From NCBI GenBank assembly GCA_016124955.1, contig WGMR01000003.1, positions 1-64,000 of the forward strand: DNA of 64,000 nt, given 5' to 3'. Under the pieces are notes generated by a model. That model was not told the DNA's origin. It did no database searches and saw only the letters and a program-made list of their open reading frames with translations. The position numbers and the translations under genes were made by a program. Positions 1 to 64,000 of the stretch are shown piece by piece. How positions within the stretch are numbered: the stretch's first letter is position 1; every line of letters starts with the position of its first letter. The DNA comes from Alphaproteobacteria bacterium. GTDB taxonomy: Bacteria > Pseudomonadota > Alphaproteobacteria > UBA9219 > RFNS01.

Positions 1-219
1 TAGATTCACCCCCAGAAATATTAGCGCAGGCAGCAGCATTCCTCCGATGGCTGCAAGGAATGGAAGTATAATCTGCTCTTTACTGGAAAGAAATCCTTCT
101 ACCGTCTCGCGTTTTAATTCCAACCCGATGAGTAAAAAGAAAAACACCATCAGCATGTCTTTGACCCATACTTTTAGCGGCTCGCTCACAGTTAAATCAC
201 TGTAACTAAATCCAATATG
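1..219 (-). pseudogene. NhaA Na+/H+ antiporter fragment (N-terminal part, runs off left edge)
   Basis: Read on the minus strand from about 219 to 1, this stretch gives an open frame with the hallmark N-terminal region of NhaA. It contains DMLMVFFFLLIGLELKRE, followed by a charged linker and LPFLAAIGGMLLPALIFLG. NhaA exchanges sodium for protons across the inner membrane. The very N-terminus and first helix are absent: the frame instead runs directly in from an unrelated DUF533-like sequence at about 219. The reading leaves the window at position 1, so the downstream end cannot be judged. The piece looks more AT-rich than genes further right. It may be a natural gene fusion remnant or a chimeric assembly end. 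The identity of the fragment is well supported; its status as a functional gene is not. Confidence 0.75.
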
Positions 220-515
220 GCCATCGGCTTTGGCGGCAGCGATCATGGCGCGAATGATGGCGAGAGGAAGCTCTTTATTCGCCGGTGTTGCAGCGTGTGC
301 TGGCAATGCCGCAGCTTGCGATTGATTGCCTGATAGCAATCCTGAAATCAAACCGCTCGCCTGACTAGCCATGCCGGTAGCGGAGGTTTTTACTGCATCC
401 ACCACGCTGGCATTGCCGCCCGCCGCTTGCTGCTGCTGGTAGTTGCCGAAGGCTTTGTACGCCAGCGTTCCAAGCAGCGCCAATCCACCAACTTTTGCCA
501 CGGTTTCTACAGTAG
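220..515 (-). pseudogene. DUF533 (YebE/TerB-like) fragment fused in frame to NhaA
   Basis: The minus-strand frame upstream of the NhaA piece contains VGGLALLGTLAYKAFGNY, a glutamine run, a low-complexity Ala/Ser linker and then ELPLAIIRAMIAAAKADGH. This is the usual order in DUF533 proteins: a glycine-rich membrane-proximal segment, a variable linker, then the start of the TerB-like helical domain. The TerB-like part stops after the AAAKADGH motif and passes without a stop codon into NhaA. The extreme N-terminus is also missing; the frame continues antisense into kdpE as far as an ATG at 585. The family function is unknown. Family assignment comes from recognising the motif pattern. The truncation on both sides is seen directly. 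Confidence 0.6.
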
Positions 516-530
516 CCACCTCTATAAAGC

Positions 531-1069
531 CAGATGTTATTTTGTTAGACCTTGGGCTTCCCGATATTGATGGTAGCGAAGTCATAAAGTCAGTGCGTGA
601 ATGGTCGAAGATTCCAATTATTGTGGTTTCTGTGAGAAATCAGGAGGAAGAAAAAGTCAAAGCCTTCGATTTGGGAGCTAATGATTATGTGACAAAACCT
701 TTTGGAACAGGAGAGCTTCTAGCGCGCATACGCGCTTCTTTGCGCGATGCGATTGTGGCGCAAACGGAAGAAACTACTGTGACCATTGGTGATCTCAGTA
801 TTGATTTGATGAAGCGCATTGTTTCCTTACGGGATGAGCGCATCAAGCTATCACCCAAAGAGTTTAATCTGCTTAAAGTGCTGGCGATGAATGCAGGTAA
901 ATTGTTGACACATAAATATCTCATGCAGCAGGTGTGGGGTGAAGCGCATACAGAAGATAACCAATATTTACGCATCTACATTGCCCAACTCCGCCAGAAG
1001 CTAGAAAAAGACCCGGCGCGGGATCAGTTTATCATTAATGAGCCGGGCGTTGGCTATCGCCTATGGTAA
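531..1069 (+). pseudogene. kdpE: KdpE-type response regulator, N-terminus missing
   Basis: The frame from about 531 encodes the second half of a receiver domain and a complete OmpR/PhoB-type winged-helix DNA-binding domain. It includes LLDLGLPDIDG (phosphoacceptor Asp), IPIIVVSVR, DYVTKPFGTGELLARIRA and a C-terminus ending GVGYRLW. The combination KPDVILLDLGLPD...TGELLARIR is typical of KdpE, which activates the high-affinity potassium transporter operon with KdpD. The first beta strand and the acidic pocket normally found in the first 15 residues are absent; upstream sequence belongs to the oppositely oriented DUF533 piece. No kdpD or kdpFABC is in the window. An ATG at 443 opens the frame but the residues before KPDV do not look like a receiver. 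Without the acidic pocket it should not be phosphorylated normally. Confidence 0.75.
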
Positions 1070-1320
1070 CGGACGAAGTGAACTCACTTTCCGAATTAAC
1101 GCGCATCGAATTGTTCAGATCTGTGCAGCTATATGACAACTTTGTGCAAGATAACGACCCTTACGGTGAGCATGACTTCGGAAAGGTAGTTGTCGGCGGT
1201 CAGGATTTCTTCTGGAAAATCGACTATTACGACAACACCCTTCGCTACGGTTCAGAAAACCCTGCCGACCCGAAGATCACCACCCGCGTACTCACCATCA
1301 TGTTAGCCAGCGAATATTAG
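1063..1320 (+). CDS. DUF3768 family protein, probably 5'-truncated
   Basis: The 85-residue product carries the DUF3768 signature: NDPYGEHDFG near residues 31-40, FFWKIDYYD near 50-58, and a C-terminal TTRVLTIMLASEY. Family members are small soluble proteins of unknown function, often on plasmids and accessory regions of alphaproteobacteria, and usually have roughly 15-25 more N-terminal residues. The ATG overlaps the last codons of the kdpE fragment and has no clear ribosome binding site. The likely reading is a third truncated gene in this patch, joined near 1062. The body of the domain is intact, so it could still be expressed by coupling to the upstream frame. Confidence 0.6.
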   Translation: MVTDEVNSLSELTRIELFRSVQLYDNFVQDNDPYGEHDFGKVVVGGQDFFWKIDYYDNTLRYGSENPADPKITTRVLTIMLASEY

Positions 1321-1335
1321 AAAGCCTCTGGCTTG

Positions 1336-1397
1336 CCCTAGACATGTCCGGGGCATGCCTCAGTTTTGCACCAGGCTGGCCTCAGGCATGTCTAGGG
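1336..1397. repeat. Inverted repeat, 11 bp perfect arms
   Basis: CCCTAGACATG at 1336-1346 is the exact reverse complement of CATGTCTAGGG at 1387-1397, with 40 bases between them. The similarity continues imperfectly inward for about another 11 bases. No T-run follows on either strand, so it does not look like a simple intrinsic terminator. It sits exactly between the fragmented gene patch and the normal genes. It could be a hairpin, a protein-binding site or the remnant of a small mobile element. Confidence 0.55.
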
Positions 1398-1425
1398 GTC
1401 GCACCATGTAACCACCGCGCTTGAA

Positions 1426-1566
1426 TTATGCCGCTACTGGAAGCGGCTCCCATTGAAAATATCTTCCGTTTTTGGCTTCGGGGCACTTGAGTAATTTTCC
1501 CATACATTGTAAAACCTCAAGAAATTGCATCAAGCGGTTCGAAGTTTTTCCGCGCTGGTGCACCAT
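1426..1566 (-). CDS. Possible 46-residue ORF, unknown
   Basis: An ATG at 1566 opens a 46-codon frame ending in TAA at 1426-1428. The product starts MVHQRGKTSNRLMQFLEVLQ, contains a C-P-E-A stretch and ends EPLPVAA. Its codon choice looks coding-like and AT-richer than neighbouring core genes, but there is no evident ribosome binding site and I do not recognise the family. It lies in the spacer between the truncated genes and the P460-like gene, so it may be another remnant. Low confidence that it is expressed. Confidence 0.2.
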   Translation of the reverse strand: MVHQRGKTSNRLMQFLEVLQCMGKLLKCPEAKNGRYFQWEPLPVAA

Positions 1567-1602
1567 AACTGTGGTGATTAGCTCGCATTATTGAGGGTGG
1601 CC

Positions 1603-2538
1603 ATGAAGCAAACCTATTTGATAGCGGCCGTGGTCGTGATGGCGGGCATGATATCCACCGCGCTGCCCGCGCAGGAATATCCCGCGAATGCCTTCAATCG
1701 GCGCGCAATGAATGATATTCGCTTTGATGACTACAAGGGGTTTGAAAAAGACTGGAAGCTGGTCACGGTAACTTTCCGGACGGATATCGGCGAGCAGCGT
1801 TTCGCGTTTGCAAACGAGCTTGCATACAAAACGCTGCTTAGCGGCCAAACAGATTACCCGGATGGTGCGGTATTCGGGAAAGTAGGGGTTGCTGTGGCGG
1901 GCGATGCGGCTTTCAAGGATTCCAAGGTGCCTTCTGGCGCGAGCCGTTACCAGATCATGGTGAGGAACAAGGAAAAGTATGCCGATACGGGCGGTTGGGG
2001 TTATGCGATTTTTAACGCCGATGGGTTGGTTTTAACCAAAAGCCCCGAAGACACGGATAAAGGCATGGCAGGGCTTTGTTATGAATGTCATAAGCTCGTG
2101 ACGGATCGCGGCTATGTTTTTTCCCGCCCGCTTGATCTTTCGCCGGATAACTATCTTGCGGTGCAAAAGGAACTCGGCATTTTGTCGCCCGAATACGATT
2201 TTATCGATTCTGACGTTTCCAAATTGCCCCCGTGGGTTGTCCGTCAATTGCCGGAAGACACGAAAAAGGTTCGCTACCTTAAAAGCGATTTACGTAAGCT
2301 GGTTTTTTCCGGTCCGCTGGTAGAGATAATTCCGGTGCTTGAAGCGGAAGCCGTAAGGTCGAATATGCCCGCCATTGTTATTGGTGATAACAAGGAGGTT
2401 TTTGGTGCGTATATCAATAAAGATGAACCCCTGGCGGACGAACCGGCATGCCAGGAAGGACAAAAACCCTTTGTTACATTCTGGTCGCTTGAGATGACGG
2501 GCATGGGCATGGGTAGAAGCCATTCCTGTCGTTTCTAG
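1603..2538 (+). CDS. Cytochrome P460-like secreted c-type heme protein with C-terminal extension
   Basis: The 311-residue product starts with a signal peptide (MKQTYLIAAVVVMAGMISTA, then LPAQ), so it is probably periplasmic. Residues about 50-150 follow the cytochrome P460 pattern (a YPDGAVFGK-like strand, then YQIMVRNKEKYADTGGWGYA), and a heme-attachment motif C159-Y-E-C162-H163 follows. Known P460 proteins bind a c-type heme cross-linked to lysine and oxidise hydroxylamine or NO; whether this one does cannot be told from sequence. About 145 residues after the heme motif are unusual for a compact P460 and show no domain I recognise. ATG 1603 is preferred over TTG 1591 because GAGGG lies just upstream and the signal peptide begins there. 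Confidence 0.7.
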   Translation: MKQTYLIAAVVVMAGMISTALPAQEYPANAFNRRAMNDIRFDDYKGFEKDWKLVTVTFRTDIGEQRFAFANELAYKTLLSGQTDYPDGAVFGKVGVAVAGDAAFKDSKVPSGASRYQIMVRNKEKYADTGGWGYAIFNADGLVLTKSPEDTDKGMAGLCYECHKLVTDRGYVFSRPLDLSPDNYLAVQKELGILSPEYDFIDSDVSKLPPWVVRQLPEDTKKVRYLKSDLRKLVFSGPLVEIIPVLEAEAVRSNMPAIVIGDNKEVFGAYINKDEPLADEPACQEGQKPFVTFWSLEMTGMGMGRSHSCRF

Positions 2539-2546
2539 GATAATTC

Positions 2547-3038
2547 ATGAAAGTATCATGGCATCAAAAAAGTTTTGAAGGCCTTTCGCGTGATAATCTA
2601 TATGAAGTGTTCCGGCTACGTCAGGCGATCTTCGTTGTCGAGCAACAATGCATATACCCGGATATTGATGGCGCCGATCCTTTGGCGCACCATGTGCTTG
2701 GGTGGGTTGGTGAAGGCGCGGGGCACAAGCTGGTCGCCTATGCGCGGATTGTCCCCTCAGGCGGCTATCATAATTTTCCAGATCCTTCGATCGGCCGGGT
2801 CTGTGTTGATCCGGCTATGCGCGGCAGGGGCATTGCGCGGGCGCTGATGCTTGAAGCCATGAAATGGCTGAATGAGATATATCCGGGCAGCCCGATACGG
2901 CTGCAAGCACAGCAATATCTTGAAAGCTTTTATCAAAGCCTGGGGTTTCAGACCGTCACGCCCCCTTATGACGAGGATGGCATCCCGCATATCGACATGC
3001 TACGACCGGTGCAGAAAACCCTCGATTCTGGTATATAG
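2547..3038 (+). CDS. ElaA-like GNAT acetyltransferase
   Basis: A 163-residue GNAT-fold protein. The N-terminal [17 protein letters not shown] is the characteristic opening of the ElaA family. The acetyl-CoA loop is RGRGIA at 92-97, preceded by the beta-strand GRVCVDP. Family members transfer an acetyl group from acetyl-CoA to a small molecule or protein amine; the physiological substrate of ElaA is not established. It begins 8 bases after the P460-like gene and ends 5 bases before guaA, so all three may share a transcript. Length is as expected for ElaA (about 150 residues). Confidence 0.85.
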
Positions 3039-3043
3039 GCGCC

Positions 3044-4600
3044 ATGGCAGATACGACCGACCGCATTCTCATCCTCGATTTCGGTTCGCAGGTCACACAG
3101 CTGATCGCGCGCCGCCTCCGCGAATACGGCGTTTACTGTGAAATCCACCCCTTTAACCGCAGCGACGATGACGTAAAGGCCTATAACCCCCGCGGCATTA
3201 TTCTTTCGGGCGGGCCCGCTTCCACCCTTGTTGAAGGCAGCCCGCGCGCGCCGAATGCCGTGTGGGAACTGGGTGTGCCGGTGCTTGGCATTTGCTATGG
3301 CCAGCAAACGATGTGCATGCAGCTTGGCGGCAAGGTGGAAGGCGGGCATGCGCGCGAATTTGGCCGCGCCCACATAACAATCAAGGAAGACAGCAAGCTG
3401 TTTGAAGGCCTGTGGTCCGTGGGCAGCAAGCAGCAAGTGTGGATGAGCCACGGTGACCGCGTCACGCAGCTGCCCGCAGGCTTTAGGGTTTTTGCATCAA
3501 GCGAGGGCGCGCCCTTTGCCATCGCCGGCGATGAGCAGCGCCGTTATTATTCCACCATGTTCCACCCGGAAGTGGTGCATACGCCGGACGGCGGCCGCTT
3601 GCTTGAAAGCTTCGCCAAGAATTTATGCGGTTGCACCAATTCATGGAGCATGAAGGCGTTCCGAAAATCGGAAACCGAGCAAATCCGCAAGCAGGTGGGC
3701 AAAGGCAAGGTTATTTGCGGGCTTTCGGGCGGCGTTGACAGTTCCGTTGCCGCGATCCTGATCCATGAGGCGATCGGCGATCAGCTGACCTGTATTTTCG
3801 TCGATACGGGGATGATGCGGGAAGGGGAGGGGAAGCAGGTCGTCGATCTGTTCCGCAACCACTATAACATTCCGCTTGTCGCGGTCGATGCCTCGAGCGA
3901 ATTTCTTGGCGCGTTGAAAGGTGTTTCCGACCCCGAACAGAAGCGCAAGATCATTGGCGCCAAGTTCATCGATGTGTTCGATAAGGAAGCAAAGAAGGTC
4001 GGCGGCGCCGAATACCTGGCGCAGGGCACGCTATACCCTGACGTGATCGAAAGCGTATCCGTCTTTGGGGGGCCGAGCGAAACCATCAAATCCCACCATA
4101 ATGTCGGCGGCCTGCCCGAACGTATGAACCTCAAGCTGGTCGAGCCGCTGCGCGGACTGTTTAAAGATGAGGTGAGGAGACTCGGGCAAGAGCTTGGATT
4201 ACCGGAAGTTTTTGTTGGCCGTCATCCGTTCCCGGGGCCGGGTCTTGCTATCCGTGTGTTAGGCGAGATCACTGAACCGCAACTGGCGATTTTGCGCAAA
4301 GCAGACGTGATCTATCTCGATGAAATCCGCAAGGCCGGGCTTTACGACAAAATATGGCAAGCCTTCGCGGTATTGACCCCGCTGCGCACCGTGGGTGTGA
4401 TGGGAGATGGCCGTACCTATGATTATGTGTTGGCGCTGCGTGCCGTGACATCGCTGGATGGCATGACGGCGGAAGCCTACCCCTTCGAACATGCGTTTCT
4501 TGCGCAGACGGCGACGCGCATCATCAACGAAGTGAACGGCGTGAGTCGCGTCGTTTATGACGTGACAAGCAAGCCGCCCGGCACGATCGAGTGGGAATAG
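3044..4600 (+). CDS. guaA: GMP synthase (glutamine-hydrolysing)
   Basis: A 518-residue two-module enzyme that converts XMP, ATP and glutamine to GMP in the cytoplasm. The N-terminal class I glutamine amidotransferase has its nucleophile in GICYGQQ (C84) and the His/Glu pair in FHPE (173-176). The ATP-pyrophosphatase module has the PP-loop GLSGGVDSS at 226-234. The C-terminal dimerisation domain contains RHPFPGPGL and ends KPPGTIEWE, the near-invariant GuaA terminus. Length matches the family (about 520). ATG 3044 lies 5 bases after elaA. No guaB is adjacent. Confidence 0.98.
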
Positions 4601-4602
4601 CC

Positions 4603-5091
4603 ATGAAGCCATCATTTCTGGTTCTTTGTACCGGAAATTCGGCGCGGTCCATTTTGGCCGAAGCGTTGCTCCGGCATTTGGGCGGCAACAGAATTGACGC
4701 ATTCAGCGCCGGTAGCAAGCCGAACGGAGCGGTCAACCCGCACGCGCTGGCCTTACTGAAGGAAAAAGGCATTGCGGCGGACGGTTTGCGCAGCAAAAGC
4801 TGGGATGAATATACGGGTGAAAATGCGCCGAAGTTTTCTGCCGTTATTACGGTGTGCGATGCCGCGGCGGGGGAAGCGTGTCCGTTATTTTTAGGGGCGC
4901 CGATCAAGGCGCATTGGGGTGTGCCGGACCCGGCGGCTGTTACGGGCAGCAACGCGGCCATCAAGCAGGCTTTCCTCGATACCTATAATGTTATGGCGGC
5001 GCGCTGCGGCAAGTTAATTGCATTGCGGCTCGAAACTATGTCGTCAAATGATTTGAAGCTGGAACTGCAAAGGATAGGCGCCGCAACATGA
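4603..5091 (+). CDS. arsC: Arsenate reductase, low-molecular-weight phosphatase type
   Basis: A 162-residue protein with the LMW phosphatase P-loop C9-T-G-N-S-A-R15-S followed by ILAEALLRHL. It also has the conserved later segment GEACPLFLGAP...HWGVPDPA, typical of thioredoxin-coupled ArsC enzymes such as that of Sinorhizobium meliloti. It reduces arsenate to arsenite in the cytoplasm. ATG 4603 is chosen over GTG 4591 because the protein family begins at MKPSFLVLCTGNS and a purine-rich site precedes it; it starts 2 bases after guaA ends. Its stop overlaps the start of the aquaporin gene (ATGA), so the two are translationally coupled. The partner gene strongly supports an arsenic role over a tyrosine phosphatase. 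Confidence 0.9.
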   Translation: MKPSFLVLCTGNSARSILAEALLRHLGGNRIDAFSAGSKPNGAVNPHALALLKEKGIAADGLRSKSWDEYTGENAPKFSAVITVCDAAAGEACPLFLGAPIKAHWGVPDPAAVTGSNAAIKQAFLDTYNVMAARCGKLIALRLETMSSNDLKLELQRIGAAT

Positions 5092-5753
5092 TGAACAAGA
5101 TCATTGCCGAATTTATCGGAACTTTCCTGTTGCTTGCTGCCATTGTCGGTTCCGGCATCATGGGGGAAACGATTTCCGGCGGGAATACAGGTGTCGCCCT
5201 GCTTATCAATACAGTCTCCACAGGGGCTGCATTATATGTACTGATTACCGTCATCGGGCCGATATCCGGTGCGCATATCAATCCGCTGGTTTCCGCCAAA
5301 TGTCTGATGGAAAAAACCATGACCGCCAAGCTGTTCAGCGCCTATGTGCTGGCGCAGGTTGCGGGTGCGGTTCTGGGCGTAATATTCGCGCATTTGATGT
5401 TTGATGCGCCGCTTGTGCAAATGGGCGTGAAGGACAGAAGCGGCACCGGCATTCTGGTCGCGGAATTTCTCGCGACATTCGGCCTGATCGCGACGATTGT
5501 TCTGGGTGAAAGGTTCTGCAAGGACAAAATCGCGACGCTTGTGGCGTTCTATATTACTTCGGCGTTTTTGTTTACGGCATCAACTTCGTTCGCTAACCCG
5601 GCGGTGACGCTGGCGCGTTCCCTGACGGCGACGTTCGCGGGCATTACCCGGGAATCCGCCGTAGGGTTTTTTGTGGTGCAAGTGCTTGGGCTGATCGCCG
5701 CCATGGCTTTGCTGGGCAACCGTGATACGGCTTCCGGAAAACAGAAAAAATAA
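5088..5753 (+). CDS. aqpS: Aquaglyceroporin of the AqpS type (arsenite channel)
   Basis: A 221-residue integral membrane protein of the MIP family with six predicted helices and the two half-helix motifs: N65-P66-L67 in GAHINPLVSA and N170-P171-A172 in ANPAVTLARS, with the conserved Arg at 177. The first motif is NPL rather than NPA, a variation seen in some MIP proteins. In S. meliloti, AqpS lets arsenite formed by ArsC flow out of the cell. The ATGA overlap with arsC makes the same role likely here. No arsR, arsB or acr3 is next to it. Alternative: a water or small neutral solute channel. Confidence 0.85.
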   Translation: MMNKIIAEFIGTFLLLAAIVGSGIMGETISGGNTGVALLINTVSTGAALYVLITVIGPISGAHINPLVSAKCLMEKTMTAKLFSAYVLAQVAGAVLGVIFAHLMFDAPLVQMGVKDRSGTGILVAEFLATFGLIATIVLGERFCKDKIATLVAFYITSAFLFTASTSFANPAVTLARSLTATFAGITRESAVGFFVVQVLGLIAAMALLGNRDTASGKQKK

Positions 5754-5761
5754 AATTTCTT

Positions 5762-6613
5762 CTATGAATTTTTGACCGTTTTCAGATCGGGCTTCCCGGT
5801 CTTCATGGCATAGGTATGTTCCGTACCTGGGAAGGCGCGGGCGCGCACTTCGGTTGCATAAGCGCTGATCGCCTGTTCGATGGCGTCGCCGATTTGGCCG
5901 TAGAGTTTCACGAATTTCGGCACGCGCGGCGAAAGGCCGAGCATATCCTCCATCACCAGTATTTGTCCGTCACATGCGGCCGAAGCGCCGATGCCGATGG
6001 TTGGAATGGCGATTTGCGTTGTGATGCGTGCCGCGAGCGGTTCGGCAATTGCTTCGAGCACGATGGCGAAGGCGCCAGCCTCGGCGATAGCGCGGGCATC
6101 TTCCTCCAGCGCGGCCCATTCGCTTTGATCGCGGCCCTGCGCCTTGAAGCCGCCAAGTGTGTTGGCGGATTGCGGCGTAAGGCCGATATGCCCCATAACG
6201 GGGATGCCGCGCTCGACAAGAAAACGCACGGTTTCGGCCATACGTTTGCCGCCTTCGATTTTCACCGCGCCGCAATCGGTTTCCTTCATGACACGCGATG
6301 CGTTACGGAACGCGACCGTGGGGCTTTCCTCATACGTACCGAACGGCATATCGACGACGACAAGCGCGTGCTTCGCGCCGCGCACGACGGCGCGCCCATG
6401 CATGGTCATGAGTTCGAGCGGAACGGGGATGGTGCTGTCATAGCCGTGCATCACCATGCCGACGCTGTCGCCGACGAGCAAAAGATCGACGTGGCTGTCG
6501 GCGATCGCGGCCGTGTGCGCGTGGTATGATGTCAGTGCAACGATGGGTTCGCTGCCTTTGCGTTTTGCGATATCGGGTGCGGTCAGCCTTTTGGTATCAG
6601 TTTGCTTGGACAT
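5762..6613 (-). CDS. panB: 3-methyl-2-oxobutanoate hydroxymethyltransferase
   Basis: A 283-residue PanB that transfers a hydroxymethyl group from methylenetetrahydrofolate to alpha-ketoisovalerate, the first committed step of pantothenate and CoA synthesis. Conserved segments include [65 protein letters not shown] and [20 protein letters not shown], spanning the metal site and active-site lid. It converges on aqpS with 8 bases between stops. No panC is adjacent. A short extension at each end explains the length relative to the usual 264-275. Confidence 0.97.
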
Positions 6614-6642
6614 TTACCCCTCGCTTCCGGCAGCATAAAATG

Positions 6643-6651
6643 TTATCCACA
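6643..6651 (+). promoter_or_regulatory. DnaA-box-like 9-mer
   Basis: TTATCCACA matches the classical DnaA box exactly. It is isolated: I see no second perfect copy nearby, so it is more likely a DnaA-regulated promoter element or a chance match than part of an origin. It lies 30 bases upstream of panB and about 270 bases upstream of the divergent gene. Confidence 0.4.
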
Positions 6652-6706
6652 GGACGATTAGTATCAAGTTTCTCATATTGCTTGTACTTTTATTGAGCCT
6701 AATTTT

Positions 6707-6714
6707 TTAACCAT
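6707..6714 (+). promoter_or_regulatory. CtrA-like octamer TTAACCAT (copy 1)
   Basis: The octamer TTAACCAT followed by AAA occurs here and again at 6806. This octamer is a known alternative CtrA recognition element in alphaproteobacteria. The repeat of the 11-mer TTAACCATAAA in one 300-base intergenic region is seen directly; binding by CtrA is inference. Confidence 0.4.
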
Positions 6715-6805
6715 AAAGGCAATTGTGTGTTGCTTTGCCGTATTCGGGACGGCATATTGTTGCGGCAACGGATTCTTATACCATCGCTAGCCCTGAAGCC
6801 AGTGA

Positions 6806-6813
6806 TTAACCAT
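6806..6813 (+). promoter_or_regulatory. CtrA-like octamer TTAACCAT (copy 2)
   Basis: Second copy, same orientation, of TTAACCAT followed by AAA, 99 bases after the first and 106 bases before the start codon of the secreted unknown. Its position is suitable for a site acting at that gene's promoter. Confidence 0.4.
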
Positions 6814-6918
6814 AAATGAATGCGCTGCGCCTGTCTTAGATAAACTTTCGGGAATTGCTGCTATTCTGTTAACGCCTCTGGATAGATCGCGCGGTTGCGT
6901 GGCATGGAGCTCAAAGTT

Positions 6919-7458
6919 ATGAAATCGTTTCGTTCGCTTGCCATAGCCGCGCTGGCCTTCGCGCTTGTTGCCGCGCCCGCTCCATCGCAAGCCAAAGGCA
7001 GCTGCTTTTCCGACAATGAAGTCAACGCCGAGCAAACCGTAAGATTGCACAGCGAGCTTATGGTGATTGCGCTGACCTGCCGCTATTCATCCGAAGGTGC
7101 TTCGCTCACCAGCGCATACCAGACATTCACCCGCAAGCATCTTGCGGCGATCCGCGATGCCGAAGGAACCTTGATCAACTATTATCGCGGCGCCGGATCA
7201 CGCGCGCCCGAAAGCAAGGTCGATAAAGTGCGTACGCTGATGGGCAACGAATATTCGCAGCGCGTGGCCGATCTTTCACACGCCAGCTTTTGCGAAAACT
7301 TCCGTGACCGCGTCATGGAAGCCAGCACCTGGTCTGCTTCCCGCCTGAAGCAGGAGCTGAAGGACCTCGCGAGCCGTTATCCGTGCCAGGAAAGCAAGTG
7401 CAAGTTTAAAACCGCCGCCGCCGAGGCGATTGAGCCGGTTGGTAAGAACCATCGCTAA
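6919..7458 (+). CDS. Secreted protein of unknown function, cysteine-containing
   Basis: A 179-residue product with a clear signal peptide (MKSFRSLAIAALAFALVAAP, cleavage probably after SQA). The mature part is helical and polar with five cysteines: one near the mature N-terminus, one in ALTCRYSS, one in SFCENFRD and two in a C-terminal CQESKC. Disulfides in the periplasm are plausible. I do not recognise the family. ATG 6919 is preferred over upstream starts at 6895 and 6904 because GGAG lies 9 bases before it and the signal peptide begins there. It ends 3 bases before livH and could be cotranscribed with it. CtrA-like and DnaA-like motifs lie upstream. Confidence 0.75.
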   Translation: MKSFRSLAIAALAFALVAAPAPSQAKGSCFSDNEVNAEQTVRLHSELMVIALTCRYSSEGASLTSAYQTFTRKHLAAIRDAEGTLINYYRGAGSRAPESKVDKVRTLMGNEYSQRVADLSHASFCENFRDRVMEASTWSASRLKQELKDLASRYPCQESKCKFKTAAAEAIEPVGKNHR

Positions 7459-7461
7459 AAA

Positions 7462-8379
7462 ATGGAATACTTCCTTCAGCAGCTTATCAATGGGCTGACT
7501 CTGGGGGCCATCTACGGTTTGATCGCCATCGGTTATACGATGGTTTACGGCATCATCGGCATGATTAACTTCGCGCATGGCGAGGTTTTCATGATCAGCG
7601 CTTTCATCGCCGTCATCAGCTTCGTTCTTTTCGGTATGATCGGTATAGCGACCGTTCCGGTCATGCTGCTGCTTGTTTTGATCATCAGCATTTTTCTTAC
7701 CTCCGCCTATGGCTGGACCGTGGAGCGGCTGGCCTATAGGCCGTTACGCGGCTCGAACCGGCTTGCGCCGCTTATTTCGGCCATCGGCATGTCTATTTTT
7801 TTGCAAAACTATGTCCAGTTACTACAGGGCGCGCGCGTGAAGCCGATGCAGCCGATCATTCAGGGTGGCTTTACGCTGGCGGAACGCGCCGATGGTTTCG
7901 TGGTTTCGATATCCTACCTGCAGATATTCATTATTGTGCTCACGACGATCATGATGGTGGCCTTTGCCACGATCATTCAGCGCACGCCTCTCGGGCGCGC
8001 GCAGCGCGCCTGCGAACAGGATAAAACCATGGCGGCGCTGTGCGGCGTGAATGTTGACCGCACTATTTCCTGGACGTTTTTGCTGGGCGCTGCGCTGGCG
8101 GCCGTGGCGGGGCTTATGGTCACGTTGTATTATGGCGTGGTCGATTTTTTCATGGGCTTCCTTGCGGGCATGAAGGCTTTTACCGCCGCCGTGCTCGGCG
8201 GGATCGGTTCGCTGCCCGGCGCTATGTTGGGTGGGATTTTAATCGGCCTGATCGAAGCGTTCTGGTCCGGTTATGTCAGCGTGCAATACAAGGACGTCGC
8301 GGCGTTCTGCATCCTTATCCTTATCCTGATGGTACGTCCGAACGGGTTGCTTGGGCACCCGGAAATCGAGAAGGTGTAG
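7462..8379 (+). CDS. livH: Branched-chain amino acid ABC transporter permease LivH
   Basis: A 305-residue inner-membrane permease with about eight hydrophobic helices. The family opening FLQQLINGLTLGAIYGLIAIGYTMVYGIIGMINFAHGE is present in sequence order, and the cytoplasmic coupling region RTPLGRAQRACEQDKTMAALCGVN contacts the ATPases. With LivM it forms the membrane channel for leucine, isoleucine, valine or related substrates. It lies 3 bases before livM. The expected livG and livF ATPase genes do not follow livM, so the transporter must draw on ATPases encoded elsewhere. Confidence 0.93.
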   Translation: MEYFLQQLINGLTLGAIYGLIAIGYTMVYGIIGMINFAHGEVFMISAFIAVISFVLFGMIGIATVPVMLLLVLIISIFLTSAYGWTVERLAYRPLRGSNRLAPLISAIGMSIFLQNYVQLLQGARVKPMQPIIQGGFTLAERADGFVVSISYLQIFIIVLTTIMMVAFATIIQRTPLGRAQRACEQDKTMAALCGVNVDRTISWTFLLGAALAAVAGLMVTLYYGVVDFFMGFLAGMKAFTAAVLGGIGSLPGAMLGGILIGLIEAFWSGYVSVQYKDVAAFCILILILMVRPNGLLGHPEIEKV

Positions 8380-8382
8380 CGA

Positions 8383-9807
8383 ATGGCAACCGCAACAAGC
8401 TCATTGCCCGCACCCGCCATGATGGGACGAATTTTCCGCGAAGCCTTTATAACCGGGCTGATAGGCTTCGTGCTGGCGCTGCCACTTGCCGGGTTTCGTA
8501 CGGTCGATGGCGCGACGGGCCTTTCGATCGCGGTGCAGATGGCGGATGTTGTCTATGCCGCCGGGCTTATTTTCCTTGGCCGTATTGCGATTATGCTGGC
8601 GCAGGAAGGCTATCGCGTTCCCGTTCTCGTGCTTGCGCTTGCGACGTTGCTTGCCGCGACGCAGATCGAATTTCCAACACAGTTTCTACACTTCATCGCC
8701 ATTGCAGGGCCGGTCATTATCGTGATCTATGCGTTGCGCGGCAATATCGGCGGCGCGATACGCAAAGTTTCAGATACGGGGCTGGCGCAAACATGGCTAA
8801 GCGTGTTGAAACGCAAAAGCCGCTATATGTTGCCGCTTGTTTTTGCGCTCGCGATTTTTCTGCCCCTTATGCCCTTCGCGGATCGTTATGCGATGGATGT
8901 AGCGACGATGGTGCTGACATACGTCGCGCTCGCGTGGGGGCTGAATATCGTTGTCGGTTACGCGGGGTTGCTCGATCTTGGTTACGTCGCCTATTACGCT
9001 ATCGGTGCCTATACTTATGCGCTGCTGGCGCAACATTTCGATTTCAGCTTTTGGATGGCGCTTCCGGTTGCGGGGTTAATGGCTGTTCTGGTTGCCGGGC
9101 TGATCGGCGCGCCGGTGTTGCGGTTGCGCGGCGATTACCTTGCGATCGTGACGCTTGGGTTTGCCGAAATCGTGAGGCTTGTGCTGATTAACTGGACGAC
9201 TTTGACGGGCGGGCCGAACGGCATTTCGGGCGTGCCGCGTCCAACGTTTTTCGGGCTTGAATTTACGCGCAGCGAGGGGGAAGGGGTATTTCCTTTCCAT
9301 GAATTTTTCGGCCTCGAATACAGCCCGATCCAGCGCGTGATCTATCTTTATTATCTGATCCTGTTGCTGGCGATAGTGGTTGCGTGGTTTAGCTGGCGTT
9401 TGCGCAAGCTGCCGCTCGGCCGGGCATGGGAAGCCCTGCGGGATGATGAAATCGCCTGCACTTCGGTTGGCATCAACGCCATGACGGCGAAGCTTGCGGC
9501 CTATATGTTTGCGGCGCTGGTGGCCGGGCTGGCGGGCGCGTTCTTTGCAACGCGACAAGGCTTCATCAGCCCGGAAAGTTTTACCTTCAACGAATCCGTC
9601 GCCGTACTGGCGATTGTGGTGCTTGGTGGCATGGGCAGCCAGATCGGCATATTGCTGGCGGCGCTTTTCATCATCGGCATGCCTGAGCTTTTCCGCGAGC
9701 TGGAGCAATACCGCATGGCTGCTTTCGGTGCCGGCATGGTGCTGATCATGATCTGGCGCCCGCGCGGCCTGATGGCGCAGCGGGAGCCTTCGGTGAAGTT
9801 AGAGTAG
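8383..9807 (+). CDS. livM: Branched-chain amino acid ABC transporter permease LivM
   Basis: A 474-residue permease. The N-terminal about 150 residues are an extra membrane region found in longer LivM proteins. The core family segment begins around ATMVLTYVALAWGLNIVVGYAGLLDLGYVAYYAIGAY, read here in pieces, with the coupling helix PLGRAWEALRDDEIACTSVGIN near the C-terminal third. It partners LivH, 3 bases upstream. The C-terminus IMIWRPRGLMAQREP is typical. The next gene is a small protein on the opposite strand, so the usual livGF are missing here. Confidence 0.93.
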   Translation: MATATSSLPAPAMMGRIFREAFITGLIGFVLALPLAGFRTVDGATGLSIAVQMADVVYAAGLIFLGRIAIMLAQEGYRVPVLVLALATLLAATQIEFPTQFLHFIAIAGPVIIVIYALRGNIGGAIRKVSDTGLAQTWLSVLKRKSRYMLPLVFALAIFLPLMPFADRYAMDVATMVLTYVALAWGLNIVVGYAGLLDLGYVAYYAIGAYTYALLAQHFDFSFWMALPVAGLMAVLVAGLIGAPVLRLRGDYLAIVTLGFAEIVRLVLINWTTLTGGPNGISGVPRPTFFGLEFTRSEGEGVFPFHEFFGLEYSPIQRVIYLYYLILLLAIVVAWFSWRLRKLPLGRAWEALRDDEIACTSVGINAMTAKLAAYMFAALVAGLAGAFFATRQGFISPESFTFNESVAVLAIVVLGGMGSQIGILLAALFIIGMPELFRELEQYRMAAFGAGMVLIMIWRPRGLMAQREPSVKLE

Positions 9808-9833
9808 GCCGTGCGCTAAATTATTTGGCTGAA

Positions 9834-10025
9834 TTATCTAAGTGCCAGTGAAAACATAGCCCCGCCAAATAAAACTAAACCAGGAACCATGATGGCCCCT
9901 TTGCCTACACCAGCAAGAAATGCTGGCACAGCAACGAGCGGGGCTGCAAGCAATGCGGCATAAACCATAAGGCCAAGACCGGCCACAGCGCAAAGTGCTG
10001 TTGCGGCAATACGAAATTTGGACAT
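9834..10025 (-). CDS. Small two-helix membrane protein, unknown
   Basis: A 63-residue product with two hydrophobic segments (about residues 5-30 and 35-60) separated by a short GVGKG turn, consistent with a small inner-membrane hairpin. ATG 10025 is preceded on its strand by AGGAGAA at good spacing; the longer frame to 10052 adds an unlikely Arg-rich start. No family recognised. It faces livM (convergent) and is divergent from the ferredoxin gene. Confidence 0.6.
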   Translation of the reverse strand: MSKFRIAATALCAVAGLGLMVYAALLAAPLVAVPAFLAGVGKGAIMVPGLVLFGGAMFSLALR

Positions 10026-10162
10026 AATTCTTCTCCTAAAATGCCTTAACAATAGAATGCTTTCTAAACAACATATGTAAGCATGTCCATATCGCTATTA
10101 GTTGCATAAAGAGCCATAGTTAATCATAGTGCTTAAGTCTTGATTTAATTATTTGTTCCCAC

Positions 10163-10492
10163 ATGCCCAAAATCATCTTTATCGAAAAATCCGGAAACAG
10201 GCGGGAGGTCGTGGCCGAAACCGGCCAGACGCTTTTGCAGGTCGCGTGGGCTAACGGGCTTGATGTTGAAGGTGCGTGCGAAGGCAACATGGCCTGTTCC
10301 ACCTGCCACCTTATCGTTGACAAGGCTTGGGCGGGCAAGTTGCCTGCGCCGTCCGTTGATGAAACCGATATGCTCGATCTCGCTTATGGCGTTACCGGAA
10401 CATCCCGCCTCGGTTGCCAGATAAAAGTAAGGCCGGAGCTGGACGGGCTTGTGGTCGCTCTACCGCCTATGACTAGGAGCATGCTCGGGTAG
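10163..10492 (+). CDS. [2Fe-2S] ferredoxin, adrenodoxin type
   Basis: A 109-residue ferredoxin with ligands C39, C45, C48 (CEGNMACSTC) and C85 (RLGCQI), the CX5CX2C...C spacing of ISC/adrenodoxin-type ferredoxins. These donate electrons to P450s, Rieske oxygenases or Fe-S cluster assembly. The C-terminal LPPMTRSML is also typical of this subgroup. No reductase, P450 or isc gene is adjacent, so the partner is unknown. The start ATG has only a weak ribosome binding site (GTTCCC precedes it). The upstream region carries a TTGCAT/CATAGT pair that could be a weak promoter. Confidence 0.92.
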   Translation: MPKIIFIEKSGNRREVVAETGQTLLQVAWANGLDVEGACEGNMACSTCHLIVDKAWAGKLPAPSVDETDMLDLAYGVTGTSRLGCQIKVRPELDGLVVALPPMTRSMLG

Positions 10493-10585
10493 CATGGCCG
10501 CGGCCTGCTTCGCAGCTTGCAAACGGCCCGCCACAATTTCGCATAATTCCATAGAATTTTAGATAAATTGACCTGACCGGCCTTG

Positions 10586-10601
10586 AAAAACCATGGTTTT
10601 T
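10586..10601. repeat. 16-bp perfect palindrome AAAAACCATGGTTTTT
   Basis: A perfect 16-base palindrome in the 196-base gap between the ferredoxin gene and the small protein gene at 10689. It lies 14 bases upstream of the sigma54-like element. It could be an operator or an activator (enhancer) site, or a weak bidirectional terminator. Only the symmetry is certain. Confidence 0.5.
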
Positions 10602-10614
10602 CCGCACCATCGTT

Positions 10615-10630
10615 TTGGCACGCCGCATGC
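10615..10630 (+). promoter_or_regulatory. Sigma54-like promoter (TTGGCACG-N4-ATGC)
   Basis: TTGGCACG at 10615-10622, four bases, then ATGC at 10627-10630. This matches the RpoN consensus TTGGCACG-N4-TTGC with one mismatch, keeping the critical GG and GC pairs at correct spacing. A start site about 12 bases downstream would give a leader of roughly 47 bases before the ATG at 10689. Function is inference. Confidence 0.5.
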
Positions 10631-10688
10631 AACTGTTCCGGTGCAAGTGAATTTTACGAAGGCACCATAAACCCGAACGGAGGCACGC

Positions 10689-10874
10689 ATGTTTGAAGAC
10701 ATTTTCGAAGACAAAATCATTGAACGGCTCGAACAGCTTGATGACCACATTCAAGACGCGCGCCTGGCGCTCAAGGCCCTGGCGATGTCTGTCGAAGCGG
10801 CACGTAATAAACTGGATGGGGTAAGCGACACACCACAGCCCGCGCAGTTTGAAGCGCCTTTCGCGCTTCACTAA
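10689..10874 (+). CDS. Small helical protein, unknown (61 residues)
   Basis: A 61-residue acidic protein. Residues 1-45 are predicted to form a continuous amphipathic helix or coiled coil (IIERLEQLDDHIQDARLALK and onward), followed by a short Pro/Ala-rich tail. GGAGG at 10679-10683, 5 bases before the ATG, is a near-ideal ribosome binding site. A sigma54-like promoter lies upstream and a strong terminator downstream, so it looks like an independent single-gene unit. No family recognised. Confidence 0.6.
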   Translation: MFEDIFEDKIIERLEQLDDHIQDARLALKALAMSVEAARNKLDGVSDTPQPAQFEAPFALH

Positions 10875-10919
10875 GTCAGCCCGCCTAGCAACCCTCACAA
10901 GGGCGCGCTTACAGCAATC

Positions 10920-10961
10920 GGGGTCGGTGTAGCCTTCGGCACCGGCCCCGACCCATTTTTT
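10920..10961 (+). terminator. Rho-independent terminator
   Basis: A GC-rich hairpin (GGGTCGG arm near 10921 pairing with CCGACCC near 10948, with an internal CGGTG/CACCG pairing) is followed directly by a six-T run at 10956-10961. It ends the transcript of the small gene at 10689-10874 and isolates it from atpG. Confidence 0.8.
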
Positions 10962-11071
10962 GCCTCATAACTCCCTGAATTATAAAAGGAATAACGGCCC
11001 AGTTTCCACTTGACCCGGAGGGCCGAGTCGGACAAAAGAAGGCGACCGAAAAAACAGCCAGATCGCCCGGA

Positions 11072-11956
11072 ATGCCCAGTTTAAAAGACCTTAAAAACCG
11101 GATTGCCAGCGTCAAATCGACGCGGAAAATCACGTCGGCGATGAAGATGGTGGCCGCCAGCAAACTACGCCGCGCGCAGGAGCAGGCGGAAGCCACCCGC
11201 CCCTATGCCGAGCGCATGGCCCGCATGCTGGCCTCGCTTTCCGCCAATCTTGTGCTGACCGATACATCGCCCAAACTGATCGCGGGGACGGGCAAGGAAG
11301 ATGTTTGCTTGCTTTTGGTCGTGACGTCCGACCGCGGCTTGTGCGGCGGCTTTAACGGCACCGTGGTGCGCGAAGCGCGCCGCCAAATCAAGCAGCTGCG
11401 TGCCGAAGGCAAGCAGGTGAAGATTTTCTGCGTCGGCCGCAAGGGCAGGGATCTGCTGCGCCGTGAATTTGCAGAAAGCATCGTGCATAGCGTGCAGGAT
11501 ATTGGCCGCAAGCGTGTTGGCTTTGGCGATGCGCACGGCGTGACGGAAAAGCTGCTTGAGTTATACGAAGGTGGCCAGTTCGATACTTGCCGCCTTGTCT
11601 ATAACCGTTTCAAATCGGCGATATCGCAGATCACGACCGTGCAGCAGCTTATTCCCGCCGCGCCGCCGGCGGCGAACGAAAACCAGCCGCAGGAAGCCGT
11701 GGCGCCATACGAATTTGAGCCGGGCGAGGAAGAAATTCTGGCGCAAATTCTTCCCAAGAATCTTGCGCTGCAGGTGTTTGGCGCGTTGCTCGAAAGTGCA
11801 GCGGGGGAACAGGGCGCGCGCATGACGGCGATGGATAACGCGACCCGTAATGCGGGCGACATGATCAACCGCCTGACGCTGAACTACAACCGCAGCCGTC
11901 AGGCCTACATCACCAAGGAACTGATCGAAATTATCTCGGGCGCCGAGGCGATCTGA
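11072..11956 (+). CDS. atpG: F1F0 ATP synthase gamma subunit
   Basis: A 294-residue gamma subunit, the central rotor shaft of the F1 ATPase. The N-terminal coiled coil begins [20 protein letters not shown] and the conserved C-terminal helix reads [15 protein letters not shown]...[19 protein letters not shown]. It is followed by atpD and atpC in the usual order. The normal upstream partners atpH (delta) and atpA (alpha) are absent; instead a terminator and a small unrelated gene precede it. The ribosome binding site is weak. The subunit itself looks intact. Confidence 0.97.
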
Positions 11957-11968
11957 TTTTATCTTTAG

Positions 11969-13408
<1,440 letters not shown>

Positions 13409-13414
13409 TCAGAC

Positions 13415-13816
13415 ATGGCCGAACAGCTTATCTTCGAACTTGTTTCCCCGGAAAAGCTCCTGCTTAGCAAGGAAGCCACCATGGTTGCCGTGCCGGGTAG
13501 CGAGGGGGATTTCGGCGTGCTTGCAGGCCATGCGCCCATGATCACGGGTGTGCGCGCCGGCGTGATCGATGTTTATGAAGGCGATACGGTCACGGACCGG
13601 GTTTTCGTGGCGGGCGGTTTCGCCGAAGTAACGCCGGAGCGTTGCATCGTTCTGGCCGAAGAAGCGATCCCGACCAAGGATATCAACCGCGCCGATATGG
13701 AAAAGCGCGTGAAGGATCTGGGCGAAGATTTGGCCGATGCCAAAACGCCGCAGGAACGCGAGCAGGTTGAAACCCGTCTTGCTGTCGCCAAAGCCATGCT
13801 TGATTACGCGGCCTGA
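13415..13816 (+). CDS. atpC: F1F0 ATP synthase epsilon subunit
   Basis: A 133-residue epsilon subunit that couples F1 to the c-ring and restrains ATP hydrolysis. The N-terminal beta sandwich includes FELVSPEKLLLS and VPGSEGDFGVLAGHAPMI; the C-terminal helical hairpin (about residues 90-133) is present. It begins 6 bases after atpD and closes the atp run. Its stop is immediately adjacent to the stop of the convergent gene on the minus strand. Confidence 0.97.
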   Translation: MAEQLIFELVSPEKLLLSKEATMVAVPGSEGDFGVLAGHAPMITGVRAGVIDVYEGDTVTDRVFVAGGFAEVTPERCIVLAEEAIPTKDINRADMEKRVKDLGEDLADAKTPQEREQVETRLAVAKAMLDYAA

Positions 13817-14401
13817 TTACGCCGCCACGTTGACGGTATTCCCCGAATTGCTGCTGGCCGTCGCGCTATAGCCGCTTGCGCTGCTGTAGCTGCTTGCGGC
13901 TGTTGCATAGGCTGTTGCAGCGGGGGCGGCGGCTACGGTTGGCGTCGTGGGTTCATAGGCAGGCGCTTCGGCTTGCGGGGCCGGCTGCGGATTATCTTGC
14001 GGTTCCGCGCGGGCAATTTCCATTCTTTCGCGCGGCTTCGTGGTTTCGGGTGCGCGCGCATCCTTCAGGTTGAATTCTATTTCACGCGCGACAGGGTTCG
14101 CGAGCGCAAAGTTCGCGACATCGACCCGCGCGGTGGGTGGAATGGTATCGCTGCCACGGATATTGGCGGCGTTGACGCCATCTTTGTGTGGATTGGTGTT
14201 GTTCGGATCGCTGTTTTCGGCATTGGTGCGCAGACCGCCCAGCACGTTGTTATCACCCGCGCCGGCGACAGAGGCCAGAAGGCTTTGTATGCCTTCGGGC
14301 GCCTGCGCAGCGAGACGTGATTGCAGATCCAGACTGACAGGTGGCGCAGTCTGAACCTGCTTCACCGTTGCCGGTGAAGACAAGCTGTTTGGACTAGTCA
14401 C
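13817..14401 (-). CDS. Ala/Pro/Ser-rich low-complexity protein, unknown
   Basis: A 194-residue protein with no signal peptide or membrane helix. It consists of a polar N-terminal half (residues 1-90, Asn/Asp-rich around AENSDPNNTNPHKDG), a charged middle with RERMEIARAEPQ, and a C-terminal low-complexity tail rich in Pro, Ala, Ser and Tyr. Translation begins at GTG 14401, supported by GGGGAGG at ideal distance. No family recognised. A TTAA-N7-TTAAC CtrA-type box lies 64 bases upstream, beside a 20-base palindrome, suggesting cell-cycle or motility control. A structural or accessory role is possible but not shown. Confidence 0.6.
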   Translation of the reverse strand: MTSPNSLSSPATVKQVQTAPPVSLDLQSRLAAQAPEGIQSLLASVAGAGDNNVLGGLRTNAENSDPNNTNPHKDGVNAANIRGSDTIPPTARVDVANFALANPVAREIEFNLKDARAPETTKPRERMEIARAEPQDNPQPAPQAEAPAYEPTTPTVAAAPAATAYATAASSYSSASGYSATASSNSGNTVNVAA

Positions 14402-14464
14402 CCAGGCCTCCCCACGACGCCACGGAAATAACTCTGTTCCACCTTCTATTGTCGCTCTTTGTGC

Positions 14465-14479
14465 TTAATTCGGCTTTAA
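14465..14479 (-). promoter_or_regulatory. CtrA-type box TTAA-N7-TTAA
   Basis: TTAA at 14465-14468 and TTAA at 14476-14479 are separated by exactly 7 bases, with C following, matching TTAA-N7-TTAAC. It is 64 bases upstream of the GTG start at 14401 on the minus strand, a typical distance for CtrA control. Confidence 0.45.
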
Positions 14480-14481
14480 CG

Positions 14482-14501
14482 ATGGATAAAACTTTATCCA
14501 T
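14482..14501. promoter_or_regulatory. 20-bp near-perfect palindrome (operator-like)
   Basis: ATGGATAAA at 14482-14490 is the exact reverse complement of TTTATCCAT at 14493-14501, with two bases between. It lies about 80 bases upstream of the gene starting at 14401 and three bases from the CtrA-type box. It lacks the GC-rich stem and T-run of a terminator; a dimeric repressor or activator site is more likely. Confidence 0.45.
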
Positions 14502-14625
14502 AACGCATGGACCAAGAGCCTGATTTTATTGGAATGAATCCACAAGGCCCTGACTGTCCGGCGAATCTCGCCGCAGGGATAAAAAAACTTGTGGTAAACG
14601 CCTGGTTAATTTCGTGAAAAAATTA

Positions 14626-14694
14626 TCAGACGGTTCTGAAGGTTTGCCAAAGGAAGAAGAGAACGGCACCACCAATCAGAATGATATTGATCAT
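14626..14694 (-). CDS. Mini-ORF: 22-residue membrane peptide
   Basis: An ATG at 14692-14694 on the minus strand opens a 22-codon frame (MINIILIGGAVLFFLWQTFR, then TV and stop). GGAGG lies about 8 bases upstream, among the best ribosome binding sites in the window. The product is a single hydrophobic helix with a basic end, typical of bacterial small membrane proteins. It begins 29 bases after the acyl-CoA dehydrogenase stop on the same strand and could be cotranscribed. Function unknown. Confidence 0.45.
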   Translation of the reverse strand: MINIILIGGAVLFFLWQTFRTV

Positions 14695-14723
14695 GTAGTC
14701 AACCTCCGCAGGAGAAGCAAAGC

Positions 14724-16514
14724 TTAAAACATCTCGGCTGTCATGGCAAGCGTGGCCCGGAAACCCAGCTTTACCGTATCGCGCAGCCCTGCAGCCTGCG
14801 TCAGGAAATGTTCGGCAAAGAATCGGGCCGACATGATTTTAGCGTTCAGAAAACCGGCATCGCCATCGTTCGACGCCAGCAATTGCTGTGCAATCAGTGC
14901 CGATTGCCCAAGATAATAACCGCCGAACGTATAGGCGCATAAACGAAGATAGGGTGCCGCGCTGGCGGCCGCTGCGCTCGGGTTGCCCTTCATTGTATCC
15001 AGCATCCACTGCCCGGCTTCTTGTGTGCAGGCATGTGCCGCCTTCAGATGCGTAGCAATGGAAGCAAGGTCATCGCCCTTTTGCGCGGCTAACGTGCCTG
15101 TCAGCTCTTCAATTTCCTCCAGCATGGCGTTCATGGCCGCGCCCTTGTCTCGTCCGAGTTTACGAAACACAAGGTCGTTGGCCTGAATGCCGTTGGTGCC
15201 TTCATAGATCGCAAGCACGCGCGCATCGCGCATATGTTGCGCCGCCCCGGTTTCCTCAATATAGCCCATGCCGCCAAAAACCTGCATGGCGGTCGATGTC
15301 ACCTCGTTGCTCATATCGGTTAGCCAGCTTTTAATCACCGGCGTCAGCAGATCGACGCGCAGGCCTGCTTTCTCACGTTCGTCTGCATCCGGCGCATGTT
15401 TGGCGCGGTCGAGTGCGTAAGCGCCGGCCATAGCGAGCGCCCGCCCTGCTTCAATTTGCGCCTTCATGCCTAGCAGCATGCGGCGGACGTCCGGGTGATG
15501 GATGATCGTGACGGGCGCGTCCTTGGGCTTGGCTATATCCCGGCTTTGCACACGGGTTTTGGCATATTCGCGCGCGCCTTGATAGGCGCGTTCGGCCAGC
15601 GCAAGGCCTTGAATGCCGACGCCGATACGGGCGTTGTTCATCATCGTGAACATGGCGGCAATTCCACCCTGTTCTTCGCCTACCAGATAGCCGGTCGCGC
15701 CGCCCTGATCGCCATAGGCCATAACGCAAGTGGGGCTGGCATGCTGGCCGAGCTTGTGTTCGGTCGAAACGACGCGGACATCGTTGACCGCGCCGGGGCT
15801 GCCATCGGCGTTCGGCAACAGCTTCGGCACAAGGAATAGCGACAGGCCTTTTGTGCCTTCGGGTGCATCCGGGAGACGCGCGAGCACAAGATGTACGATA
15901 TTTTCGGCTATGTCATGGTCGCCGTAGCTGATGAATATTTTTTGCCCCGTGATTTTATAATGATCGCCTGCCCGCACCGCCTTGCACCGCACCGCACCGA
16001 CATCGCTGCCAGCCTGCGGTTCCGTAAGGTTCATTGTGCCGGTCCATGTGCCGCTGACCAGTTTTTCGAGGTATATTTTTTTCAGCGCGTCGCTGCCATG
16101 CGCCTCCATCGCTTCGATCGTGCCTTGGTTCAGCAGCGTGCAGAGCGCGAGCGCGAGGTTGGCGGATTGCCACATTTCCTGCACCGGCATGGCAATGCAC
16201 CAGGGAAGCCCCTGGCCGCCATGGTCCGGATCGAACGGCAAGCCGTTCCACCCGCCTTCGACATAGGCCTGGTAGGCTGCACGGAAACCTTCGGGCATCA
16301 CGATGCCTTTTTCGGTCAGCTTCGCCTTGTTTTTGTCACCAACCTGATTGAGCGGCGCGAATGTTTCGCTGGCGAGTTTGCCTGCGGCTTCGAGCACGCT
16401 TTCAACCAGATCGGGCGAAGTCGCTTCATAGCCCGGCAAGGCTGCAAGCTTATCGATCCCGATCAGATGGTTGAGGATAAAACGGATGTCTGCCAGCGGC
16501 GGGGAATAGGTCAT
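14724..16514 (-). CDS. Acyl-CoA dehydrogenase, long DmdC/FadE-like type
   Basis: A 596-residue flavoenzyme. It has an N-terminal extension (YSPPLADIRFILNHLIG), the acyl-CoA dehydrogenase N, middle (MNLTEPQAGSDVGAVRCKA) and C-terminal domains (ALAERAYQGAREYAK, QVFGGMGYIEETGAAQHMRD) and an extra C-terminal about 120-residue helical domain. This architecture fits the acyl-CoA dehydrogenases of about 590-600 residues, including DmdC, which oxidises methylmercaptopropionyl-CoA, and medium/long-chain enzymes; substrate cannot be assigned. ATG 16514 (MTYSPPL) is chosen over upstream starts because the family begins there. It is divergent from the SLT-domain gene. Confidence 0.9.
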   Translation of the reverse strand: MTYSPPLADIRFILNHLIGIDKLAALPGYEATSPDLVESVLEAAGKLASETFAPLNQVGDKNKAKLTEKGIVMPEGFRAAYQAYVEGGWNGLPFDPDHGGQGLPWCIAMPVQEMWQSANLALALCTLLNQGTIEAMEAHGSDALKKIYLEKLVSGTWTGTMNLTEPQAGSDVGAVRCKAVRAGDHYKITGQKIFISYGDHDIAENIVHLVLARLPDAPEGTKGLSLFLVPKLLPNADGSPGAVNDVRVVSTEHKLGQHASPTCVMAYGDQGGATGYLVGEEQGGIAAMFTMMNNARIGVGIQGLALAERAYQGAREYAKTRVQSRDIAKPKDAPVTIIHHPDVRRMLLGMKAQIEAGRALAMAGAYALDRAKHAPDADEREKAGLRVDLLTPVIKSWLTDMSNEVTSTAMQVFGGMGYIEETGAAQHMRDARVLAIYEGTNGIQANDLVFRKLGRDKGAAMNAMLEEIEELTGTLAAQKGDDLASIATHLKAAHACTQEAGQWMLDTMKGNPSAAAASAAPYLRLCAYTFGGYYLGQSALIAQQLLASNDGDAGFLNAKIMSARFFAEHFLTQAAGLRDTVKLGFRATLAMTAEMF

Positions 16515-16564
16515 GCTCACAAACTGCCCCATGAAAGTTAATAAAAAATAACCGTTTCCCGCTC

Positions 16565-16580
16565 TTGGCACGGCGTTTGC
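16565..16580 (+). promoter_or_regulatory. Sigma54-type promoter (TTGGCACG-N4-TTGC)
   Basis: TTGGCACG at 16565-16572, four bases, then TTGC at 16577-16580: an exact match to the RpoN core consensus with correct spacing. The predicted start near 16592 leaves about 35 bases before the ATG at 16627, which is preceded by AGAGGGG. It lies in the intergenic region in the correct orientation for the SLT-domain gene. Confidence 0.65.
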
Positions 16581-16626
16581 GAGGGTAGGGGTGGGGAATA
16601 CAATTCCGTTGAGTACAGAGGGGATA

Positions 16627-17577
16627 ATGACAATCGAGTCCATTTCATCGCTGCCGGTTAAACAGGTTGAAAATCAATCTGTTACATCGCCGGCTAAAAG
16701 CCGTATCGCAGCGGCAATCAAGCATGCCAGCGATGCCACAGGGGTAGATTTTACCTACCTGATGAATAAAGCTGCCCAGGAAAGCGGCATGCGGGCCGAT
16801 GCCAAGGCAAGCACCAGCAGCGCCACGGGGCTTTTCCAGTTTATCGAACAGACTTGGTTGCAGATGGTCAAAAACCACGGCGCCAAGCATGGCCTTGGTG
16901 AGGTTGCCGACAAGGTGATCACGACCGCAAGCGGGGCCGTGAGTATTTCGGACCGCGCTTTGCGCCGCGAAGTGCTTGAGCTTCGCAAGAACCCGGAACT
17001 TTCGGCCGCGATGGCCGCCGAACTGGCCAACGAAAACAAGCAGCAGTTGCAAAAAACGGTTGGCGGCAAGATCGGCAAGACCGAACTTTATATGGCGCAT
17101 TTCCTTGGCCCCAACGCCGCCGCGAAATTCATTGATGCGAACCGTAGCGCGCCGGGCACGGACGCCGCCAGCCTGTTGCCCGAAGCGGCGCAAGCCAACA
17201 AAGGTGTTTTCTACAATGCCGACGGTAGCCACCGTACGGTAGGTGCAATATACAAACGCTTTGCCGGCGTCATGAACCGCACGCCGGTTATAGCTGAAAC
17301 CGGCAGCATGGTCGCGGCTGCGGCCAGTGCGCCTTCAATCCGCCTAGCAGGTCTTGATGGTTTTGCGACAGAAAGCGCGGGCGCTTTACAATCTTTCAGG
17401 CCGCATGCGGAAAGGCCGCTTTATTCTCTGCCTTCAGCCGATCCCCAATCGCTTTTGAGCACCATGATGCTTGCGCAGCTCGATATGCCTAGCGAAACAA
17501 CGGCGCATCTGAATCTGTTTGGCGAAGATAAGGAAGATCGTGGGCAGCGCGGCGAAGATCGTCGTAAGCTCGCTTAA
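16627..17577 (+). CDS. SLT-domain (lytic transglycosylase-like) protein, possibly flagellar
   Basis: A 316-residue protein. Residues about 25-135 form an SLT goose-lysozyme fold: AAQESGM with candidate catalytic Glu52 and GLFQFIEQTWLQM at 68-80. The C-terminal half is variable and ends in a charged tail. There is no obvious signal peptide (MTIESISSLPVKQ), so export may use another route, as for rod-cap transglycosylases of flagella. ATG 16627 is chosen because AGAGGGG precedes it and because it lies downstream of an apparent sigma54 promoter. Alphaproteobacterial flagellar genes are often sigma54-dependent, which supports a flagellar-assembly role by inference. Confidence 0.75.
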   Translation: MTIESISSLPVKQVENQSVTSPAKSRIAAAIKHASDATGVDFTYLMNKAAQESGMRADAKASTSSATGLFQFIEQTWLQMVKNHGAKHGLGEVADKVITTASGAVSISDRALRREVLELRKNPELSAAMAAELANENKQQLQKTVGGKIGKTELYMAHFLGPNAAAKFIDANRSAPGTDAASLLPEAAQANKGVFYNADGSHRTVGAIYKRFAGVMNRTPVIAETGSMVAAAASAPSIRLAGLDGFATESAGALQSFRPHAERPLYSLPSADPQSLLSTMMLAQLDMPSETTAHLNLFGEDKEDRGQRGEDRRKLA

Positions 17578-18545
17578 TCGCGCGGCGCGGCGGCGCGGCG
17601 CAACCTGTCATTGATGGCTGCTCCGATACCCTGTTCATGGATAGGCGCGACCGCAATGCCTTTGAAGCGCGGTTGATCAAGCTCCCGCAGTTTTGCGAAC
17701 AGGCTGGCCGCCGCTTCCTCAAGATCCCCCGCCTCGCTCAAATTTAATCGTAAGGCGCCGCCCTTAAATGCAAAGGCTGGGCCGAACAGAAGAAACGCTT
17801 CATCCGGCCCGGCTTCCGACACCTCCATGCGTAGCGGAAGCTTGGGCGCATAGTGGCTTGCCATTTGCCCGGGCGATTTTGGCCGGGCAGGGTCGTCGTG
17901 GGTTGAAGATTCAATATTATCAAGAATGCGCGCCAGCCGCTCTCGTGTTACACCGCCATGGCGCAAAATGGTCGGAGTTTCGCCGGTAAGATCAAGGACG
18001 GTCGATTCAACTCCGACTTTGCACTTACCTTCCGCCAATATCATATCGACCTTGTTGCCAAGCGATTCTGCGACATGCATCGGGATCGTCGGGCTAAGCG
18101 TGCCGGAACGGTTGGCGCTCGGTGCCGCAATGGGCTTGCCCGCCAGCGTGATCAACTTAAGCGCCGTTGGATGGTCGGGCATGCGAACCGCAAGCGTATC
18201 AAGCCCGGCGCTGGCGAGCAGAGAAACGGCGCACCCTTGCTTGCGCTTGAGCACGAGCGTTAATGGGCCAGGCCAGAAATGCTCGATCAACTGATCGGCG
18301 GCATCGTTTGGTTCGACCAATTCGTCGAGCTGTTCGCGTTTTGCGATATGAATAATAAGCGGGTTGAAATCAGGCCGGTTCTTGGCGGCGAACAAGGCTG
18401 CAATCGCTTTGTCGTTTGTAGCATCGGCGCCAAGGCCGTAAACGGTTTCGGTCGGGAAGGCGACAAGCTTGCCGCGTGCGATAAGCTGGGCGGCCTGTTT
18501 GATAGTCCCGTCCGAAGCCGGGAATATATTGGCCGCCGCAGGCAT
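17574..18545 (-). CDS. L-threonylcarbamoyladenylate synthase (Sua5/TsaC)
   Basis: A 323-residue Sua5-type enzyme that makes threonylcarbamoyl-AMP from threonine, bicarbonate and ATP for the t6A37 tRNA modification. The YrdC-like domain (about residues 15-205) has FPTETVYGLGADATND, KNRPDFNPLIIHI, PGPLTLVLKR and SANRSGTLSPT; the C-terminal about 110 residues are the Sua5 domain, so this is the long form. It overlaps bcp by one base and ends against the SLT gene (4-base overlap of stops). Confidence 0.95.
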   Translation of the reverse strand: MPAAANIFPASDGTIKQAAQLIARGKLVAFPTETVYGLGADATNDKAIAALFAAKNRPDFNPLIIHIAKREQLDELVEPNDAADQLIEHFWPGPLTLVLKRKQGCAVSLLASAGLDTLAVRMPDHPTALKLITLAGKPIAAPSANRSGTLSPTIPMHVAESLGNKVDMILAEGKCKVGVESTVLDLTGETPTILRHGGVTRERLARILDNIESSTHDDPARPKSPGQMASHYAPKLPLRMEVSEAGPDEAFLLFGPAFAFKGGALRLNLSEAGDLEEAAASLFAKLRELDQPRFKGIAVAPIHEQGIGAAINDRLRRAAAPRD

Positions 18546-19090
18546 CAGAGCTGCTTGACCGCCGCAAGCACGTCATCGACATGGCCTGGCACCTTAACCT
18601 TGCGCCACGCGCCGCGCACGATACCTTTGCTGTCGATCAGGAAGGTGGCGCGCTCCATACCCATATAGCTGCGGCCGTACATGCTTTTCTTGATCCACGT
18701 GCCGTATTTTTCGGCTACGCCGCTTTCCTGGTCGGACCCGAGTTCGAACGAAAGCCTGTAGAGCTTCTTGAATTTTTCGTGGCTTGCGATGCTGTCCTTT
18801 GAAACGCCGATTACCTTGATCCCTAGTTTTTTGAACTGGGGCAGCGCGCTGCCGAAATCGCACGCCTCTTTGGTGCAGCCGGATGTGTTGTCCTTCGGAT
18901 AAAAATAAAGCACGAAAGGCTTGCCAAGCAGATCGTTGAGCGTGACCTTGCCGCCACCCGTGACAGGCATGGAAAAGGCTGGCGCTCTGCCGCCGGTTTT
19001 CGGCCCCTTCATGGGTGCCGTAATTTTGCTGGATTTAGCGGGTTTCTTGTTTTTGACGGCGCGTGGCTTTGTCTTGGCTTTTACGGGCAT
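18545..19090 (-). CDS. bcp: Thioredoxin-dependent peroxiredoxin, Bcp/PrxQ type
   Basis: A 181-residue peroxiredoxin that reduces hydrogen peroxide and organic peroxides. The AhpC/TSA-fold core (about residues 33-180) has the peroxidatic motif TSGCTKEAC with C72 and the candidate resolving C77 (the Bcp 1-4 spacing), then FGSALPQFKKLGIKVIGVSKD. The first 32 residues are a Lys/Pro-rich extension absent from standard Bcp; it is neither a signal peptide nor a membrane anchor and could bind nucleic acid or be partly mis-started. It is cotranscribed with the Sua5 gene (1-base overlap). Confidence 0.93.
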   Translation of the reverse strand: MPVKAKTKPRAVKNKKPAKSSKITAPMKGPKTGGRAPAFSMPVTGGGKVTLNDLLGKPFVLYFYPKDNTSGCTKEACDFGSALPQFKKLGIKVIGVSKDSIASHEKFKKLYRLSFELGSDQESGVAEKYGTWIKKSMYGRSYMGMERATFLIDSKGIVRGAWRKVKVPGHVDDVLAAVKQL

Positions 19091-19208
19091 TTCATACCTG
19101 CTGATGGGATAAAAAGAAGGAATAACATGATATTATCTGTATGAATATATGCGTAAAATCAAGCAGACTATGTTAAGTATCTGAATCACCCCCTGAAGCT
19201 TGCCCGCA

Positions 19209-22200
19209 ATGCTCAAGAAAACCTTCCGTATCAGCATACAGATTCTCGGCGCCGTGCTGGCTGTTGTTGCCATTGCGCTTGGCGCGGCGATATGGCGGGT
19301 TGCGAGCGCGCCGATAACCTTCGAGGAAATGGAACCCTATATCGAACAGGCGCTTGGGGACAGCGAACACGGTATTACGGCGGAAGTGCCTTCGAACCTG
19401 CTCGTGTGGGATAACGAGGAGTTCGAGTTTCGCTTCCGCGTTAGCGGTGCCAAGCTATTCAACGCCGAGGGGCAACAGATAGCGCTGCTGCCCGATCTTT
19501 CGATGCGGCTTAGCCTGTTCTCGCTGCTTTACGGCAGGGTGGCTCCGGCCGAAATTAAGGTCGAGCGGCCGCAAATCGTGCTGGAGCGTACGGTCGAAGG
19601 CCAGTTCCTGTTTGGCGGAATTGGTGAAGCCGATGGCGCATCGCAGATGCCGGCGGATGATGGAAATAAAGCTTCCTTCGCCGAAATGCTGAAACAGTTT
19701 CTTGGCATCGAATCCGGCATTATCGGCGGGCTTGGGGCGCTTTCGAACCTGACGATTGATCACGCGATCATTAGCATCTTTGATAGAGCAACAGGTAAAA
19801 GCTGGCAGGTTTCGTTTCCCTTCATCAGTTTTTCACGCGATTGGCGCGGCACCTATGGCACGGCGCTTGTCGAGATTACGCAGGGCGAAACGGTAAGCCC
19901 GCTACGTGTCAACATGGCATACCAGCGCGATAAAAAGCGCATTAGCCTTACGGGCAGTTTTACGGACATCAATCTTTCCTTTCTTGGCGGCAAGCATGAA
20001 AGCCTTTCGGATTTTGCCCGCTTTGACATGCCGCTAAGCGGCGACGTTACCGTTATGCTGAACGAGGATTTTGCGCTCGATGCGGCAAAGTGGGATGTAA
20101 AAGCAGGCGCGGGGACTTTGACGGCCGTGGAATTGTGGCCTGCGCCGATGAAGGTTGGTGCTTTGCGAAGCGAGGGGGATTTCGATAGCCGCAACCTGAC
20201 CGCCAATTTGAAGGAACTGCACGCCGAACTTTCCGGGCTTAAGATCGAGGTTTCGGGGAAAATCAGGCCGACAGGCGCCGACCGCGGCTTTATCTATGAT
20301 ATCGATGCTGTGATGCGGGATCTGCCTATGGACGGCATCACCGGCTATTGGCCGGATAAGGTTGCCGTCAATCCGCGCGCATGGATAGCGGAAAATATGA
20401 CGGAAGGCGCCTTCACGGAGCTTGGCGGCCATTTCAAAGGCGGCGGACAATGGGGCGCGTGGGAAGGCGTGAACCTTGCTTCGGCCAAGGGCGCTATCGC
20501 TATGAAAAACGCGACCATTCGCTATCACGATGCCTTGCCGCCCGTAACGGGTGTGGGCGGAACGGCCGAATTCGATCAAAATGAAATGCGGATACAGGTC
20601 ACAGGCGGCAAGGCCGCGGGCATGGATTTGCAGCCTGCACCAATCGTCATATCGGGTCTGAGTGCCGAGGATCAATTTATCGATATCACCGTGATCGCCA
20701 AATCGCCGCTCAAGGCGCTGCTTGGCCTGATCGACCGCGAGCCGCTTGGCTATGCCACCGCTGTCGGGCTGAGCCCCGATAAGGTGCAGGGCGAGGCCGA
20801 TGTGACCGTAAGATTCAATTTCCCGCTGCTTAAAAGCCTTTCGATTGATCAGGTCAAGGTTACGGGCGAGGGACGAGTAAAGGATTTTTACAGCGAAGAG
20901 CTGGTGCCCGGTTACAAACTTTCGAACGGCAAGCTTGATGTATTGCTCGATGACGTGCATCTCGGGATTGACGGTAATGTTGCACTGAACGGCGTTCCGC
21001 TCGATATCGCGTGGCGGGAAAATTTTCCGCAAGACGGCAAGGATATCAGCCCGCGTAAAACCGGCAGGGTTACGGGCACGGTGACCGGCGAACAGTGGCA
21101 AATGCTCGATACTACACTTTATCACAATATTACCGGTCCGACCGACGTGGCCATCGATTACACTGATGTCAGCGAGCAGATGAGCAATATCGGTCTTGTG
21201 ATTGACGGCGGTAAAGCCGGAATAAGTTATGACGACCTGAACTACCACAAGTCTCCGGGAAAGCCATTCCTTCTTGAAGCTGCGATCAGCATGCCGCGGG
21301 ATCAACTCGCGCAGATCGATACGCTTCGCATAGATGGCGATCAGGCTAATATCGACGGTACAGGCATGCTGGATGCCAAAAGCTTTAATTTGCGTTCCTT
21401 GACGCTCGATCCGTTTATCCTTGGCCGCAACAACGCCAAAATGGAGTTCAGTGCGGACGAAAAGGGAGCGCAGAAGTTTGTGCTTTCCGGCAAGGCGCTG
21501 GATATCGCCAGCGGCGAGCCGCCGCCAAAGACGGAAGAGGCGCCGAAGGTGGAGCCGCAGCACAAGCACCCGCTTGAAGTTAACATCAAGGTCGGCAACG
21601 CCTATACCGGTGAAAGCAGCCGCTTTACGGATCTAAGCCTGGTGGCCCGGCGCGATGCCGTTGGCTGGTATAATTTTGATGTGCAGGCGAAGGCGGAGCA
21701 GGGCATACCGCTTAGCATGTGGCTGCGCCCGGAAGGCAAGGTCAGCCACCTTAGTATCGCAACCGACGATCTCGGCGCTGTTTTGCGTTCATGGGATGCG
21801 GGCGAGAGCATCAAGGGCGGCAGACTGATCATATCGGGCAAAGGCACGCCCGAAAATCCGCGCGTTGTGGAGGGGACGATCGACTTGCAGGACTATCAGG
21901 TGAAGGATATGCCGTTCCTTGCCGTGCTGATCAACGCGGTTTCGCTTGGCGGCTTGGCCGATATGCTGCAAGGCAAGGGACTCAATTTCGACAGGCTGGA
22001 CGGCAACTTTAAGCTGGATGGCGATACGCTGGTGTTGAAAAAGATTCGCACGACGGGTGGCGGTTCGCTCGGGTTGAATATGGAAGGCTATATCGATCTT
22101 TATACCAACGAAGCGCGCTTGCAGGGCACCGTTGTGCCATTCGATTTCTTTAACCGCGTTGTCGGCAGCATTCCGCTGGTGGGTGATTTGATCACGGGCG

Positions 22201-22406
22201 GCAAGGGGCAGGGGCTGATCGCTGCCGCCTATAGTGCCAAGGGGCCGCTTGGAAACCTTGATGTGAGCGTCAACCCGGCTTCCATGCTCACACCCGGGAT
22301 TTTCCGGCAAATGTTCTTTATGGACAGCCTCGATGGACCGTCAGACGTGCCGAAGATGAATGTGCCGGAGCAGCAGGGTAAAATTCGCGGCAAGCTTCAC
22401 AACTAG
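19209..22406 (+). CDS. AsmA-like/DUF3971 (YhdP-family) envelope protein
   Basis: A 1065-residue protein with one N-terminal membrane helix (about residues 8-32, LGAVLAVVAIALGAAIW) and a very long beta-rich periplasmic part. DUF3971-like sequence occupies the centre and an AsmA-like C-terminal region ends near FFNRVVGSIPLVGDLITGG, the motif common to YhdP/TamB-type proteins. Such proteins span the periplasm and are implicated in moving phospholipids to the outer membrane. ATG 19209 is preferred over TTG 19200, which has no better site. It is divergent from bcp and its stop abuts that of tyrS. Confidence 0.85.
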   Translation: MLKKTFRISIQILGAVLAVVAIALGAAIWRVASAPITFEEMEPYIEQALGDSEHGITAEVPSNLLVWDNEEFEFRFRVSGAKLFNAEGQQIALLPDLSMRLSLFSLLYGRVAPAEIKVERPQIVLERTVEGQFLFGGIGEADGASQMPADDGNKASFAEMLKQFLGIESGIIGGLGALSNLTIDHAIISIFDRATGKSWQVSFPFISFSRDWRGTYGTALVEITQGETVSPLRVNMAYQRDKKRISLTGSFTDINLSFLGGKHESLSDFARFDMPLSGDVTVMLNEDFALDAAKWDVKAGAGTLTAVELWPAPMKVGALRSEGDFDSRNLTANLKELHAELSGLKIEVSGKIRPTGADRGFIYDIDAVMRDLPMDGITGYWPDKVAVNPRAWIAENMTEGAFTELGGHFKGGGQWGAWEGVNLASAKGAIAMKNATIRYHDALPPVTGVGGTAEFDQNEMRIQVTGGKAAGMDLQPAPIVISGLSAEDQFIDITVIAKSPLKALLGLIDREPLGYATAVGLSPDKVQGEADVTVRFNFPLLKSLSIDQVKVTGEGRVKDFYSEELVPGYKLSNGKLDVLLDDVHLGIDGNVALNGVPLDIAWRENFPQDGKDISPRKTGRVTGTVTGEQWQMLDTTLYHNITGPTDVAIDYTDVSEQMSNIGLVIDGGKAGISYDDLNYHKSPGKPFLLEAAISMPRDQLAQIDTLRIDGDQANIDGTGMLDAKSFNLRSLTLDPFILGRNNAKMEFSADEKGAQKFVLSGKALDIASGEPPPKTEEAPKVEPQHKHPLEVNIKVGNAYTGESSRFTDLSLVARRDAVGWYNFDVQAKAEQGIPLSMWLRPEGKVSHLSIATDDLGAVLRSWDAGESIKGGRLIISGKGTPENPRVVEGTIDLQDYQVKDMPFLAVLINAVSLGGLADMLQGKGLNFDRLDGNFKLDGDTLVLKKIRTTGGGSLGLNMEGYIDLYTNEARLQGTVVPFDFFNRVVGSIPLVGDLITGGKGQGLIAAAYSAKGPLGNLDVSVNPASMLTPGIFRQMFFMDSLDGPSDVPKMNVPEQQGKIRGKLHN

Positions 22407-23642
22407 CTATTGTGCCTTTGCGAGCGCATGACGCTTTTTGCCGAACGTCAGCCGCGCGATGCCTTCGGCATCGAGATCGCCGTTACCAAGCGTTGCGGTG
22501 ATGGATGTGACCGGGTTATCGTTCAGCTTAATTCCGCCTTGCTCGATAAGCCGCTTTGCTTCGCCTTTCGATGCAGCCATACCAAGCGCCACTGCAATAT
22601 CCACGATAGCGGGTGCGCTGCCCGTTGCGAAGGCGAAAGTGGGAAGGCCGCCGGCCTTGCCGCTGCCCGCAAAGGCTTGTGCCGCGGTTGCCGATGCTTC
22701 CGCCGCTGCTTTCTCCCCATGGCATAGCTTGGTGGCTTCCGTTGCCAGAATTTTTTTGGCATCGTTGATTTCTGCGCCGCCGAGTTTTTCAAGCCGTGCG
22801 ATTTCATCCAGCGGCATGTCCGTGAATATGCGCAGGAACCGGCCCACATCGGCATCTTCCGTGTTGCGCCAGAATTGCCAGTAATCGTAGGGAGAAAGGC
22901 GTTCGGCCCGCAGCCAAACGGCGCCCGCCGCCGTCTTGCCCATTTTCGTGCCCGAGCTGGTGGTGATCAACGGGGTTGTAAGCCCGAACAGTTCGGCATC
23001 CATCTTGCGCCGTCCAAGTTCGACCCCGTTGACGATGTTACCCCATTGGTCGGAACCGCCCATTTGCAGCGTGCATTGGTTCCGTTTATGCAGTTCGAGA
23101 AAATCGTATGCCTGCATGATCATGTAGTTGAATTCGAGGAAGGTGAGGGGTTGTTCACGCTCCAATCGCAGCTTGACGGAATCGAACGTCAGCATGCGGT
23201 TGATGGTGAAATGCGGCCCCACTTCCCGCAGAAAAGAAATGTAGCCAAGCTTTTCGAGCCAGTCGGCATTGTTGACCATGATCGCGCCGGTCGGGCCATC
23301 ATCGAAGCTAAGGTAGTTCTTGAATATTTCCTTGATGCTGGCGATGTTGGCCGCGATTTTCTCGTCGGTCATGAGCTGGCGGGTTTCATCTTTGCCCGAA
23401 GGGTCGCCTACCTTGGTCGTGCCGCCACCCATCAGAACGATAGGCCGGTGCCCGGTTTGCTGCAGGCGCCGCAACATCATAATGCTGGCAAGATTGCCGA
23501 CATGAAGACTATCGGCGGTCGCGTCATAGCCGATATAGCCGGTGACCACGCCCTTGTTTGCCTTCGCGTCCAGTGCCGCTTCATCGGTAACCTGATGGAG
23601 GTGGCCTCGCTCGCGCATCACGCGCAAAAATTCGGATTTCAT
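22407..23642 (-). CDS. tyrS: Tyrosyl-tRNA synthetase
   Basis: A 411-residue class I synthetase. The HIGH-type signature is HVGN in [10 protein letters not shown], followed by [15 protein letters not shown]; the tyrosine pocket and KMSKS region read [10 protein letters not shown] and GTKMGKT. A C-terminal S4-like RNA-binding segment ([18 protein letters not shown]) is present. It attaches tyrosine to tRNA-Tyr in the cytoplasm. It is divergent from anmK with about 45 bases between starts, so the promoters overlap. All features are normal for the family. Confidence 0.97.
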
Positions 23643-23687
23643 GTTAGCTTACCTGCGAATCTGGTGTGGGAATGGAATAAAAAGGCT

Positions 23688-24776
23688 ATGCCAAATAAAG
23701 TTTATCGCAGTATCGGCCTGATGAGCGGCACATCGCTTGATGGCGTCGATGCGGCATTGATTGAAACGGATGGTCGGACATATGTAAAGCCCAAGGCGTT
23801 TGTGACCAGGCGCTATCAGCCCGATTTCCGTGCAAAACTTCGCAAATGCTTCGGGAACCGTCAAGGGGCGAAGGACAGGGCGGTCGCGGCTGTCGGGCGC
23901 AGGCTTACGGAACTTCATGCTGCGGCCGTGCTGGCAACGCTGAAGAAGGCGGGCTTGAAGCCTGCCGATATAGACCTTGTTGGGTTTCATGGCCAAACGA
24001 TCTGGCACCGTCCTCAGGACGGCGTTACGTGCCAGATCGGTGATGGCAAACTTCTGGCCAAGCTTACCGGCATTCCCGTCGTCAACGATTTCCGCCGCGC
24101 CGATATCGAGGCCGGCGGCCATGGCGCGCCCATGGTGCCGCTGTTCCATGCCGCCAAGGCGGTCGCGCTGCCCAAGCCGCTTGCAATCATCAATATAGGC
24201 GGCGTGGCCAATATCACATGGCTTGATGCACGGGGCGGGATATACGCCTTCGATACCGGTCCGGGCGGCGCGCTGATCGATGATTGGGTGCTGCGCAAGC
24301 ATGGCAAGCCAAAGGATGTTGGTGGTAGGCTGGCGGCACGCGGCAAGGTGGATTGGAACGCCGTCCATAAATTCTGGGCGCATCCTTATTTCCTGCAGCC
24401 CATTCCTAAATCGCTCGACCGCGATGAATTCAAGAAATTCCTTCCCAAGCGCGCAAAGCTGACCGATGGCGCGGCAACGGTGACGATGATGAGCGCGATG
24501 GGGATATGCCATGCCTTCGCGATGTTCGAAGAGCAACCGACCCGCGTACTGGTCACTGGCGGCGGGCGCCACAATAAAACCTTGATGGAATGGCTTTCCG
24601 GTTTGCTCGGGCGGCCGGTGCAACCGGTAGAGGCCGTGAAGTGGAACGGCGATGCGCTGGAAGCGCAGGCATTCGCCTATCTGGCGGTGCGAAGCAAGCT
24701 TAAATTGCCGCTTACGCTGCCGACGACCACGGGCGTGCGTAAACGCATGACCGGCGGCGTGTTGCACAAGCCGTAA
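23688..24776 (+). CDS. anmK: Anhydro-N-acetylmuramic acid kinase
   Basis: A 362-residue sugar kinase that phosphorylates and opens 1,6-anhydro-MurNAc to MurNAc-6-phosphate during recycling of cell-wall turnover products. Diagnostic segments are IGLMSGTSLDGVDAALIE, DLVGFHGQTIWH, IPVVNDFRRADIEAGGHGAPMVP, LAIINIGGVANITW, AFDTGPGGALIDDW and VLVTGGGRHN. ATG 23688 is chosen because homology starts at MPNKVYRSIGLMSGT; a much longer open frame upstream is the antisense of tyrS. NagZ, which makes its substrate, is at 42.7 kb. Confidence 0.97.
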   Translation: MPNKVYRSIGLMSGTSLDGVDAALIETDGRTYVKPKAFVTRRYQPDFRAKLRKCFGNRQGAKDRAVAAVGRRLTELHAAAVLATLKKAGLKPADIDLVGFHGQTIWHRPQDGVTCQIGDGKLLAKLTGIPVVNDFRRADIEAGGHGAPMVPLFHAAKAVALPKPLAIINIGGVANITWLDARGGIYAFDTGPGGALIDDWVLRKHGKPKDVGGRLAARGKVDWNAVHKFWAHPYFLQPIPKSLDRDEFKKFLPKRAKLTDGAATVTMMSAMGICHAFAMFEEQPTRVLVTGGGRHNKTLMEWLSGLLGRPVQPVEAVKWNGDALEAQAFAYLAVRSKLKLPLTLPTTTGVRKRMTGGVLHKP

Positions 24777-24788
24777 AAAATAAAAAAA

Positions 24789-24812
24789 GGGGGCGGTGTT
24801 TCCACCGCCCCC
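24789..24812 (-). terminator. Rho-independent terminator, bidirectional
   Basis: A ten-base GC stem (GGGGGCGGTG with CACCGCCCCC) closes a TTTC loop. On the minus strand the stem is followed directly by a long T-run (bases 24776-24788), making it an excellent terminator for the EF-hand gene. On the plus strand a T-run follows about 20 bases later, so it may also end the anmK transcript. Confidence 0.85.
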
Positions 24813-24849
24813 GAGGCTAAAGTATCTTTTTTTATTATCTGCGTCTTAT

Positions 24850-25470
24850 TTAGTGCATAGCGAGCACGCGTCCTCTGCGTTGTACCCCGCCAATATGGGC
24901 AAACCTGGTTTGCGTACGGACCGGCTTATCAGCCGCCAGCGTAATGCCGCCGGTAACCCCACTGTTGCCCACCGATAACCAACTGCCTCTCTTCGATCCG
25001 GCGCTGGCTGTTGCGCCTGTGGCCTTGCCAAGAAGGTCACGTATTTTGCTGACCTGGTCCTTTTGCTTCTTGGTTGCCTTGCCGCTTTGCACGGTTGCTG
25101 TGAAAGCCGTGTTAAGCGCCTGGGCCAAATCCTTGAAGCTGGTCTGGAACGCCTGGTAGTGCGCGTCAGACTGGCTTGCAAGGGCATTAATCTGGGCCTG
25201 CAGATTAAGAACCTTGACCAGAACTTCCGGGTTGTTCTGGAGGGCCTTCTGCATTTCTTCGACCGAGATCTCCCCATCCCCATCAATATCGATGAGCTTC
25301 TTTGCGGCAGCCAGTTCCTGTTCCAGCTTTTGCTGAGCATCACTCTTGTTCTCCAAGTGTGACAGGTATGTATCTGTCGCTGCCAGGGCAACGTTCATCT
25401 TTACTTTTAAATTTTCCACCGCGGCTTGCTGTGCCCGATCGGTAGCAACATCATCATCATGCGTAGCCAT
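24850..25470 (-). CDS. EF-hand protein of unknown function with disrupted start region
   Basis: A 206-residue soluble protein. The N-terminal half is helical and probably coiled coil, with one canonical calcium-binding loop, DIDGDGEISVEE (about residues 61-72, acidic at positions 1, 3, 5, 7 and 12). A second helical half and a Gly/Arg-rich basic tail follow. Single EF-hands are uncommon in bacterial cytoplasmic proteins; calcium binding is likely but the role is unknown. The natural start is probably ATG 25470 (MATHDDD). A 19-base tandem duplication has separated it from the AGGAGG site; an in-frame ATG at 25479 is an alternative. Confidence 0.7.
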   Translation of the reverse strand: MATHDDDVATDRAQQAAVENLKVKMNVALAATDTYLSHLENKSDAQQKLEQELAAAKKLIDIDGDGEISVEEMQKALQNNPEVLVKVLNLQAQINALASQSDAHYQAFQTSFKDLAQALNTAFTATVQSGKATKKQKDQVSKIRDLLGKATGATASAGSKRGSWLSVGNSGVTGGITLAADKPVRTQTRFAHIGGVQRRGRVLAMH

Positions 25471-25493
25471 CTTAATCATGCGTAGCCATCTTA
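25456..25493. repeat. Exact 19-bp tandem duplication over a translation start
   Basis: Bases 25456-25474 and 25475-25493 are identical (ATCATGCGTAGCCATCTTA on the plus strand). The unit includes the start codon and first codons of the EF-hand gene. Because 19 is not a multiple of three, the two copies are out of frame with each other. The duplication places the ribosome binding site next to the first copy only. Confidence 0.95.
25472..25489 (-). CDS. Five-codon leader ORF (MATHD) created by duplication
   Basis: AGGAGG at 25495-25500 lies 5 bases before ATG 25489, which reads Met-Ala-Thr-His-Asp then TAA at 25472-25474. The main gene's ATG at 25470 follows the stop codon after a single base. 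The arrangement would allow terminating ribosomes to restart on the EF-hand gene. It may lower or regulate expression, or be neutral. Directly visible in the sequence; function is inference. Confidence 0.5.
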   Translation of the reverse strand: MATHD

Positions 25494-25500
25494 GCCTCCT

Positions 25501-26057
25501 TTGTTGGAGTTTCTTTTTTTTATTTTGAGTTCGTTACCGCTGTTGGCCGTTTGCCCCCCTGATTCCTGTGGCCGCCCTCGATAACGCTCGGGCCAATTCT
25601 TATGCTCATTGCGAAAACGGTCAACATAACAAATGTTTTTTGAGCTACCGCTTTTTTGCATAGCGGCCAGATATGGGGACGTTTGTGCTGCGGAATCTCG
25701 TTCCATGCAATAAAAATGCAGGTTTACAGCGCTTTATTCCCGAATGTATCATCGTGATAACGCAATGCCCCGTGCGGAAAGCCTAAAGCGGCAAAATACC
25801 GGGTTGACAGGATTGTTTTCGCGCAAAAAATAACGCGAATTTCCGTCAAGTGTTTTTTTGGGCTTTGATTTTCTCCAGCCCAAGGGCTACTCATGAAAGG
25901 CAGCAAATAACGATAATATTCTTGCGTATTTTGGTAATGAGTTTTGTAAATCTTCAAACGGCGGAATTTGGCGTGTGCGTAATGGCAAAAGAACGACGGA
26001 AGAAATAATCCTGCCGTTACCAATTTTGGTTATTTATAATTGTCTGAGGTTTACGAC
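25501..26057. other. Long intergenic region, no supported gene
   Basis: About 557 bases, AT-rich, between the EF-hand gene and the alpha/beta hydrolase (both minus strand). Open frames on the minus strand at 25491-25706 and 25724-26023 have no recognised domain, poor codon bias and no convincing ribosome binding sites. A TTGACA at 25804-25809 has no good partner. The promoter of the EF-hand gene should lie here. Confidence 0.5.
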
Positions 26058-26726
26058 TCAGCCGGCCATCGCCATGGCGATGGGCATCTGGTGCAGCAGC
26101 GTATCCAGATATTCCTCGACATGGCTTGTCAGTTCATCGAGATGCTCGCTGAAGAAATGGGTCGCGCCGGGAACCACGCGATAGTCGATTGAAATATCAC
26201 GCTGATGCGCCAGCTTGTGCACAAGCTTTGCCACCACCGGTTCGGGCACGAGATCGTCATTTTCACCATGGATAACGAGGCCTGAAGTCGGGCAGGGTGC
26301 CAAAAAGTTAAAATCGAGCATGTTGGCCGGGGGCGCAATCGAGATGAAAGTATCGATTTCGGGGCGCCGCATCAGCAGCTGCATGCCAATCCATGAACCG
26401 AAGGAAAAGCCCGCCACGAAGACCGAGCGTGAATTAAGGTTCATGCTTTGCAGCCAATCAAGCGCTGCCGCCGCATCGCTAAGCTCGCCTTCACCGCGAT
26501 CATAGGTGCCCTGGCTACGGCCGACGCCGCGGAAATTAAAGCGCAGGGTGGCAAAATCGCGCTGCACGAAAGCATTGTAAATGGCGTAAACAACCTTGTT
26601 GTTCATTGTGCCGCCATGCTGCGGGTGCGGGTGCAGCATCAGGGCGATGGGAGCTGTGGGCGATTTGCCCGGGCTATAGCGACCTTCGAGACGACCGGCA
26701 GGGCCGGCAAAGAGAACTTCAGGCAT
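26058..26726 (-). CDS. Alpha/beta hydrolase (COG2945-like)
   Basis: A 222-residue soluble hydrolase. It has HPHPQHGGTMNNKVVY near residues 32-47, GVGRSQGTYDRGEGE near 67-81, the nucleophile elbow GFSFG (S108), and a C-terminal GATHFF containing the catalytic His. This is the dienelactone-hydrolase-like group often found near Fe-S genes in alphaproteobacteria; the substrate is unknown. It is divergent from the cysteine desulfurase gene. Confidence 0.88.
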   Translation of the reverse strand: MPEVLFAGPAGRLEGRYSPGKSPTAPIALMLHPHPQHGGTMNNKVVYAIYNAFVQRDFATLRFNFRGVGRSQGTYDRGEGELSDAAAALDWLQSMNLNSRSVFVAGFSFGSWIGMQLLMRRPEIDTFISIAPPANMLDFNFLAPCPTSGLVIHGENDDLVPEPVVAKLVHKLAHQRDISIDYRVVPGATHFFSEHLDELTSHVEEYLDTLLHQMPIAMAMAG

Positions 26727-26912
26727 CTGGTGCTAGCCTCATAAACACGGGTTGGTCAGGTGGCAGCTATAAAACTGAATTAATTGGTCTTTTTCAGCTT
26801 CAGCAGCCGCTGGCCTCTTATAGCATAGTCGGCCATGCAGAATTCAAGCATTACGTTGTTTTTGGTTGCGGTTATTTGTGGTCTAATAACTGAAGCTTGA
26901 TATTTTAACTTA

Positions 26913-26941
26913 TTGATTTTTAAAGATAAACAGTATATAAT
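26913..26941 (+). promoter_or_regulatory. Sigma70-type promoter of the cysteine desulfurase gene
   Basis: TTGATT at 26913-26918, a 17-base spacer, then a perfect TATAAT at 26936-26941. Transcription should begin near 26948, about 50 bases before ATG 26997. The leader contains a 10-base palindrome TAGGTACCTA at 26979-26988, a possible regulator site, and no strong ribosome binding site. Confidence 0.65.
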
Positions 26942-26996
26942 GGTAAACCTTATTAACGGATCCATCTGCGTAATCGGCTAGGTACCTAACAAAACA

Positions 26997-28100
26997 ATGA
27001 TTTACCTCGATTACAACGCAACCACACCCCTTAAGCCCGCCGTGCGCGAATCGGTCGTCGCGGCGATGGATGTCTGCGGCAATGCTTCCTCGGTCCATCG
27101 CTATGGGCAGCAGGCCCGTATGCTGGTTGAGGGGGCGCGGGAAGAGGTTGCCGCCATGGTCGGGGTCAAGCCTGCGCAGGTGATCTTCACCAGCAGCGGT
27201 ACGGAGGCCAATAACCTTGCACTGCGCGCAACCGGCAGAACAAAGATCGTCGCTTCTGCGATAGAACATGATTCCATCCTGCAAGGCGCCGCAACGGCGC
27301 GCCTGCCGGTTCTGGCTAGCGGCGTGATGGATCTGGATGCATTGCCCGGGCTTTTGGAGGATGGCGTAAGCACGGTTGTTTCTGCCATGTTGGTCAACAA
27401 TGAAACCGGCATCGTGCAACCCGTAAATGAAATCGCCGCGAAGGCAAAATCATACGGGGCGATCGTCCACACCGATGCCGTGCAAGCGGCCGGGCGGATG
27501 GCGCTGGATTTTGCCGCGCTTGGCGTCGATATGATGACGCTTTCGGCACACAAGATCGGCGGCCCGCAGGGCGTTGGCGCGCTGATCGTGCGGCCCGATC
27601 TTCCCGTTGCGCCGCTGCTGCATGGGGGCGGGCAGGAAATGCGCCGCCGCGCGGGGACGGAGAATGTTGCCGGCATTGCCGGGTTTGGCGAAGCGGCGAG
27701 GCTTGTCGCCAATGATATGATCAACCAGCTGCAGCTCAGTGAATGGCGCACGTGGATGGAAAACGAGATTGCGTCTTTCGGCGAAGGTGTGCGCATTTTC
27801 GGCAGCGAGGCGACACGCGTCGCCAATACATCGTGCATTGCCATGCCGGGCGTGAGCAGTGAAAAGCAGGTCGTGGCTTTCGATCTGGCAGGTATAGCCG
27901 TGAGCGCCGGTTCCGCCTGCTCAAGCGGCAAGGTCAAGGCTTCCCACGTTCTGCGTGCGATGGGGCTGGATGACAATTTAGCCGGCTGCGCGATCAGGGT
28001 TTCTTCCGGCTGGAACACAACAAGGCAGGATTTCGAACAGTTCACAAAAACGTGGAAAGCGCTCCATGCGCGTATCCGTAACATGAAACAAGCAGCTTGA
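26997..28100 (+). CDS. Cysteine desulfurase (NifS/IscS family)
   Basis: A 367-residue PLP enzyme that takes sulfur from cysteine for Fe-S clusters or tRNA thiolation. It has YLDYNATTP at the start, TSSGTEANNLAL (65-76), the PLP lysine in SAHKIGGPQGVGAL (K186) and the mobile persulfide loop SAGSACSSGKVK (C308). The short loop suggests the IscS/NifS (type I) group. ATG 26997 has weak ribosome binding but follows a good promoter. The HscB-like gene follows 9 bases later, supporting a role in Fe-S assembly. No iscU or sufB is near. Confidence 0.95.
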   Translation: MIYLDYNATTPLKPAVRESVVAAMDVCGNASSVHRYGQQARMLVEGAREEVAAMVGVKPAQVIFTSSGTEANNLALRATGRTKIVASAIEHDSILQGAATARLPVLASGVMDLDALPGLLEDGVSTVVSAMLVNNETGIVQPVNEIAAKAKSYGAIVHTDAVQAAGRMALDFAALGVDMMTLSAHKIGGPQGVGALIVRPDLPVAPLLHGGGQEMRRRAGTENVAGIAGFGEAARLVANDMINQLQLSEWRTWMENEIASFGEGVRIFGSEATRVANTSCIAMPGVSSEKQVVAFDLAGIAVSAGSACSSGKVKASHVLRAMGLDDNLAGCAIRVSSGWNTTRQDFEQFTKTWKALHARIRNMKQAA

Positions 28101-28109
28101 GGTTTTGAT

Positions 28110-28742
28110 ATGGGTAATGTGATTGGCTTTGGTGAAATGCGCGGCGGCGCCGCGAACGAAACAGTTTGCTGGCTTTGTATGAAATCGCTTTCGCCGCGCG
28201 TGATTTTTTGTCACAGCTGCGGTGCTATACAGCCCGTCAGGAACATTGATCACTTTACCCGCCTTGCTCTTGAACGCCGCATCGATATCAATCAGGAAAC
28301 TTTGGAACGCCAGTATGCGGCCATGAAGAAAACCTTCGATCCGCAGCGTTTCGCCATTCGCGGCGCCACCGAGCGGGGCCATGCCGCCAAGCAGCTTGAA
28401 GCGTTGACCGAAGCCTATGAAACGCTGCGCGAACCTGTGCGTCGCGGCCGTTATTGGCTTGGTTTGCATGAACAGGAGTTTGAGGAATCGCAGGCCGGCA
28501 ACCCGGTTGTGCAGGAAATGAAAATAGAATTTGACCATGCCAGCTCGGCAGGCGAGGTTGACCGTGTTGCGCGCAAGGCGGGGCAGCATTTCGAAGAAGG
28601 CGTAATGCGCCTGCTTCAATCGCTGCGCCAACAGAACTGGCAGCTCGCGAACGCCACGCTGGTCGAGCTTGATGGCATGGAAGGCATTCTGAACGAAGTG
28701 CGCGGCAAGCGTACGCAGATTACCGACAAGAAAGACGGTTAA
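28110..28742 (+). CDS. hscB: HscB-like J-domain cochaperone with variant HPD motif
   Basis: A 210-residue protein. An N-terminal tetracysteine site (C20-W-L-C23...C34-H-S-C37) likely binds zinc, as in eukaryotic HSCB. A J-like domain (about 45-115) is followed by the C-terminal three-helix domain (about 130-200) that in HscB binds the IscU scaffold. The sequence YETLREPVRRGRYWLGL aligns with the HscB segment after the J-domain. In the loop that normally reads HPDRF it has FDPQRF, so HPD is replaced by DPQ (77-79). GAGG lies 8 bases before the ATG. Its position after a cysteine desulfurase supports an Fe-S role. Confidence 0.8.
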   Translation: MGNVIGFGEMRGGAANETVCWLCMKSLSPRVIFCHSCGAIQPVRNIDHFTRLALERRIDINQETLERQYAAMKKTFDPQRFAIRGATERGHAAKQLEALTEAYETLREPVRRGRYWLGLHEQEFEESQAGNPVVQEMKIEFDHASSAGEVDRVARKAGQHFEEGVMRLLQSLRQQNWQLANATLVELDGMEGILNEVRGKRTQITDKKDG

Positions 28743-30092
28743 TCAGGCGGCGGCCTTGTGCTGCTGCTCCAGCCACCCGGATAAATCCCGTTTTGCACGC
28801 GCGCTGTAGGCCAGCTTGCGGTCGCGGCCCTTGTGCTTGCCTTCGATATCCGGGAACAGGCCGAAATTAACATTCATGGGCTGGAAGGTTGCATCGTTGG
28901 CTGCGCCCGTTATGTGGCTGAGCAGCGCGCCGAGCGCGGTTGTGGGCGGCGGGGCATTGAGCGTGCCGGAAGCCCGTTCGGCTGCGGCAAAGCGCCCAGC
29001 TAGCAAACCGATGGCTGCCGATTCAACGTAGCCTTCCACGCCCGTAATTTGCCCGGCAAAGCGCAAGGATGGTTTGGCCTTTAAACGTAACTGCGTATCG
29101 AGCAGGCGCGGGCTGTTGATAAAGGTATTGCGATGCAACCCGCCGAGACGTGCAAATTCCGCGTTTTCTAGCCCGGGGATCATGCGGAAGACGCGGGTTT
29201 GTTCGGCGTATTTCATTTTTGTTTGAAACCCGACAAGGTTATAGAGCGTGCCAAGCGCGTTATCTTGCCGCAGTTGCACGACGGCATAAGGGCGGCGCGA
29301 GGTGTGCGGATCGGTTAGCCCAACCGGTTTCATTGGGCCGTAGCGCAGCGTATCAACGCCGCGCTCCGCCATCACCTCGATCGGCAGGCAGCCTTCAAAA
29401 TAGGGCGTGTTCTTTTCCCATTCCCTGAAATCCGTTTTGGGTGCGCCGAGCAATTCCTTGATAAAATTCTCGTACTGTTCCTTATCCATTGCACAATTGA
29501 TGTAATCGGAACCTGTGCCGCCGGGGCCCACTTTGTCGTAGCGGGATTGCATCCACGCCTTGCTCATATCGATGCTTTCGCGGTGCACGATGGGGGCGAT
29601 GGCATCGAAGAAAGCAAGTGCGCTTTCGCCCGTGGCGGCAAGGACGGCTTGTGCCAGCGAGGCGGATGTCAGCGGGCCTGTGGCGATGATCGTGCTTTCC
29701 CATGCAGGCAAAGCGGTGATTTCTTCGCGCTCGATGGCGATGTTGGGTTGCCGTTCGAGTGCTTGCGTTACAGCGTTTGCAAAACCTTCGCGGTCAACCG
29801 CCAGCGCGCCGCCGGCCGGAACCTTGTGCATGTCTGCCGCCTGCATGATCAGGGAATTGCAGCGCCGCATTTCATCGTGCAAAAGCCCGACGGCATTATA
29901 TTCGCTATCGTCCGACCGAAACGAATTCGAACAAACAAGTTCGGCGCACTGCCCGGTTTGGTGCGCTTCGGTGGCGCGTACGGGCCGCATTTCATGCAGT
30001 ACGACGGGCGTACCGGCAGCGGCAAGCTGCCACGCCGCTTCGCTGCCGGCCAATCCGCCGCCAACGATATGAACCGGTTCTACGTCCTTCAT
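28743..30092 (-). CDS. trmFO: Methylenetetrahydrofolate-tRNA-(uracil-54-C5)-methyltransferase
   Basis: A 449-residue FAD and folate enzyme that makes ribothymidine at position 54 of tRNAs. It opens with the Rossmann motif [18 protein letters not shown], then [42 protein letters not shown] and the C-terminal [11 protein letters not shown]. Start 30092 (MKDVEP) is preferred over 30110 because the family begins there. It lies 7 bases after the cyclophilin stop and likely forms an operon with lptD and the cyclophilin gene. It converges on hscB. Confidence 0.96.
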
Positions 30093-30099
30093 GCGGCCA

Positions 30100-30678
30100 T
30101 TATGGCGCATCCTTCACGTCAGCCGCAACCTTAACGCTGATCATCTTGGTCGGGTTATCAACCGTTCCGTTGTTGGTTACGGAGCCTTTTTTGATGGCAT
30201 CCACATGTTCCATGCCCTCGATTACCTGCCCCCAGACCGTGTAAGTGCCGTTCAGATGCGGCGCAACGTCGAAGCAGATAAAGAACTGGCTGTCCGCTGA
30301 ATTGGGGCTGGCCGCACGGGCCATCGAAACTGTGCCGCGCACATGCGGTACATCCGAAAATTCGGCCTTCAGATTCTTGCCGCTGCCGCCGGTGCCGGTG
30401 CCATTCGGGTCGCCGGTTTGGGCCATAAAGCCGGGGATCACGCGATGAAACACAAGCCCGTCATAGAAGCCCTGACGCACAAGTTCCTTGATGCGCGCGA
30501 CATGGTTGGGCGCGACATCGGGCCGCATCTGGATGATGACTTTGCCATCGGGCAATTCCATGATCAGGGTATTTTCAGGGTCCATAATTTTCTTCTCCTG
30601 TGCATTCGCGGGGTTTGGCGGCATCAGGATTGATGCCAAAAAAGAAAGGATAAGCGCAATCCTGCCTGTTATTTTCAT
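30100..30678 (-). CDS. Periplasmic cyclophilin-type peptidyl-prolyl isomerase
   Basis: A 192-residue protein with a signal peptide ([20 protein letters not shown], mature after ANA). The cyclophilin domain includes [36 protein letters not shown] and SADSQFFIC. It isomerises proline bonds and is directed to the periplasm. Start 30678 is preferred because GAGG is at a good distance; a 4-codon-longer start at 30690 overlaps lptD by ATGA. Close coupling to lptD suggests it helps fold outer-membrane proteins. Confidence 0.92.
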
Positions 30679-30686
30679 TGCCTGCC

Positions 30687-32897
30687 TCATCTTTGTGACG
30701 GGTTGGTGGAAAGGGCGTCGGTTGTAAAACCGCCGAGGTTCTTGAACAGCACGCTAAGCACGATTGCGGTGCCGGGGTTAAGATCGGGGCGGGATGTTTC
30801 ATCCTGGCTGAAGCTGAGCGCGGCCGTCAAGCATTCGTCGATATAGGCGATTGTTGCGCCTGTGTTGCGCAAGCCCGCCTGCGGTTTGATCGCACGTTTC
30901 TGATAGACCGAGAAGTTCCAGTAATCAAACAAATGCGAGGAAAAACCGGCGGTGAGTTCCGAAACCGTCACGCGGCCGCTGGTTGTATCCTGCGTATCGG
31001 CGGAAAGGAAATCGCCGCTGGCGCGGAACCATTCCGGCCCGATATAACCGCGCACTTCGCTGCGGCGTGGGGTGAATGTTTCGGCATCAAGCCTGAAGCC
31101 ATAGCTCGCTTGCAGCCAGCTGGCGGGTTGCAGTTCGATACGACCGACATAATCGGAGCGATGGCCGCGCAGGCCGGATTCGGTTGGAAACAACGGATCC
31201 TGATTAAAGCGGTAGCTTTGCCCGAACATAACATCGACGCGCTTGCCGCTGTCGCTATAGAAACCCGCGCGCGCGCCATAAGTAACGCGGTGCCCGCCTT
31301 CGAGAAGATCGACCCCGGTAAAGCGGTTCTTGTCGAACAGGCTGGTTTCATCGAATTCGACGTCGATACTGTCTTCATTCGCAATGCGTGGATAGTTACG
31401 AAGCCTTGGAGATGATGTAACGGCCACGATGGGTTCGACGATTTGTTCCCAGAATTCTCCGCGCCGCCCGAACGGATAGCGGAACACCAGGTTGGCTTGC
31501 GGGAAGGCGCGGAAGGTATAGGCATCATCGAACTTGTTTGCCGGGTTGTTCGGGTCCGTCAGCTTGTCGGCCCAGAACGTATCGAAGCGTACGCTGCCTG
31601 AAAGCGTGGTCACGAGTCCGATTTTGGAAATGGCTGTGCGTTCCCAGCCGCCTTCTGCCGAGACGCGGCGGCTATCGGGCCCCGCGCCCGTGGTGGCGTT
31701 AACGCCGCGACTGCGTGTCAGCGCAACCATGTTGCCATTAAAGGCCCAACGCCCGCCCAGCGTTTTGCCGGGCTCGCCAACCATATTGATGCTGACATTC
31801 GGGGCCACGACCGGCTCGGTGGCGCGAATGCCCGGGCGGATATCCTGGAAATAATAGACATCGAGCGCGGCATAATGACGGCCGCTGAAACGTTCGATAT
31901 AGCCGCGGTTTTTTAGCACGTCCTTGGTGGGGATATTGTAGCGATAGAGATAGCTTTTATCCGATGTGAAAGCTATGTCGGCGCCAAGGCGCCAGCGTCT
32001 GTCCACATTATAAACGGCGTTGCCGAACAAGTGGCCGCGCCACTGGTCTTGCTGGAACACGCCTTCGTCGGTCGTGCGGTCTGCGTTCACAAAGCTGCCG
32101 GTGAAATCCAGTTTGCCTCGCTCAAGCCGCTCGCGGTACTGGCCTGCGAATTGAAAGCCGTCTTTTTGGCTTATGGTGGGTGAGACTGTGAAATCCTGAT
32201 CGGGCGTAAAATAGAAGTAATACGGCACGCGACCGAAATTTCCGATGTTTTGGTCATGGCCTGCGTTGGGCGTGAGGAACCCGGATTTGCGTTTTACGCT
32301 TGGATCGGGGTGGGAAAAATACGGCGTGTACATAACCGGGACGCCGCCGATTTCCATGAAGGCATCGCGGTATATGATGCGTTTTTCTTTATCGTCATGC
32401 GTAACGCGCGCTGCCCGCATTTGCCAAAGTGGGGGCTTTGTCCGGTCTTCTTTGCAAAGATTACAAGGCGAATAGGTGGCGTGGCGCAGAATGGTGTAAC
32501 GGTCGGCGACCTTTTCCGCTTCAAGTGCGGCAAAGCGAGAATTGTCGGTAAACACCATGCCGATTTGGCTGACGAAGCCGCGCTTCATATCACCCGTGAT
32601 TTCCGCATGGTCGGCGAATATAACATTGCCATCCGGCTCGATGACCGTAACATTCCCGTCAGCCGTCACGACATCCGTAAGCTGGTTATAGGTCATTCTT
32701 TGGGCGCGAATGACGCGCTTGTCATGCACCAGTTCGACCTTGCCGATAGCGATGGCGATTTTCTGGTCCTGATCGTAGCGGATGCTTTCGGCGCTCAGCA
32801 GCGGTCGTCCTTCCGCTTGTGGCGCAGCAAGCGTGCCGTGGCACAGAAGCAGTGCCAGCATGGGAAGCGTGATCTTGAGGATTCTGATTCGGAACAT
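30687..32897 (-). CDS. lptD: LPS-assembly outer-membrane protein LptD
   Basis: A 736-residue outer-membrane protein that inserts lipopolysaccharide into the outer leaflet. Signal peptide at the N-terminus (LPMLALLLCHGTLA). The OstA/LptA-like periplasmic domain (about 25-190) is followed by a long beta barrel with many aromatic strand ends, ending VLSVLFKNLGGFTTDALS. Few cysteines are visible in the N-domain (CNLC near residue 140), so disulfide pairing may differ from E. coli. Overlaps the cyclophilin by 4 bases when the longer start of the latter is used. Confidence 0.93.
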   Translation of the reverse strand: MFRIRILKITLPMLALLLCHGTLAAPQAEGRPLLSAESIRYDQDQKIAIAIGKVELVHDKRVIRAQRMTYNQLTDVVTADGNVTVIEPDGNVIFADHAEITGDMKRGFVSQIGMVFTDNSRFAALEAEKVADRYTILRHATYSPCNLCKEDRTKPPLWQMRAARVTHDDKEKRIIYRDAFMEIGGVPVMYTPYFSHPDPSVKRKSGFLTPNAGHDQNIGNFGRVPYYFYFTPDQDFTVSPTISQKDGFQFAGQYRERLERGKLDFTGSFVNADRTTDEGVFQQDQWRGHLFGNAVYNVDRRWRLGADIAFTSDKSYLYRYNIPTKDVLKNRGYIERFSGRHYAALDVYYFQDIRPGIRATEPVVAPNVSINMVGEPGKTLGGRWAFNGNMVALTRSRGVNATTGAGPDSRRVSAEGGWERTAISKIGLVTTLSGSVRFDTFWADKLTDPNNPANKFDDAYTFRAFPQANLVFRYPFGRRGEFWEQIVEPIVAVTSSPRLRNYPRIANEDSIDVEFDETSLFDKNRFTGVDLLEGGHRVTYGARAGFYSDSGKRVDVMFGQSYRFNQDPLFPTESGLRGHRSDYVGRIELQPASWLQASYGFRLDAETFTPRRSEVRGYIGPEWFRASGDFLSADTQDTTSGRVTVSELTAGFSSHLFDYWNFSVYQKRAIKPQAGLRNTGATIAYIDECLTAALSFSQDETSRPDLNPGTAIVLSVLFKNLGGFTTDALSTNPSQR

Positions 32898-32954
32898 GGC
32901 CTAAAGGATTGCCAGATAAGCCAATTTGGTCAAACTAAAAGCGATACTGGCGGG

Positions 32955-34310
32955 TTAGCGGCGGCGCAGGAAGGCGGGCAGGTCGCTGCCAAAACCCTCT
33001 TTGGTGTCGCCGCCGTCGTTTTGCGGCCTTTCGGCCCTGGGCTTGTCGTGTTTGGGGGCTTCGGGCTGCCTGGGTTTTTCGTGCCCGCGATTGCCCCTAT
33101 CGCCGCCGCGATTGCTGCCGGGGCGGGCGCCGTGCCTGTCCCGGCCACCCCGATGGCTCTTGCCGCCTTGCTGTTTGCTCTTTTCCTCGCTGATGTCGAT
33201 TTCCAGCGCCTCGATCTTTTTCTTGATCAGCTTTTCAATAGAATCGAGTTGTTCGCGTTCGTCCGAGGTCACCAGCATATACGCAATACCGGTTTTGCCG
33301 GCGCGGCCGGTGCGGCCGATACGGTGAACGTAATCTTCGGCGTTGAAGGGTACGTCAAAGTTGAACACATGGCTCAGGCCGCCGATATCGATGCCACGTG
33401 CGGCAACATCGCTGCAAACCAGAAGCGAAATTTCGTTCTTGCGGAAAGCGTCCAGTGTTTCGGTGCGCTTGCTTTGCGGCAAATCGCCATGCAACGCGCC
33501 GACATTAAAGCCATGGCGGCGCAGCGAATCCCTGAGCGCGTCGATGTCGCGTTTGCGGTTGCAAAAGATGAAGGCGTTTTGCACATCCTCGTGACGGAGC
33601 AGGGTGCGCAGCGCAGCGCGCTTGTCGCCTTCATGGACATTGATAATGGCCTGCTTCACCGTGGTGGCCGTAGTTGCGGGCGGCGAAACGCTGACTTCCT
33701 TGGGGCTGCTCATGAAGCGTTGCGCAAGCTTGCGGATTTCCGGCGGCATGGTGGCCGAGAAAAGCAGCGTTTGCCGGATTTTGGGCAGCAGTCCGGCGAT
33801 TTTTTCGATATCCGGAATAAAGCCCATATCGAGCATGCGATCGGATTCGTCGATCACGAAGATCTTGATGTCGTTGAGCATAATGCGCCCGCGCTCGAAC
33901 AGGTCGATCATGCGGCCGGGCGTGGCGATCAGAACGTCAACACCGCGATCGAGCTTCTTGATCTGCGGGTCCATATTCTCGCCGCCGATCAGGAGGACGG
34001 TTTCCAGCTTGTGGTATTTGCCGTAAAGGCGGAAATGCTCTTCCACCTGCGCGGCAAGTTCGCGCGTTGGCTCAAGGATGATGGAGCGCGGCATGCGCGC
34101 CCGCGCCCGCCCGCTGCCAAGAATTTCGATAAGCGGAATAGTGAAGCTGCCGGTCTTGCCGGTGCCGGTTTGGGCGCAGCCGATCATGTCGCGCCCCATC
34201 AGGATAATGGGGATCGCTTTTTCCTGTATCGGCGTTGGCGTGGTATAGCCTTTTTCGGCTATGGCCTTCAGCACGTCGGAGCCTAGGCCCAGATCTTCAA
34301 AACTTGTCAC
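32955..34310 (-). CDS. DEAD-box RNA helicase (RhlE-like)
   Basis: A 451-residue ATP-dependent RNA helicase. The Q motif is at the N-terminus (FEDLGLG...TPTPIQ), motif I AQTGTGKT is at 46-53, motif Ib PTRELAAQ, motif II is VIDESD (154-157) rather than DEAD, motif III SAT in LFSATMPPEI, and motif VI HRIGRTGRAGKTG. A C-terminal Gly/Arg-rich basic tail (about 375-450) is likely an RNA-binding extension. It starts at GTG 34310. The DESD variant is an Ala-to-Ser change expected to be tolerated. Confidence 0.95.
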   Translation of the reverse strand: MTSFEDLGLGSDVLKAIAEKGYTTPTPIQEKAIPIILMGRDMIGCAQTGTGKTGSFTIPLIEILGSGRARARMPRSIILEPTRELAAQVEEHFRLYGKYHKLETVLLIGGENMDPQIKKLDRGVDVLIATPGRMIDLFERGRIMLNDIKIFVIDESDRMLDMGFIPDIEKIAGLLPKIRQTLLFSATMPPEIRKLAQRFMSSPKEVSVSPPATTATTVKQAIINVHEGDKRAALRTLLRHEDVQNAFIFCNRKRDIDALRDSLRRHGFNVGALHGDLPQSKRTETLDAFRKNEISLLVCSDVAARGIDIGGLSHVFNFDVPFNAEDYVHRIGRTGRAGKTGIAYMLVTSDEREQLDSIEKLIKKKIEALEIDISEEKSKQQGGKSHRGGRDRHGARPGSNRGGDRGNRGHEKPRQPEAPKHDKPRAERPQNDGGDTKEGFGSDLPAFLRRR

Positions 34311-34399
34311 GGAAGACTTTACTCTATGGTTTTATACGTTAAACAGGCATCCGGGTTGCCGACAACATAGTTATCCACGCGGAAAAAGCAAGTTTCATC

Positions 34400-35104
34400 A
34401 TGTCTGACCGTACTTCCCTTATCCTTTTGCCCGGCCTGTTGTGTGATAAGGCGCTGTGGCAGCATCAAATCCCTGCCCTGGCTGATAGGGCCGATATCCA
34501 TGTTCCGGACCTTACAAAGCATAGCAGGATCAGTGATCTGGCCAAACAAGTGCTTGCGGAAGCGCCGCCACGCTTTGCTCTCGGGGCGCTTTCGATGGGC
34601 GGCTATGTGGCGCTCGAGATTATGCGGGTTGCGCCCGAACGGGTCGAACGGCTGGCGCTGATCGATACATCCGCACGGGCCGATACGCCCGAGCAAAAGG
34701 AGCGGCGCGAAGCGCTCATTGCGCTTTCCCGGAGCGGGAAGTTCAAAGGCGTAACGCCGCGCCTTATGCCCATGCTGGTGCACCCGGATAGCCTGAAGGA
34801 CGATGCAATTACGGATGTGATCCTCGCCATGGCCGAACGCGTCGGGCGCGAAGCGTTCGAGCGGCAACAAACTGCCATACTGCACCGCATCGATAGCCGG
34901 TCTTCGCTGCCCGCCATTAAATGCCCGACGCTTGTTGTTTGCGGGATGCAGGACGAAATTACGCCGCCCGAGATCGCGCGGGAAACCGCGGAAGGGATCG
35001 GTGCCGCCGCGCAGCTCAAGCTTATCGATAAAAGCGGGCATCTTACGCCGCTTGAAAGGCCGGATGCCGTAACCGCGCTGATGCGCGCCTGGCTGCAGCG
35101 CTAG
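34400..35104 (+). CDS. Alpha/beta hydrolase
   Basis: A 234-residue soluble hydrolase: LLPGLLCDKALWQHQIPAL at the start, the nucleophile elbow GALSMGGYVAL (S65), a cap region, then PTLVVCGMQDEITPPE (acid) and KSGHLTPLERPDAV (catalytic His). This is the general alpha/beta fold family; the substrate is unknown. It is divergent from the helicase gene with about 90 bases between and converges with the DUF4389 gene. Confidence 0.88.
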   Translation: MSDRTSLILLPGLLCDKALWQHQIPALADRADIHVPDLTKHSRISDLAKQVLAEAPPRFALGALSMGGYVALEIMRVAPERVERLALIDTSARADTPEQKERREALIALSRSGKFKGVTPRLMPMLVHPDSLKDDAITDVILAMAERVGREAFERQQTAILHRIDSRSSLPAIKCPTLVVCGMQDEITPPEIARETAEGIGAAAQLKLIDKSGHLTPLERPDAVTALMRAWLQR

Positions 35105-35110
35105 GAAGGC

Positions 35111-35461
35111 TTATTCAGGCTTCTTGCGTTCGGGGAACGGCGCGAAGGGGAAAGGCCGCTCGTCGCTCGCGAATGTCATGTAGGATACGACCTGCCCGAG
35201 ATAGACGGAAAGATTGCCGCCAAAATCGCTTAGCCCGTCGAATACCTTGCCGCTGAACAGCTTGGCGACGAACTGGAACAGTGTGATGGCGAGTGCGAGC
35301 GTCGCGGCGAAATAGAAGGCGACGCCGCAAACGATCATGAACACGAAGCGCAGCCATGTGCCGCCATCGGAAACGTTCTTTTTCAGTTCCGTTTGGTCGA
35401 TGATCGCTTCGCGGTCGCTTTCCGTTGCGCTCGGGCTTGCGTTGCTATCGTGGTTATCCAT
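35111..35461 (-). CDS. DUF4389 family membrane protein
   Basis: A 116-residue protein with an acidic N-terminus, one long hydrophobic stretch (FVFMIVCGVAFYFAATLALA, about 42-70) and the family segment FQFVAKLFSGK...LSDFGGNLSVYLGQVVSYMTFASDERPFPF given here in two parts. This matches DUF4389, whose function is unknown. It reads from ATG 35461 and converges on the hydrolase (6 bases). Confidence 0.85.
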   Translation of the reverse strand: MDNHDSNASPSATESDREAIIDQTELKKNVSDGGTWLRFVFMIVCGVAFYFAATLALAITLFQFVAKLFSGKVFDGLSDFGGNLSVYLGQVVSYMTFASDERPFPFAPFPERKKPE

Positions 35462-35537
35462 GGCTTTCTCCGGCGGCTGTATGCCGGAAAGCTATGCGAT
35501 ACCGGGCCGGGGTGTCAAACGCCGTACGAAACGGGCG

Positions 35538-35972
35538 CTAGATATTCCTGTAGATCACGGATTCCATTATGTGGTGAAGGTCCATGCTGCTCGTTTCACC
35601 CTTAACGATATAGCGGGTCGCGCCGCTTCGTAGCGCTTCATACTTCATCTTCATATCTTCGAGCCCGCTATAGACGATGATGGGGATTTCCGGGCGTTCG
35701 TCATGCAAAACCTTGACGGCGTCCGCGCCTGCCACATCCGGCAAGTTCAGATCAAGCAGGATCAGATCGAATTCCTGCCGTCTCAGCATATGGAATGCTT
35801 CGACCAGCCTGTGCGTTTCGGTGAAGGCATAATAATCGCCATTCGGTGCATGATCGAGCATGCGTTCCACGAGCAGAATGTCGCTGACGCTGTCTTCGAC
35901 CAGCAGCACGTTTATCACGTTGCCGAGATCGATGAAAGCTTCACTTCCGGTCGGCATCATACTTGTACGCAT
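35538..35972 (-). CDS. Single-domain response regulator
   Basis: A 144-residue stand-alone receiver. Acidic pocket VEDS (E26-D27), phosphoacceptor LLDLNLPD (D74), the switch region YSGLEDMKMK and the conserved Lys in YIVKGETSS. No output domain follows, so signalling must be through protein contacts, for example in chemotaxis or phosphorelays. Start 35972 is supported by GGAGG 5 bases upstream; the longer start at 35996 would pass through the ribosome binding site. A palindrome lies about 100 bases upstream. No histidine kinase is near. Confidence 0.9.
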   Translation of the reverse strand: MRTSMMPTGSEAFIDLGNVINVLLVEDSVSDILLVERMLDHAPNGDYYAFTETHRLVEAFHMLRRQEFDLILLDLNLPDVAGADAVKVLHDERPEIPIIVYSGLEDMKMKYEALRSGATRYIVKGETSSMDLHHIMESVIYRNI

Positions 35973-36069
35973 GTAACCTCCATAAAGGATTTTCATCCTT
36001 TGCCGGTTGCTTAGATTGTAGCAGGAATCGTTTTTTATTTCTTTACGCTTATCATACCGGAAAATTCTT

Positions 36070-36086
36070 GCGTCACTTTGTGACGC
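36070..36086. promoter_or_regulatory. Palindrome GCGTCAC-TTT-GTGACGC
   Basis: Perfect 7-base arms with a 3-base spacer, in the 280-base AT-rich gap between the response-regulator gene and tRNA-Ser. It lies about 100 bases upstream of the response-regulator start. No T-run follows, so an operator is more likely than a terminator. Confidence 0.45.
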
Positions 36087-36251
36087 CTTTATGTCAAACT
36101 TTTAGCTTTGTGATGATGCCATGCGGAACAAGGAGATAGAGCGGACATAGAATTTAAATAAAAAGCATGATGAGCAAGTTATTACTTTTTGCTGTGTGGC
36201 TTTAATTTATGTTAATCGTGATTTTGGTGAGCATTGGGCATAACATATGTG

Positions 36252-36341
36252 TGGCGGATGGGGTGAGATTCGAACTCACGGTACCCTTGCGGGTACACCG
36301 GTTTTCAAGACCGGAGCAATAGACCACTCTGCCACCCATCC
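36252..36341 (-). tRNA. tRNA-Ser (anticodon UGA)
   Basis: A complete cloverleaf on the minus strand. Acceptor stem GGATGGG pairs with CCCATCC, discriminator G and an encoded CCA follow. The anticodon stem CCGGT/ACCGG encloses the loop CTTGAAA with anticodon TGA. A long variable arm (GTACCC-GCAA-GGGTAC) and T-arm GAGTTCGAATCTC are typical of serine tRNAs. Total length with CCA is 90. Confidence 0.95.
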
Positions 36342-36418
36342 GTGGCGCAATAATGATGCAGCGGGGCCGATTTTTCAACAAAGTTGAACGCCTGCGGAAT
36401 TCCCCATAGTTTATTGGC

Positions 36419-37588
36419 ATGAACAACCCTGCGGACGCCTGCGAACTTTCCATTGTCATGCCTTGCCTCAACGAGGCGCGGACGCTGGCGGCATGCATCG
36501 GCAAAGCAAGGAGCTTCCTTGAGGCGAACGGCATAGCGGGCGAGATTATCGTGGCCGATAACGGGAGCTGTGACGGTTCGCCCGAAATCGCGCAGCAGGC
36601 CGGCGCAAGGCTGGTGCGCGTGGCAGAGCGCGGCTATGGCGCGGTACTGGCGGGCGGTATTGCTGCGGCGGCCGGAGTTTTCGTGATTATGGGTGACGCT
36701 GACGCGAGTTACGATTTTGCCGAATCCGGAGTTCTGCTGGAAAAATTGCGCGGCGGAGCCGATCTGGTCATGGGCAATCGTTTTACAGGCGGGATCAAGC
36801 CCGGCGCGATGCCGTTCATGAACCGGTATTTGGGTAACCCGGTGCTGAGCGCAATTGGGCGGCTGTTCTTCAAAATACCGGCGGGTGATTTCCATTGCGG
36901 CCTGCGAGGATTCAAGCGCGAAGCGGTCATCGGGCTGGGGCTGCGCACCACGGGCATGGAGTATGCGAGCGAGATGCTGGTGCGTGCCGCATTGCAAGGA
37001 CTGAAGATCGCCGAAGTGCCGGTTACGCTTTCGCCCGATGGCCGCGCGCGCCCTTCCCATTTGCGGCCATGGCAGGATGGCTGGAGGCACTTGCGCTTCC
37101 TGCTGCTGTACAGCCCGCGCTGGCTTTATTTGTATCCGGGGCTTGCGCTTATGGGTTTCGGCATCGCGATCGCCATGCTTTTGCTGCCGGGGCCGTTCAT
37201 GGTGATGGAAAACGTGGGGATCGATGTGCATACGCTGCTTATCGGCGCGGTGTGCATAATTGTGGGTATGCAGAGCCTGACTTTCGCTATGCTGGCGCGG
37301 CAAAGCGCCGTGCGGCTTGGCGTGCTGCCGGATGATGGAAAATATGCGCGGTTGTTTTCTGTGCTTTCGGTCGAACGGCTGTTGCTGCTTGCGCTGTCGA
37401 TGGCGGCGCTTGGTGTTGGCGCGATATTCTGGGCAGCGCAGATATGGTCGGCGGTGCATTTCGGCGCGCTCGATTACCGCGATATGATGCGCATACTTAT
37501 CGCGGCCGCTACGCTTGTGATCGGCGGCGTGCAAACCGGCTTTACCGCCTTTATGCTTGGAATTTTACAGATAAGGCATAAAAATTAA
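36419..37588 (+). CDS. Family 2 glycosyltransferase with C-terminal membrane region
   Basis: A 389-residue protein. The N-terminal GT-A domain (about 1-225) has LSIVMPCLNEARTL, EIIVADNGSCDGS and the metal-binding VMGDADASYDF. About four hydrophobic helices follow (about 235-385). This is the DPM1/GtrB-like organisation of enzymes that transfer a sugar from a nucleotide donor to a lipid carrier. Donor and acceptor cannot be told. It stands alone between the tRNA and xth. Confidence 0.88.
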   Translation: MNNPADACELSIVMPCLNEARTLAACIGKARSFLEANGIAGEIIVADNGSCDGSPEIAQQAGARLVRVAERGYGAVLAGGIAAAAGVFVIMGDADASYDFAESGVLLEKLRGGADLVMGNRFTGGIKPGAMPFMNRYLGNPVLSAIGRLFFKIPAGDFHCGLRGFKREAVIGLGLRTTGMEYASEMLVRAALQGLKIAEVPVTLSPDGRARPSHLRPWQDGWRHLRFLLLYSPRWLYLYPGLALMGFGIAIAMLLLPGPFMVMENVGIDVHTLLIGAVCIIVGMQSLTFAMLARQSAVRLGVLPDDGKYARLFSVLSVERLLLLALSMAALGVGAIFWAAQIWSAVHFGALDYRDMMRILIAAATLVIGGVQTGFTAFMLGILQIRHKN

Positions 37589-37671
37589 CCAAAGTGTCAG
37601 TCATTGCTTTCATCAGCATCGTGATAATCTGCGTTTATATATTATGAATTTACTCGATTTGGATTTATCGG

Positions 37672-37842
37672 ATGCCAAAGGACAGAAGTGAAAAACGCCT
37701 CAGGCAGATGGCGGACTTTTGCTGGAAGAAATTCCAGAAAGGGGGAAAGCTTGCTATAAAGTGGTATAAAATGTTCGAAAAGCTTGTTGTGGAAGTGGCC
37801 AAAAAAACAATGCGTCACAAACCGCCGGGGCCTAGTTTATAG
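37672..37842 (+). CDS. Possible small basic protein (56 residues)
   Basis: An ATG at 37672 opens a 56-codon frame: MPKDRSEKRLRQMADFCWKK at the start, then a Lys-rich amphipathic segment, ending PPGPSL. The density of Lys with Trp/Phe suggests an RNA- or membrane-binding peptide if real. Ribosome binding is weak, and the end overlaps the convergent xth stop by 11 bases. Not recognised. Confidence 0.35.
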   Translation: MPKDRSEKRLRQMADFCWKKFQKGGKLAIKWYKMFEKLVVEVAKKTMRHKPPGPSL

Positions 37843-38602
37843 ACAGCATAACCGGCGTATGGTCCGAAGCCTTTTCCATGCCGCGCGGCGCGCGGTCAAT
37901 CACACAGCTTTGCAGACGGTCGATGATTTCGGGCGATAGCAGGAAATGATCAATGCGCAAACCGTTATCCCGCTGCCAGGCGCCGGCCTGATAATCCCAA
38001 AATGTAAAGGCGCGGTCCTGCGCCGGGTGCAACGCGCGGTAAGCGTCGGTCAAGCCAAGATTGGTTATGCCGCGCCAAAGTTCGCGTGTTTTAATGTGAA
38101 AAAGGGCATCGCCCTCCCACGCTTTCGCATCATAAACGTCACGCGCTTCCGGGATGACATTAAAATCGCCGCCTACAAGAAACGGCTTTTCCTCCGCCAG
38201 TAACGCCGCAAGCCGCGCATGCAGCCGCCGCATCCATTTATGCTTGTAGGGAAATTTTTCGGTATCAACCGGGTTTCCGTTCGGCAGATAGATGTTGATG
38301 GCGGTGATGCCGTTATATTCCGCTTCCATATACCGGGCCTGCGGGTCATCCTTGTCGCCCGGCAGCGTATCCATCACAAGCTTGGCCGGTTCCTTGCTTA
38401 ATATTGCCACGCCGTTATAGGTCTTTTGTCCGGCCACGAGTTGCCTGTAGCCCAACGTATCGAATTCGGCGGCCGGAAAAGCTTCGCTGACGCATTTGAT
38501 TTCCTGCATCATTAATATGTCCGGCTGGTTCTGCTGCAGCCAGCCGGTAACGATAGGCAAGCGCGCCTTGATGGAATTGACGTTCCAGATCGCAATTTTC
38601 AT
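37832..38602 (-). CDS. xth: Exodeoxyribonuclease III (AP endonuclease)
   Basis: A 256-residue Mg-dependent nuclease of base-excision repair: MKIAIWNVNSIKARL at the start, LMMQEIKC with the metal-binding Glu, YNGVAIL, FLVGGDFNVIPEARD (active-site Asp/Asn) and a final ASDHTPVML with the catalytic Asp-His pair. Start 38602 is chosen by family alignment and because its ATGA overlaps the stop of the Fe-S insertion protein. The upstream frame is antisense to that gene. Confidence 0.96.
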   Translation of the reverse strand: MKIAIWNVNSIKARLPIVTGWLQQNQPDILMMQEIKCVSEAFPAAEFDTLGYRQLVAGQKTYNGVAILSKEPAKLVMDTLPGDKDDPQARYMEAEYNGITAINIYLPNGNPVDTEKFPYKHKWMRRLHARLAALLAEEKPFLVGGDFNVIPEARDVYDAKAWEGDALFHIKTRELWRGITNLGLTDAYRALHPAQDRAFTFWDYQAGAWQRDNGLRIDHFLLSPEIIDRLQSCVIDRAPRGMEKASDHTPVMLSIN

Positions 38603-38958
38603 AGATTGAACGATGCCCCGCACCCGCAGGCCGAGCTGGCATTGGGGTTCTTCAGCTCGAATTCGCTGCCGGCCAGCGTATCGGTGAAATCGACCACGCT
38701 GCCGCTGATGAGATTCAGCGAAGTGGGGTCGATCAGAAGTTCGGCCCCCGCAGGGCCGAAGCATAGGTCACCTTCCTGCAATGTATCGAACCGGAACACG
38801 CGCTGGAAGCCGGAACAGCCGCCCGCCAGGATTTCAAGCCTGATACGTTTCCCTTCGCCGGCCAGCTGCTTCAAACGGGTGGCGGCCCGCTCCGTCACCT
38901 CAAGGGTGGGTCGCTTGGGTGCCTGGCCTTCTTGCGTGGTGCCGGTTGTCATATTCAT
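38599..38958 (-). CDS. erpA: Fe-S cluster insertion protein (ErpA/IscA type)
   Basis: A 119-residue A-type carrier that delivers Fe-S clusters. The three conserved cysteines are present: GGCSGFQ near residue 48 and ACGCG near 111-113. A helix LEVTERAATRLKQLAGEGKR opens the domain. Its stop overlaps the xth start (ATGA). Whether it is ErpA or IscA cannot be separated with certainty. Its usual client-side context is broad Fe-S enzymes. Confidence 0.9.
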   Translation of the reverse strand: MNMTTGTTQEGQAPKRPTLEVTERAATRLKQLAGEGKRIRLEILAGGCSGFQRVFRFDTLQEGDLCFGPAGAELLIDPTSLNLISGSVVDFTDTLAGSEFELKNPNASSACGCGASFNL

Positions 38959-39010
38959 ATATAGAATATAGTAATTCGTGCCGGATGTTTAAAGACCTTA
39001 TGAGCCAGCC

Positions 39011-40189
39011 TTGACCCACGATCTTAAGCCCTATGCCACCCTAGCGGCCGGGACGCGCGGACGCTTGCTGCCCGAACCTGCCAGCGCTTCGCGTAGCGAA
39101 TACCAGCGCGACCGGGACCGGATCGTCCATTCCGGGGCTTTTCGCAAGCTTCGCAACAAAACACAGGTTTTTATTGAGTCGGAAGGTGATTTTTACCGCA
39201 CCCGGCTAACCCATTCGCTTGAGGTTGCGCAAATCGCCCGTTCGATCAGCCGTAATCTGGGGATCGATGAAGACCTGACCGAAGCGATCGCTCTCGCGCA
39301 CGATCTTGGCCACACATGTTTTGGCCATGCGGGTGAATATGCCTTGCAGGATATGATGCAACCCTATGGCGGGTTCGACCATAACGACCAGACGTTCAGA
39401 ATTCTAACCAAGCTCGAGCAGCGCTATGCCGCTTTCAACGGGCTTAACCTTACATGGGAAACGCTTGAAGGGATCGCCAAGCACAACGGCCCCCTGTTGC
39501 CGGGAGCGGCGGGCAAGCCGTTGCCCGTTACGATCGCGGCGTTTCAGGAAAAGTGGGATCTCGAACTTACGGGCTGGCCGGGCCTTGAAGCGCAGGTTGC
39601 GTCAATGGCGGATGATATTGCCTATAATACGCATGACGTGGATGACGGGATCAGGGCCGGCTTTTTACGCATCGACGATATGGAGGAAATGCCGCTGTTC
39701 GCTGACGAGCTTAAGATCGTGCGCGCAAAATATCCCGGGGTCGATGCCGGGCGGCAAGTGCATGAAGTCGTGCGCCAGGTGATCGGTGCAATGGCAACCG
39801 ATTTGCTTGAAACCAGCCGGGGCCTGCTTGCTGCGGCAAAACCGGCTGACGCCGCCGCCGTGCGTGGGGCCGGGCGGCCGTTGATTGCATGCAGCCCGGC
39901 AATGCAGGAACATTTCAAAACCCTGCGGGCATATTTGATGGGGCATGTTTACCGGCATGGTAAGGTCAACGATATGCTGACGAAGGCAAAGGCGCTTATT
40001 AGCGGGCTATTCGGGCTGTATATGGAGCAGCCGGAAAAGGGCTTGCCCGCTTCGTGGCTGGAAAAAGTCAACGCCGCAAAGGACAATGCCGGGCGCGCAA
40101 GGATAATCGCGGATTATATTGCGGGCATGACCGACCGGTATGCTATTACCGAATATCGCCGCCTGATCGATAAGGATATGAAGATCTGA
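39011..40189 (+). CDS. dgt: dGTPase-like triphosphohydrolase
   Basis: A 392-residue HD-domain enzyme that removes triphosphate from dNTPs and helps set the dNTP pool. Motifs: RSEYQRDRDRIVHSGAFRKL near residues 28-47, the first HD-motif His in TRLTHSLEVAQIARS and the HD pair in ALAHDLGHTCFGHAGE. No in-frame ATG precedes the conserved start, so translation probably begins at TTG 39011 (a stop lies at 38990-38992). The stop overlaps argS (TGATG). Confidence 0.93.
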   Translation: MTHDLKPYATLAAGTRGRLLPEPASASRSEYQRDRDRIVHSGAFRKLRNKTQVFIESEGDFYRTRLTHSLEVAQIARSISRNLGIDEDLTEAIALAHDLGHTCFGHAGEYALQDMMQPYGGFDHNDQTFRILTKLEQRYAAFNGLNLTWETLEGIAKHNGPLLPGAAGKPLPVTIAAFQEKWDLELTGWPGLEAQVASMADDIAYNTHDVDDGIRAGFLRIDDMEEMPLFADELKIVRAKYPGVDAGRQVHEVVRQVIGAMATDLLETSRGLLAAAKPADAAAVRGAGRPLIACSPAMQEHFKTLRAYLMGHVYRHGKVNDMLTKAKALISGLFGLYMEQPEKGLPASWLEKVNAAKDNAGRARIIADYIAGMTDRYAITEYRRLIDKDMKI

Positions 40190-41946
40190 TGTCAGTATAT
40201 GGAACCATGCGCGCCGCCATCAAAGATGCGATTGCGGCATTCGGTTTAACGCAAGAGCCGCCCGATTTCACGGTCGAGCCGCCGCGTGACGCGAGCCATG
40301 GCGATATCGCGACCAACGCGGCCATGGTGCTAACCAAGCTGGCGGGCAAGCCGCCGCGCCAGATTGCTGAAGTGATTGTCGCCAAGCTTAAGGAGCACGC
40401 GCTGATCGCTGATGCTACCATCGCCGGTCCGGGCTTCATCAATTTACGCCTTCAGCCAGCAGCTTGGCACGCAGAAGCAAAAGAAATTTTGTATGCCGGC
40501 ACCAACTATGGCGACAGCGATGCGGGCAAGAAGGAACGCGTAAACATCGAATATGTTTCCGCCAACCCCACGGGGCCGATGCATGCGGGGCATGTGCGCG
40601 GTGCCGTGATCGGCGATACGTTGGCAAACCTTTTGGCCAAGGCCGGGTTTGATGTTGATCGTGAATATTACTTCAACGATGCTGGCACGCAGGTCGATGT
40701 ATTGGCGCGCACGACGTTTCTGCGCTACCGGGAGGCGTTGGGCGAAGATATCGGCGCGATACCCGAAGGCCTGTACCCGGGCGAATATTTGAAGGACGTG
40801 GCGCAAGCTTTGGCGCAGCGCGACGGCAAGCAATGGCTAGGCAAGGATGAAGCGGCATGGCTGGCGCCGATACGTGATTTTGCGGTTCAGCATATGATGG
40901 GTATGATCCGCAAGGATCTGGACCTGATCGGCATCCATCATGATGTGTTCACGAATGAACGCGAGATGATCGAGAACGGCACGTTGGATAAATGCTTCCA
41001 AATTCTGGAAGAACGTGACCTGATTTACACCGGCACGCTGCCGCCGCCGCGCGGCAAGGCTATGGAAGATTGGGAGCCGTTGCCGCTGACCCTGTTCCGT
41101 TCCAGCCAGTTCGGAGATTCAACCGACAGGCCGCTGAAGAAGCGTGATGGCACATGGGCCTATATTATGCCCGATATCGCCTATCATTATGACAAAATTC
41201 GCCGCGGTTATACATGGATGATCAACGTGTTGGGCAAGGATCATGGCGGCTACCTTGAGCGCATGCGCCCGGCCGTCGCGGCCTTCAGCGACGGGAAGGC
41301 GCGGCTCGATGTTATTTTTAATTCCATCGTCAAGGTTTTCAAAAACGGCGAGCCTGTAAAGCTTTCCAAGCGTTCCGGCAACATCATTACGTTGCGTGAA
41401 ATTGTCGAAGAGGTCGGCCCGGGCGCGGTGCGCTTCTTTATGATGTCACGCACACCGGATACGGAACTCGAGTTCGATTTTGTGAAAGTGGTCGAACAAT
41501 CGCGCGATAACCCTGTATTTTATGTGCAGTATGCGCACGCCCGTTGCTGTTCGGTTTTGCGGCACGGGGCCGAGATGTTCCCGAAGATCAGCCAGAAAAA
41601 CGAAGATCTTGTTGGCGCGCCGTTCGATCGGCTCGGGCATGCCGAGGAATTGCAGCTGATTCGCGCGCTGGCTAACTGGCCGCGTATTGTTGAAGCGGCG
41701 GCGGAAGCGCATGAACCGCATCGCGTTACCTATTACCTGATTGAGCTTGCAGGCCAGTTTCACGGCTTTTGGAACAAGGGGAGGGAGGATAATAGCCTTC
41801 GCTTCTTGCATGAAGACGATGAAGCCCTATCATGGGCAAGGTTGGCCATGGTTCAGGCCGTGCGTACGGTTATAGCCAGCGGCCTTGCCGTTCTGGGCGT
41901 TAAGCCGCTTGAGGAATTACGCGATGATCAATCCGCCGCCGCCTGA
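40189..41946 (+). CDS. argS: Arginyl-tRNA synthetase
   Basis: A 585-residue class I synthetase. The N-terminal ArgS domain is followed by the HIGH-type signature in NPTGPMHAGHVRGAVIGD, the KMSK-type motif KLSKRSGN and the C-terminal DALR anticodon-binding domain. It charges tRNA-Arg. Start ATG 40189 overlaps dgt, and the end overlaps the SPOR gene by 23 bases, showing tight coupling. Length matches the family (about 580). Confidence 0.97.
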   Translation: MSVYGTMRAAIKDAIAAFGLTQEPPDFTVEPPRDASHGDIATNAAMVLTKLAGKPPRQIAEVIVAKLKEHALIADATIAGPGFINLRLQPAAWHAEAKEILYAGTNYGDSDAGKKERVNIEYVSANPTGPMHAGHVRGAVIGDTLANLLAKAGFDVDREYYFNDAGTQVDVLARTTFLRYREALGEDIGAIPEGLYPGEYLKDVAQALAQRDGKQWLGKDEAAWLAPIRDFAVQHMMGMIRKDLDLIGIHHDVFTNEREMIENGTLDKCFQILEERDLIYTGTLPPPRGKAMEDWEPLPLTLFRSSQFGDSTDRPLKKRDGTWAYIMPDIAYHYDKIRRGYTWMINVLGKDHGGYLERMRPAVAAFSDGKARLDVIFNSIVKVFKNGEPVKLSKRSGNIITLREIVEEVGPGAVRFFMMSRTPDTELEFDFVKVVEQSRDNPVFYVQYAHARCCSVLRHGAEMFPKISQKNEDLVGAPFDRLGHAEELQLIRALANWPRIVEAAAEAHEPHRVTYYLIELAGQFHGFWNKGREDNSLRFLHEDDEALSWARLAMVQAVRTVIASGLAVLGVKPLEELRDDQSAAA

Positions 41947-42685
41947 ATCTTCCCTGTTCCCGGATCCGGACAACCGCCCGCATCATGCCGAGCCGGAACC
42001 GGCCATCATGCCACGTAAGCTGGTTTTTTGCGGCGTGCTTGCTTTATTGGTCATCGCCGGGCTTGTTTATTTTTTCGCTTTTTCGGGCGACGACGTGCCG
42101 ATCGAACCTGTGATCGTGCAGGCGGATGCCGAACCGGCCAAGGAACGGCCGGAACAGCCGGGCGGCATCGAAATTCCGTATCAGGATATCAATATTTATA
42201 ACAAAATCGCGGGTGACGCGGGGGCGGGAACGCAAAAAGTCGAACGTTTATTGCCGCCGGCCGAAAAGCCTGCGCCGGAAAATGTTGAACCGGAGGCATC
42301 GGTCGAAAAGCCCGTTGCGACAGAAGAGCCCAAGGAAGCGGAAAAGCCCGCTGCCAAGGTAGAAGAAAAGCCGCCTGAGGCGGCCAAGCCCGAGCCGGCC
42401 AAAACGAGCGAAAGCACGAGCAAGCAGCAGGTACAAAAAGGCAGTACACGCGTTCAGCTTGCGGCTTTCCCGGACGCCAGCAAGGCGAAAGCGGAACTTG
42501 CGCGGCTGCAAAAGAAATATTCCGGCGCGCTGGGCGATGTAAAATTGCTTGTGATCCGTGCCGACCTTGGCAGCAAGGGGGTTTATTACCGCATTCAAAG
42601 CCCGGGCATTTCCACCAAGGACGCGGAGCGGATTTGCACAGATATTAAAGCCCAGAAAGGCGGGTGTTTGGTTGTCAAACCCTGA
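41924..42685 (+). CDS. SPOR-domain membrane protein
   Basis: A 253-residue protein with a short cytoplasmic N-terminus, one membrane helix (LVFCGVLALLVIAGLVYFFA), a long Pro/Glu/Lys-rich periplasmic linker (about 75-175) and a C-terminal SPOR domain (about 178-253: STRVQLAAFPDASKAKAELA and onward). SPOR domains bind denuded glycan at division sites, so a septal role is likely. Start 41924 is supported by GAGG upstream; the longer frame merely overlaps argS. Confidence 0.85.
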   Translation: MINPPPPESSLFPDPDNRPHHAEPEPAIMPRKLVFCGVLALLVIAGLVYFFAFSGDDVPIEPVIVQADAEPAKERPEQPGGIEIPYQDINIYNKIAGDAGAGTQKVERLLPPAEKPAPENVEPEASVEKPVATEEPKEAEKPAAKVEEKPPEAAKPEPAKTSESTSKQQVQKGSTRVQLAAFPDASKAKAELARLQKKYSGALGDVKLLVIRADLGSKGVYYRIQSPGISTKDAERICTDIKAQKGGCLVVKP

Positions 42686-43709
42686 CCGCCCCCGCCCGAT
42701 TATATTCGGTTGCGCCAGCACGAAGCTTTCGGCGGGCGAACGCAGCTTCTTTGCAGATATCAACCCGCTCGGGTTCATTCTGTTTCAGCGTAATTGTCAG
42801 AGCCGCGATCAGATCAAACAACTGACGGCGGAAATGCGCGAAACCGTAGGGCGGCCCGATGCGCCTATTCTTATCGATCAGGAAGGCGGGCGGGTATCAC
42901 GGCTCAAGCCGCCCGTATGGCCCAAATATCCGGCTGCGGGCGTGTTCGGGGACATATGGAAGAACGACCCCGAACTGGCTACCGAGGCGATGAAAATCCA
43001 TGCCACGCTTATGGGCCATGAGCTTGCGAAAATGGGTGTGACGGTCGATTGCGCCCCTTTGCTTGATCTAACATTCCCCGTTACTCATGACGCGATTGGC
43101 GACCGGGCGTTTTCTGACAAGATTGATGCCGTCACCGCGCTCGGACGCGCTTTCACCGCCGGGTTGCTTGAGGTCGGCGTGTTGCCGGTTATCAAACACA
43201 TGCCCGGGCATGGCCGCGCCACCGTCGATCCGCATCTGGCGCTTCCGGTTGTGGATGCGACAGAGGCCGAGCTGGAAGAGACAGACATCAAACCCTTTAT
43301 TGCGCTGCGCGATATGCCGATTGGCATGACATGTCATGTTTTGTTCAAAGGCATTGACCCCGCAAAACCAACATCCATGTCTGAAAAGGTTATCAAGTTC
43401 ATACGCGAAAAGATCAGGTTTGAAGGCTTGCTATTTTCCGATGACCTGGACATGCATGCGCTTAAAGGGCGGTTGGAAGACCGGGCACGTGACGCGCTGC
43501 AGGCGGGTACGGATGTGCTGCTTTACTGTCAGGGCGGCATGCCGGGCATGATCGAGATAGGGCGCAGTTTGCCGCGCATGACGGATATCGCCTGGGCCCG
43601 ATGGGAGCATGCTTCCAAGCGGCTGCTGAGGAAGCCGGGCTTCGTGGATGAGCATGGCCTTGCCAGCAGGCTGGACATGATTTTAGGCGGCACGGCACTG
43701 GCTATTTAA
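42672..43709 (+). CDS. nagZ: Beta-N-acetylhexosaminidase NagZ
   Basis: A 345-residue GH3 enzyme that removes GlcNAc from anhydromuropeptides in the cytoplasm. It has LGFILFQRNC, LIDQEGGRVSRLKPPVWP, VIKHMPGHGRATVDPHLALP with the catalytic His of the KH-PGHG motif, and FSDDLDMHAL with the nucleophile Asp. No ATG fits; TTG 42672 inside the end of the SPOR gene is the best start. Its product feeds AnmK (23.7 kb). Confidence 0.93.
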   Translation: MSNPDRPRPIIFGCASTKLSAGERSFFADINPLGFILFQRNCQSRDQIKQLTAEMRETVGRPDAPILIDQEGGRVSRLKPPVWPKYPAAGVFGDIWKNDPELATEAMKIHATLMGHELAKMGVTVDCAPLLDLTFPVTHDAIGDRAFSDKIDAVTALGRAFTAGLLEVGVLPVIKHMPGHGRATVDPHLALPVVDATEAELEETDIKPFIALRDMPIGMTCHVLFKGIDPAKPTSMSEKVIKFIREKIRFEGLLFSDDLDMHALKGRLEDRARDALQAGTDVLLYCQGGMPGMIEIGRSLPRMTDIAWARWEHASKRLLRKPGFVDEHGLASRLDMILGGTALAI

Positions 43710-43760
43710 GAAATAACATTAGAATTTACTGATATCATAATGATAAAAAAGGATGTTTTT

Positions 43761-43823
43761 ATGTTCAAAACCATATGGTTTAACCGTAAAATGCTGATGC
43801 GACTCAAAAGCTATTTCAAGTAA
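43761..43823 (+). CDS. Possible mini-ORF (20 residues, basic)
   Basis: An ATG at 43761 reads MFKTIWFNRKMLMRLKSYFK then TAA. AAGGA lies about 8 bases upstream. It is cationic and amphipathic, and lies in the 149-base gap between nagZ and scpA. Evidence is only the ribosome binding site and position; it may be spurious. Confidence 0.2.
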   Translation: MFKTIWFNRKMLMRLKSYFK

Positions 43824-43858
43824 AGTGCTGAACTTATTCGCGATTCAGGCAGATAAAA

Positions 43859-44662
43859 ATGGAACAAGCAGTAAAGCGGGATGAAACGGGATATGAAGCT
43901 ATCGAAGCCGATGGCTGCGACCTTGTTGTCAATCTGGACGGATTCGAAGGGCCTATCGACCTGCTGCTTAATCTTGCGCGCGACCAGAAGGTCGATCTTG
44001 CCAAGATATCGATCCTCGCGCTGGCGGAACAATATCTTCTTTATATCAACGAGGCGCGGAAGCTGCGGCTTGAAATCGCGGCCGATTATCTTGTGGTTGC
44101 GGCGTGGCTGGCGTTCCTGAAATCGAGGCTGCTTCTGCCGGAAGCCAAGGCAGACGAGCCGCCGGCGACGGATATGGCCGAGGCGCTGCGCTTCCAGCTT
44201 CTGCGGCTCGAAGCCATGCAGAAGGCAGCGCAGGATCTGCAAGGCTTGCCGCAGCTCGGGCGCGATGTTTTTATGCGCGGCGTTCCGGACGAGATCGAGA
44301 TTATCGAAAAGCCGGTTTACTATTTGCGCGTGACCGATCTGTTGCATGCGCTGACGCAACCGCTGCGCCGCAAAAAATCACCTTCCTATCAGTTGCCGCT
44401 CGACAAGCTGCTTTCTCTGGAAGACGCGTTGCAGCGGCTTCGCAACATGGTCGGCTATGCGCCGCAATGGATGCAGCTTGCCGATTTCATCCCGGATATG
44501 CTTCAAGACCCGCTGGCGGCGCGTTCCGCCATTGCTTCGACCTTCGCGGCTTCGCTTGAAATGGTGAAGCTTGGAGAAATTCAAATAAGGCAAGACGGCA
44601 CCTTCGCCCCCATTTATGTGCGCCGCGCCGAAAATTCAGCAACCTCAACCGTAGCAGAGTAA
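43859..44662 (+). CDS. scpA: Segregation and condensation protein A
   Basis: A 267-residue kleisin that links SMC heads. The N-terminal motif FEGPIDLLLNLARDQKVDLAKI is diagnostic, followed by a variable middle and a winged-helix C-terminus. It works with ScpB, 5 bases downstream, in chromosome compaction and segregation. Confidence 0.93.
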   Translation: MEQAVKRDETGYEAIEADGCDLVVNLDGFEGPIDLLLNLARDQKVDLAKISILALAEQYLLYINEARKLRLEIAADYLVVAAWLAFLKSRLLLPEAKADEPPATDMAEALRFQLLRLEAMQKAAQDLQGLPQLGRDVFMRGVPDEIEIIEKPVYYLRVTDLLHALTQPLRRKKSPSYQLPLDKLLSLEDALQRLRNMVGYAPQWMQLADFIPDMLQDPLAARSAIASTFAASLEMVKLGEIQIRQDGTFAPIYVRRAENSATSTVAE

Positions 44663-44667
44663 GCGTT

Positions 44668-45327
44668 ATGACCGATCAGCAGCAGGAACAACAGAATCTC
44701 CGTACCCTTGAAGCGCTTCTGTTCGCTTCGCCCGAACCGCTGTCCGCTTCCATGATACAGGAACGGCTGGGCGATGAGGCGGATATCGCAGGGCTGGTTG
44801 CGGAACTGCAGGAATCCTACAGCGACCGCGGCGTCAACCTGGTGGAAACCGATGGCGCCTGGAGTTTCCGCACCGCGCCCGACCTTGCGGGCGTTATGCA
44901 GATCACAACGGAACGCCGCCGCAAGCTGCCGCGCGTCGCCGCCGAAACGCTGGCGATCGTTGCCTACCATCAGCCCATTACGCGCGCGGAAATTGAATCG
45001 ATCCGGGGTGTTTCCGTGGCGTCCGAAACCCTTGAACTGCTTTTGGGCCTTGGTTGGGTACGCCCCGGCCGCCGCCGTGAAACCCCGGGCCGCCCGTTTA
45101 CATGGGTTACGACGCAGGATTTCCTGAGCCACTTCAACCTTGCCGCACTGACCGATTTGCCCGGCATTGACGATTTGCGTGCCGCCGGCCTGCTTGATGC
45201 GCGCCCGGTTCTTGAGGCGATGCCCGCGAACAAGGAAGATAACACGCTTGGCGAAGACGCCGCCACGTGGAACGAGGAAGAAGATCGTACATTTGATCGT
45301 GACGAGACCATGGCCGCGGCTTCATAG
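44668..45327 (+). CDS. scpB: Segregation and condensation protein B
   Basis: A 219-residue winged-helix protein that binds ScpA and SMC. Key segments: LEALLFASPEPLS, and LPRVAAETLAIVAYHQPITR followed by ESIRGVS. A charged acidic tail follows the core (about 185-219). It is followed by serB after 2 bases. In many alphaproteobacteria tatABC follow scpAB; here they do not. Confidence 0.93.
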   Translation: MTDQQQEQQNLRTLEALLFASPEPLSASMIQERLGDEADIAGLVAELQESYSDRGVNLVETDGAWSFRTAPDLAGVMQITTERRRKLPRVAAETLAIVAYHQPITRAEIESIRGVSVASETLELLLGLGWVRPGRRRETPGRPFTWVTTQDFLSHFNLAALTDLPGIDDLRAAGLLDARPVLEAMPANKEDNTLGEDAATWNEEEDRTFDRDETMAAAS

Positions 45328-45329
45328 TC

Positions 45330-46232
45330 ATGGCCGTCGTTACGCTGATCGCCCCGCCGGGCGAAACCGCCCTGACACAAGAATGGGTCGCGCATCTTTC
45401 AGCGGCATTACAAGCAAAAGGGTGCGCCCTAAGCGCCACCGATTGGCTTGCGCCCGATGAAGCCGTGGATTGCACGGTGCAAGGCGCGGAAGCCGATATC
45501 CTGCTGGTTGTCGAAGCCGTTGCTGCGGGTATGAGAATCGACGCGGTTTTGCATGACGGAAAAAATCGCCGCAAGACATTCCTGTTGGCTGATATGGAAT
45601 CGACCATTATCGAGCAGGAAATGCTGGATGAAATGGCCGAGGTTGTAGATGCGCGGCCGCAGGTGGCGGATATCACGCGCCGTGCCATGAATGGCGAGCT
45701 TGATTTTATTGCTGCCGTGAAAGAACGCGTGCTTTTGTTCAAGGGGCAGCCGGAAAGTTTGCTGGCGGACATGGCAAAGCGTATGACCTATACGCCGGGC
45801 GCTAGGGCGCTTACGGCTACCATGGCGCGGAATGGCGCAAAATGCTGGCTGGTTTCTGGCGGCTTTCGTGTTTTTACCCGTATCGTTGCCGCCGCGCTGG
45901 GGTTTGAGCGCGAATTTGGCAATGAATTTGTTGTTACGGGTGGTGCGCTGACCGGCGGCGTGCGGGAACCGATCCTTGATAAGGACGCCAAGCTTGCGAC
46001 GCTGCAGCTTGCCGCGAGCGAGCTAGGAGTTGATCCGGCCAAAACCATTGCCGTAGGGGATGGCGCGAATGATTTGCCCATGCTTTTGGGGGCAGGGGAG
46101 GCCGGGGGCTTCGGGGTCGCTTTTCATGCCAAGCCGAGCGTAAACGCGTCCGTGCGCCATCGCATCCGGCATTGCGATCTTACGGCGCTGCTATACCTGC
46201 AAGGTTACAGGAAAGCTGAATTTGTGGCTTAG
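45330..46232 (+). CDS. serB: Phosphoserine phosphatase
   Basis: A 300-residue HAD enzyme for the last step of serine synthesis. The N-terminal about 80 residues are an ACT-like region. The nucleophile motif reads ADMESTIIEQEMLDEMAE, with Glu where the classical motif DxDxT has the second Asp. GGFRVFTRIVA and VAVGDGANDLPML-like loops (AVGDGANDLPMLLGAGEAG) supply the other motifs. The Asp-to-Glu variant occurs in this lineage of SerB by family recollection and should be active. It converges on degP. Confidence 0.92.
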   Translation: MAVVTLIAPPGETALTQEWVAHLSAALQAKGCALSATDWLAPDEAVDCTVQGAEADILLVVEAVAAGMRIDAVLHDGKNRRKTFLLADMESTIIEQEMLDEMAEVVDARPQVADITRRAMNGELDFIAAVKERVLLFKGQPESLLADMAKRMTYTPGARALTATMARNGAKCWLVSGGFRVFTRIVAAALGFEREFGNEFVVTGGALTGGVREPILDKDAKLATLQLAASELGVDPAKTIAVGDGANDLPMLLGAGEAGGFGVAFHAKPSVNASVRHRIRHCDLTALLYLQGYRKAEFVA

Positions 46233-46239
46233 GCTGCGC

Positions 46240-47715
46240 CTAGTCCTTGTCTTTCTTATCGTCCCTAAGCGGAACAGCGACGAAGCGCATGTCGCCCTTG
46301 CGCTCGACCAGCATCAGGACGGGCTTTTTGTCCTTCTTGGCGGCGGCGACCTGCTTTTTGACCTCGTCAGAAGACGTAACGGCCTTCTGGTTGATTTCGG
46401 CAATGATGTCACCCGATTGCAAGCCCCGGTCATCCGCCGGCCCGTTAAGCTTTACGTCCGTAACCAGCATGCCCTTGGTTTCTGTCTTGATCGAATAGCG
46501 CTTGCGCATGTCGCTTGAAAGCGGAATGACGCTAACGCCAAGATCGTCGATTTTGTCGGCCTTGGGCGTGTTTTCCTTGGCGTCGCTTGTTGGCTTATCT
46601 TCATCGTCTTCGTCGTCGCTGGGTTTGAGCTCGCCCAGTTTCAGGCCAAGCGTACGCTTCTTGCCATCGCGCCACAGATCAATATCAACTTTTTTGTCCA
46701 CGGGCGTTTCGGCGACCATGCGGGGAAGGCGGCGCATTTCATCAACGTCTTTGCCGTCAAAACCGGTGATGACATCGCCGGACTTCAAGCCCGCTTTTTC
46801 GGCTGGACCGCCGGGGGTAACTTCGGACACGAGCGCGCCGCGGGCCTTATCTAGGCCGAGGCTGCTGGCAATATCGTCCGTCACGGTTTGTATCTTGACG
46901 CCAAGCCAACCGCGCTTGGTGTAGCCGTGGTCTTTCAGCTGCGTGACAATGCCCTTGGCGAGCGCGGCAGGGATGGCAAAACCAATCCCGACCGATCCGC
47001 CGGTGGGCGAGAAAATAGCCGTATTGATGCCGATAACCTCGCCATCGAGATTGAACATAGGCCCGCCAGAATTGCCGCGGTTGATTGATGCATCGGTTTG
47101 CAAATAATCGTCATAGGGGCCTGAATTGATATCGCGCGCGCGCGCGGAAATAATGCCGGCGGTGACCGTACCGCCAAGACCGAACGGATTGCCGATCGCA
47201 AGCACAGGGTCGCCCACGCGCATTTTGTCGCTATCGCCCCATTGCACGGCCTGTAATTTTTTCTTCGGCTTGACTTTAAGCAAGGCAAGGTCGGTTTTCT
47301 TATCGCGACCCACAACCTCGGCTTTCAGGTTGGTGTCGTCATGCAGGATAACGGTAATTTCGTCGGCATCTTGAATAACGTGGTTGTTGGTGACGATCAG
47401 CCCATCGGGGTCGATGATAAAGCCGGAGCCCAGCGAGGTAACCTTGCGCTGCTGCGGCGTCATGCCTTGATGGCGTTCCATGAAATCGCGGAAAAAATCC
47501 TCGAACGGCGATCCGGGCGGGAATTGCGGCATATCCGGCATCGTTTCTTCTGCGTTATCGAAGCCGCGCTTGCTTGTGGTGGAAATATTCACGACCGCCG
47601 GCAAAAGCTTTTCGGCGAGGTCGGCATAGCTGGCATGGGGCGCCGCCGCATGCGCTGGCGAAGCGGACAGAAAGAAAACAAGGCAGAGAAAAGAAAGAAC
47701 GCTACGGCGCAACAT
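46240..47715 (-). CDS. degP: Periplasmic serine protease, DegP/HtrA type
   Basis: A 491-residue envelope-stress protease. Signal peptide to about residue 23 (AHA). The trypsin-like domain has the triad H112 (TNNHVI), D142 (KTDLALLK) and S216 (NRGNSGGPM). Two PDZ domains follow (about 285-370 and 400-480). Start 47715 is chosen because GGAGGG precedes it and the signal peptide begins MLRRSVLSF. It lies downstream of hflC in the same orientation, the common hflK-hflC-degP arrangement. Confidence 0.95.
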   Translation of the reverse strand: MLRRSVLSFLCLVFFLSASPAHAAAPHASYADLAEKLLPAVVNISTTSKRGFDNAEETMPDMPQFPPGSPFEDFFRDFMERHQGMTPQQRKVTSLGSGFIIDPDGLIVTNNHVIQDADEITVILHDDTNLKAEVVGRDKKTDLALLKVKPKKKLQAVQWGDSDKMRVGDPVLAIGNPFGLGGTVTAGIISARARDINSGPYDDYLQTDASINRGNSGGPMFNLDGEVIGINTAIFSPTGGSVGIGFAIPAALAKGIVTQLKDHGYTKRGWLGVKIQTVTDDIASSLGLDKARGALVSEVTPGGPAEKAGLKSGDVITGFDGKDVDEMRRLPRMVAETPVDKKVDIDLWRDGKKRTLGLKLGELKPSDDEDDEDKPTSDAKENTPKADKIDDLGVSVIPLSSDMRKRYSIKTETKGMLVTDVKLNGPADDRGLQSGDIIAEINQKAVTSSDEVKKQVAAAKKDKKPVLMLVERKGDMRFVAVPLRDDKKDKD

Positions 47716-47801
47716 CACAATACCCTCCCGTTTGTAACGGAGAAGAATCAAGGAAAAGTTTAAGGCGAATTTATGACAGAGGGCGCAGATGCGGTAAATG
47801 C

Positions 47802-48668
47802 CTATCGCCCGCCGTTGCTGAAGTTCTTGAAGAATTCGCTGTCGGGGGAGAGCACATAGGTTGTGTTATCCGGCGGCAGAGCCACTTTGTAGGCCTCCAG
47901 CGAGCGGTAGAAAGCGAAGAATTGTGGATCGCGGCTGGTAGCTTCAGCGAGGGTCTTGAGCGCTTCCTTGTCGCCTTCGCCACGAATCTTCTGTGCTTCG
48001 CTTTGTGCCTGCGAAAGGATGCCGGTTACTTCGGCATCGGCCTTAGCCTGCGTTTCATTGGCGATTTTGGCGCCTTCGGCGCGCAATGCGGCGGCTTCGC
48101 GCTGGCGCTCCGATTGCATGCGGTTGAAGACGTTTTGTACCGTTTCACGCGGCAAATCAGTGCGGCGAATGCGCACGTCAATGACCTCGACGCCAAAACG
48201 CACGGCTGATGCATTCATTTCATCGCGGATGCGTTCCATAATCTCGATGCGCTTATCGGACAAAAGATCGGAAACCTTTACGGTGCCGAGCACGTTGCGA
48301 ATCGAAGAGTTCAGCAACCCGTTTAACCGGTCAACGGCGATGCGTTCGTCGCGCAAGGTCTGGAAGAACACAAATGGATCCGTGATGTGCCAGCGGGCGA
48401 ACCCATCGACATCAAGCAGCTTTTGCTCATCAAGAATAATGACCTGACCTGTGGGCTCAAGCGGCAGGATGCGCTTGTCGAAGTACATAACGTCTTGGAT
48501 GAAGGGCAATTTGGCATAAAGCCCCGGATCCTTCACAACGCGTTTCTTTTCGCGGAACTGGAACACGATGGCCTGTTGCGCGGGATCGACAACGTAAAGC
48601 GTGCTGGTCGTCACGATCATGACAACGGTAACCAGGATTATCAGGATAGTGATTTTGAGCTGGTGCAT
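47802..48668 (-). CDS. hflC: Protease modulator HflC
   Basis: A 288-residue band-7/SPFH protein with one N-terminal membrane helix (LKITILIILVTVVMIVTTS) and a long periplasmic part: VVDPAQQAIVFQFRE, then the SPFH domain and coiled coil with SERQREAAALRAEGAKIANE. With HflK it surrounds the FtsH protease and limits its action on some substrates. It begins 7 bases after hflK. Confidence 0.95.
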   Translation of the reverse strand: MHQLKITILIILVTVVMIVTTSTLYVVDPAQQAIVFQFREKKRVVKDPGLYAKLPFIQDVMYFDKRILPLEPTGQVIILDEQKLLDVDGFARWHITDPFVFFQTLRDERIAVDRLNGLLNSSIRNVLGTVKVSDLLSDKRIEIMERIRDEMNASAVRFGVEVIDVRIRRTDLPRETVQNVFNRMQSERQREAAALRAEGAKIANETQAKADAEVTGILSQAQSEAQKIRGEGDKEALKTLAEATSRDPQFFAFYRSLEAYKVALPPDNTTYVLSPDSEFFKNFSNGGR

Positions 48669-48675
48669 GGCTGGC

Positions 48676-49812
48676 TCAGTTCCTGCTTGATTTTTGTGTG
48701 GCCGGGGGCTTGATCAGCTCGTTCAGTGGCAAGTAAGACGTGGTGCCGCTGCCGTTCTTGGGGTCGATCACGATCTTATGCGCATCTTGCAAAATGCTTT
48801 CCATGGCATCCATGTACATTTGCTTGGCCGTTGTGTCCTTTGAAAGCTTGTAGGACTCGTAAACGCTCAGAAAACGTTCAGCGTTGCCCTTCGCGATATT
48901 CACAACCTGCTTCTTGTAAGCTTCGGCTTCCTGGATCTTGCGTGCCGCTTCGCCTTCGGCTTCCGGCACGACGCGGCTTTTATAGGTCTCGGCCTTATTG
49001 ATGGCTGTTTCCTTGTCCGACCGCGCGCGGGTCACATCCTGAAAGGCATCGGCCACTTCGGCGGGCGGGCGGGCGCTACGCAGATTGACCTGTGTGATCA
49101 GAATGCCCGCCTGGTACTGGCTAAGCAGCTTTTGCAGATATTCGATGGTTCTTTGTTCGATCAGCGAACGGCCGCCGGTAAGCGCGGTCTGGATGTTGGT
49201 GGTACCGATAACGTCACGCATGACGCTTTCCGCCGCCGCCTTGACCATCAATTCCGGGTCCCGGATGTTGAACAGGTAATCTTTTACCTTGACGGGATCG
49301 ACCTGCCAGATCACTTCGAAGTTAACGTCGATGATGTTTTCATCGCCTGTCAGCATCATGCTTTCATCGGGAATGTCGCGGTCAGAATTGCCGCGCCGGT
49401 CGGCGCTGAAGCCGATTTCGGTTTTCCGCGCCGATGTAACGTCCGGCAAAATAACTTGCTCGATTGGCATAGGTAAATGGTAACGCAGGCCCGGCGCTTC
49501 GATGCGCGTCGGGCTGCCGAAACGGAGCACGACGCCGAGCTGACCGGCTGAAACCTGATAAAAACCGCTGGCGAGCCACAGCCCGGCCACAACAAGGACG
49601 GCAACAAAAATACCGCGGCTGCGATGCTGGCCGCCTGGAAAATACTGGTTCATCTTTTGTTGGATTTCGCGCCACACGGCATCGATATCTGGCGGAGGCT
49701 GCTGTCCATTGCCGCCACCGTTGCCCGAGCCATTATTGTTTTGCCACGGGTTTTTCGGCCTATTGCCGCCCGCCGAACCCCACGGACCGCCCTTGTTTTC
49801 ATTCCAGCTCAT
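48676..49812 (-). CDS. hflK: Protease modulator HflK
   Basis: A 378-residue SPFH protein. The N-terminal about 55 residues are Gly/Asn/Pro-rich, typical of HflK, followed by a membrane helix (GIFVAVLVVAGLWLASGFYQ), GVVLRFGSPTRIEAPGLRYH, and the coiled-coil region AINKAETYKSRVVPEAEGEA. It pairs with HflC to bind FtsH. It is divergent from mrp. Confidence 0.95.
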   Translation of the reverse strand: MSWNENKGGPWGSAGGNRPKNPWQNNNGSGNGGGNGQQPPPDIDAVWREIQQKMNQYFPGGQHRSRGIFVAVLVVAGLWLASGFYQVSAGQLGVVLRFGSPTRIEAPGLRYHLPMPIEQVILPDVTSARKTEIGFSADRRGNSDRDIPDESMMLTGDENIIDVNFEVIWQVDPVKVKDYLFNIRDPELMVKAAAESVMRDVIGTTNIQTALTGGRSLIEQRTIEYLQKLLSQYQAGILITQVNLRSARPPAEVADAFQDVTRARSDKETAINKAETYKSRVVPEAEGEAARKIQEAEAYKKQVVNIAKGNAERFLSVYESYKLSKDTTAKQMYMDAMESILQDAHKIVIDPKNGSGTTSYLPLNELIKPPATQKSSRN

Positions 49813-49900
49813 GGCTGCTCCCTGTTAGCGATGCGCTAGCTATATTGGCTATCGCGGGTCATAATCAAGCTTAATCGGTTATACAGGATGTAATGCAGCA

Positions 49901-51028
49901 ATGGCACGGCAAATGCAGGATAAAATTATTCAGGCCCTTCGGCAGGTTATAGACCCTATCCACAGGAAAGATATCGTCAGCCTGAATATGATAGCAGGGC
50001 TCAATACCAGCGCGGGCGAAAAGGGCGAACATGTCAGCTTTTCGATCGAAATTGATCCTGCGCGTGGCGCGGAGATGGAAACCTTGCGGCAGGAAGCGGA
50101 GCGCGTCGTTGCCGTATTACCGGGTGTGGCGGCTGTGACCGCGGTACTCACGGCGCACCGTGCCACGCAGCTCAAGCCGCTGCCCGGTGGCCGTCCGCGC
50201 CCGCCCGCTCGCATGGAAATAAAGGGCATTAAGCAGATTGTGGCGGTCGCATCCGGGAAGGGCGGTGTCGGGAAATCCACGACGGCGGTCAACCTCGCGC
50301 TTGCTATGGCGGGCACAGGCAAAAAGGTTGGCTTGCTTGATGCCGATATCTACGGCCCTTCGGTTCCGCGTATGCTGGGCATTGAAGAACGACCGAAGCT
50401 CACGCCGGAAAAGAAAATCGTTCCGATCGAGCGGCACGGGCTTACCGTTATGTCGATCGGCTTTGTCACGAATGAAAGCACGCCCACCATCTGGCGCGGC
50501 CCCATGGTGATGGGCGCGATCCAGCAGATGTTACGTGATGTAATGTGGGGCGAGCTTGATATCCTTGTCGTCGATATGCCGCCGGGCACGGGGGACGCGC
50601 AATTGACGCTAACGCAGCAAGTGCAGCTTGCGGGCGCCGTCATTGTTTCAACGCCTCAAGATATCGCCCTTATAGATGCCCGCAAGGGGTTGAACATGTT
50701 TCGCCGTGTCGATGTGCCCGTGCTGGGCATCATAGAGAACATGAGCTTCTTTCAGTGCCCGCATTGCGGAGAGCGGAGCGAGATATTCGCACATGGCGGC
50801 GCGCGCGAAGAGGCGGCCAAGATGGGTTGTGCATTCCTTGGCGAAATTCCGATTGATCTGGATATACGCAAGACATCGGACGATGGGTTGCCGCTTGTTG
50901 TGGCACAGCCTGAAAGCCCGCAAGCGCGGACCTATGGCGCGATTGCACGTGCGATATTGGCTGGTTTGGCGGAGAAGGGCGCGACGGATCAGCGCGAGGC
51001 CGCCTTGCTGTCCGAAGCGCGGTCGTAG
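49901..51028 (+). CDS. mrp: Mrp/ApbC-type Fe-S carrier ATPase
   Basis: A 375-residue P-loop NTPase. An N-terminal DUF59-like domain (about 8-90) is followed by the deviant Walker A GKGGVGKS at 119-126, GLLDADIYGPSVPRMLG, then the C-x-x-C in FQCPHCGERSEIF that binds the bridging [4Fe-4S] cluster of the dimer. It carries Fe-S clusters to apoproteins. Start 49901 gives a short extra MARQ before MQDKIIQ, which is an alternative. The 3' end overlaps the next gene (convergent) by 40 bases. Confidence 0.94.
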   Translation: MARQMQDKIIQALRQVIDPIHRKDIVSLNMIAGLNTSAGEKGEHVSFSIEIDPARGAEMETLRQEAERVVAVLPGVAAVTAVLTAHRATQLKPLPGGRPRPPARMEIKGIKQIVAVASGKGGVGKSTTAVNLALAMAGTGKKVGLLDADIYGPSVPRMLGIEERPKLTPEKKIVPIERHGLTVMSIGFVTNESTPTIWRGPMVMGAIQQMLRDVMWGELDILVVDMPPGTGDAQLTLTQQVQLAGAVIVSTPQDIALIDARKGLNMFRRVDVPVLGIIENMSFFQCPHCGERSEIFAHGGAREEAAKMGCAFLGEIPIDLDIRKTSDDGLPLVVAQPESPQARTYGAIARAILAGLAEKGATDQREAALLSEARS

Positions 51029-51339
51029 GCTTCGGCGATCAGCGCGCGCATTTTTACGCGAAGCGCTATGCGGTCTTGTACCGCCTTGGGCAGGTCCGTC
51101 ATCTTCAAAATATTTTTTTTCAGCAGCGCGGTGATGACATCTTCAACGGCGCGCGACATATCCAAGTCGGTGCGCCGCAGTTCTTCAAGGGAGCCTTCGA
51201 TGTCGGCCAGCTTGACGCCGCGTGATTCGACAAACGCCTTAAGTTTCGCGTCCGTATGCGGCAAAAAATCGGCGTTGGGGATCATCCTAACGCTTGCTTT
51301 TGTGATGTTGCCGTCTTTGTCGCGGATAATATAAGGCAT
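50989..51339 (-). CDS. Small protein of the 'tryptophan synthase beta-like' family
   Basis: A 116-residue soluble protein: MPYIIRDKDGNITKASVR opens it, and the helical second half contains LDMSRAVEDVITALLKKNIL and TDLPKAVQDRIALRVKMRAL. This pattern matches small proteobacterial proteins misnamed 'tryptophan synthase beta-like'; they are not the enzyme and their role is unknown. Its end overlaps mrp by 40 bases antisense, which is unusual but both frames look coding. Confidence 0.65.
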   Translation of the reverse strand: MPYIIRDKDGNITKASVRMIPNADFLPHTDAKLKAFVESRGVKLADIEGSLEELRRTDLDMSRAVEDVITALLKKNILKMTDLPKAVQDRIALRVKMRALIAEAYDRASDSKAASR

Positions 51340-51494
51340 TTAGGGTGTACTCCTTGGCCGATGGCCATTATTGCCAGCAAGTCACTGAATCGCAAGTTTT
51401 TCTTGGCACCGCTGATTACTTATGCCAATCTCGGGCTCCCCCGGTATGCTGGTCATGTGGCTGGAATCTTTGTCTTCATCTACGAGGGAATACC

Positions 51495-52430
51495 ATGTTG
51501 CAAGCTCGTTTCTTTGCCGTCCCCGCTTTAGCCGCCTTGTTGCTGACTGCCTGTTCTACACAGGAAATAGAGACGCTTGATGTGCGCCCCGAAGCCATGA
51601 CGGGGGTGAACACGATTGCGTTCGCGACCATCAGCAGCCGCCAGGAACAGTCGATGCCCGTGCTCAGCAACGACACGGCCGCACTTATGAATGTGCTAAC
51701 CAAGTTTGAAGAAGAGTTTTCAGGGGCGCTGCTTGCACGCGGCTTTAACGTGGTTTCCCCGCCCTACAGCAAAAAGCTTTATGAACACGGTTTCGATTAC
51801 GAGGCAGGTTTCGTCGAACGTTCCGCGAGCCATGCGCTGAATGCACAGTCGCAGGAAAAGATGGCCTATCACGGCTGGAAGCTGCGCGAAGATTCCGATA
51901 CGAAGAACGACCGCGTCACGAGCGCGAACACGCGTATTTTCCCCGATCCGGAAAACAACTTCTCATTCAAGCTTCCCGCCAAGACCAAGGGCGGCGGCGC
52001 ATATGACCAGCGCTTTACCTCCTACCCGATGCTTGGCGCTATCGGCAGCATCACCAGCGCCATGGGGGCTGATGCCTTCCTGCTGGTTGATGGGCAGCTG
52101 ATCCTTTCGCGCCGTAAGGAAGGGTTTTTGCTCGCCGGCGCCAGCGGCGGCGGTATTCGCTATGTCACGTTTGAAGGCACGGCCCAGCTTGTGCGCGCCG
52201 ATGGCATGATTATCGCCGTCGATCAGTTCCGCCAGCAGGCGGATTTCCCGATTGCCGGTGACCGCAAGTATCCTTATTCGCCGGAATATGCGAAGGGCAC
52301 CTTCGGCGTTCAGGAATCCTTCAATAATGAAAACCTGCTGGAAGCCAGCTATCAGGCGATCCGTGCCACCGCGAATAACCTGGCGGCACGCTACGCTATG
52401 TATCGTTCTGGCAGGGTCGAAGAAGAATAG
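51495..52430 (+). CDS. Lipoprotein of unknown function
   Basis: A 311-residue protein with a lipoprotein signal (MLQARFFAVPALAALLLTAC, lipobox LLTAC with C20). The mature part is soluble with a beta-strand-rich pattern and segments such as QRFTSYPMLGAIGSITSAMGADAFLLVDG; I do not recognise the family. GAGGG precedes ATG 51495; the longer upstream frame lacks a site and a signal. It ends 66 bases before gapR. An outer- or inner-membrane anchored protein is likely. Confidence 0.75.
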   Translation: MLQARFFAVPALAALLLTACSTQEIETLDVRPEAMTGVNTIAFATISSRQEQSMPVLSNDTAALMNVLTKFEEEFSGALLARGFNVVSPPYSKKLYEHGFDYEAGFVERSASHALNAQSQEKMAYHGWKLREDSDTKNDRVTSANTRIFPDPENNFSFKLPAKTKGGGAYDQRFTSYPMLGAIGSITSAMGADAFLLVDGQLILSRRKEGFLLAGASGGGIRYVTFEGTAQLVRADGMIIAVDQFRQQADFPIAGDRKYPYSPEYAKGTFGVQESFNNENLLEASYQAIRATANNLAARYAMYRSGRVEEE

Positions 52431-52496
52431 GGCTTGATCGGAACGCTACGCGCGCTATTTTGCCAAGCCCCGCACACATTCACACGAGGTTCACGT

Positions 52497-52748
52497 ATGC
52501 CTGAAGCGTCAGGAAATGTTTCCGCTGACCGTTTGAAATCCTTCATCAAGCGCATTGAAAAGCTGGAAGAAGATAAAGCCGCCGTGGCGACGGATATCCG
52601 CGAAGTCTATGCGGAAGCCAAGGGAACCGGCTTTGATCCGAAGGTCATGCGGCAGGTGATCAGGCTGCGCAAAATGGAAGAGCAGCAGCGGGTTGAGCAG
52701 CAGGAGCTGCTTGAGCTTTACAAGTCCGTTCTCGGCATGGAAAGCTGA
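52497..52748 (+). CDS. gapR: GapR-like nucleoid-associated protein (DUF2312)
   Basis: An 83-residue helical protein: RLKSFIKRIEKLEEDKAAVA, DIREVYAEAKGTGFDPKVMR and QVIRLRKMEEQQRVEQQELL follow GapR/DUF2312 throughout. GapR of Caulobacter is essential, binds overtwisted DNA ahead of forks and is near-universal in alphaproteobacteria. ATG 52497 with ACGAGG upstream gives the family-typical length. Confidence 0.93.
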   Translation: MPEASGNVSADRLKSFIKRIEKLEEDKAAVATDIREVYAEAKGTGFDPKVMRQVIRLRKMEEQQRVEQQELLELYKSVLGMES

Positions 52749-52796
52749 TAGCAACCGGCTTGGCTCGCGACCCGGAAACCTTGAAAGGGTGCGACG

Positions 52797-53612
52797 ATGT
52801 CCGGCCTCTATGTTTTTAGCAAGGTTTTCTGGCTTTTGTTTTCCCCGCCCAGTTTGCTGGTCATTCTTTTGGCAGCGGGGCTTGTTCTGGGTTTTTGCAA
52901 GCCCGAGGGGCTAAGGCGGTTTGGACGCCGTTTGCTTGGCCTTAGCGCTGCCGCACTGGTCGCCATTTCGGCGTTGCCGATGGGCGAATGGCTGTTAACG
53001 CCGCTTGAAAACCGTTTTCCGGTGCCCGATTTACCGCAAAAGGTTTATGGTATTGTTGTGCTTGGCGGCACAGAAAACGAGGCTGTTGCCTTTCATCGCG
53101 GGCAACCGAGCATAAATTACGCCGGCGAACGCTTAATCCAGTTTACGAAGCTTGCCCGTGAACATCCTGAAGCAAAACTCGTTTTTGCCGGTGGGACCGG
53201 ACGCATGAAAGAGGGCGATTTGCCCGTTACAGAATCGGTTGTGGCCAAGGGGCTTCTGCAGGCCATGGGTATGAACCGTAAAGTCGTTTACGAAAGCACT
53301 TCAAAAAACACCTTTCAGAACGCCGCCAACGCCGCGAAGCTGCTGGGGGATGAAATCAGGCAACCATGGGTGCTGGTCACAAGTGCGTTCCATCTTTCCC
53401 GCGCCGTTGGCGTGTTTGAACAGCAAGGCTGGAACGTCATACCCTACCCGGCGGGTTATTTCACGACCGGAACATATGACACGCTGATCAAATTCGATGT
53501 GACCCGTAACCTTGGCCAACTGCATATGGCGGTGCATGAATGGCTTGGCCACATTGCGTATTATCTGATGGGTAGAATGGACAGTTTCTTTCCGGGGCCG
53601 GTACGGGAATGA
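52797..53612 (+). CDS. YdcF/ElyC-type DUF218 membrane protein
   Basis: A 271-residue protein with two N-terminal membrane helices (about 7-60) and a DUF218 domain (about 85-240): YGIVVLGGTENE, AKLVFAGGTGRMKEGD, YESTSKNTFQNAANA and WVLVTSAFHLSRAVGVFEQ. ElyC is needed for peptidoglycan integrity and lipid-carrier balance in E. coli; this homolog likely acts similarly. Its stop overlaps mltB (ATGA), so it belongs to the cell-wall operon. Confidence 0.87.
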   Translation: MSGLYVFSKVFWLLFSPPSLLVILLAAGLVLGFCKPEGLRRFGRRLLGLSAAALVAISALPMGEWLLTPLENRFPVPDLPQKVYGIVVLGGTENEAVAFHRGQPSINYAGERLIQFTKLAREHPEAKLVFAGGTGRMKEGDLPVTESVVAKGLLQAMGMNRKVVYESTSKNTFQNAANAAKLLGDEIRQPWVLVTSAFHLSRAVGVFEQQGWNVIPYPAGYFTTGTYDTLIKFDVTRNLGQLHMAVHEWLGHIAYYLMGRMDSFFPGPVRE

Positions 53613-54571
53613 TCAAAGTGTTTCTATTCACGCTGTTTGTCGTTGCGGTTTCTGTGCCTGCGCAGGCCAATACAATACCGTTCGATGTGTGGCTGGGCGG
53701 CGTGCGGCAGGAAGCGATGCAGCGCGGGGTTAGCGGTGCCACGCTAGATACGGCTTTGGCAGGCACCGAGCTTCAATACGATGTTTTGCGGCTTGATCGC
53801 AAGCAGCCGGAAGGGCGCATCACTTTTGAAGAATACAAAAAACGTAACGTCACGAACACGATGATCGAACAAGGGCGCGCGCTGTACCGCGAACATTTTG
53901 CGCTTTTGCAAGGTATTGCGCAGCAATATGGGGTTGCGGCCAAATATATTGTGGCGCTTTGGGGCGTTGAAACCCGCTATGGCACATATACAGGCGGCTT
54001 CAATGTTATCGATTCCCTTGCCACGCTTGCCTATGACGGGCGCCGGTCCGGCTATTTTCGTGGCGAGCTGATGAACGCGCTGTCGATCCTGGAGCGCGGC
54101 GAAATTGGCGCCTACGAGATGGAAGGTTCGTGGGCGGGCGCCATGGGACAATGCCAGTTTATGCCGACAACGTTTTTGCATTACGCGGTCGATTACAATC
54201 GCGACGGACGGCGGGATATTTGGTCCACACTGCCCGATGTGTTCGCATCCATGGCAAATTATCTGCGGGCCGAAGGCTGGCGTGATGGCATTACATGGGG
54301 GCGGGCTGTGCGGCTCACGAAGCCGGTGGCTGCGCGGCACGCGGGGCTTGATTACGCGCAATCGCTCAGAGCGTGGCACGGGGCGGGTGTGCGCCAAAGC
54401 AATGGCCAGCCGTTGCCGCTGGAAGACATAAAAGCTTCGCTAGTACAGCCGGATGGCGCCGGCGGTGCAAGTTATCTGGTATATGATAATTACCGCGCGC
54501 TCATGCGCTGGAACAGGTCCACATATTTTGCTACCACGGTTGGGCTTCTTGCTGATGAAATAGCGTCCTGA
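53609..54571 (+). CDS. mltB: Lytic murein transglycosylase MltB-type
   Basis: A 320-residue protein with a signal peptide (MIKVFLFTLFVVAVSVPAQA) and no lipobox, so soluble periplasmic. The catalytic Glu is in WGVETRYGTYTGGF, followed by EGSWAGAMGQCQFMPTTFLH and a Ca-site-like DYNRDGRRDIW. It cleaves glycan strands to give anhydromuropeptides, upstream of NagZ and AnmK. It overlaps ydcF and precedes rlpA. Confidence 0.93.
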   Translation: MIKVFLFTLFVVAVSVPAQANTIPFDVWLGGVRQEAMQRGVSGATLDTALAGTELQYDVLRLDRKQPEGRITFEEYKKRNVTNTMIEQGRALYREHFALLQGIAQQYGVAAKYIVALWGVETRYGTYTGGFNVIDSLATLAYDGRRSGYFRGELMNALSILERGEIGAYEMEGSWAGAMGQCQFMPTTFLHYAVDYNRDGRRDIWSTLPDVFASMANYLRAEGWRDGITWGRAVRLTKPVAARHAGLDYAQSLRAWHGAGVRQSNGQPLPLEDIKASLVQPDGAGGASYLVYDNYRALMRWNRSTYFATTVGLLADEIAS

Positions 54572-54593
54572 TTCTCTGGTACGGGTCCCGCCG

Positions 54594-55553
54594 ATGATTA
54601 AATCTTTCAATCTCCTGATTTTTGCAGCGATGCTCGTGATGCTCGGTTCCTGCGGCACGACCGAGCAGGCGCGCGTTTCGGGTGAAGGGGCCGGAACCTA
54701 TAAGGTCGGCAAGCCATACCAAATCAAGGGTGAATGGTATTACCCGGCTGAAGATTTCAGTTATGACGAAACCGGTATTGCTTCGTGGTATGGGCCCGGA
54801 TTTCACGGAAAATCCACCGCGAATGGTGAAATTTATGATTCAAACGAACTGACGGCGGCGCACCCGACGCTGCCTATGCCTTCGCTTGCGCGCGTTACCA
54901 ACCTTGATAATGGCCGTTCCGTTGTTGTCCGTATCAATGATCGCGGCCCGTACAAGGCCGGACGTGTGATCGATGTTTCACGGCGTACGGCACAGCTGCT
55001 TGGCTTTGAAAATCAAGGTACGGCGAAGGTGCGCGTTCAGGTTATGACGGATGAAAGCCGCGCCATCGCGCAAGCGGCAAAAACTCATGGTGCGAGTGCG
55101 CCGGAAACCTTGCAGGTGGCCAGCGCATCTGCGCCGCGTGCGTCCGAACCTTCGGTCGAAGTGCAGGCGTTGCCGTCCGTTACGCCGTCGCCGGTACAGG
55201 TGGTGCAACCGCAGGAGCCCAAAATCATTCCGCTGCCCAAGCAATATGCCGACAGCGTATTACGCGAACCGCCCTATAACGCCCCGGCCCAGCCGGTCGT
55301 GACGCAAGTCGCTGTGCCTAAAAAATCCGATATCTATGTGCAGGCGGGCGCCTTTACCAAGCAGGAAAATGCCAGCAAGCTCAAAGCGCGCCTTGGAAAT
55401 ATAGCGCAAACGAACATCATGCAGGCGGTCGTGAACGGGCGTGAATTCTACCGCGTGCGGCTTGGGCCCGTGGCAACGGTCGATCAGGCGGATTATGTTC
55501 TGCAGCAGGTCGTTCGTGCCGGCGTGCCCGAACCGCGCATTGTCATTGATTAA
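54594..55553 (+). CDS. rlpA: RlpA-type septal ring lytic transglycosylase, lipoprotein
   Basis: A 319-residue lipoprotein (MLVMLGSCGTT lipobox). The double-psi beta-barrel domain (about 60-150) has GIASWYGPGFHGKSTANGE and VVVRINDRGPYKAGRVIDVS, including the catalytic region. A Pro-rich linker (about 170-240) and a C-terminal SPOR domain (about 243-319) follow. It cuts denuded glycan at the septum. The gap to mltB is 22 bases. Second SPOR protein in the window. Confidence 0.94.
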   Translation: MIKSFNLLIFAAMLVMLGSCGTTEQARVSGEGAGTYKVGKPYQIKGEWYYPAEDFSYDETGIASWYGPGFHGKSTANGEIYDSNELTAAHPTLPMPSLARVTNLDNGRSVVVRINDRGPYKAGRVIDVSRRTAQLLGFENQGTAKVRVQVMTDESRAIAQAAKTHGASAPETLQVASASAPRASEPSVEVQALPSVTPSPVQVVQPQEPKIIPLPKQYADSVLREPPYNAPAQPVVTQVAVPKKSDIYVQAGAFTKQENASKLKARLGNIAQTNIMQAVVNGREFYRVRLGPVATVDQADYVLQQVVRAGVPEPRIVID

Positions 55554-55565
55554 ACGAGGGTATCC

Positions 55566-56705
55566 ATGCGTTTCCTAGCTTTGCTTCTTCCCCTGTGCCT
55601 TTTGCTTGTGGTTTCGCCGGTGCGCGCCGAGCTGCCGACCACGGAAACCACGGCACGCGAAGCTTTGCTGATAGACGCCACGACCAACACGGTTTTGCTG
55701 GCCAAGAATGCCGACCAGAGAATGCCCCCTTCGTCCATGAGCAAGCTTATGACCATGTACGCGGTATTCGATGCGTTGCGCGACGGCAAAATCGCGCTTG
55801 ATGACACCGCGACAGTCAGCGAGCTGGCGTGGAAGCAGGAAGGCTCCCGCATGTTCCTTGAACCGGGCATGCAAGTGAAGATCGAAGATTTAATCCGCGG
55901 CGTTATCGTGCAATCCGGCAACGATGCATGTGTTGCTTTGGCCGAAGCGATTTCAGGCAGCGTCGGGGCCTTTGCAGGTCTTTTGAATGAAACGGCCGCG
56001 CGCATCGGCCTGACCGGAAGCCACTTCACGAATGCAAGCGGCCTGCCCGAACCCGATCATTACATGACGCCGCACGATTTGGTCGTGCTTTCAATGGCGC
56101 TAATCAAGAATTTCCCCGAGCATTACCACTATTTTTCTGAAAAAGAATTTACCTTCAACAAAATCAAGCAAGGCAACCGCAACCCGCTTTTGTACCGCAG
56201 CATTAATGTCGATGGGTTAAAGACGGGCCATGCCGAAGAGGCGGGCTACGGTATCGCGGTTTCGGCGCTGCAGGATAGCCGCAGGCTTGTTCTGGTCGTC
56301 AACGGCCTTAAGGATATGCAGGAACGCGCCGACGAAGCCGCGCGGCTTCTGGAATGGGGGTTTCGCGAATTCGGGACCTATACTTTATTCAAGGCTGGCG
56401 ATCAGGTCGGGGATGCCGGTGTTTGGCTTGGGCAGATGGAAAACGTGCCGCTTGTGGTTGATGAAGATTATGCCGTTACGTTGCCGCGCGCCGCACGCGG
56501 CCAGCTTTCAGCCGATATCGAATACCAGCAACCTATTGCCGCGCCGATACAGAAGGGCCAAAAGATTGGCATGGTTAAGGTTTCCGCGCCCGGCATGACG
56601 ACGATCGAAATTCCGCTTACCGCCGCGCTTGATATACCGAAGCTTGGCTGGTTCTCCGCCATCGCAACCAAGGCAAAATATGTGCTGGCGGGCGATGGGA
56701 AATGA
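55566..56705 (+). CDS. D-alanyl-D-alanine carboxypeptidase (DacC/PBP5 type)
   Basis: A 379-residue low-molecular-weight PBP with signal peptide (ALLLPLCLLLVVSPVRA). Active-site motifs: S57-M-S-K60, S117-G-N119 and K219-T-G221. A C-terminal beta domain (about 270-360) is followed by a short amphipathic region that may bind the inner membrane. It trims pentapeptides in peptidoglycan. It starts 12 bases after rlpA and overlaps tmk by 4 bases. Confidence 0.95.
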   Translation: MRFLALLLPLCLLLVVSPVRAELPTTETTAREALLIDATTNTVLLAKNADQRMPPSSMSKLMTMYAVFDALRDGKIALDDTATVSELAWKQEGSRMFLEPGMQVKIEDLIRGVIVQSGNDACVALAEAISGSVGAFAGLLNETAARIGLTGSHFTNASGLPEPDHYMTPHDLVVLSMALIKNFPEHYHYFSEKEFTFNKIKQGNRNPLLYRSINVDGLKTGHAEEAGYGIAVSALQDSRRLVLVVNGLKDMQERADEAARLLEWGFREFGTYTLFKAGDQVGDAGVWLGQMENVPLVVDEDYAVTLPRAARGQLSADIEYQQPIAAPIQKGQKIGMVKVSAPGMTTIEIPLTAALDIPKLGWFSAIATKAKYVLAGDGK

Positions 56706-57325
56706 AACGAGGCCGCTTTATTACGCTTGAAGGCGGCGATGGCGCAGGCAAATCGACGCAAGCAAAACGGCTCGCGGAAGCACTTCGTAAGCGCGGTAAA
56801 AAGGTTTTGCTGACGCGCGAGGTTGGCGGTTCAGACGGTGCGGAGGCGATCCGCGAGGTTTGGCTTTCCGGCGAATACAGATGGGATGCGATCACAGAAT
56901 TGCTGCTCATTTCTGCTGCGCGTCGCGACCATATTGAAAAGGTCATCAGACCGGCCTTGAAAAAAGGCACATGGGTTATTTCCGACAGGTTCGCGGATTC
57001 AACCTATGTCTATCAAGGCTACGGCATGGGGCTCGATAAAAAGTATATCCGGCAAATTTATAAGATCATCGCCGGTGAACTGGTGCCTGATCTTACCGTC
57101 GTGCTCGATGTTCCGGTTGAAATTGGCGCGAAGCGCATGGCGGGCCGGTTGCTTGACAGGTTTGAAAGAAAAGATAAAGCGTTCCATAAGCGTCTGAGAC
57201 AGGGCTATCTGGCGCGCGCAAAATCGGAACCCAAAAGGTTTGTGGTCGTTGATGCCGGTAATAGCCTTGATGTTACGGGCCGCAACCTTGTCGCGACCGT
57301 TCTAAGGAAACTAAAACTGCAATGA
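56702..57325 (+). CDS. tmk: Thymidylate kinase
   Basis: A 207-residue P-loop kinase, dTMP to dTDP. GGDGAGKST at 11-19, DRFADSTYVYQG (DR(Y/F) motif) and LDVPVEIGAKRM are visible; the LID region lies near ERKDKAFHKR. It overlaps both the carboxypeptidase gene and holB by 4 bases each. Confidence 0.97.
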   Translation: MKRGRFITLEGGDGAGKSTQAKRLAEALRKRGKKVLLTREVGGSDGAEAIREVWLSGEYRWDAITELLLISAARRDHIEKVIRPALKKGTWVISDRFADSTYVYQGYGMGLDKKYIRQIYKIIAGELVPDLTVVLDVPVEIGAKRMAGRLLDRFERKDKAFHKRLRQGYLARAKSEPKRFVVVDAGNSLDVTGRNLVATVLRKLKLQ

Positions 57326-58362
57326 AGCTTTTAGAGCCACACGTCAATCCGCGTCTGCTTGGTCATGAAGCGGCGGTCAATGAATTCACCGGCGCTGCGA
57401 TAAGCGAGCGTATGCACCATGCATGGCTGATCCACGGCCCGGCAGGCATAGGCAAGGCGACGATGGCCTTCCATATCGCGCAATATATACTTTCCGGCGG
57501 GCAGCAAACCATCGGCAACATCGATACCAAATCATCGATTTATAAGCTGGTTGCCAACCTGAGCCACCCCGATCTTCGGCTGATAAGCCGCCCGGTTGAT
57601 GAGCGGACGGGCGATCTGAAAAGCGAAATTCCGGTCGCTTCCATCCGTGCCCTCGGTGATTTCTTTCATCTAACCTCGGCTTTCAATAACTGGCGCATTG
57701 CCATTATTGCGGACGCCGAATATCTGAACCGTCATAGCGCGAACGCGCTGCTCAAGCTTCTTGAAGAGCCGCCGCAACGTTCGTTGATTATCATGACGGC
57801 GACGGGCGTAGGGCAATTGCTGCCTACGATACGGTCACGCTGCCGCAAGCTCGCACTCGATCTGATCGACGATGCCACCATGCGAAAACTAATCGCCGAT
57901 ACATGTCCGGAAGTTGATGCGGATTCGCTTGGCTCTATCGTGAATTTGGCGGAAGGAAGCTTTGGCCGGGCGCTCGAGCTGATCGAAAATGACGGGCAGG
58001 ATCTTTATGCCTCCCTGATCGGCATCCTTGGTGCCGCGCCAAAGGTGGATGCGGGCGATATGCACGGCTTTGCCGACCAGATTTCCCGCAAAGGGGAGCA
58101 GGCGCGTTTTACCATCATGACCGGCTTTATGCTGAATTGGCTGCAATCGCTGGTGCAGTGCGCCGCAACCGGCCGCGCGGAAGACATGGTGGGGGGCGAT
58201 GCCCAGCTTCTGCGCCGCTATGCCGCATGGCAGCCGCTTGAACACTGGCTAAAGGTATGGGACAAGGTTAACGCCATGCTGGCAACGGGGGAGGCTGCTC
58301 ACCTCGATCGCAAGCTGGTTTTGATCAACAGCCTGATGGCCATAACCCGCGCGGCTGCCTGA
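57322..58362 (+). CDS. holB: DNA polymerase III delta' subunit
   Basis: A 346-residue clamp-loader subunit. Walker A-like GPAGIGKAT (the GKA form usual in alphaproteobacterial delta'), [16 protein letters not shown], then a sensor TIRSRCRKL. It helps load the beta clamp. It overlaps tmk and precedes metG by 23 bases. Zinc-site cysteines are not evident. Confidence 0.93.
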
Positions 58363-58385
58363 TCCTGTTTTATAAAGGATATGCC

Positions 58386-59936
58386 GTGCAAAAGCGTTTT
58401 TACATCACAACCGCGATACCCTATGGCAACGGCGCGCCGCATATCGGGCATGCATATGAAGCGATCGCAACTGATACGATCGCGCGTTTCAAAAGGCTGG
58501 ACGGTTACAACACCTGGTTCCTGACCGGTATGGACGAATACGGCCAGAAAATGGAACAGACGGCCCGCAAGGAAAATATCACGCCGCAGCAATTGGCGGA
58601 CCGCACGGCCGGGCAATTCCGTGCCATGCATGCCGTACTCGGTATTTCCAACGATGATTTTGTTCGCACGACACAGGAACGCCACAAAAAAACGGTCCAG
58701 CATCTGTGGAAGCTGATGGAGGCCAGCGGCGATATCTATCTCGATAAATATTCCGGGTGGTATTCGGTGCGCGACGAAGCCTACTTCGATGAAGGCGAGC
58801 TGAAGGAAGGTTCGGATGGCACAAAATTCGCTCCGTCCGGCGCGCCGGTCGAATGGGTTGAGGAAGAAAGCTATTTCTTCCGTCTTTCTGCCTATGCCGA
58901 AAAGCTGCTAGCGCTTTATGAAAAGAACCCCGCTTTCATTCAACCCGCCGCGCGCCGTAACGAGGTCGTAAATTTCGTTAAATCCGGCCTGAAGGATTTG
59001 TCGGTTTCGCGCACCACCTTCAATTGGGGCGTGCCGGTGCCCGATGCGCCGAAGCACGTTATGTATGTGTGGGTCGATGCGCTCTCAAATTACCTGACCG
59101 GCCTTGGTTACCCGGATGATCCGGATGGAAAGGTTGGGGAATTCTGGCCCGTCGATATTCACATGATCGGCAAGGATATCGTTCGCTTTCACGCGATTTA
59201 TTGGCCGGCTTTTCTTATGTCAGCCGGGCTGCCGGTGCCGAAATCAGTCTTCGGGCACGGGTTCATTTATAACAAGGGCGAAAAAATGTCGAAATCGGTC
59301 GGCAATGTCGTGACGCCCGCCACGCTGATAGACGCCTATGGGCTTGACCAGATCCGTTATTTTCTGTTGCGCGAAGTCGCGTACGGGCAAGACGGCAATA
59401 TTTCGCACGAAGCCGTGGTGCAGCGCATGAATAGCGATCTTGCCAATGATCTTGGCAACCTTGCGCAGCGCAGCCTTTCCATGATCGCAAAAAATTGCGA
59501 AGCAAAGGTGCCGCAGCACGGCGATTTCACGGCGGAAGACAAGGCTTTGCTGGATGAGGCTGCGGGCTTGCTGGAAAATACGCGCGGTGAGTTGAAGGAG
59601 CTGGCGTTCCACCGTGCGCTCGAAGCCATTTGGCTCGTGATCGGAAACGCAAACCGCTATATCGATGCGCAAGCGCCGTGGGGCCTGAAAAAGACCGATC
59701 CTGCACGTATGCGGACCGTGCTTTATGTCGTTGCGGAAACCGTGCGGCAGATCGCCGTTTTGTTGCAGCCATTCATGCCAACGGCCATGGATAAAATGCT
59801 CTCGCAGCTTGCGGTGCCGGAAGGTGCGCGCAGCTATGCGGCGATGGCCGATCGGCTCAAGCCCGGTACGCCATTGCCCGCTCCGGCAGGCGTTTTCCCG
59901 CGCTATGCAGAACCGGAGCCGCCGGAAATCAAGTAA
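58386..59936 (+). CDS. metG: Methionyl-tRNA synthetase
   Basis: A 516-residue class I synthetase of the short alphaproteobacterial form. HIGH motif in [20 protein letters not shown] in [14 protein letters not shown] and the GMDEYGQK region; no zinc-knuckle quartet and no C-terminal EMAP-like domain. It charges both initiator and elongator tRNA-Met. Start is the ATG equivalent at 58386 (GTG), following holB. Its last base overlaps tatD (ATG 59936). Confidence 0.97.
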
Positions 59937-60718
59937 TGCAACTCATCGACAGCCATTGCCATCTCGATTACCCGGTCCTTAGCAAGGACAGAGAAGCCGT
60001 GTTTACGCGCGCGCGCGATGCGGGCGTGGAAAAGATGCTTTGCATTTCGGTTTATGTAAGCAAATTCGACCAGATCAAAGTGATCGCCGAGGAAAACGAA
60101 AATGTTTTCTGTACTGTTGGCCTGCACCCGCACCATGCGGCGGAGGAAACCGAACTTGCAGCCGCCGAAAACCTGCAAAAGCTGGCGCAGCATCCGAAGG
60201 TGGTTGGTATCGGCGAAAGCGGGCTGGATTATTTCTATGATCGCAGCCCGCGGGATCTGCAGCACGAAGTGTTTCGCCAGCATATGCGCGCCTGTGTCGC
60301 GTGCGATTTGCCGCTTATCGTGCATAGCCGCGATGCCGATGACGATACCGCGCGCATGATCAGGGAAGAGGGGGCAGGGGGCAAGCTAAAAGGCGTTATG
60401 CATTGCTTCAGTTCCGGCCGTTCGCTGGCGGAAGCTGCGCTGACGGAGGGGTTTTATATTTCTTTTTCCGGCATTCTGACATTCAAGAAATCGGAAGAAT
60501 TACGAGCCATCGCGCGTGATGTGCCGTTGAACAGGCTGCTTGTGGAAACGGATGCGCCTTACCTGGCGCCAGAGCCGTATCGCGGCAAACCGAACGAGCC
60601 TTCTTACGTTGTGCATACGGCGCAGGTTTTGGCGGATGTTAAGGGCGTTTCGCTCGGCGAACTTGCGAACGCAACGACTGAAAATTTTTATCGTTTGTTC
60701 AGCAAGGTGCCGCATTAG
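59936..60718 (+). CDS. tatD: TatD-family metal-dependent hydrolase
   Basis: A 260-residue TIM-barrel hydrolase: LIDSHCHLDYPVL at the start (HxH metal site), VGLHPHHA, IGESGLDYFYD, MHCFSSG and LLVETDAPYLAPEPYRG. The family acts as 3'-5' DNase or on D-tyrosyl/other substrates; the exact job is unclear. It closes the mltB-to-tatD run and its stop directly abuts the convergent membrane glycosyltransferase. Confidence 0.93.
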   Translation: MQLIDSHCHLDYPVLSKDREAVFTRARDAGVEKMLCISVYVSKFDQIKVIAEENENVFCTVGLHPHHAAEETELAAAENLQKLAQHPKVVGIGESGLDYFYDRSPRDLQHEVFRQHMRACVACDLPLIVHSRDADDDTARMIREEGAGGKLKGVMHCFSSGRSLAEAALTEGFYISFSGILTFKKSEELRAIARDVPLNRLLVETDAPYLAPEPYRGKPNEPSYVVHTAQVLADVKGVSLGELANATTENFYRLFSKVPH

Positions 60719-62476
60719 TTAGTGCGGCTTGCGCGGCACCATAAATACGAAATATTGATAGCTTTCTGATGCGGGGCTTGGCGCGTATTCGTGTACAATC
60801 CATTCTTCGATCGTGTTATCGACATTGCGTAAGTTGCCGCGGTTGGCGACGATTAAATCGGGCTTATGGGCCTTCAGTTCGCTCAGAACGATCTCGGAAA
60901 AATGCTGTCCCGTTTTATCATCGGAAAGTAGCGGGTAGTTAAAAACAAAACCTAGCGGACTTTTACGCTGGCTCCAGAAATAGACGCCAGGCTCTGCGCC
61001 CCAATGATAGACAAGCGCATCCTTGCGATAATTTTCGTTTATCCATTTCGCCATTCTCTTTGTTTCAAGCGCCTCTTTGCCTGTTTCTTCATATTTTACT
61101 ACCGGTATATCTTCGATCGGAATCGTTATTTGATAGATTTGCGTGAATAGCATCGGCAGCATGAGGGAAAAGTACATTGCTATCCATGCTTTGTTTTTTG
61201 TAGATAAAAGGCTTGCGCCCATCCAGCCAGATACAATGGCAATAGGGGGCAGAAAAAGCTGGTAGTAATGAGGGAAGAATTTCCCGGGCAGAGCGAATGC
61301 AAGCCATGTTCCGGCAAAATACGCCAGCAATATTTTGCTGTTATATTGTGTTGACGCTTGTTTATGCGCAATCAGGAACGCCAGAGCGGTTGTAAATAAA
61401 GGCAGGTATGGCAGCGCCCAGATTGTATGATGGGCCGGCGCCATTGATTTCAGCAAATTAAAGAATGTGTTTCCGGCATATGTGCTGTTGTAATCGAATA
61501 CAGCTTCCTTAAAAGCGACAAAATCACCAAGGCTATAAAAATACCAAAAGATATAGAGCCAGCCGGAGCAGGCAATAACGCCCACAAGAACTGTTTGCAG
61601 CGCGCCCGTTATTAGCTGTTTCGGCTGTGCCGTTGCGCGCGCGCTTGAACGTAAACAAGCAAGATATGTCAGAAAAATTACGATTGGGATGACTGCGGCG
61701 ATGGTTTTGTACAAGCTTGCCAGAAAAAAAAGAACCCCGATTATGGCATAGCGCGGCACAGATATTTTTTTATTGCCCTTTAGTATCAATGCGACGGCCC
61801 ATACTGTACATGCGTTCATGAATACTTCAACATTGGGCTGGTTGCCTTGAAGGAACAGGTCGCTGCTAGTCAAAGACCAGACACCGGCGCTCATCAGGCC
61901 CGCAAACCTGCCGCCCAGTGCATTTCCGGCGGTATAGCAACCGAATAGGGTTGCCAGATAGGCGGCATAACCCATCAAGAAAAGGGCGAGGGGTGTCGGG
62001 CCAAACAAGGCGGCAAAAGATGTGTATGTCCAATGCACGCCCGGGGGTTTGTGATCCCATAGAACGCTATAAAGCGGCCAGTGATCAAGCAACCGGTCTG
62101 CTATGGACATATAGACCATCAGGTCGCGTTCGTAAGCCTCGGCATATGTGTGTGTGCGCACCAACAGAACGGCGAACATCATGGCCATGATATAGAGCGC
62201 AATCTGTGTGCGTGAAATATTTATGGTCGGGGCCTGATTGAAGGCGAACGAGGCGGAAGCCTTCGCGCGCAGCATAAGCGCAAGCGATAGTAATGCGGCT
62301 AAACAGCAGCTTGAAATTACAAGGCACAGTGCCGCTGTGCGGTAGCTGACTAAATAAGTTGTGCCAGCCATGCAGGATATAAGAAATGCAACGACCAGAG
62401 CCGTGACCAGAGCGGCAGGCATCCAGGGCGTTGATAGGATGTGCGCGGCGCCTGATCGTATGCGGCTTAAGTTCAT
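60719..62476 (-). CDS. Multi-spanning membrane protein, GT-C/ArnT-like glycosyltransferase
   Basis: A 585-residue protein with about 12 hydrophobic helices. After the first helices there is YERDLMVYMSIADRLLDHWP and a DHKPPGVHW segment, the acidic-loop signature seen in PMT/ArnT-like (GT39/GT83) enzymes that transfer a sugar from a lipid carrier. A C-terminal periplasmic domain follows (about 465-585). Base composition looks AT-richer than its neighbours, hinting at transfer. Its ATG overlaps the LivJ-like gene by 4 bases, an odd pairing. Substrate unknown. Confidence 0.75.
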   Translation of the reverse strand: MNLSRIRSGAAHILSTPWMPAALVTALVVAFLISCMAGTTYLVSYRTAALCLVISSCCLAALLSLALMLRAKASASFAFNQAPTINISRTQIALYIMAMMFAVLLVRTHTYAEAYERDLMVYMSIADRLLDHWPLYSVLWDHKPPGVHWTYTSFAALFGPTPLALFLMGYAAYLATLFGCYTAGNALGGRFAGLMSAGVWSLTSSDLFLQGNQPNVEVFMNACTVWAVALILKGNKKISVPRYAIIGVLFFLASLYKTIAAVIPIVIFLTYLACLRSSARATAQPKQLITGALQTVLVGVIACSGWLYIFWYFYSLGDFVAFKEAVFDYNSTYAGNTFFNLLKSMAPAHHTIWALPYLPLFTTALAFLIAHKQASTQYNSKILLAYFAGTWLAFALPGKFFPHYYQLFLPPIAIVSGWMGASLLSTKNKAWIAMYFSLMLPMLFTQIYQITIPIEDIPVVKYEETGKEALETKRMAKWINENYRKDALVYHWGAEPGVYFWSQRKSPLGFVFNYPLLSDDKTGQHFSEIVLSELKAHKPDLIVANRGNLRNVDNTIEEWIVHEYAPSPASESYQYFVFMVPRKPH

Positions 62477-63588
62477 TCCTGGCTTGGGCTGGTTTTTGTA
62501 TCGACAAGAACGCCCTTGCCGTCTTGATAGACGGTAATATCAAATGCCGGGTCGTTCATGTCGCCCTTGGCGTCGAACTTGATGTCGCCGATTACGGTTT
62601 TAAACGTGCCTTCATGTAAGGCGGCGATGATAGCGCCGGGATTTGTGCCGTGCTTGGCGAAGACTTGCGCTAAAATCTGTATGGCGGCGTAATTCTGGTA
62701 AACATACATGTTGAGTGCGTTGTCTTTCAGGTTTAGCCGCTTGGGCAAATCGCCGATGCGTGCGGGGTCGAGCCGCGGCGCGGTCATATAGGCGCCGTTG
62801 GCGGTCGAGCGCACGATGGCAATAAAATCCGGCATATTGAAAAGCACGGTGCCGACAAGGATGGGCTTATAGCCCTGGTCGGCCATTTGCCTGACCAGCA
62901 GGCCGCCTTCGCGCATGTAAAGCGAAACGTAAAGGAGTTCTACGCCATCCTGTTTCATGCGGCTTATCAGCGCGCTGAAATCCTGATCCTTGGCGTTCAG
63001 CTCGTACATGGTCTGGTTGGTGATGCCCTTGGCCTTCAGGTCATCGAAAAACAAATCAGCCTGACCCTTGGCCCAGACAGTGTTATCGTGCACGAGGCCG
63101 ATTTTTTTGTCTTTAAAATGCGCAGCGGTATATTCCGCGGCCGCGCCGGCATCGTTATCGTCACGTATCGCGGGCCTGAACAGAGTTTTAAGGCCTTGTT
63201 TGGTAAGATCCGGGTTGGAGGCGAGGGATGCCAGATGCGGCATGCCTTCTTGTTCAAATACATCGCTGGCGGCCTTGGTGGCGCCGCTGCAGGTAAAGCC
63301 TATGGCAGCCACGGCTTCGCCCGATACAAGCTTGTTGGCGGCTGATACGGCTTGCTTGGGCTCACATTGGTCATCTTCGATCTGAAGTACCAGCTTTTCG
63401 CCGTTAACGCCGCCCTTGGCGTTGATATCCTCAACCGCCAGTTTCAGCCCGGGAAGCATAAGCTCGCCAAGGCTGCCATTCGGGCCCGTAATGGGGCCGT
63501 AAGCGCCGATCACAATGTCTGCACGGGCAGAGGCTGGTACAAGCATTGTGCAAGCAAGCAAAAGAGCGGAAATGTGCCTGGCCGTCAT
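62473..63588 (-). CDS. livJ: Branched-chain amino acid-type ABC substrate-binding protein
   Basis: A 371-residue periplasmic type I binding protein: signal peptide (LLLACTMLVPASARA), IVIGAYGPITGPNGSLGE, LVLQIEDDQCEPKQAVSAAN, AIGFTCSGATKAASDVFE and EYTAAHFKDKKIGLVHDNT. It likely binds amino acids such as Leu/Ile/Val or a related ligand. It sits about 53 kb from livHM. It is divergent from ilvB (branched-chain amino acid biosynthesis). Ligand cannot be fixed from sequence. Confidence 0.9.
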   Translation of the reverse strand: MTARHISALLLACTMLVPASARADIVIGAYGPITGPNGSLGELMLPGLKLAVEDINAKGGVNGEKLVLQIEDDQCEPKQAVSAANKLVSGEAVAAIGFTCSGATKAASDVFEQEGMPHLASLASNPDLTKQGLKTLFRPAIRDDNDAGAAAEYTAAHFKDKKIGLVHDNTVWAKGQADLFFDDLKAKGITNQTMYELNAKDQDFSALISRMKQDGVELLYVSLYMREGGLLVRQMADQGYKPILVGTVLFNMPDFIAIVRSTANGAYMTAPRLDPARIGDLPKRLNLKDNALNMYVYQNYAAIQILAQVFAKHGTNPGAIIAALHEGTFKTVIGDIKFDAKGDMNDPAFDITVYQDGKGVLVDTKTSPSQE

Positions 63589-63795
63589 TGTTTGAAGCCT
63601 GTCATAAGGGTTTTGTATGGTTTAGCCTGTGGCGTTGCATTTGGCCAAGGCCAATCTATTATTTAACATAATATATATTATGCAACAAATTGAGCAAGCT
63701 GTAGGTGGGTTACCCGTATCCCCTGCACAAAGTCAGTTCGTAATAAAATTAGCTGGAAAAGCAGTATTATTGGCTACATAACAGCCAACAGCGCA

Positions 63796-63825
63796 TTGAC
63801 ATATTTTCTTTATGCCAGTTAGTAT
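63796..63825 (+). promoter_or_regulatory. Sigma70-type promoter of ilvB
   Basis: TTGACA at 63796-63801 (perfect) and TAGTAT at 63820-63825 with an 18-base spacer. Transcription should begin near 63832, leaving a leader of about 31 bases before ATG 63863. The leader is too short for a classical peptide attenuator, and no run of Ile/Val/Leu codons is seen. Confidence 0.65.
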
Positions 63826-63862
63826 CTTCCCCCTTTAACATCTTGATTTAGGTAGAAAAAGA

Positions 63863-64000
63863 ATGCCGACGGGCGCCGAGGCAACAATCAGGGCACTGCG
63901 TGATCAGGGCGTGGATACCATCTTCGGGTATCCCGGTGGCGCCGTGCTGCCCCTTTATGATGCGATTTTTCAGCAGAACGACATTCGCCACATCCTTGTT
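63863..64000 (+). CDS. ilvB: Acetolactate synthase large subunit (start only)
   Basis: The first 46 residues before the window ends: [20 protein letters not shown] then [16 protein letters not shown], the near-invariant N-terminal ThDP-enzyme opening of the biosynthetic acetolactate synthase with the catalytic Glu further on. It makes acetolactate from pyruvate for Val and Leu, and acetohydroxybutyrate for Ile. Product identity is clear although only the 5' end is present. Confidence 0.9.

Follow-up and report, generated by a model that had tools for sequence, protein, structure and literature searches.

The minus strand of the 64,000-nt stretch of alphaproteobacterial DNA analysed here (hereafter the window) carries an orphan EF-hand gene with an exact 19-bp tandem duplication across its translation start, and this duplication sets a five-codon leader ORF between the Shine-Dalgarno sequence and the presumed original start codon. 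In kind, the duplication appears to be a small, ordinary mutation of a single genome. We consider it probable that this one event is neutral or attenuates the gene mildly, and that translation of the main ORF is rescued by termination–reinitiation.

Properties of the tandem duplication

Both read directly and recomputed, the minus strand has the order AAAGGAGGC-TAAGATGGCTACGCATGAT-TAAGATGGCTACGCATGAT-GATGATGTTGCT or, in a longer reading past both copies, AAAGGAGGC TAAGATGGCTACGCATGAT TAAGATGGCTACGCATGAT GATGATGTTGCTACC. The two 19-bp copies of TAAGATGGCTACGCATGAT lie head to tail without a mismatch from 25493 to 25456 (copy 1 at 25475 to 25493 and copy 2, identical to it, at 25456 to 25474; minus strand, as are all features of the gene described below). 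They begin 1 nt past the AGGAGG Shine-Dalgarno sequence (25495 to 25500), and TAAGATGGCTACGCATGAT spans from just behind this site to codon 5 of the EF-hand gene. Besides direct reading, both copies were assessed by a tandem-repeat scan, by shuffles and against a sample of the genome. Among tandem repeats in the window, the 19-bp repeat scores highest (76, with the next at 53; copy number 2.0). When the window was dinucleotide-shuffled 100 times, TAAGATGGCTACGCATGAT found no match even with 3 mismatches allowed, and a search of the 1.93-Mb genome that tolerated 2 mismatches returned the two tandem copies only. As a repeat background, we used 245 kb of stretches sampled from this genome, in which the exact tandem repeats with two copies and a period of at least 9 are those of period 9, 11, 12, 19, and 87 only, leaving the 19-bp repeat as the sole exact tandem repeat of period 13 to 80; 2.0 Mb of order-1 random sequence contained periods 9 and 10 only and none above 10. 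The 19-bp repeat is a genuine duplication event and lies beyond chance similarity. The first-pass annotation had described an exact 19-base duplication that leaves AGGAGG driving MATHD-stop, with the true ATG one base past the stop, and this description is correct to the base. Its view that the event is recent because the copies are identical goes too far: 0 differences in 19 bases only bound divergence below about 15% (95% bound), and the age of the duplication is not readable from 19 identical bases.

Elsewhere in the genome, an 87-bp exact tandem repeat of 2.25 copies (L125:1173-1368) runs into a tRNA-Met gene (1350-1426) and resembles a duplicated tRNA 5′ end with its upstream DNA.

Start codons and reading frames

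The Shine-Dalgarno sequence, with an anti-SD duplex down to −11.6 kcal/mol, precedes three ATG codons at spacings of 5, 15, and 24 nt. The first of them (ATG1 at 25489) opens the leader ORF ATG GCT ACG CAT GAT TAA (MATHD-stop; 25472 to 25489), and its spacing of 5 nt is among the common ones in the genes of this genome according to a rough survey that scored 2 to 12 nt only. The third (ATG2, 25468 to 25470) follows the leader TAA at a distance of 1 nt and opens a 206-aa frame. Between the two lies an in-frame ATG that was made by the duplication (25477 to 25479), where the mechanical ORF list starts the main ORF; absent from the first-pass annotation, this start overlaps the end of the leader ORF, bypasses it and would give an N-extended product of 209 aa (MIKMATHDDD...). 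An anti-SD duplex scan detected no second strong site near the start, leader ORF included. Further 5′, an A-rich tract (25505 to 25527) is a putative translation enhancer judging from its composition. The stop codon of a 71-aa ORF (25491 to 25706) is the TAA inside repeat copy 1; this ORF was rejected as a coupled upstream gene, with a coding score of −3 versus +66 for the main ORF and no Pfam match.

With one unit in silico, the locus reads AGGAGG-N5-ATG and encodes the same 206-aa protein, so that a single copy appears to be the natural, even obvious, ancestor. Codon bias, scored by codon usage trained on genes of the same window, is strong from 25470 to about 24991 (approximately 155 codons), and there is none upstream of 25470, which makes 25470 the likely original start. 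Each 19-bp unit holds TAA-G-ATG in register, and any copy number from one up therefore keeps the full-length frame: with 1 to 5 copies in silico this frame was always kept, and only mini-ORFs were added.

Proposed effect on translation

These features suggest the following course of events. One small tandem duplication would have copied 19 bp over the start of the orphan EF-hand gene, and ribosomes recruited by AGGAGG would now mostly start at ATG1, make MATHD, and stop. A fraction of them would restart, either 1 nt further on at 25470 or at 25479, where the in-frame ATG overlaps the leader, while a few might start directly at 25479 despite the long 15-nt spacing; both routes to 25479, the direct one being weak, would supply an N-extended form in addition. 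Since every repeat unit brings stop-N-start in register, the full-length protein should still be made, at a yield that is probably reduced or modestly retuned, not abolished. The stop–start spacing of +1 nt at 25470 lies within the range of about −8 to +10 nt that we took to allow coupling. Published work places the most efficient termination–reinitiation coupling between −4 and +3 nt (PMC12548453), a range that includes +1 nt; in six gene pairs that were tested, hardly any coupling was left at about 20 nt, and a Haloferax pair tested for termination–reinitiation has a native spacing of +1 nt (PMC10666635). The predicted energies for opening the region from the Shine-Dalgarno sequence to ATG1 are equal with one and two copies (8.5 versus 8.4 kcal/mol), and RNA structure thus predicts no direction of effect. 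Counting against a reduced yield, coupling in engineered bicistronic leaders can maintain or raise expression.

The duplication is most likely tolerated, in an accessory gene that the cell can probably do without, and no regulatory role is needed to explain it. If it is tolerated thanks to the in-register TAA-N-ATG, it would be a natural one-step conversion of a gene into a leader plus gene, showing how minigene leaders can arise simply by duplication of a start codon; being one case, unreplicated and found in an orphan, it is of limited consequence.

Properties of the EF-hand gene and its genomic slot

From the ORF list, Pfam searches and codon bias, the main ORF (24850 to 25479; 209 or 206 aa) is an orphan with one EF-hand loop, DIDGDGEISVEE, that has the form of a canonical 12-residue Ca-binding loop. 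Pfam EF-hand models match it with E-values of 8e-5 to 1e-3, below their gathering cut-offs, and calmodulin matches cover the loop. Paired EF hands were not found, as every Pfam EF-hand match falls on one stretch. A terminator search placed an intrinsic terminator (GGGGGCGGTGGAAACACCGCCCCC followed by a T run; 24789 to 24812) after the ORF, and this terminator together with the coding signal from 25470 makes the main ORF very likely a real gene. Its last 45 or so codons (24990 to 24853) carry no coding signal, and GC at second codon positions is 0.63 there versus 0.33 in the body; this end may be a low-complexity tail or the result of a lost stop, a frameshift, or decay. A gene that is decaying altogether, with its start impaired by the duplication and its 3′ end having lost coding character, would account for the vanished codon bias and the shift in second-position GC. 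We nevertheless regard this reading as unlikely given the open frame, the strong codon bias over most of its length, the canonical EF-hand loop and the intact terminator, and a low-complexity C-terminal tail would look alike.

Full-length relatives of the main ORF were found neither in 33 genomes of the order and 385 sampled genomes of the class nor in 85,000 species genomes (pattern-based scan), plasmids, phages, and viral contigs. In this Micavibrio-like alphaproteobacterium, the gene lies between a hydrolase gene and anmK, in a slot (24777 to 26057 of the window) whose contents vary. The order hydrolase, anmK, tyrS is common to many alphaproteobacteria, with the slot empty or filled by other genes, and Micavibrio-like alphaproteobacteria are among the nearest relatives of the adjoining hydrolase gene. 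In one relative (G001), the slot holds BrnT/BrnA toxin–antitoxin genes (L118:2134-2533) plus an unknown gene, and in another (G002; L117), small genes and a DUF2147 gene adjoin the hydrolase gene. Because the EF-hand gene lacks relatives and the contents of the slot vary between genomes, it appears to be a lineage-specific accessory gene, and its absence from relatives and the variable slot are as expected of a dispensable gene. The hydrolase gene of G002 (L113; L117:3605-4146) is itself broken over several frames, possibly reflecting long-read indel errors or a pseudogene.

Comparison to known leader ORFs

Similar to cases of termination–reinitiation coupling like trpE-trpD and galT-galK (PMC12548453, PMC10666635), the stop and start are 1 nt apart here and a strong Shine-Dalgarno sequence precedes the first ORF only. 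Unlike in those pairs, the upstream ORF has merely five codons and is a copy of the downstream start, not a separate gene. The minigenes in the leaders of axe-txe (mg2), B. subtilis ycbK (mini-ORFs), and EHEC LEE4 (a six-codon ORF) also are very short ORFs with their own Shine-Dalgarno sequence just 5′ of the main ORF; of these, mg2 sits 15 nt from txe and raises its yield, whereas the ycbK mini-ORFs lower yield (PMC8708949). These minigenes were tested experimentally, in contrast to the EF-hand leader, which is known from sequence, and in that work we saw no description of any of them as the main start copied in tandem. MIRU (mycobacterial interspersed repetitive units), a dispersed and apparently mobile repeat family, places a coupled ORF at start codons with a spacing of −4 nt (PMC12548453); it resembles our case as a start-codon repeat with an ORF coupled to the gene whose presence is thus tolerated, but differs in having multiple genomic copies, whereas the EF-hand locus is one local duplication without further copies at up to 2 mismatches.

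The bicistronic design (BCD) leaders of synthetic biology share the architecture of a Shine-Dalgarno sequence, a short leader ORF, and a stop beside the target start. Engineered BCD leaders usually hold a second Shine-Dalgarno sequence inside the leader, unlike the EF-hand leader, where the anti-SD scan returned AGGAGG only. If translated, the EF-hand leader would work like minigenes, MIRU, and biotechnological leader ORFs. A search of open-licence papers for tandem duplications creating leader ORFs at start codons returned nothing specific.

Such parallels could suggest that the mini-ORF has been selected as a device for translational control, one that delivers or meters ribosomes and perhaps responds to the release-factor or recycling state. 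The favorable stop-N-start spacing would fit this idea, as would the reported effects of preceding minigenes on txe, ycbK, and LEE genes (PMC8708949) and the use of short leader ORFs in biotechnology (PMC12548453), but we think that it is improbable. With no homolog in any genome set searched, no conservation is demonstrable. The layout of a strong Shine-Dalgarno sequence, mini-ORF, and TAA-N-ATG has 1 match genome-wide, the same number as a reversed-pattern control, so that selection for it cannot be claimed; chance can account for the layout by itself, though not for the exact duplication. RNA folds are not clearly better than those of shuffled sequences (z −0.2 to −1.7) and no Rfam family matches, and we rejected an RNA switch or attenuator on these grounds.

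Possible copy-number variation at the repeat

The first-pass annotation had further proposed a phase-variation-like slippage site. The locus does resemble simple-sequence-repeat phase variation in having a direct repeat at a translation start, but with 2.0 copies it is no multi-copy array, and the proposal is doubtful. Different from phase-variable contingency loci, gain or loss of units switches no frame over the 1 to 5 copies modeled above; with the same frame at every copy number, it would change dose instead, making copy change at most a dose tuner and not an on/off switch. As an alternative to a tolerated single mutation, the repeat might be a slippage-prone copy-number tuner whose units are gained or lost within the population, each adding a MATHD mini-ORF and stepping yield down with the protein unchanged. 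Perfect 19-bp direct repeats can contract, so the two copies could now do so, and the protein is kept at each modeled copy number. Against this, the repeat stops at two copies with no longer array, and a unit of this kind does not recur in the genome; the duplication junction has 0 nt of perfect microhomology on either side and therefore was not a pre-made slippage site. We consider such a tuner quite unlikely, and still less do we expect the 19-bp unit to be a frame-neutral translational rheostat whose 0, 1, 2, or more mini-ORFs step the dose down while leaving the protein unaltered.

The consensus of a draft genome could hide a mixture of copy numbers. An assembly or sequencing artefact in an organism with one copy is very improbable even for a draft of 11 contigs, since the 38-bp repeat is far below ordinary read length and is resolved by assemblers, the 19-mer has no other occurrence in the genome, and the genome has a completeness of 99% and a contamination of 0.05%.
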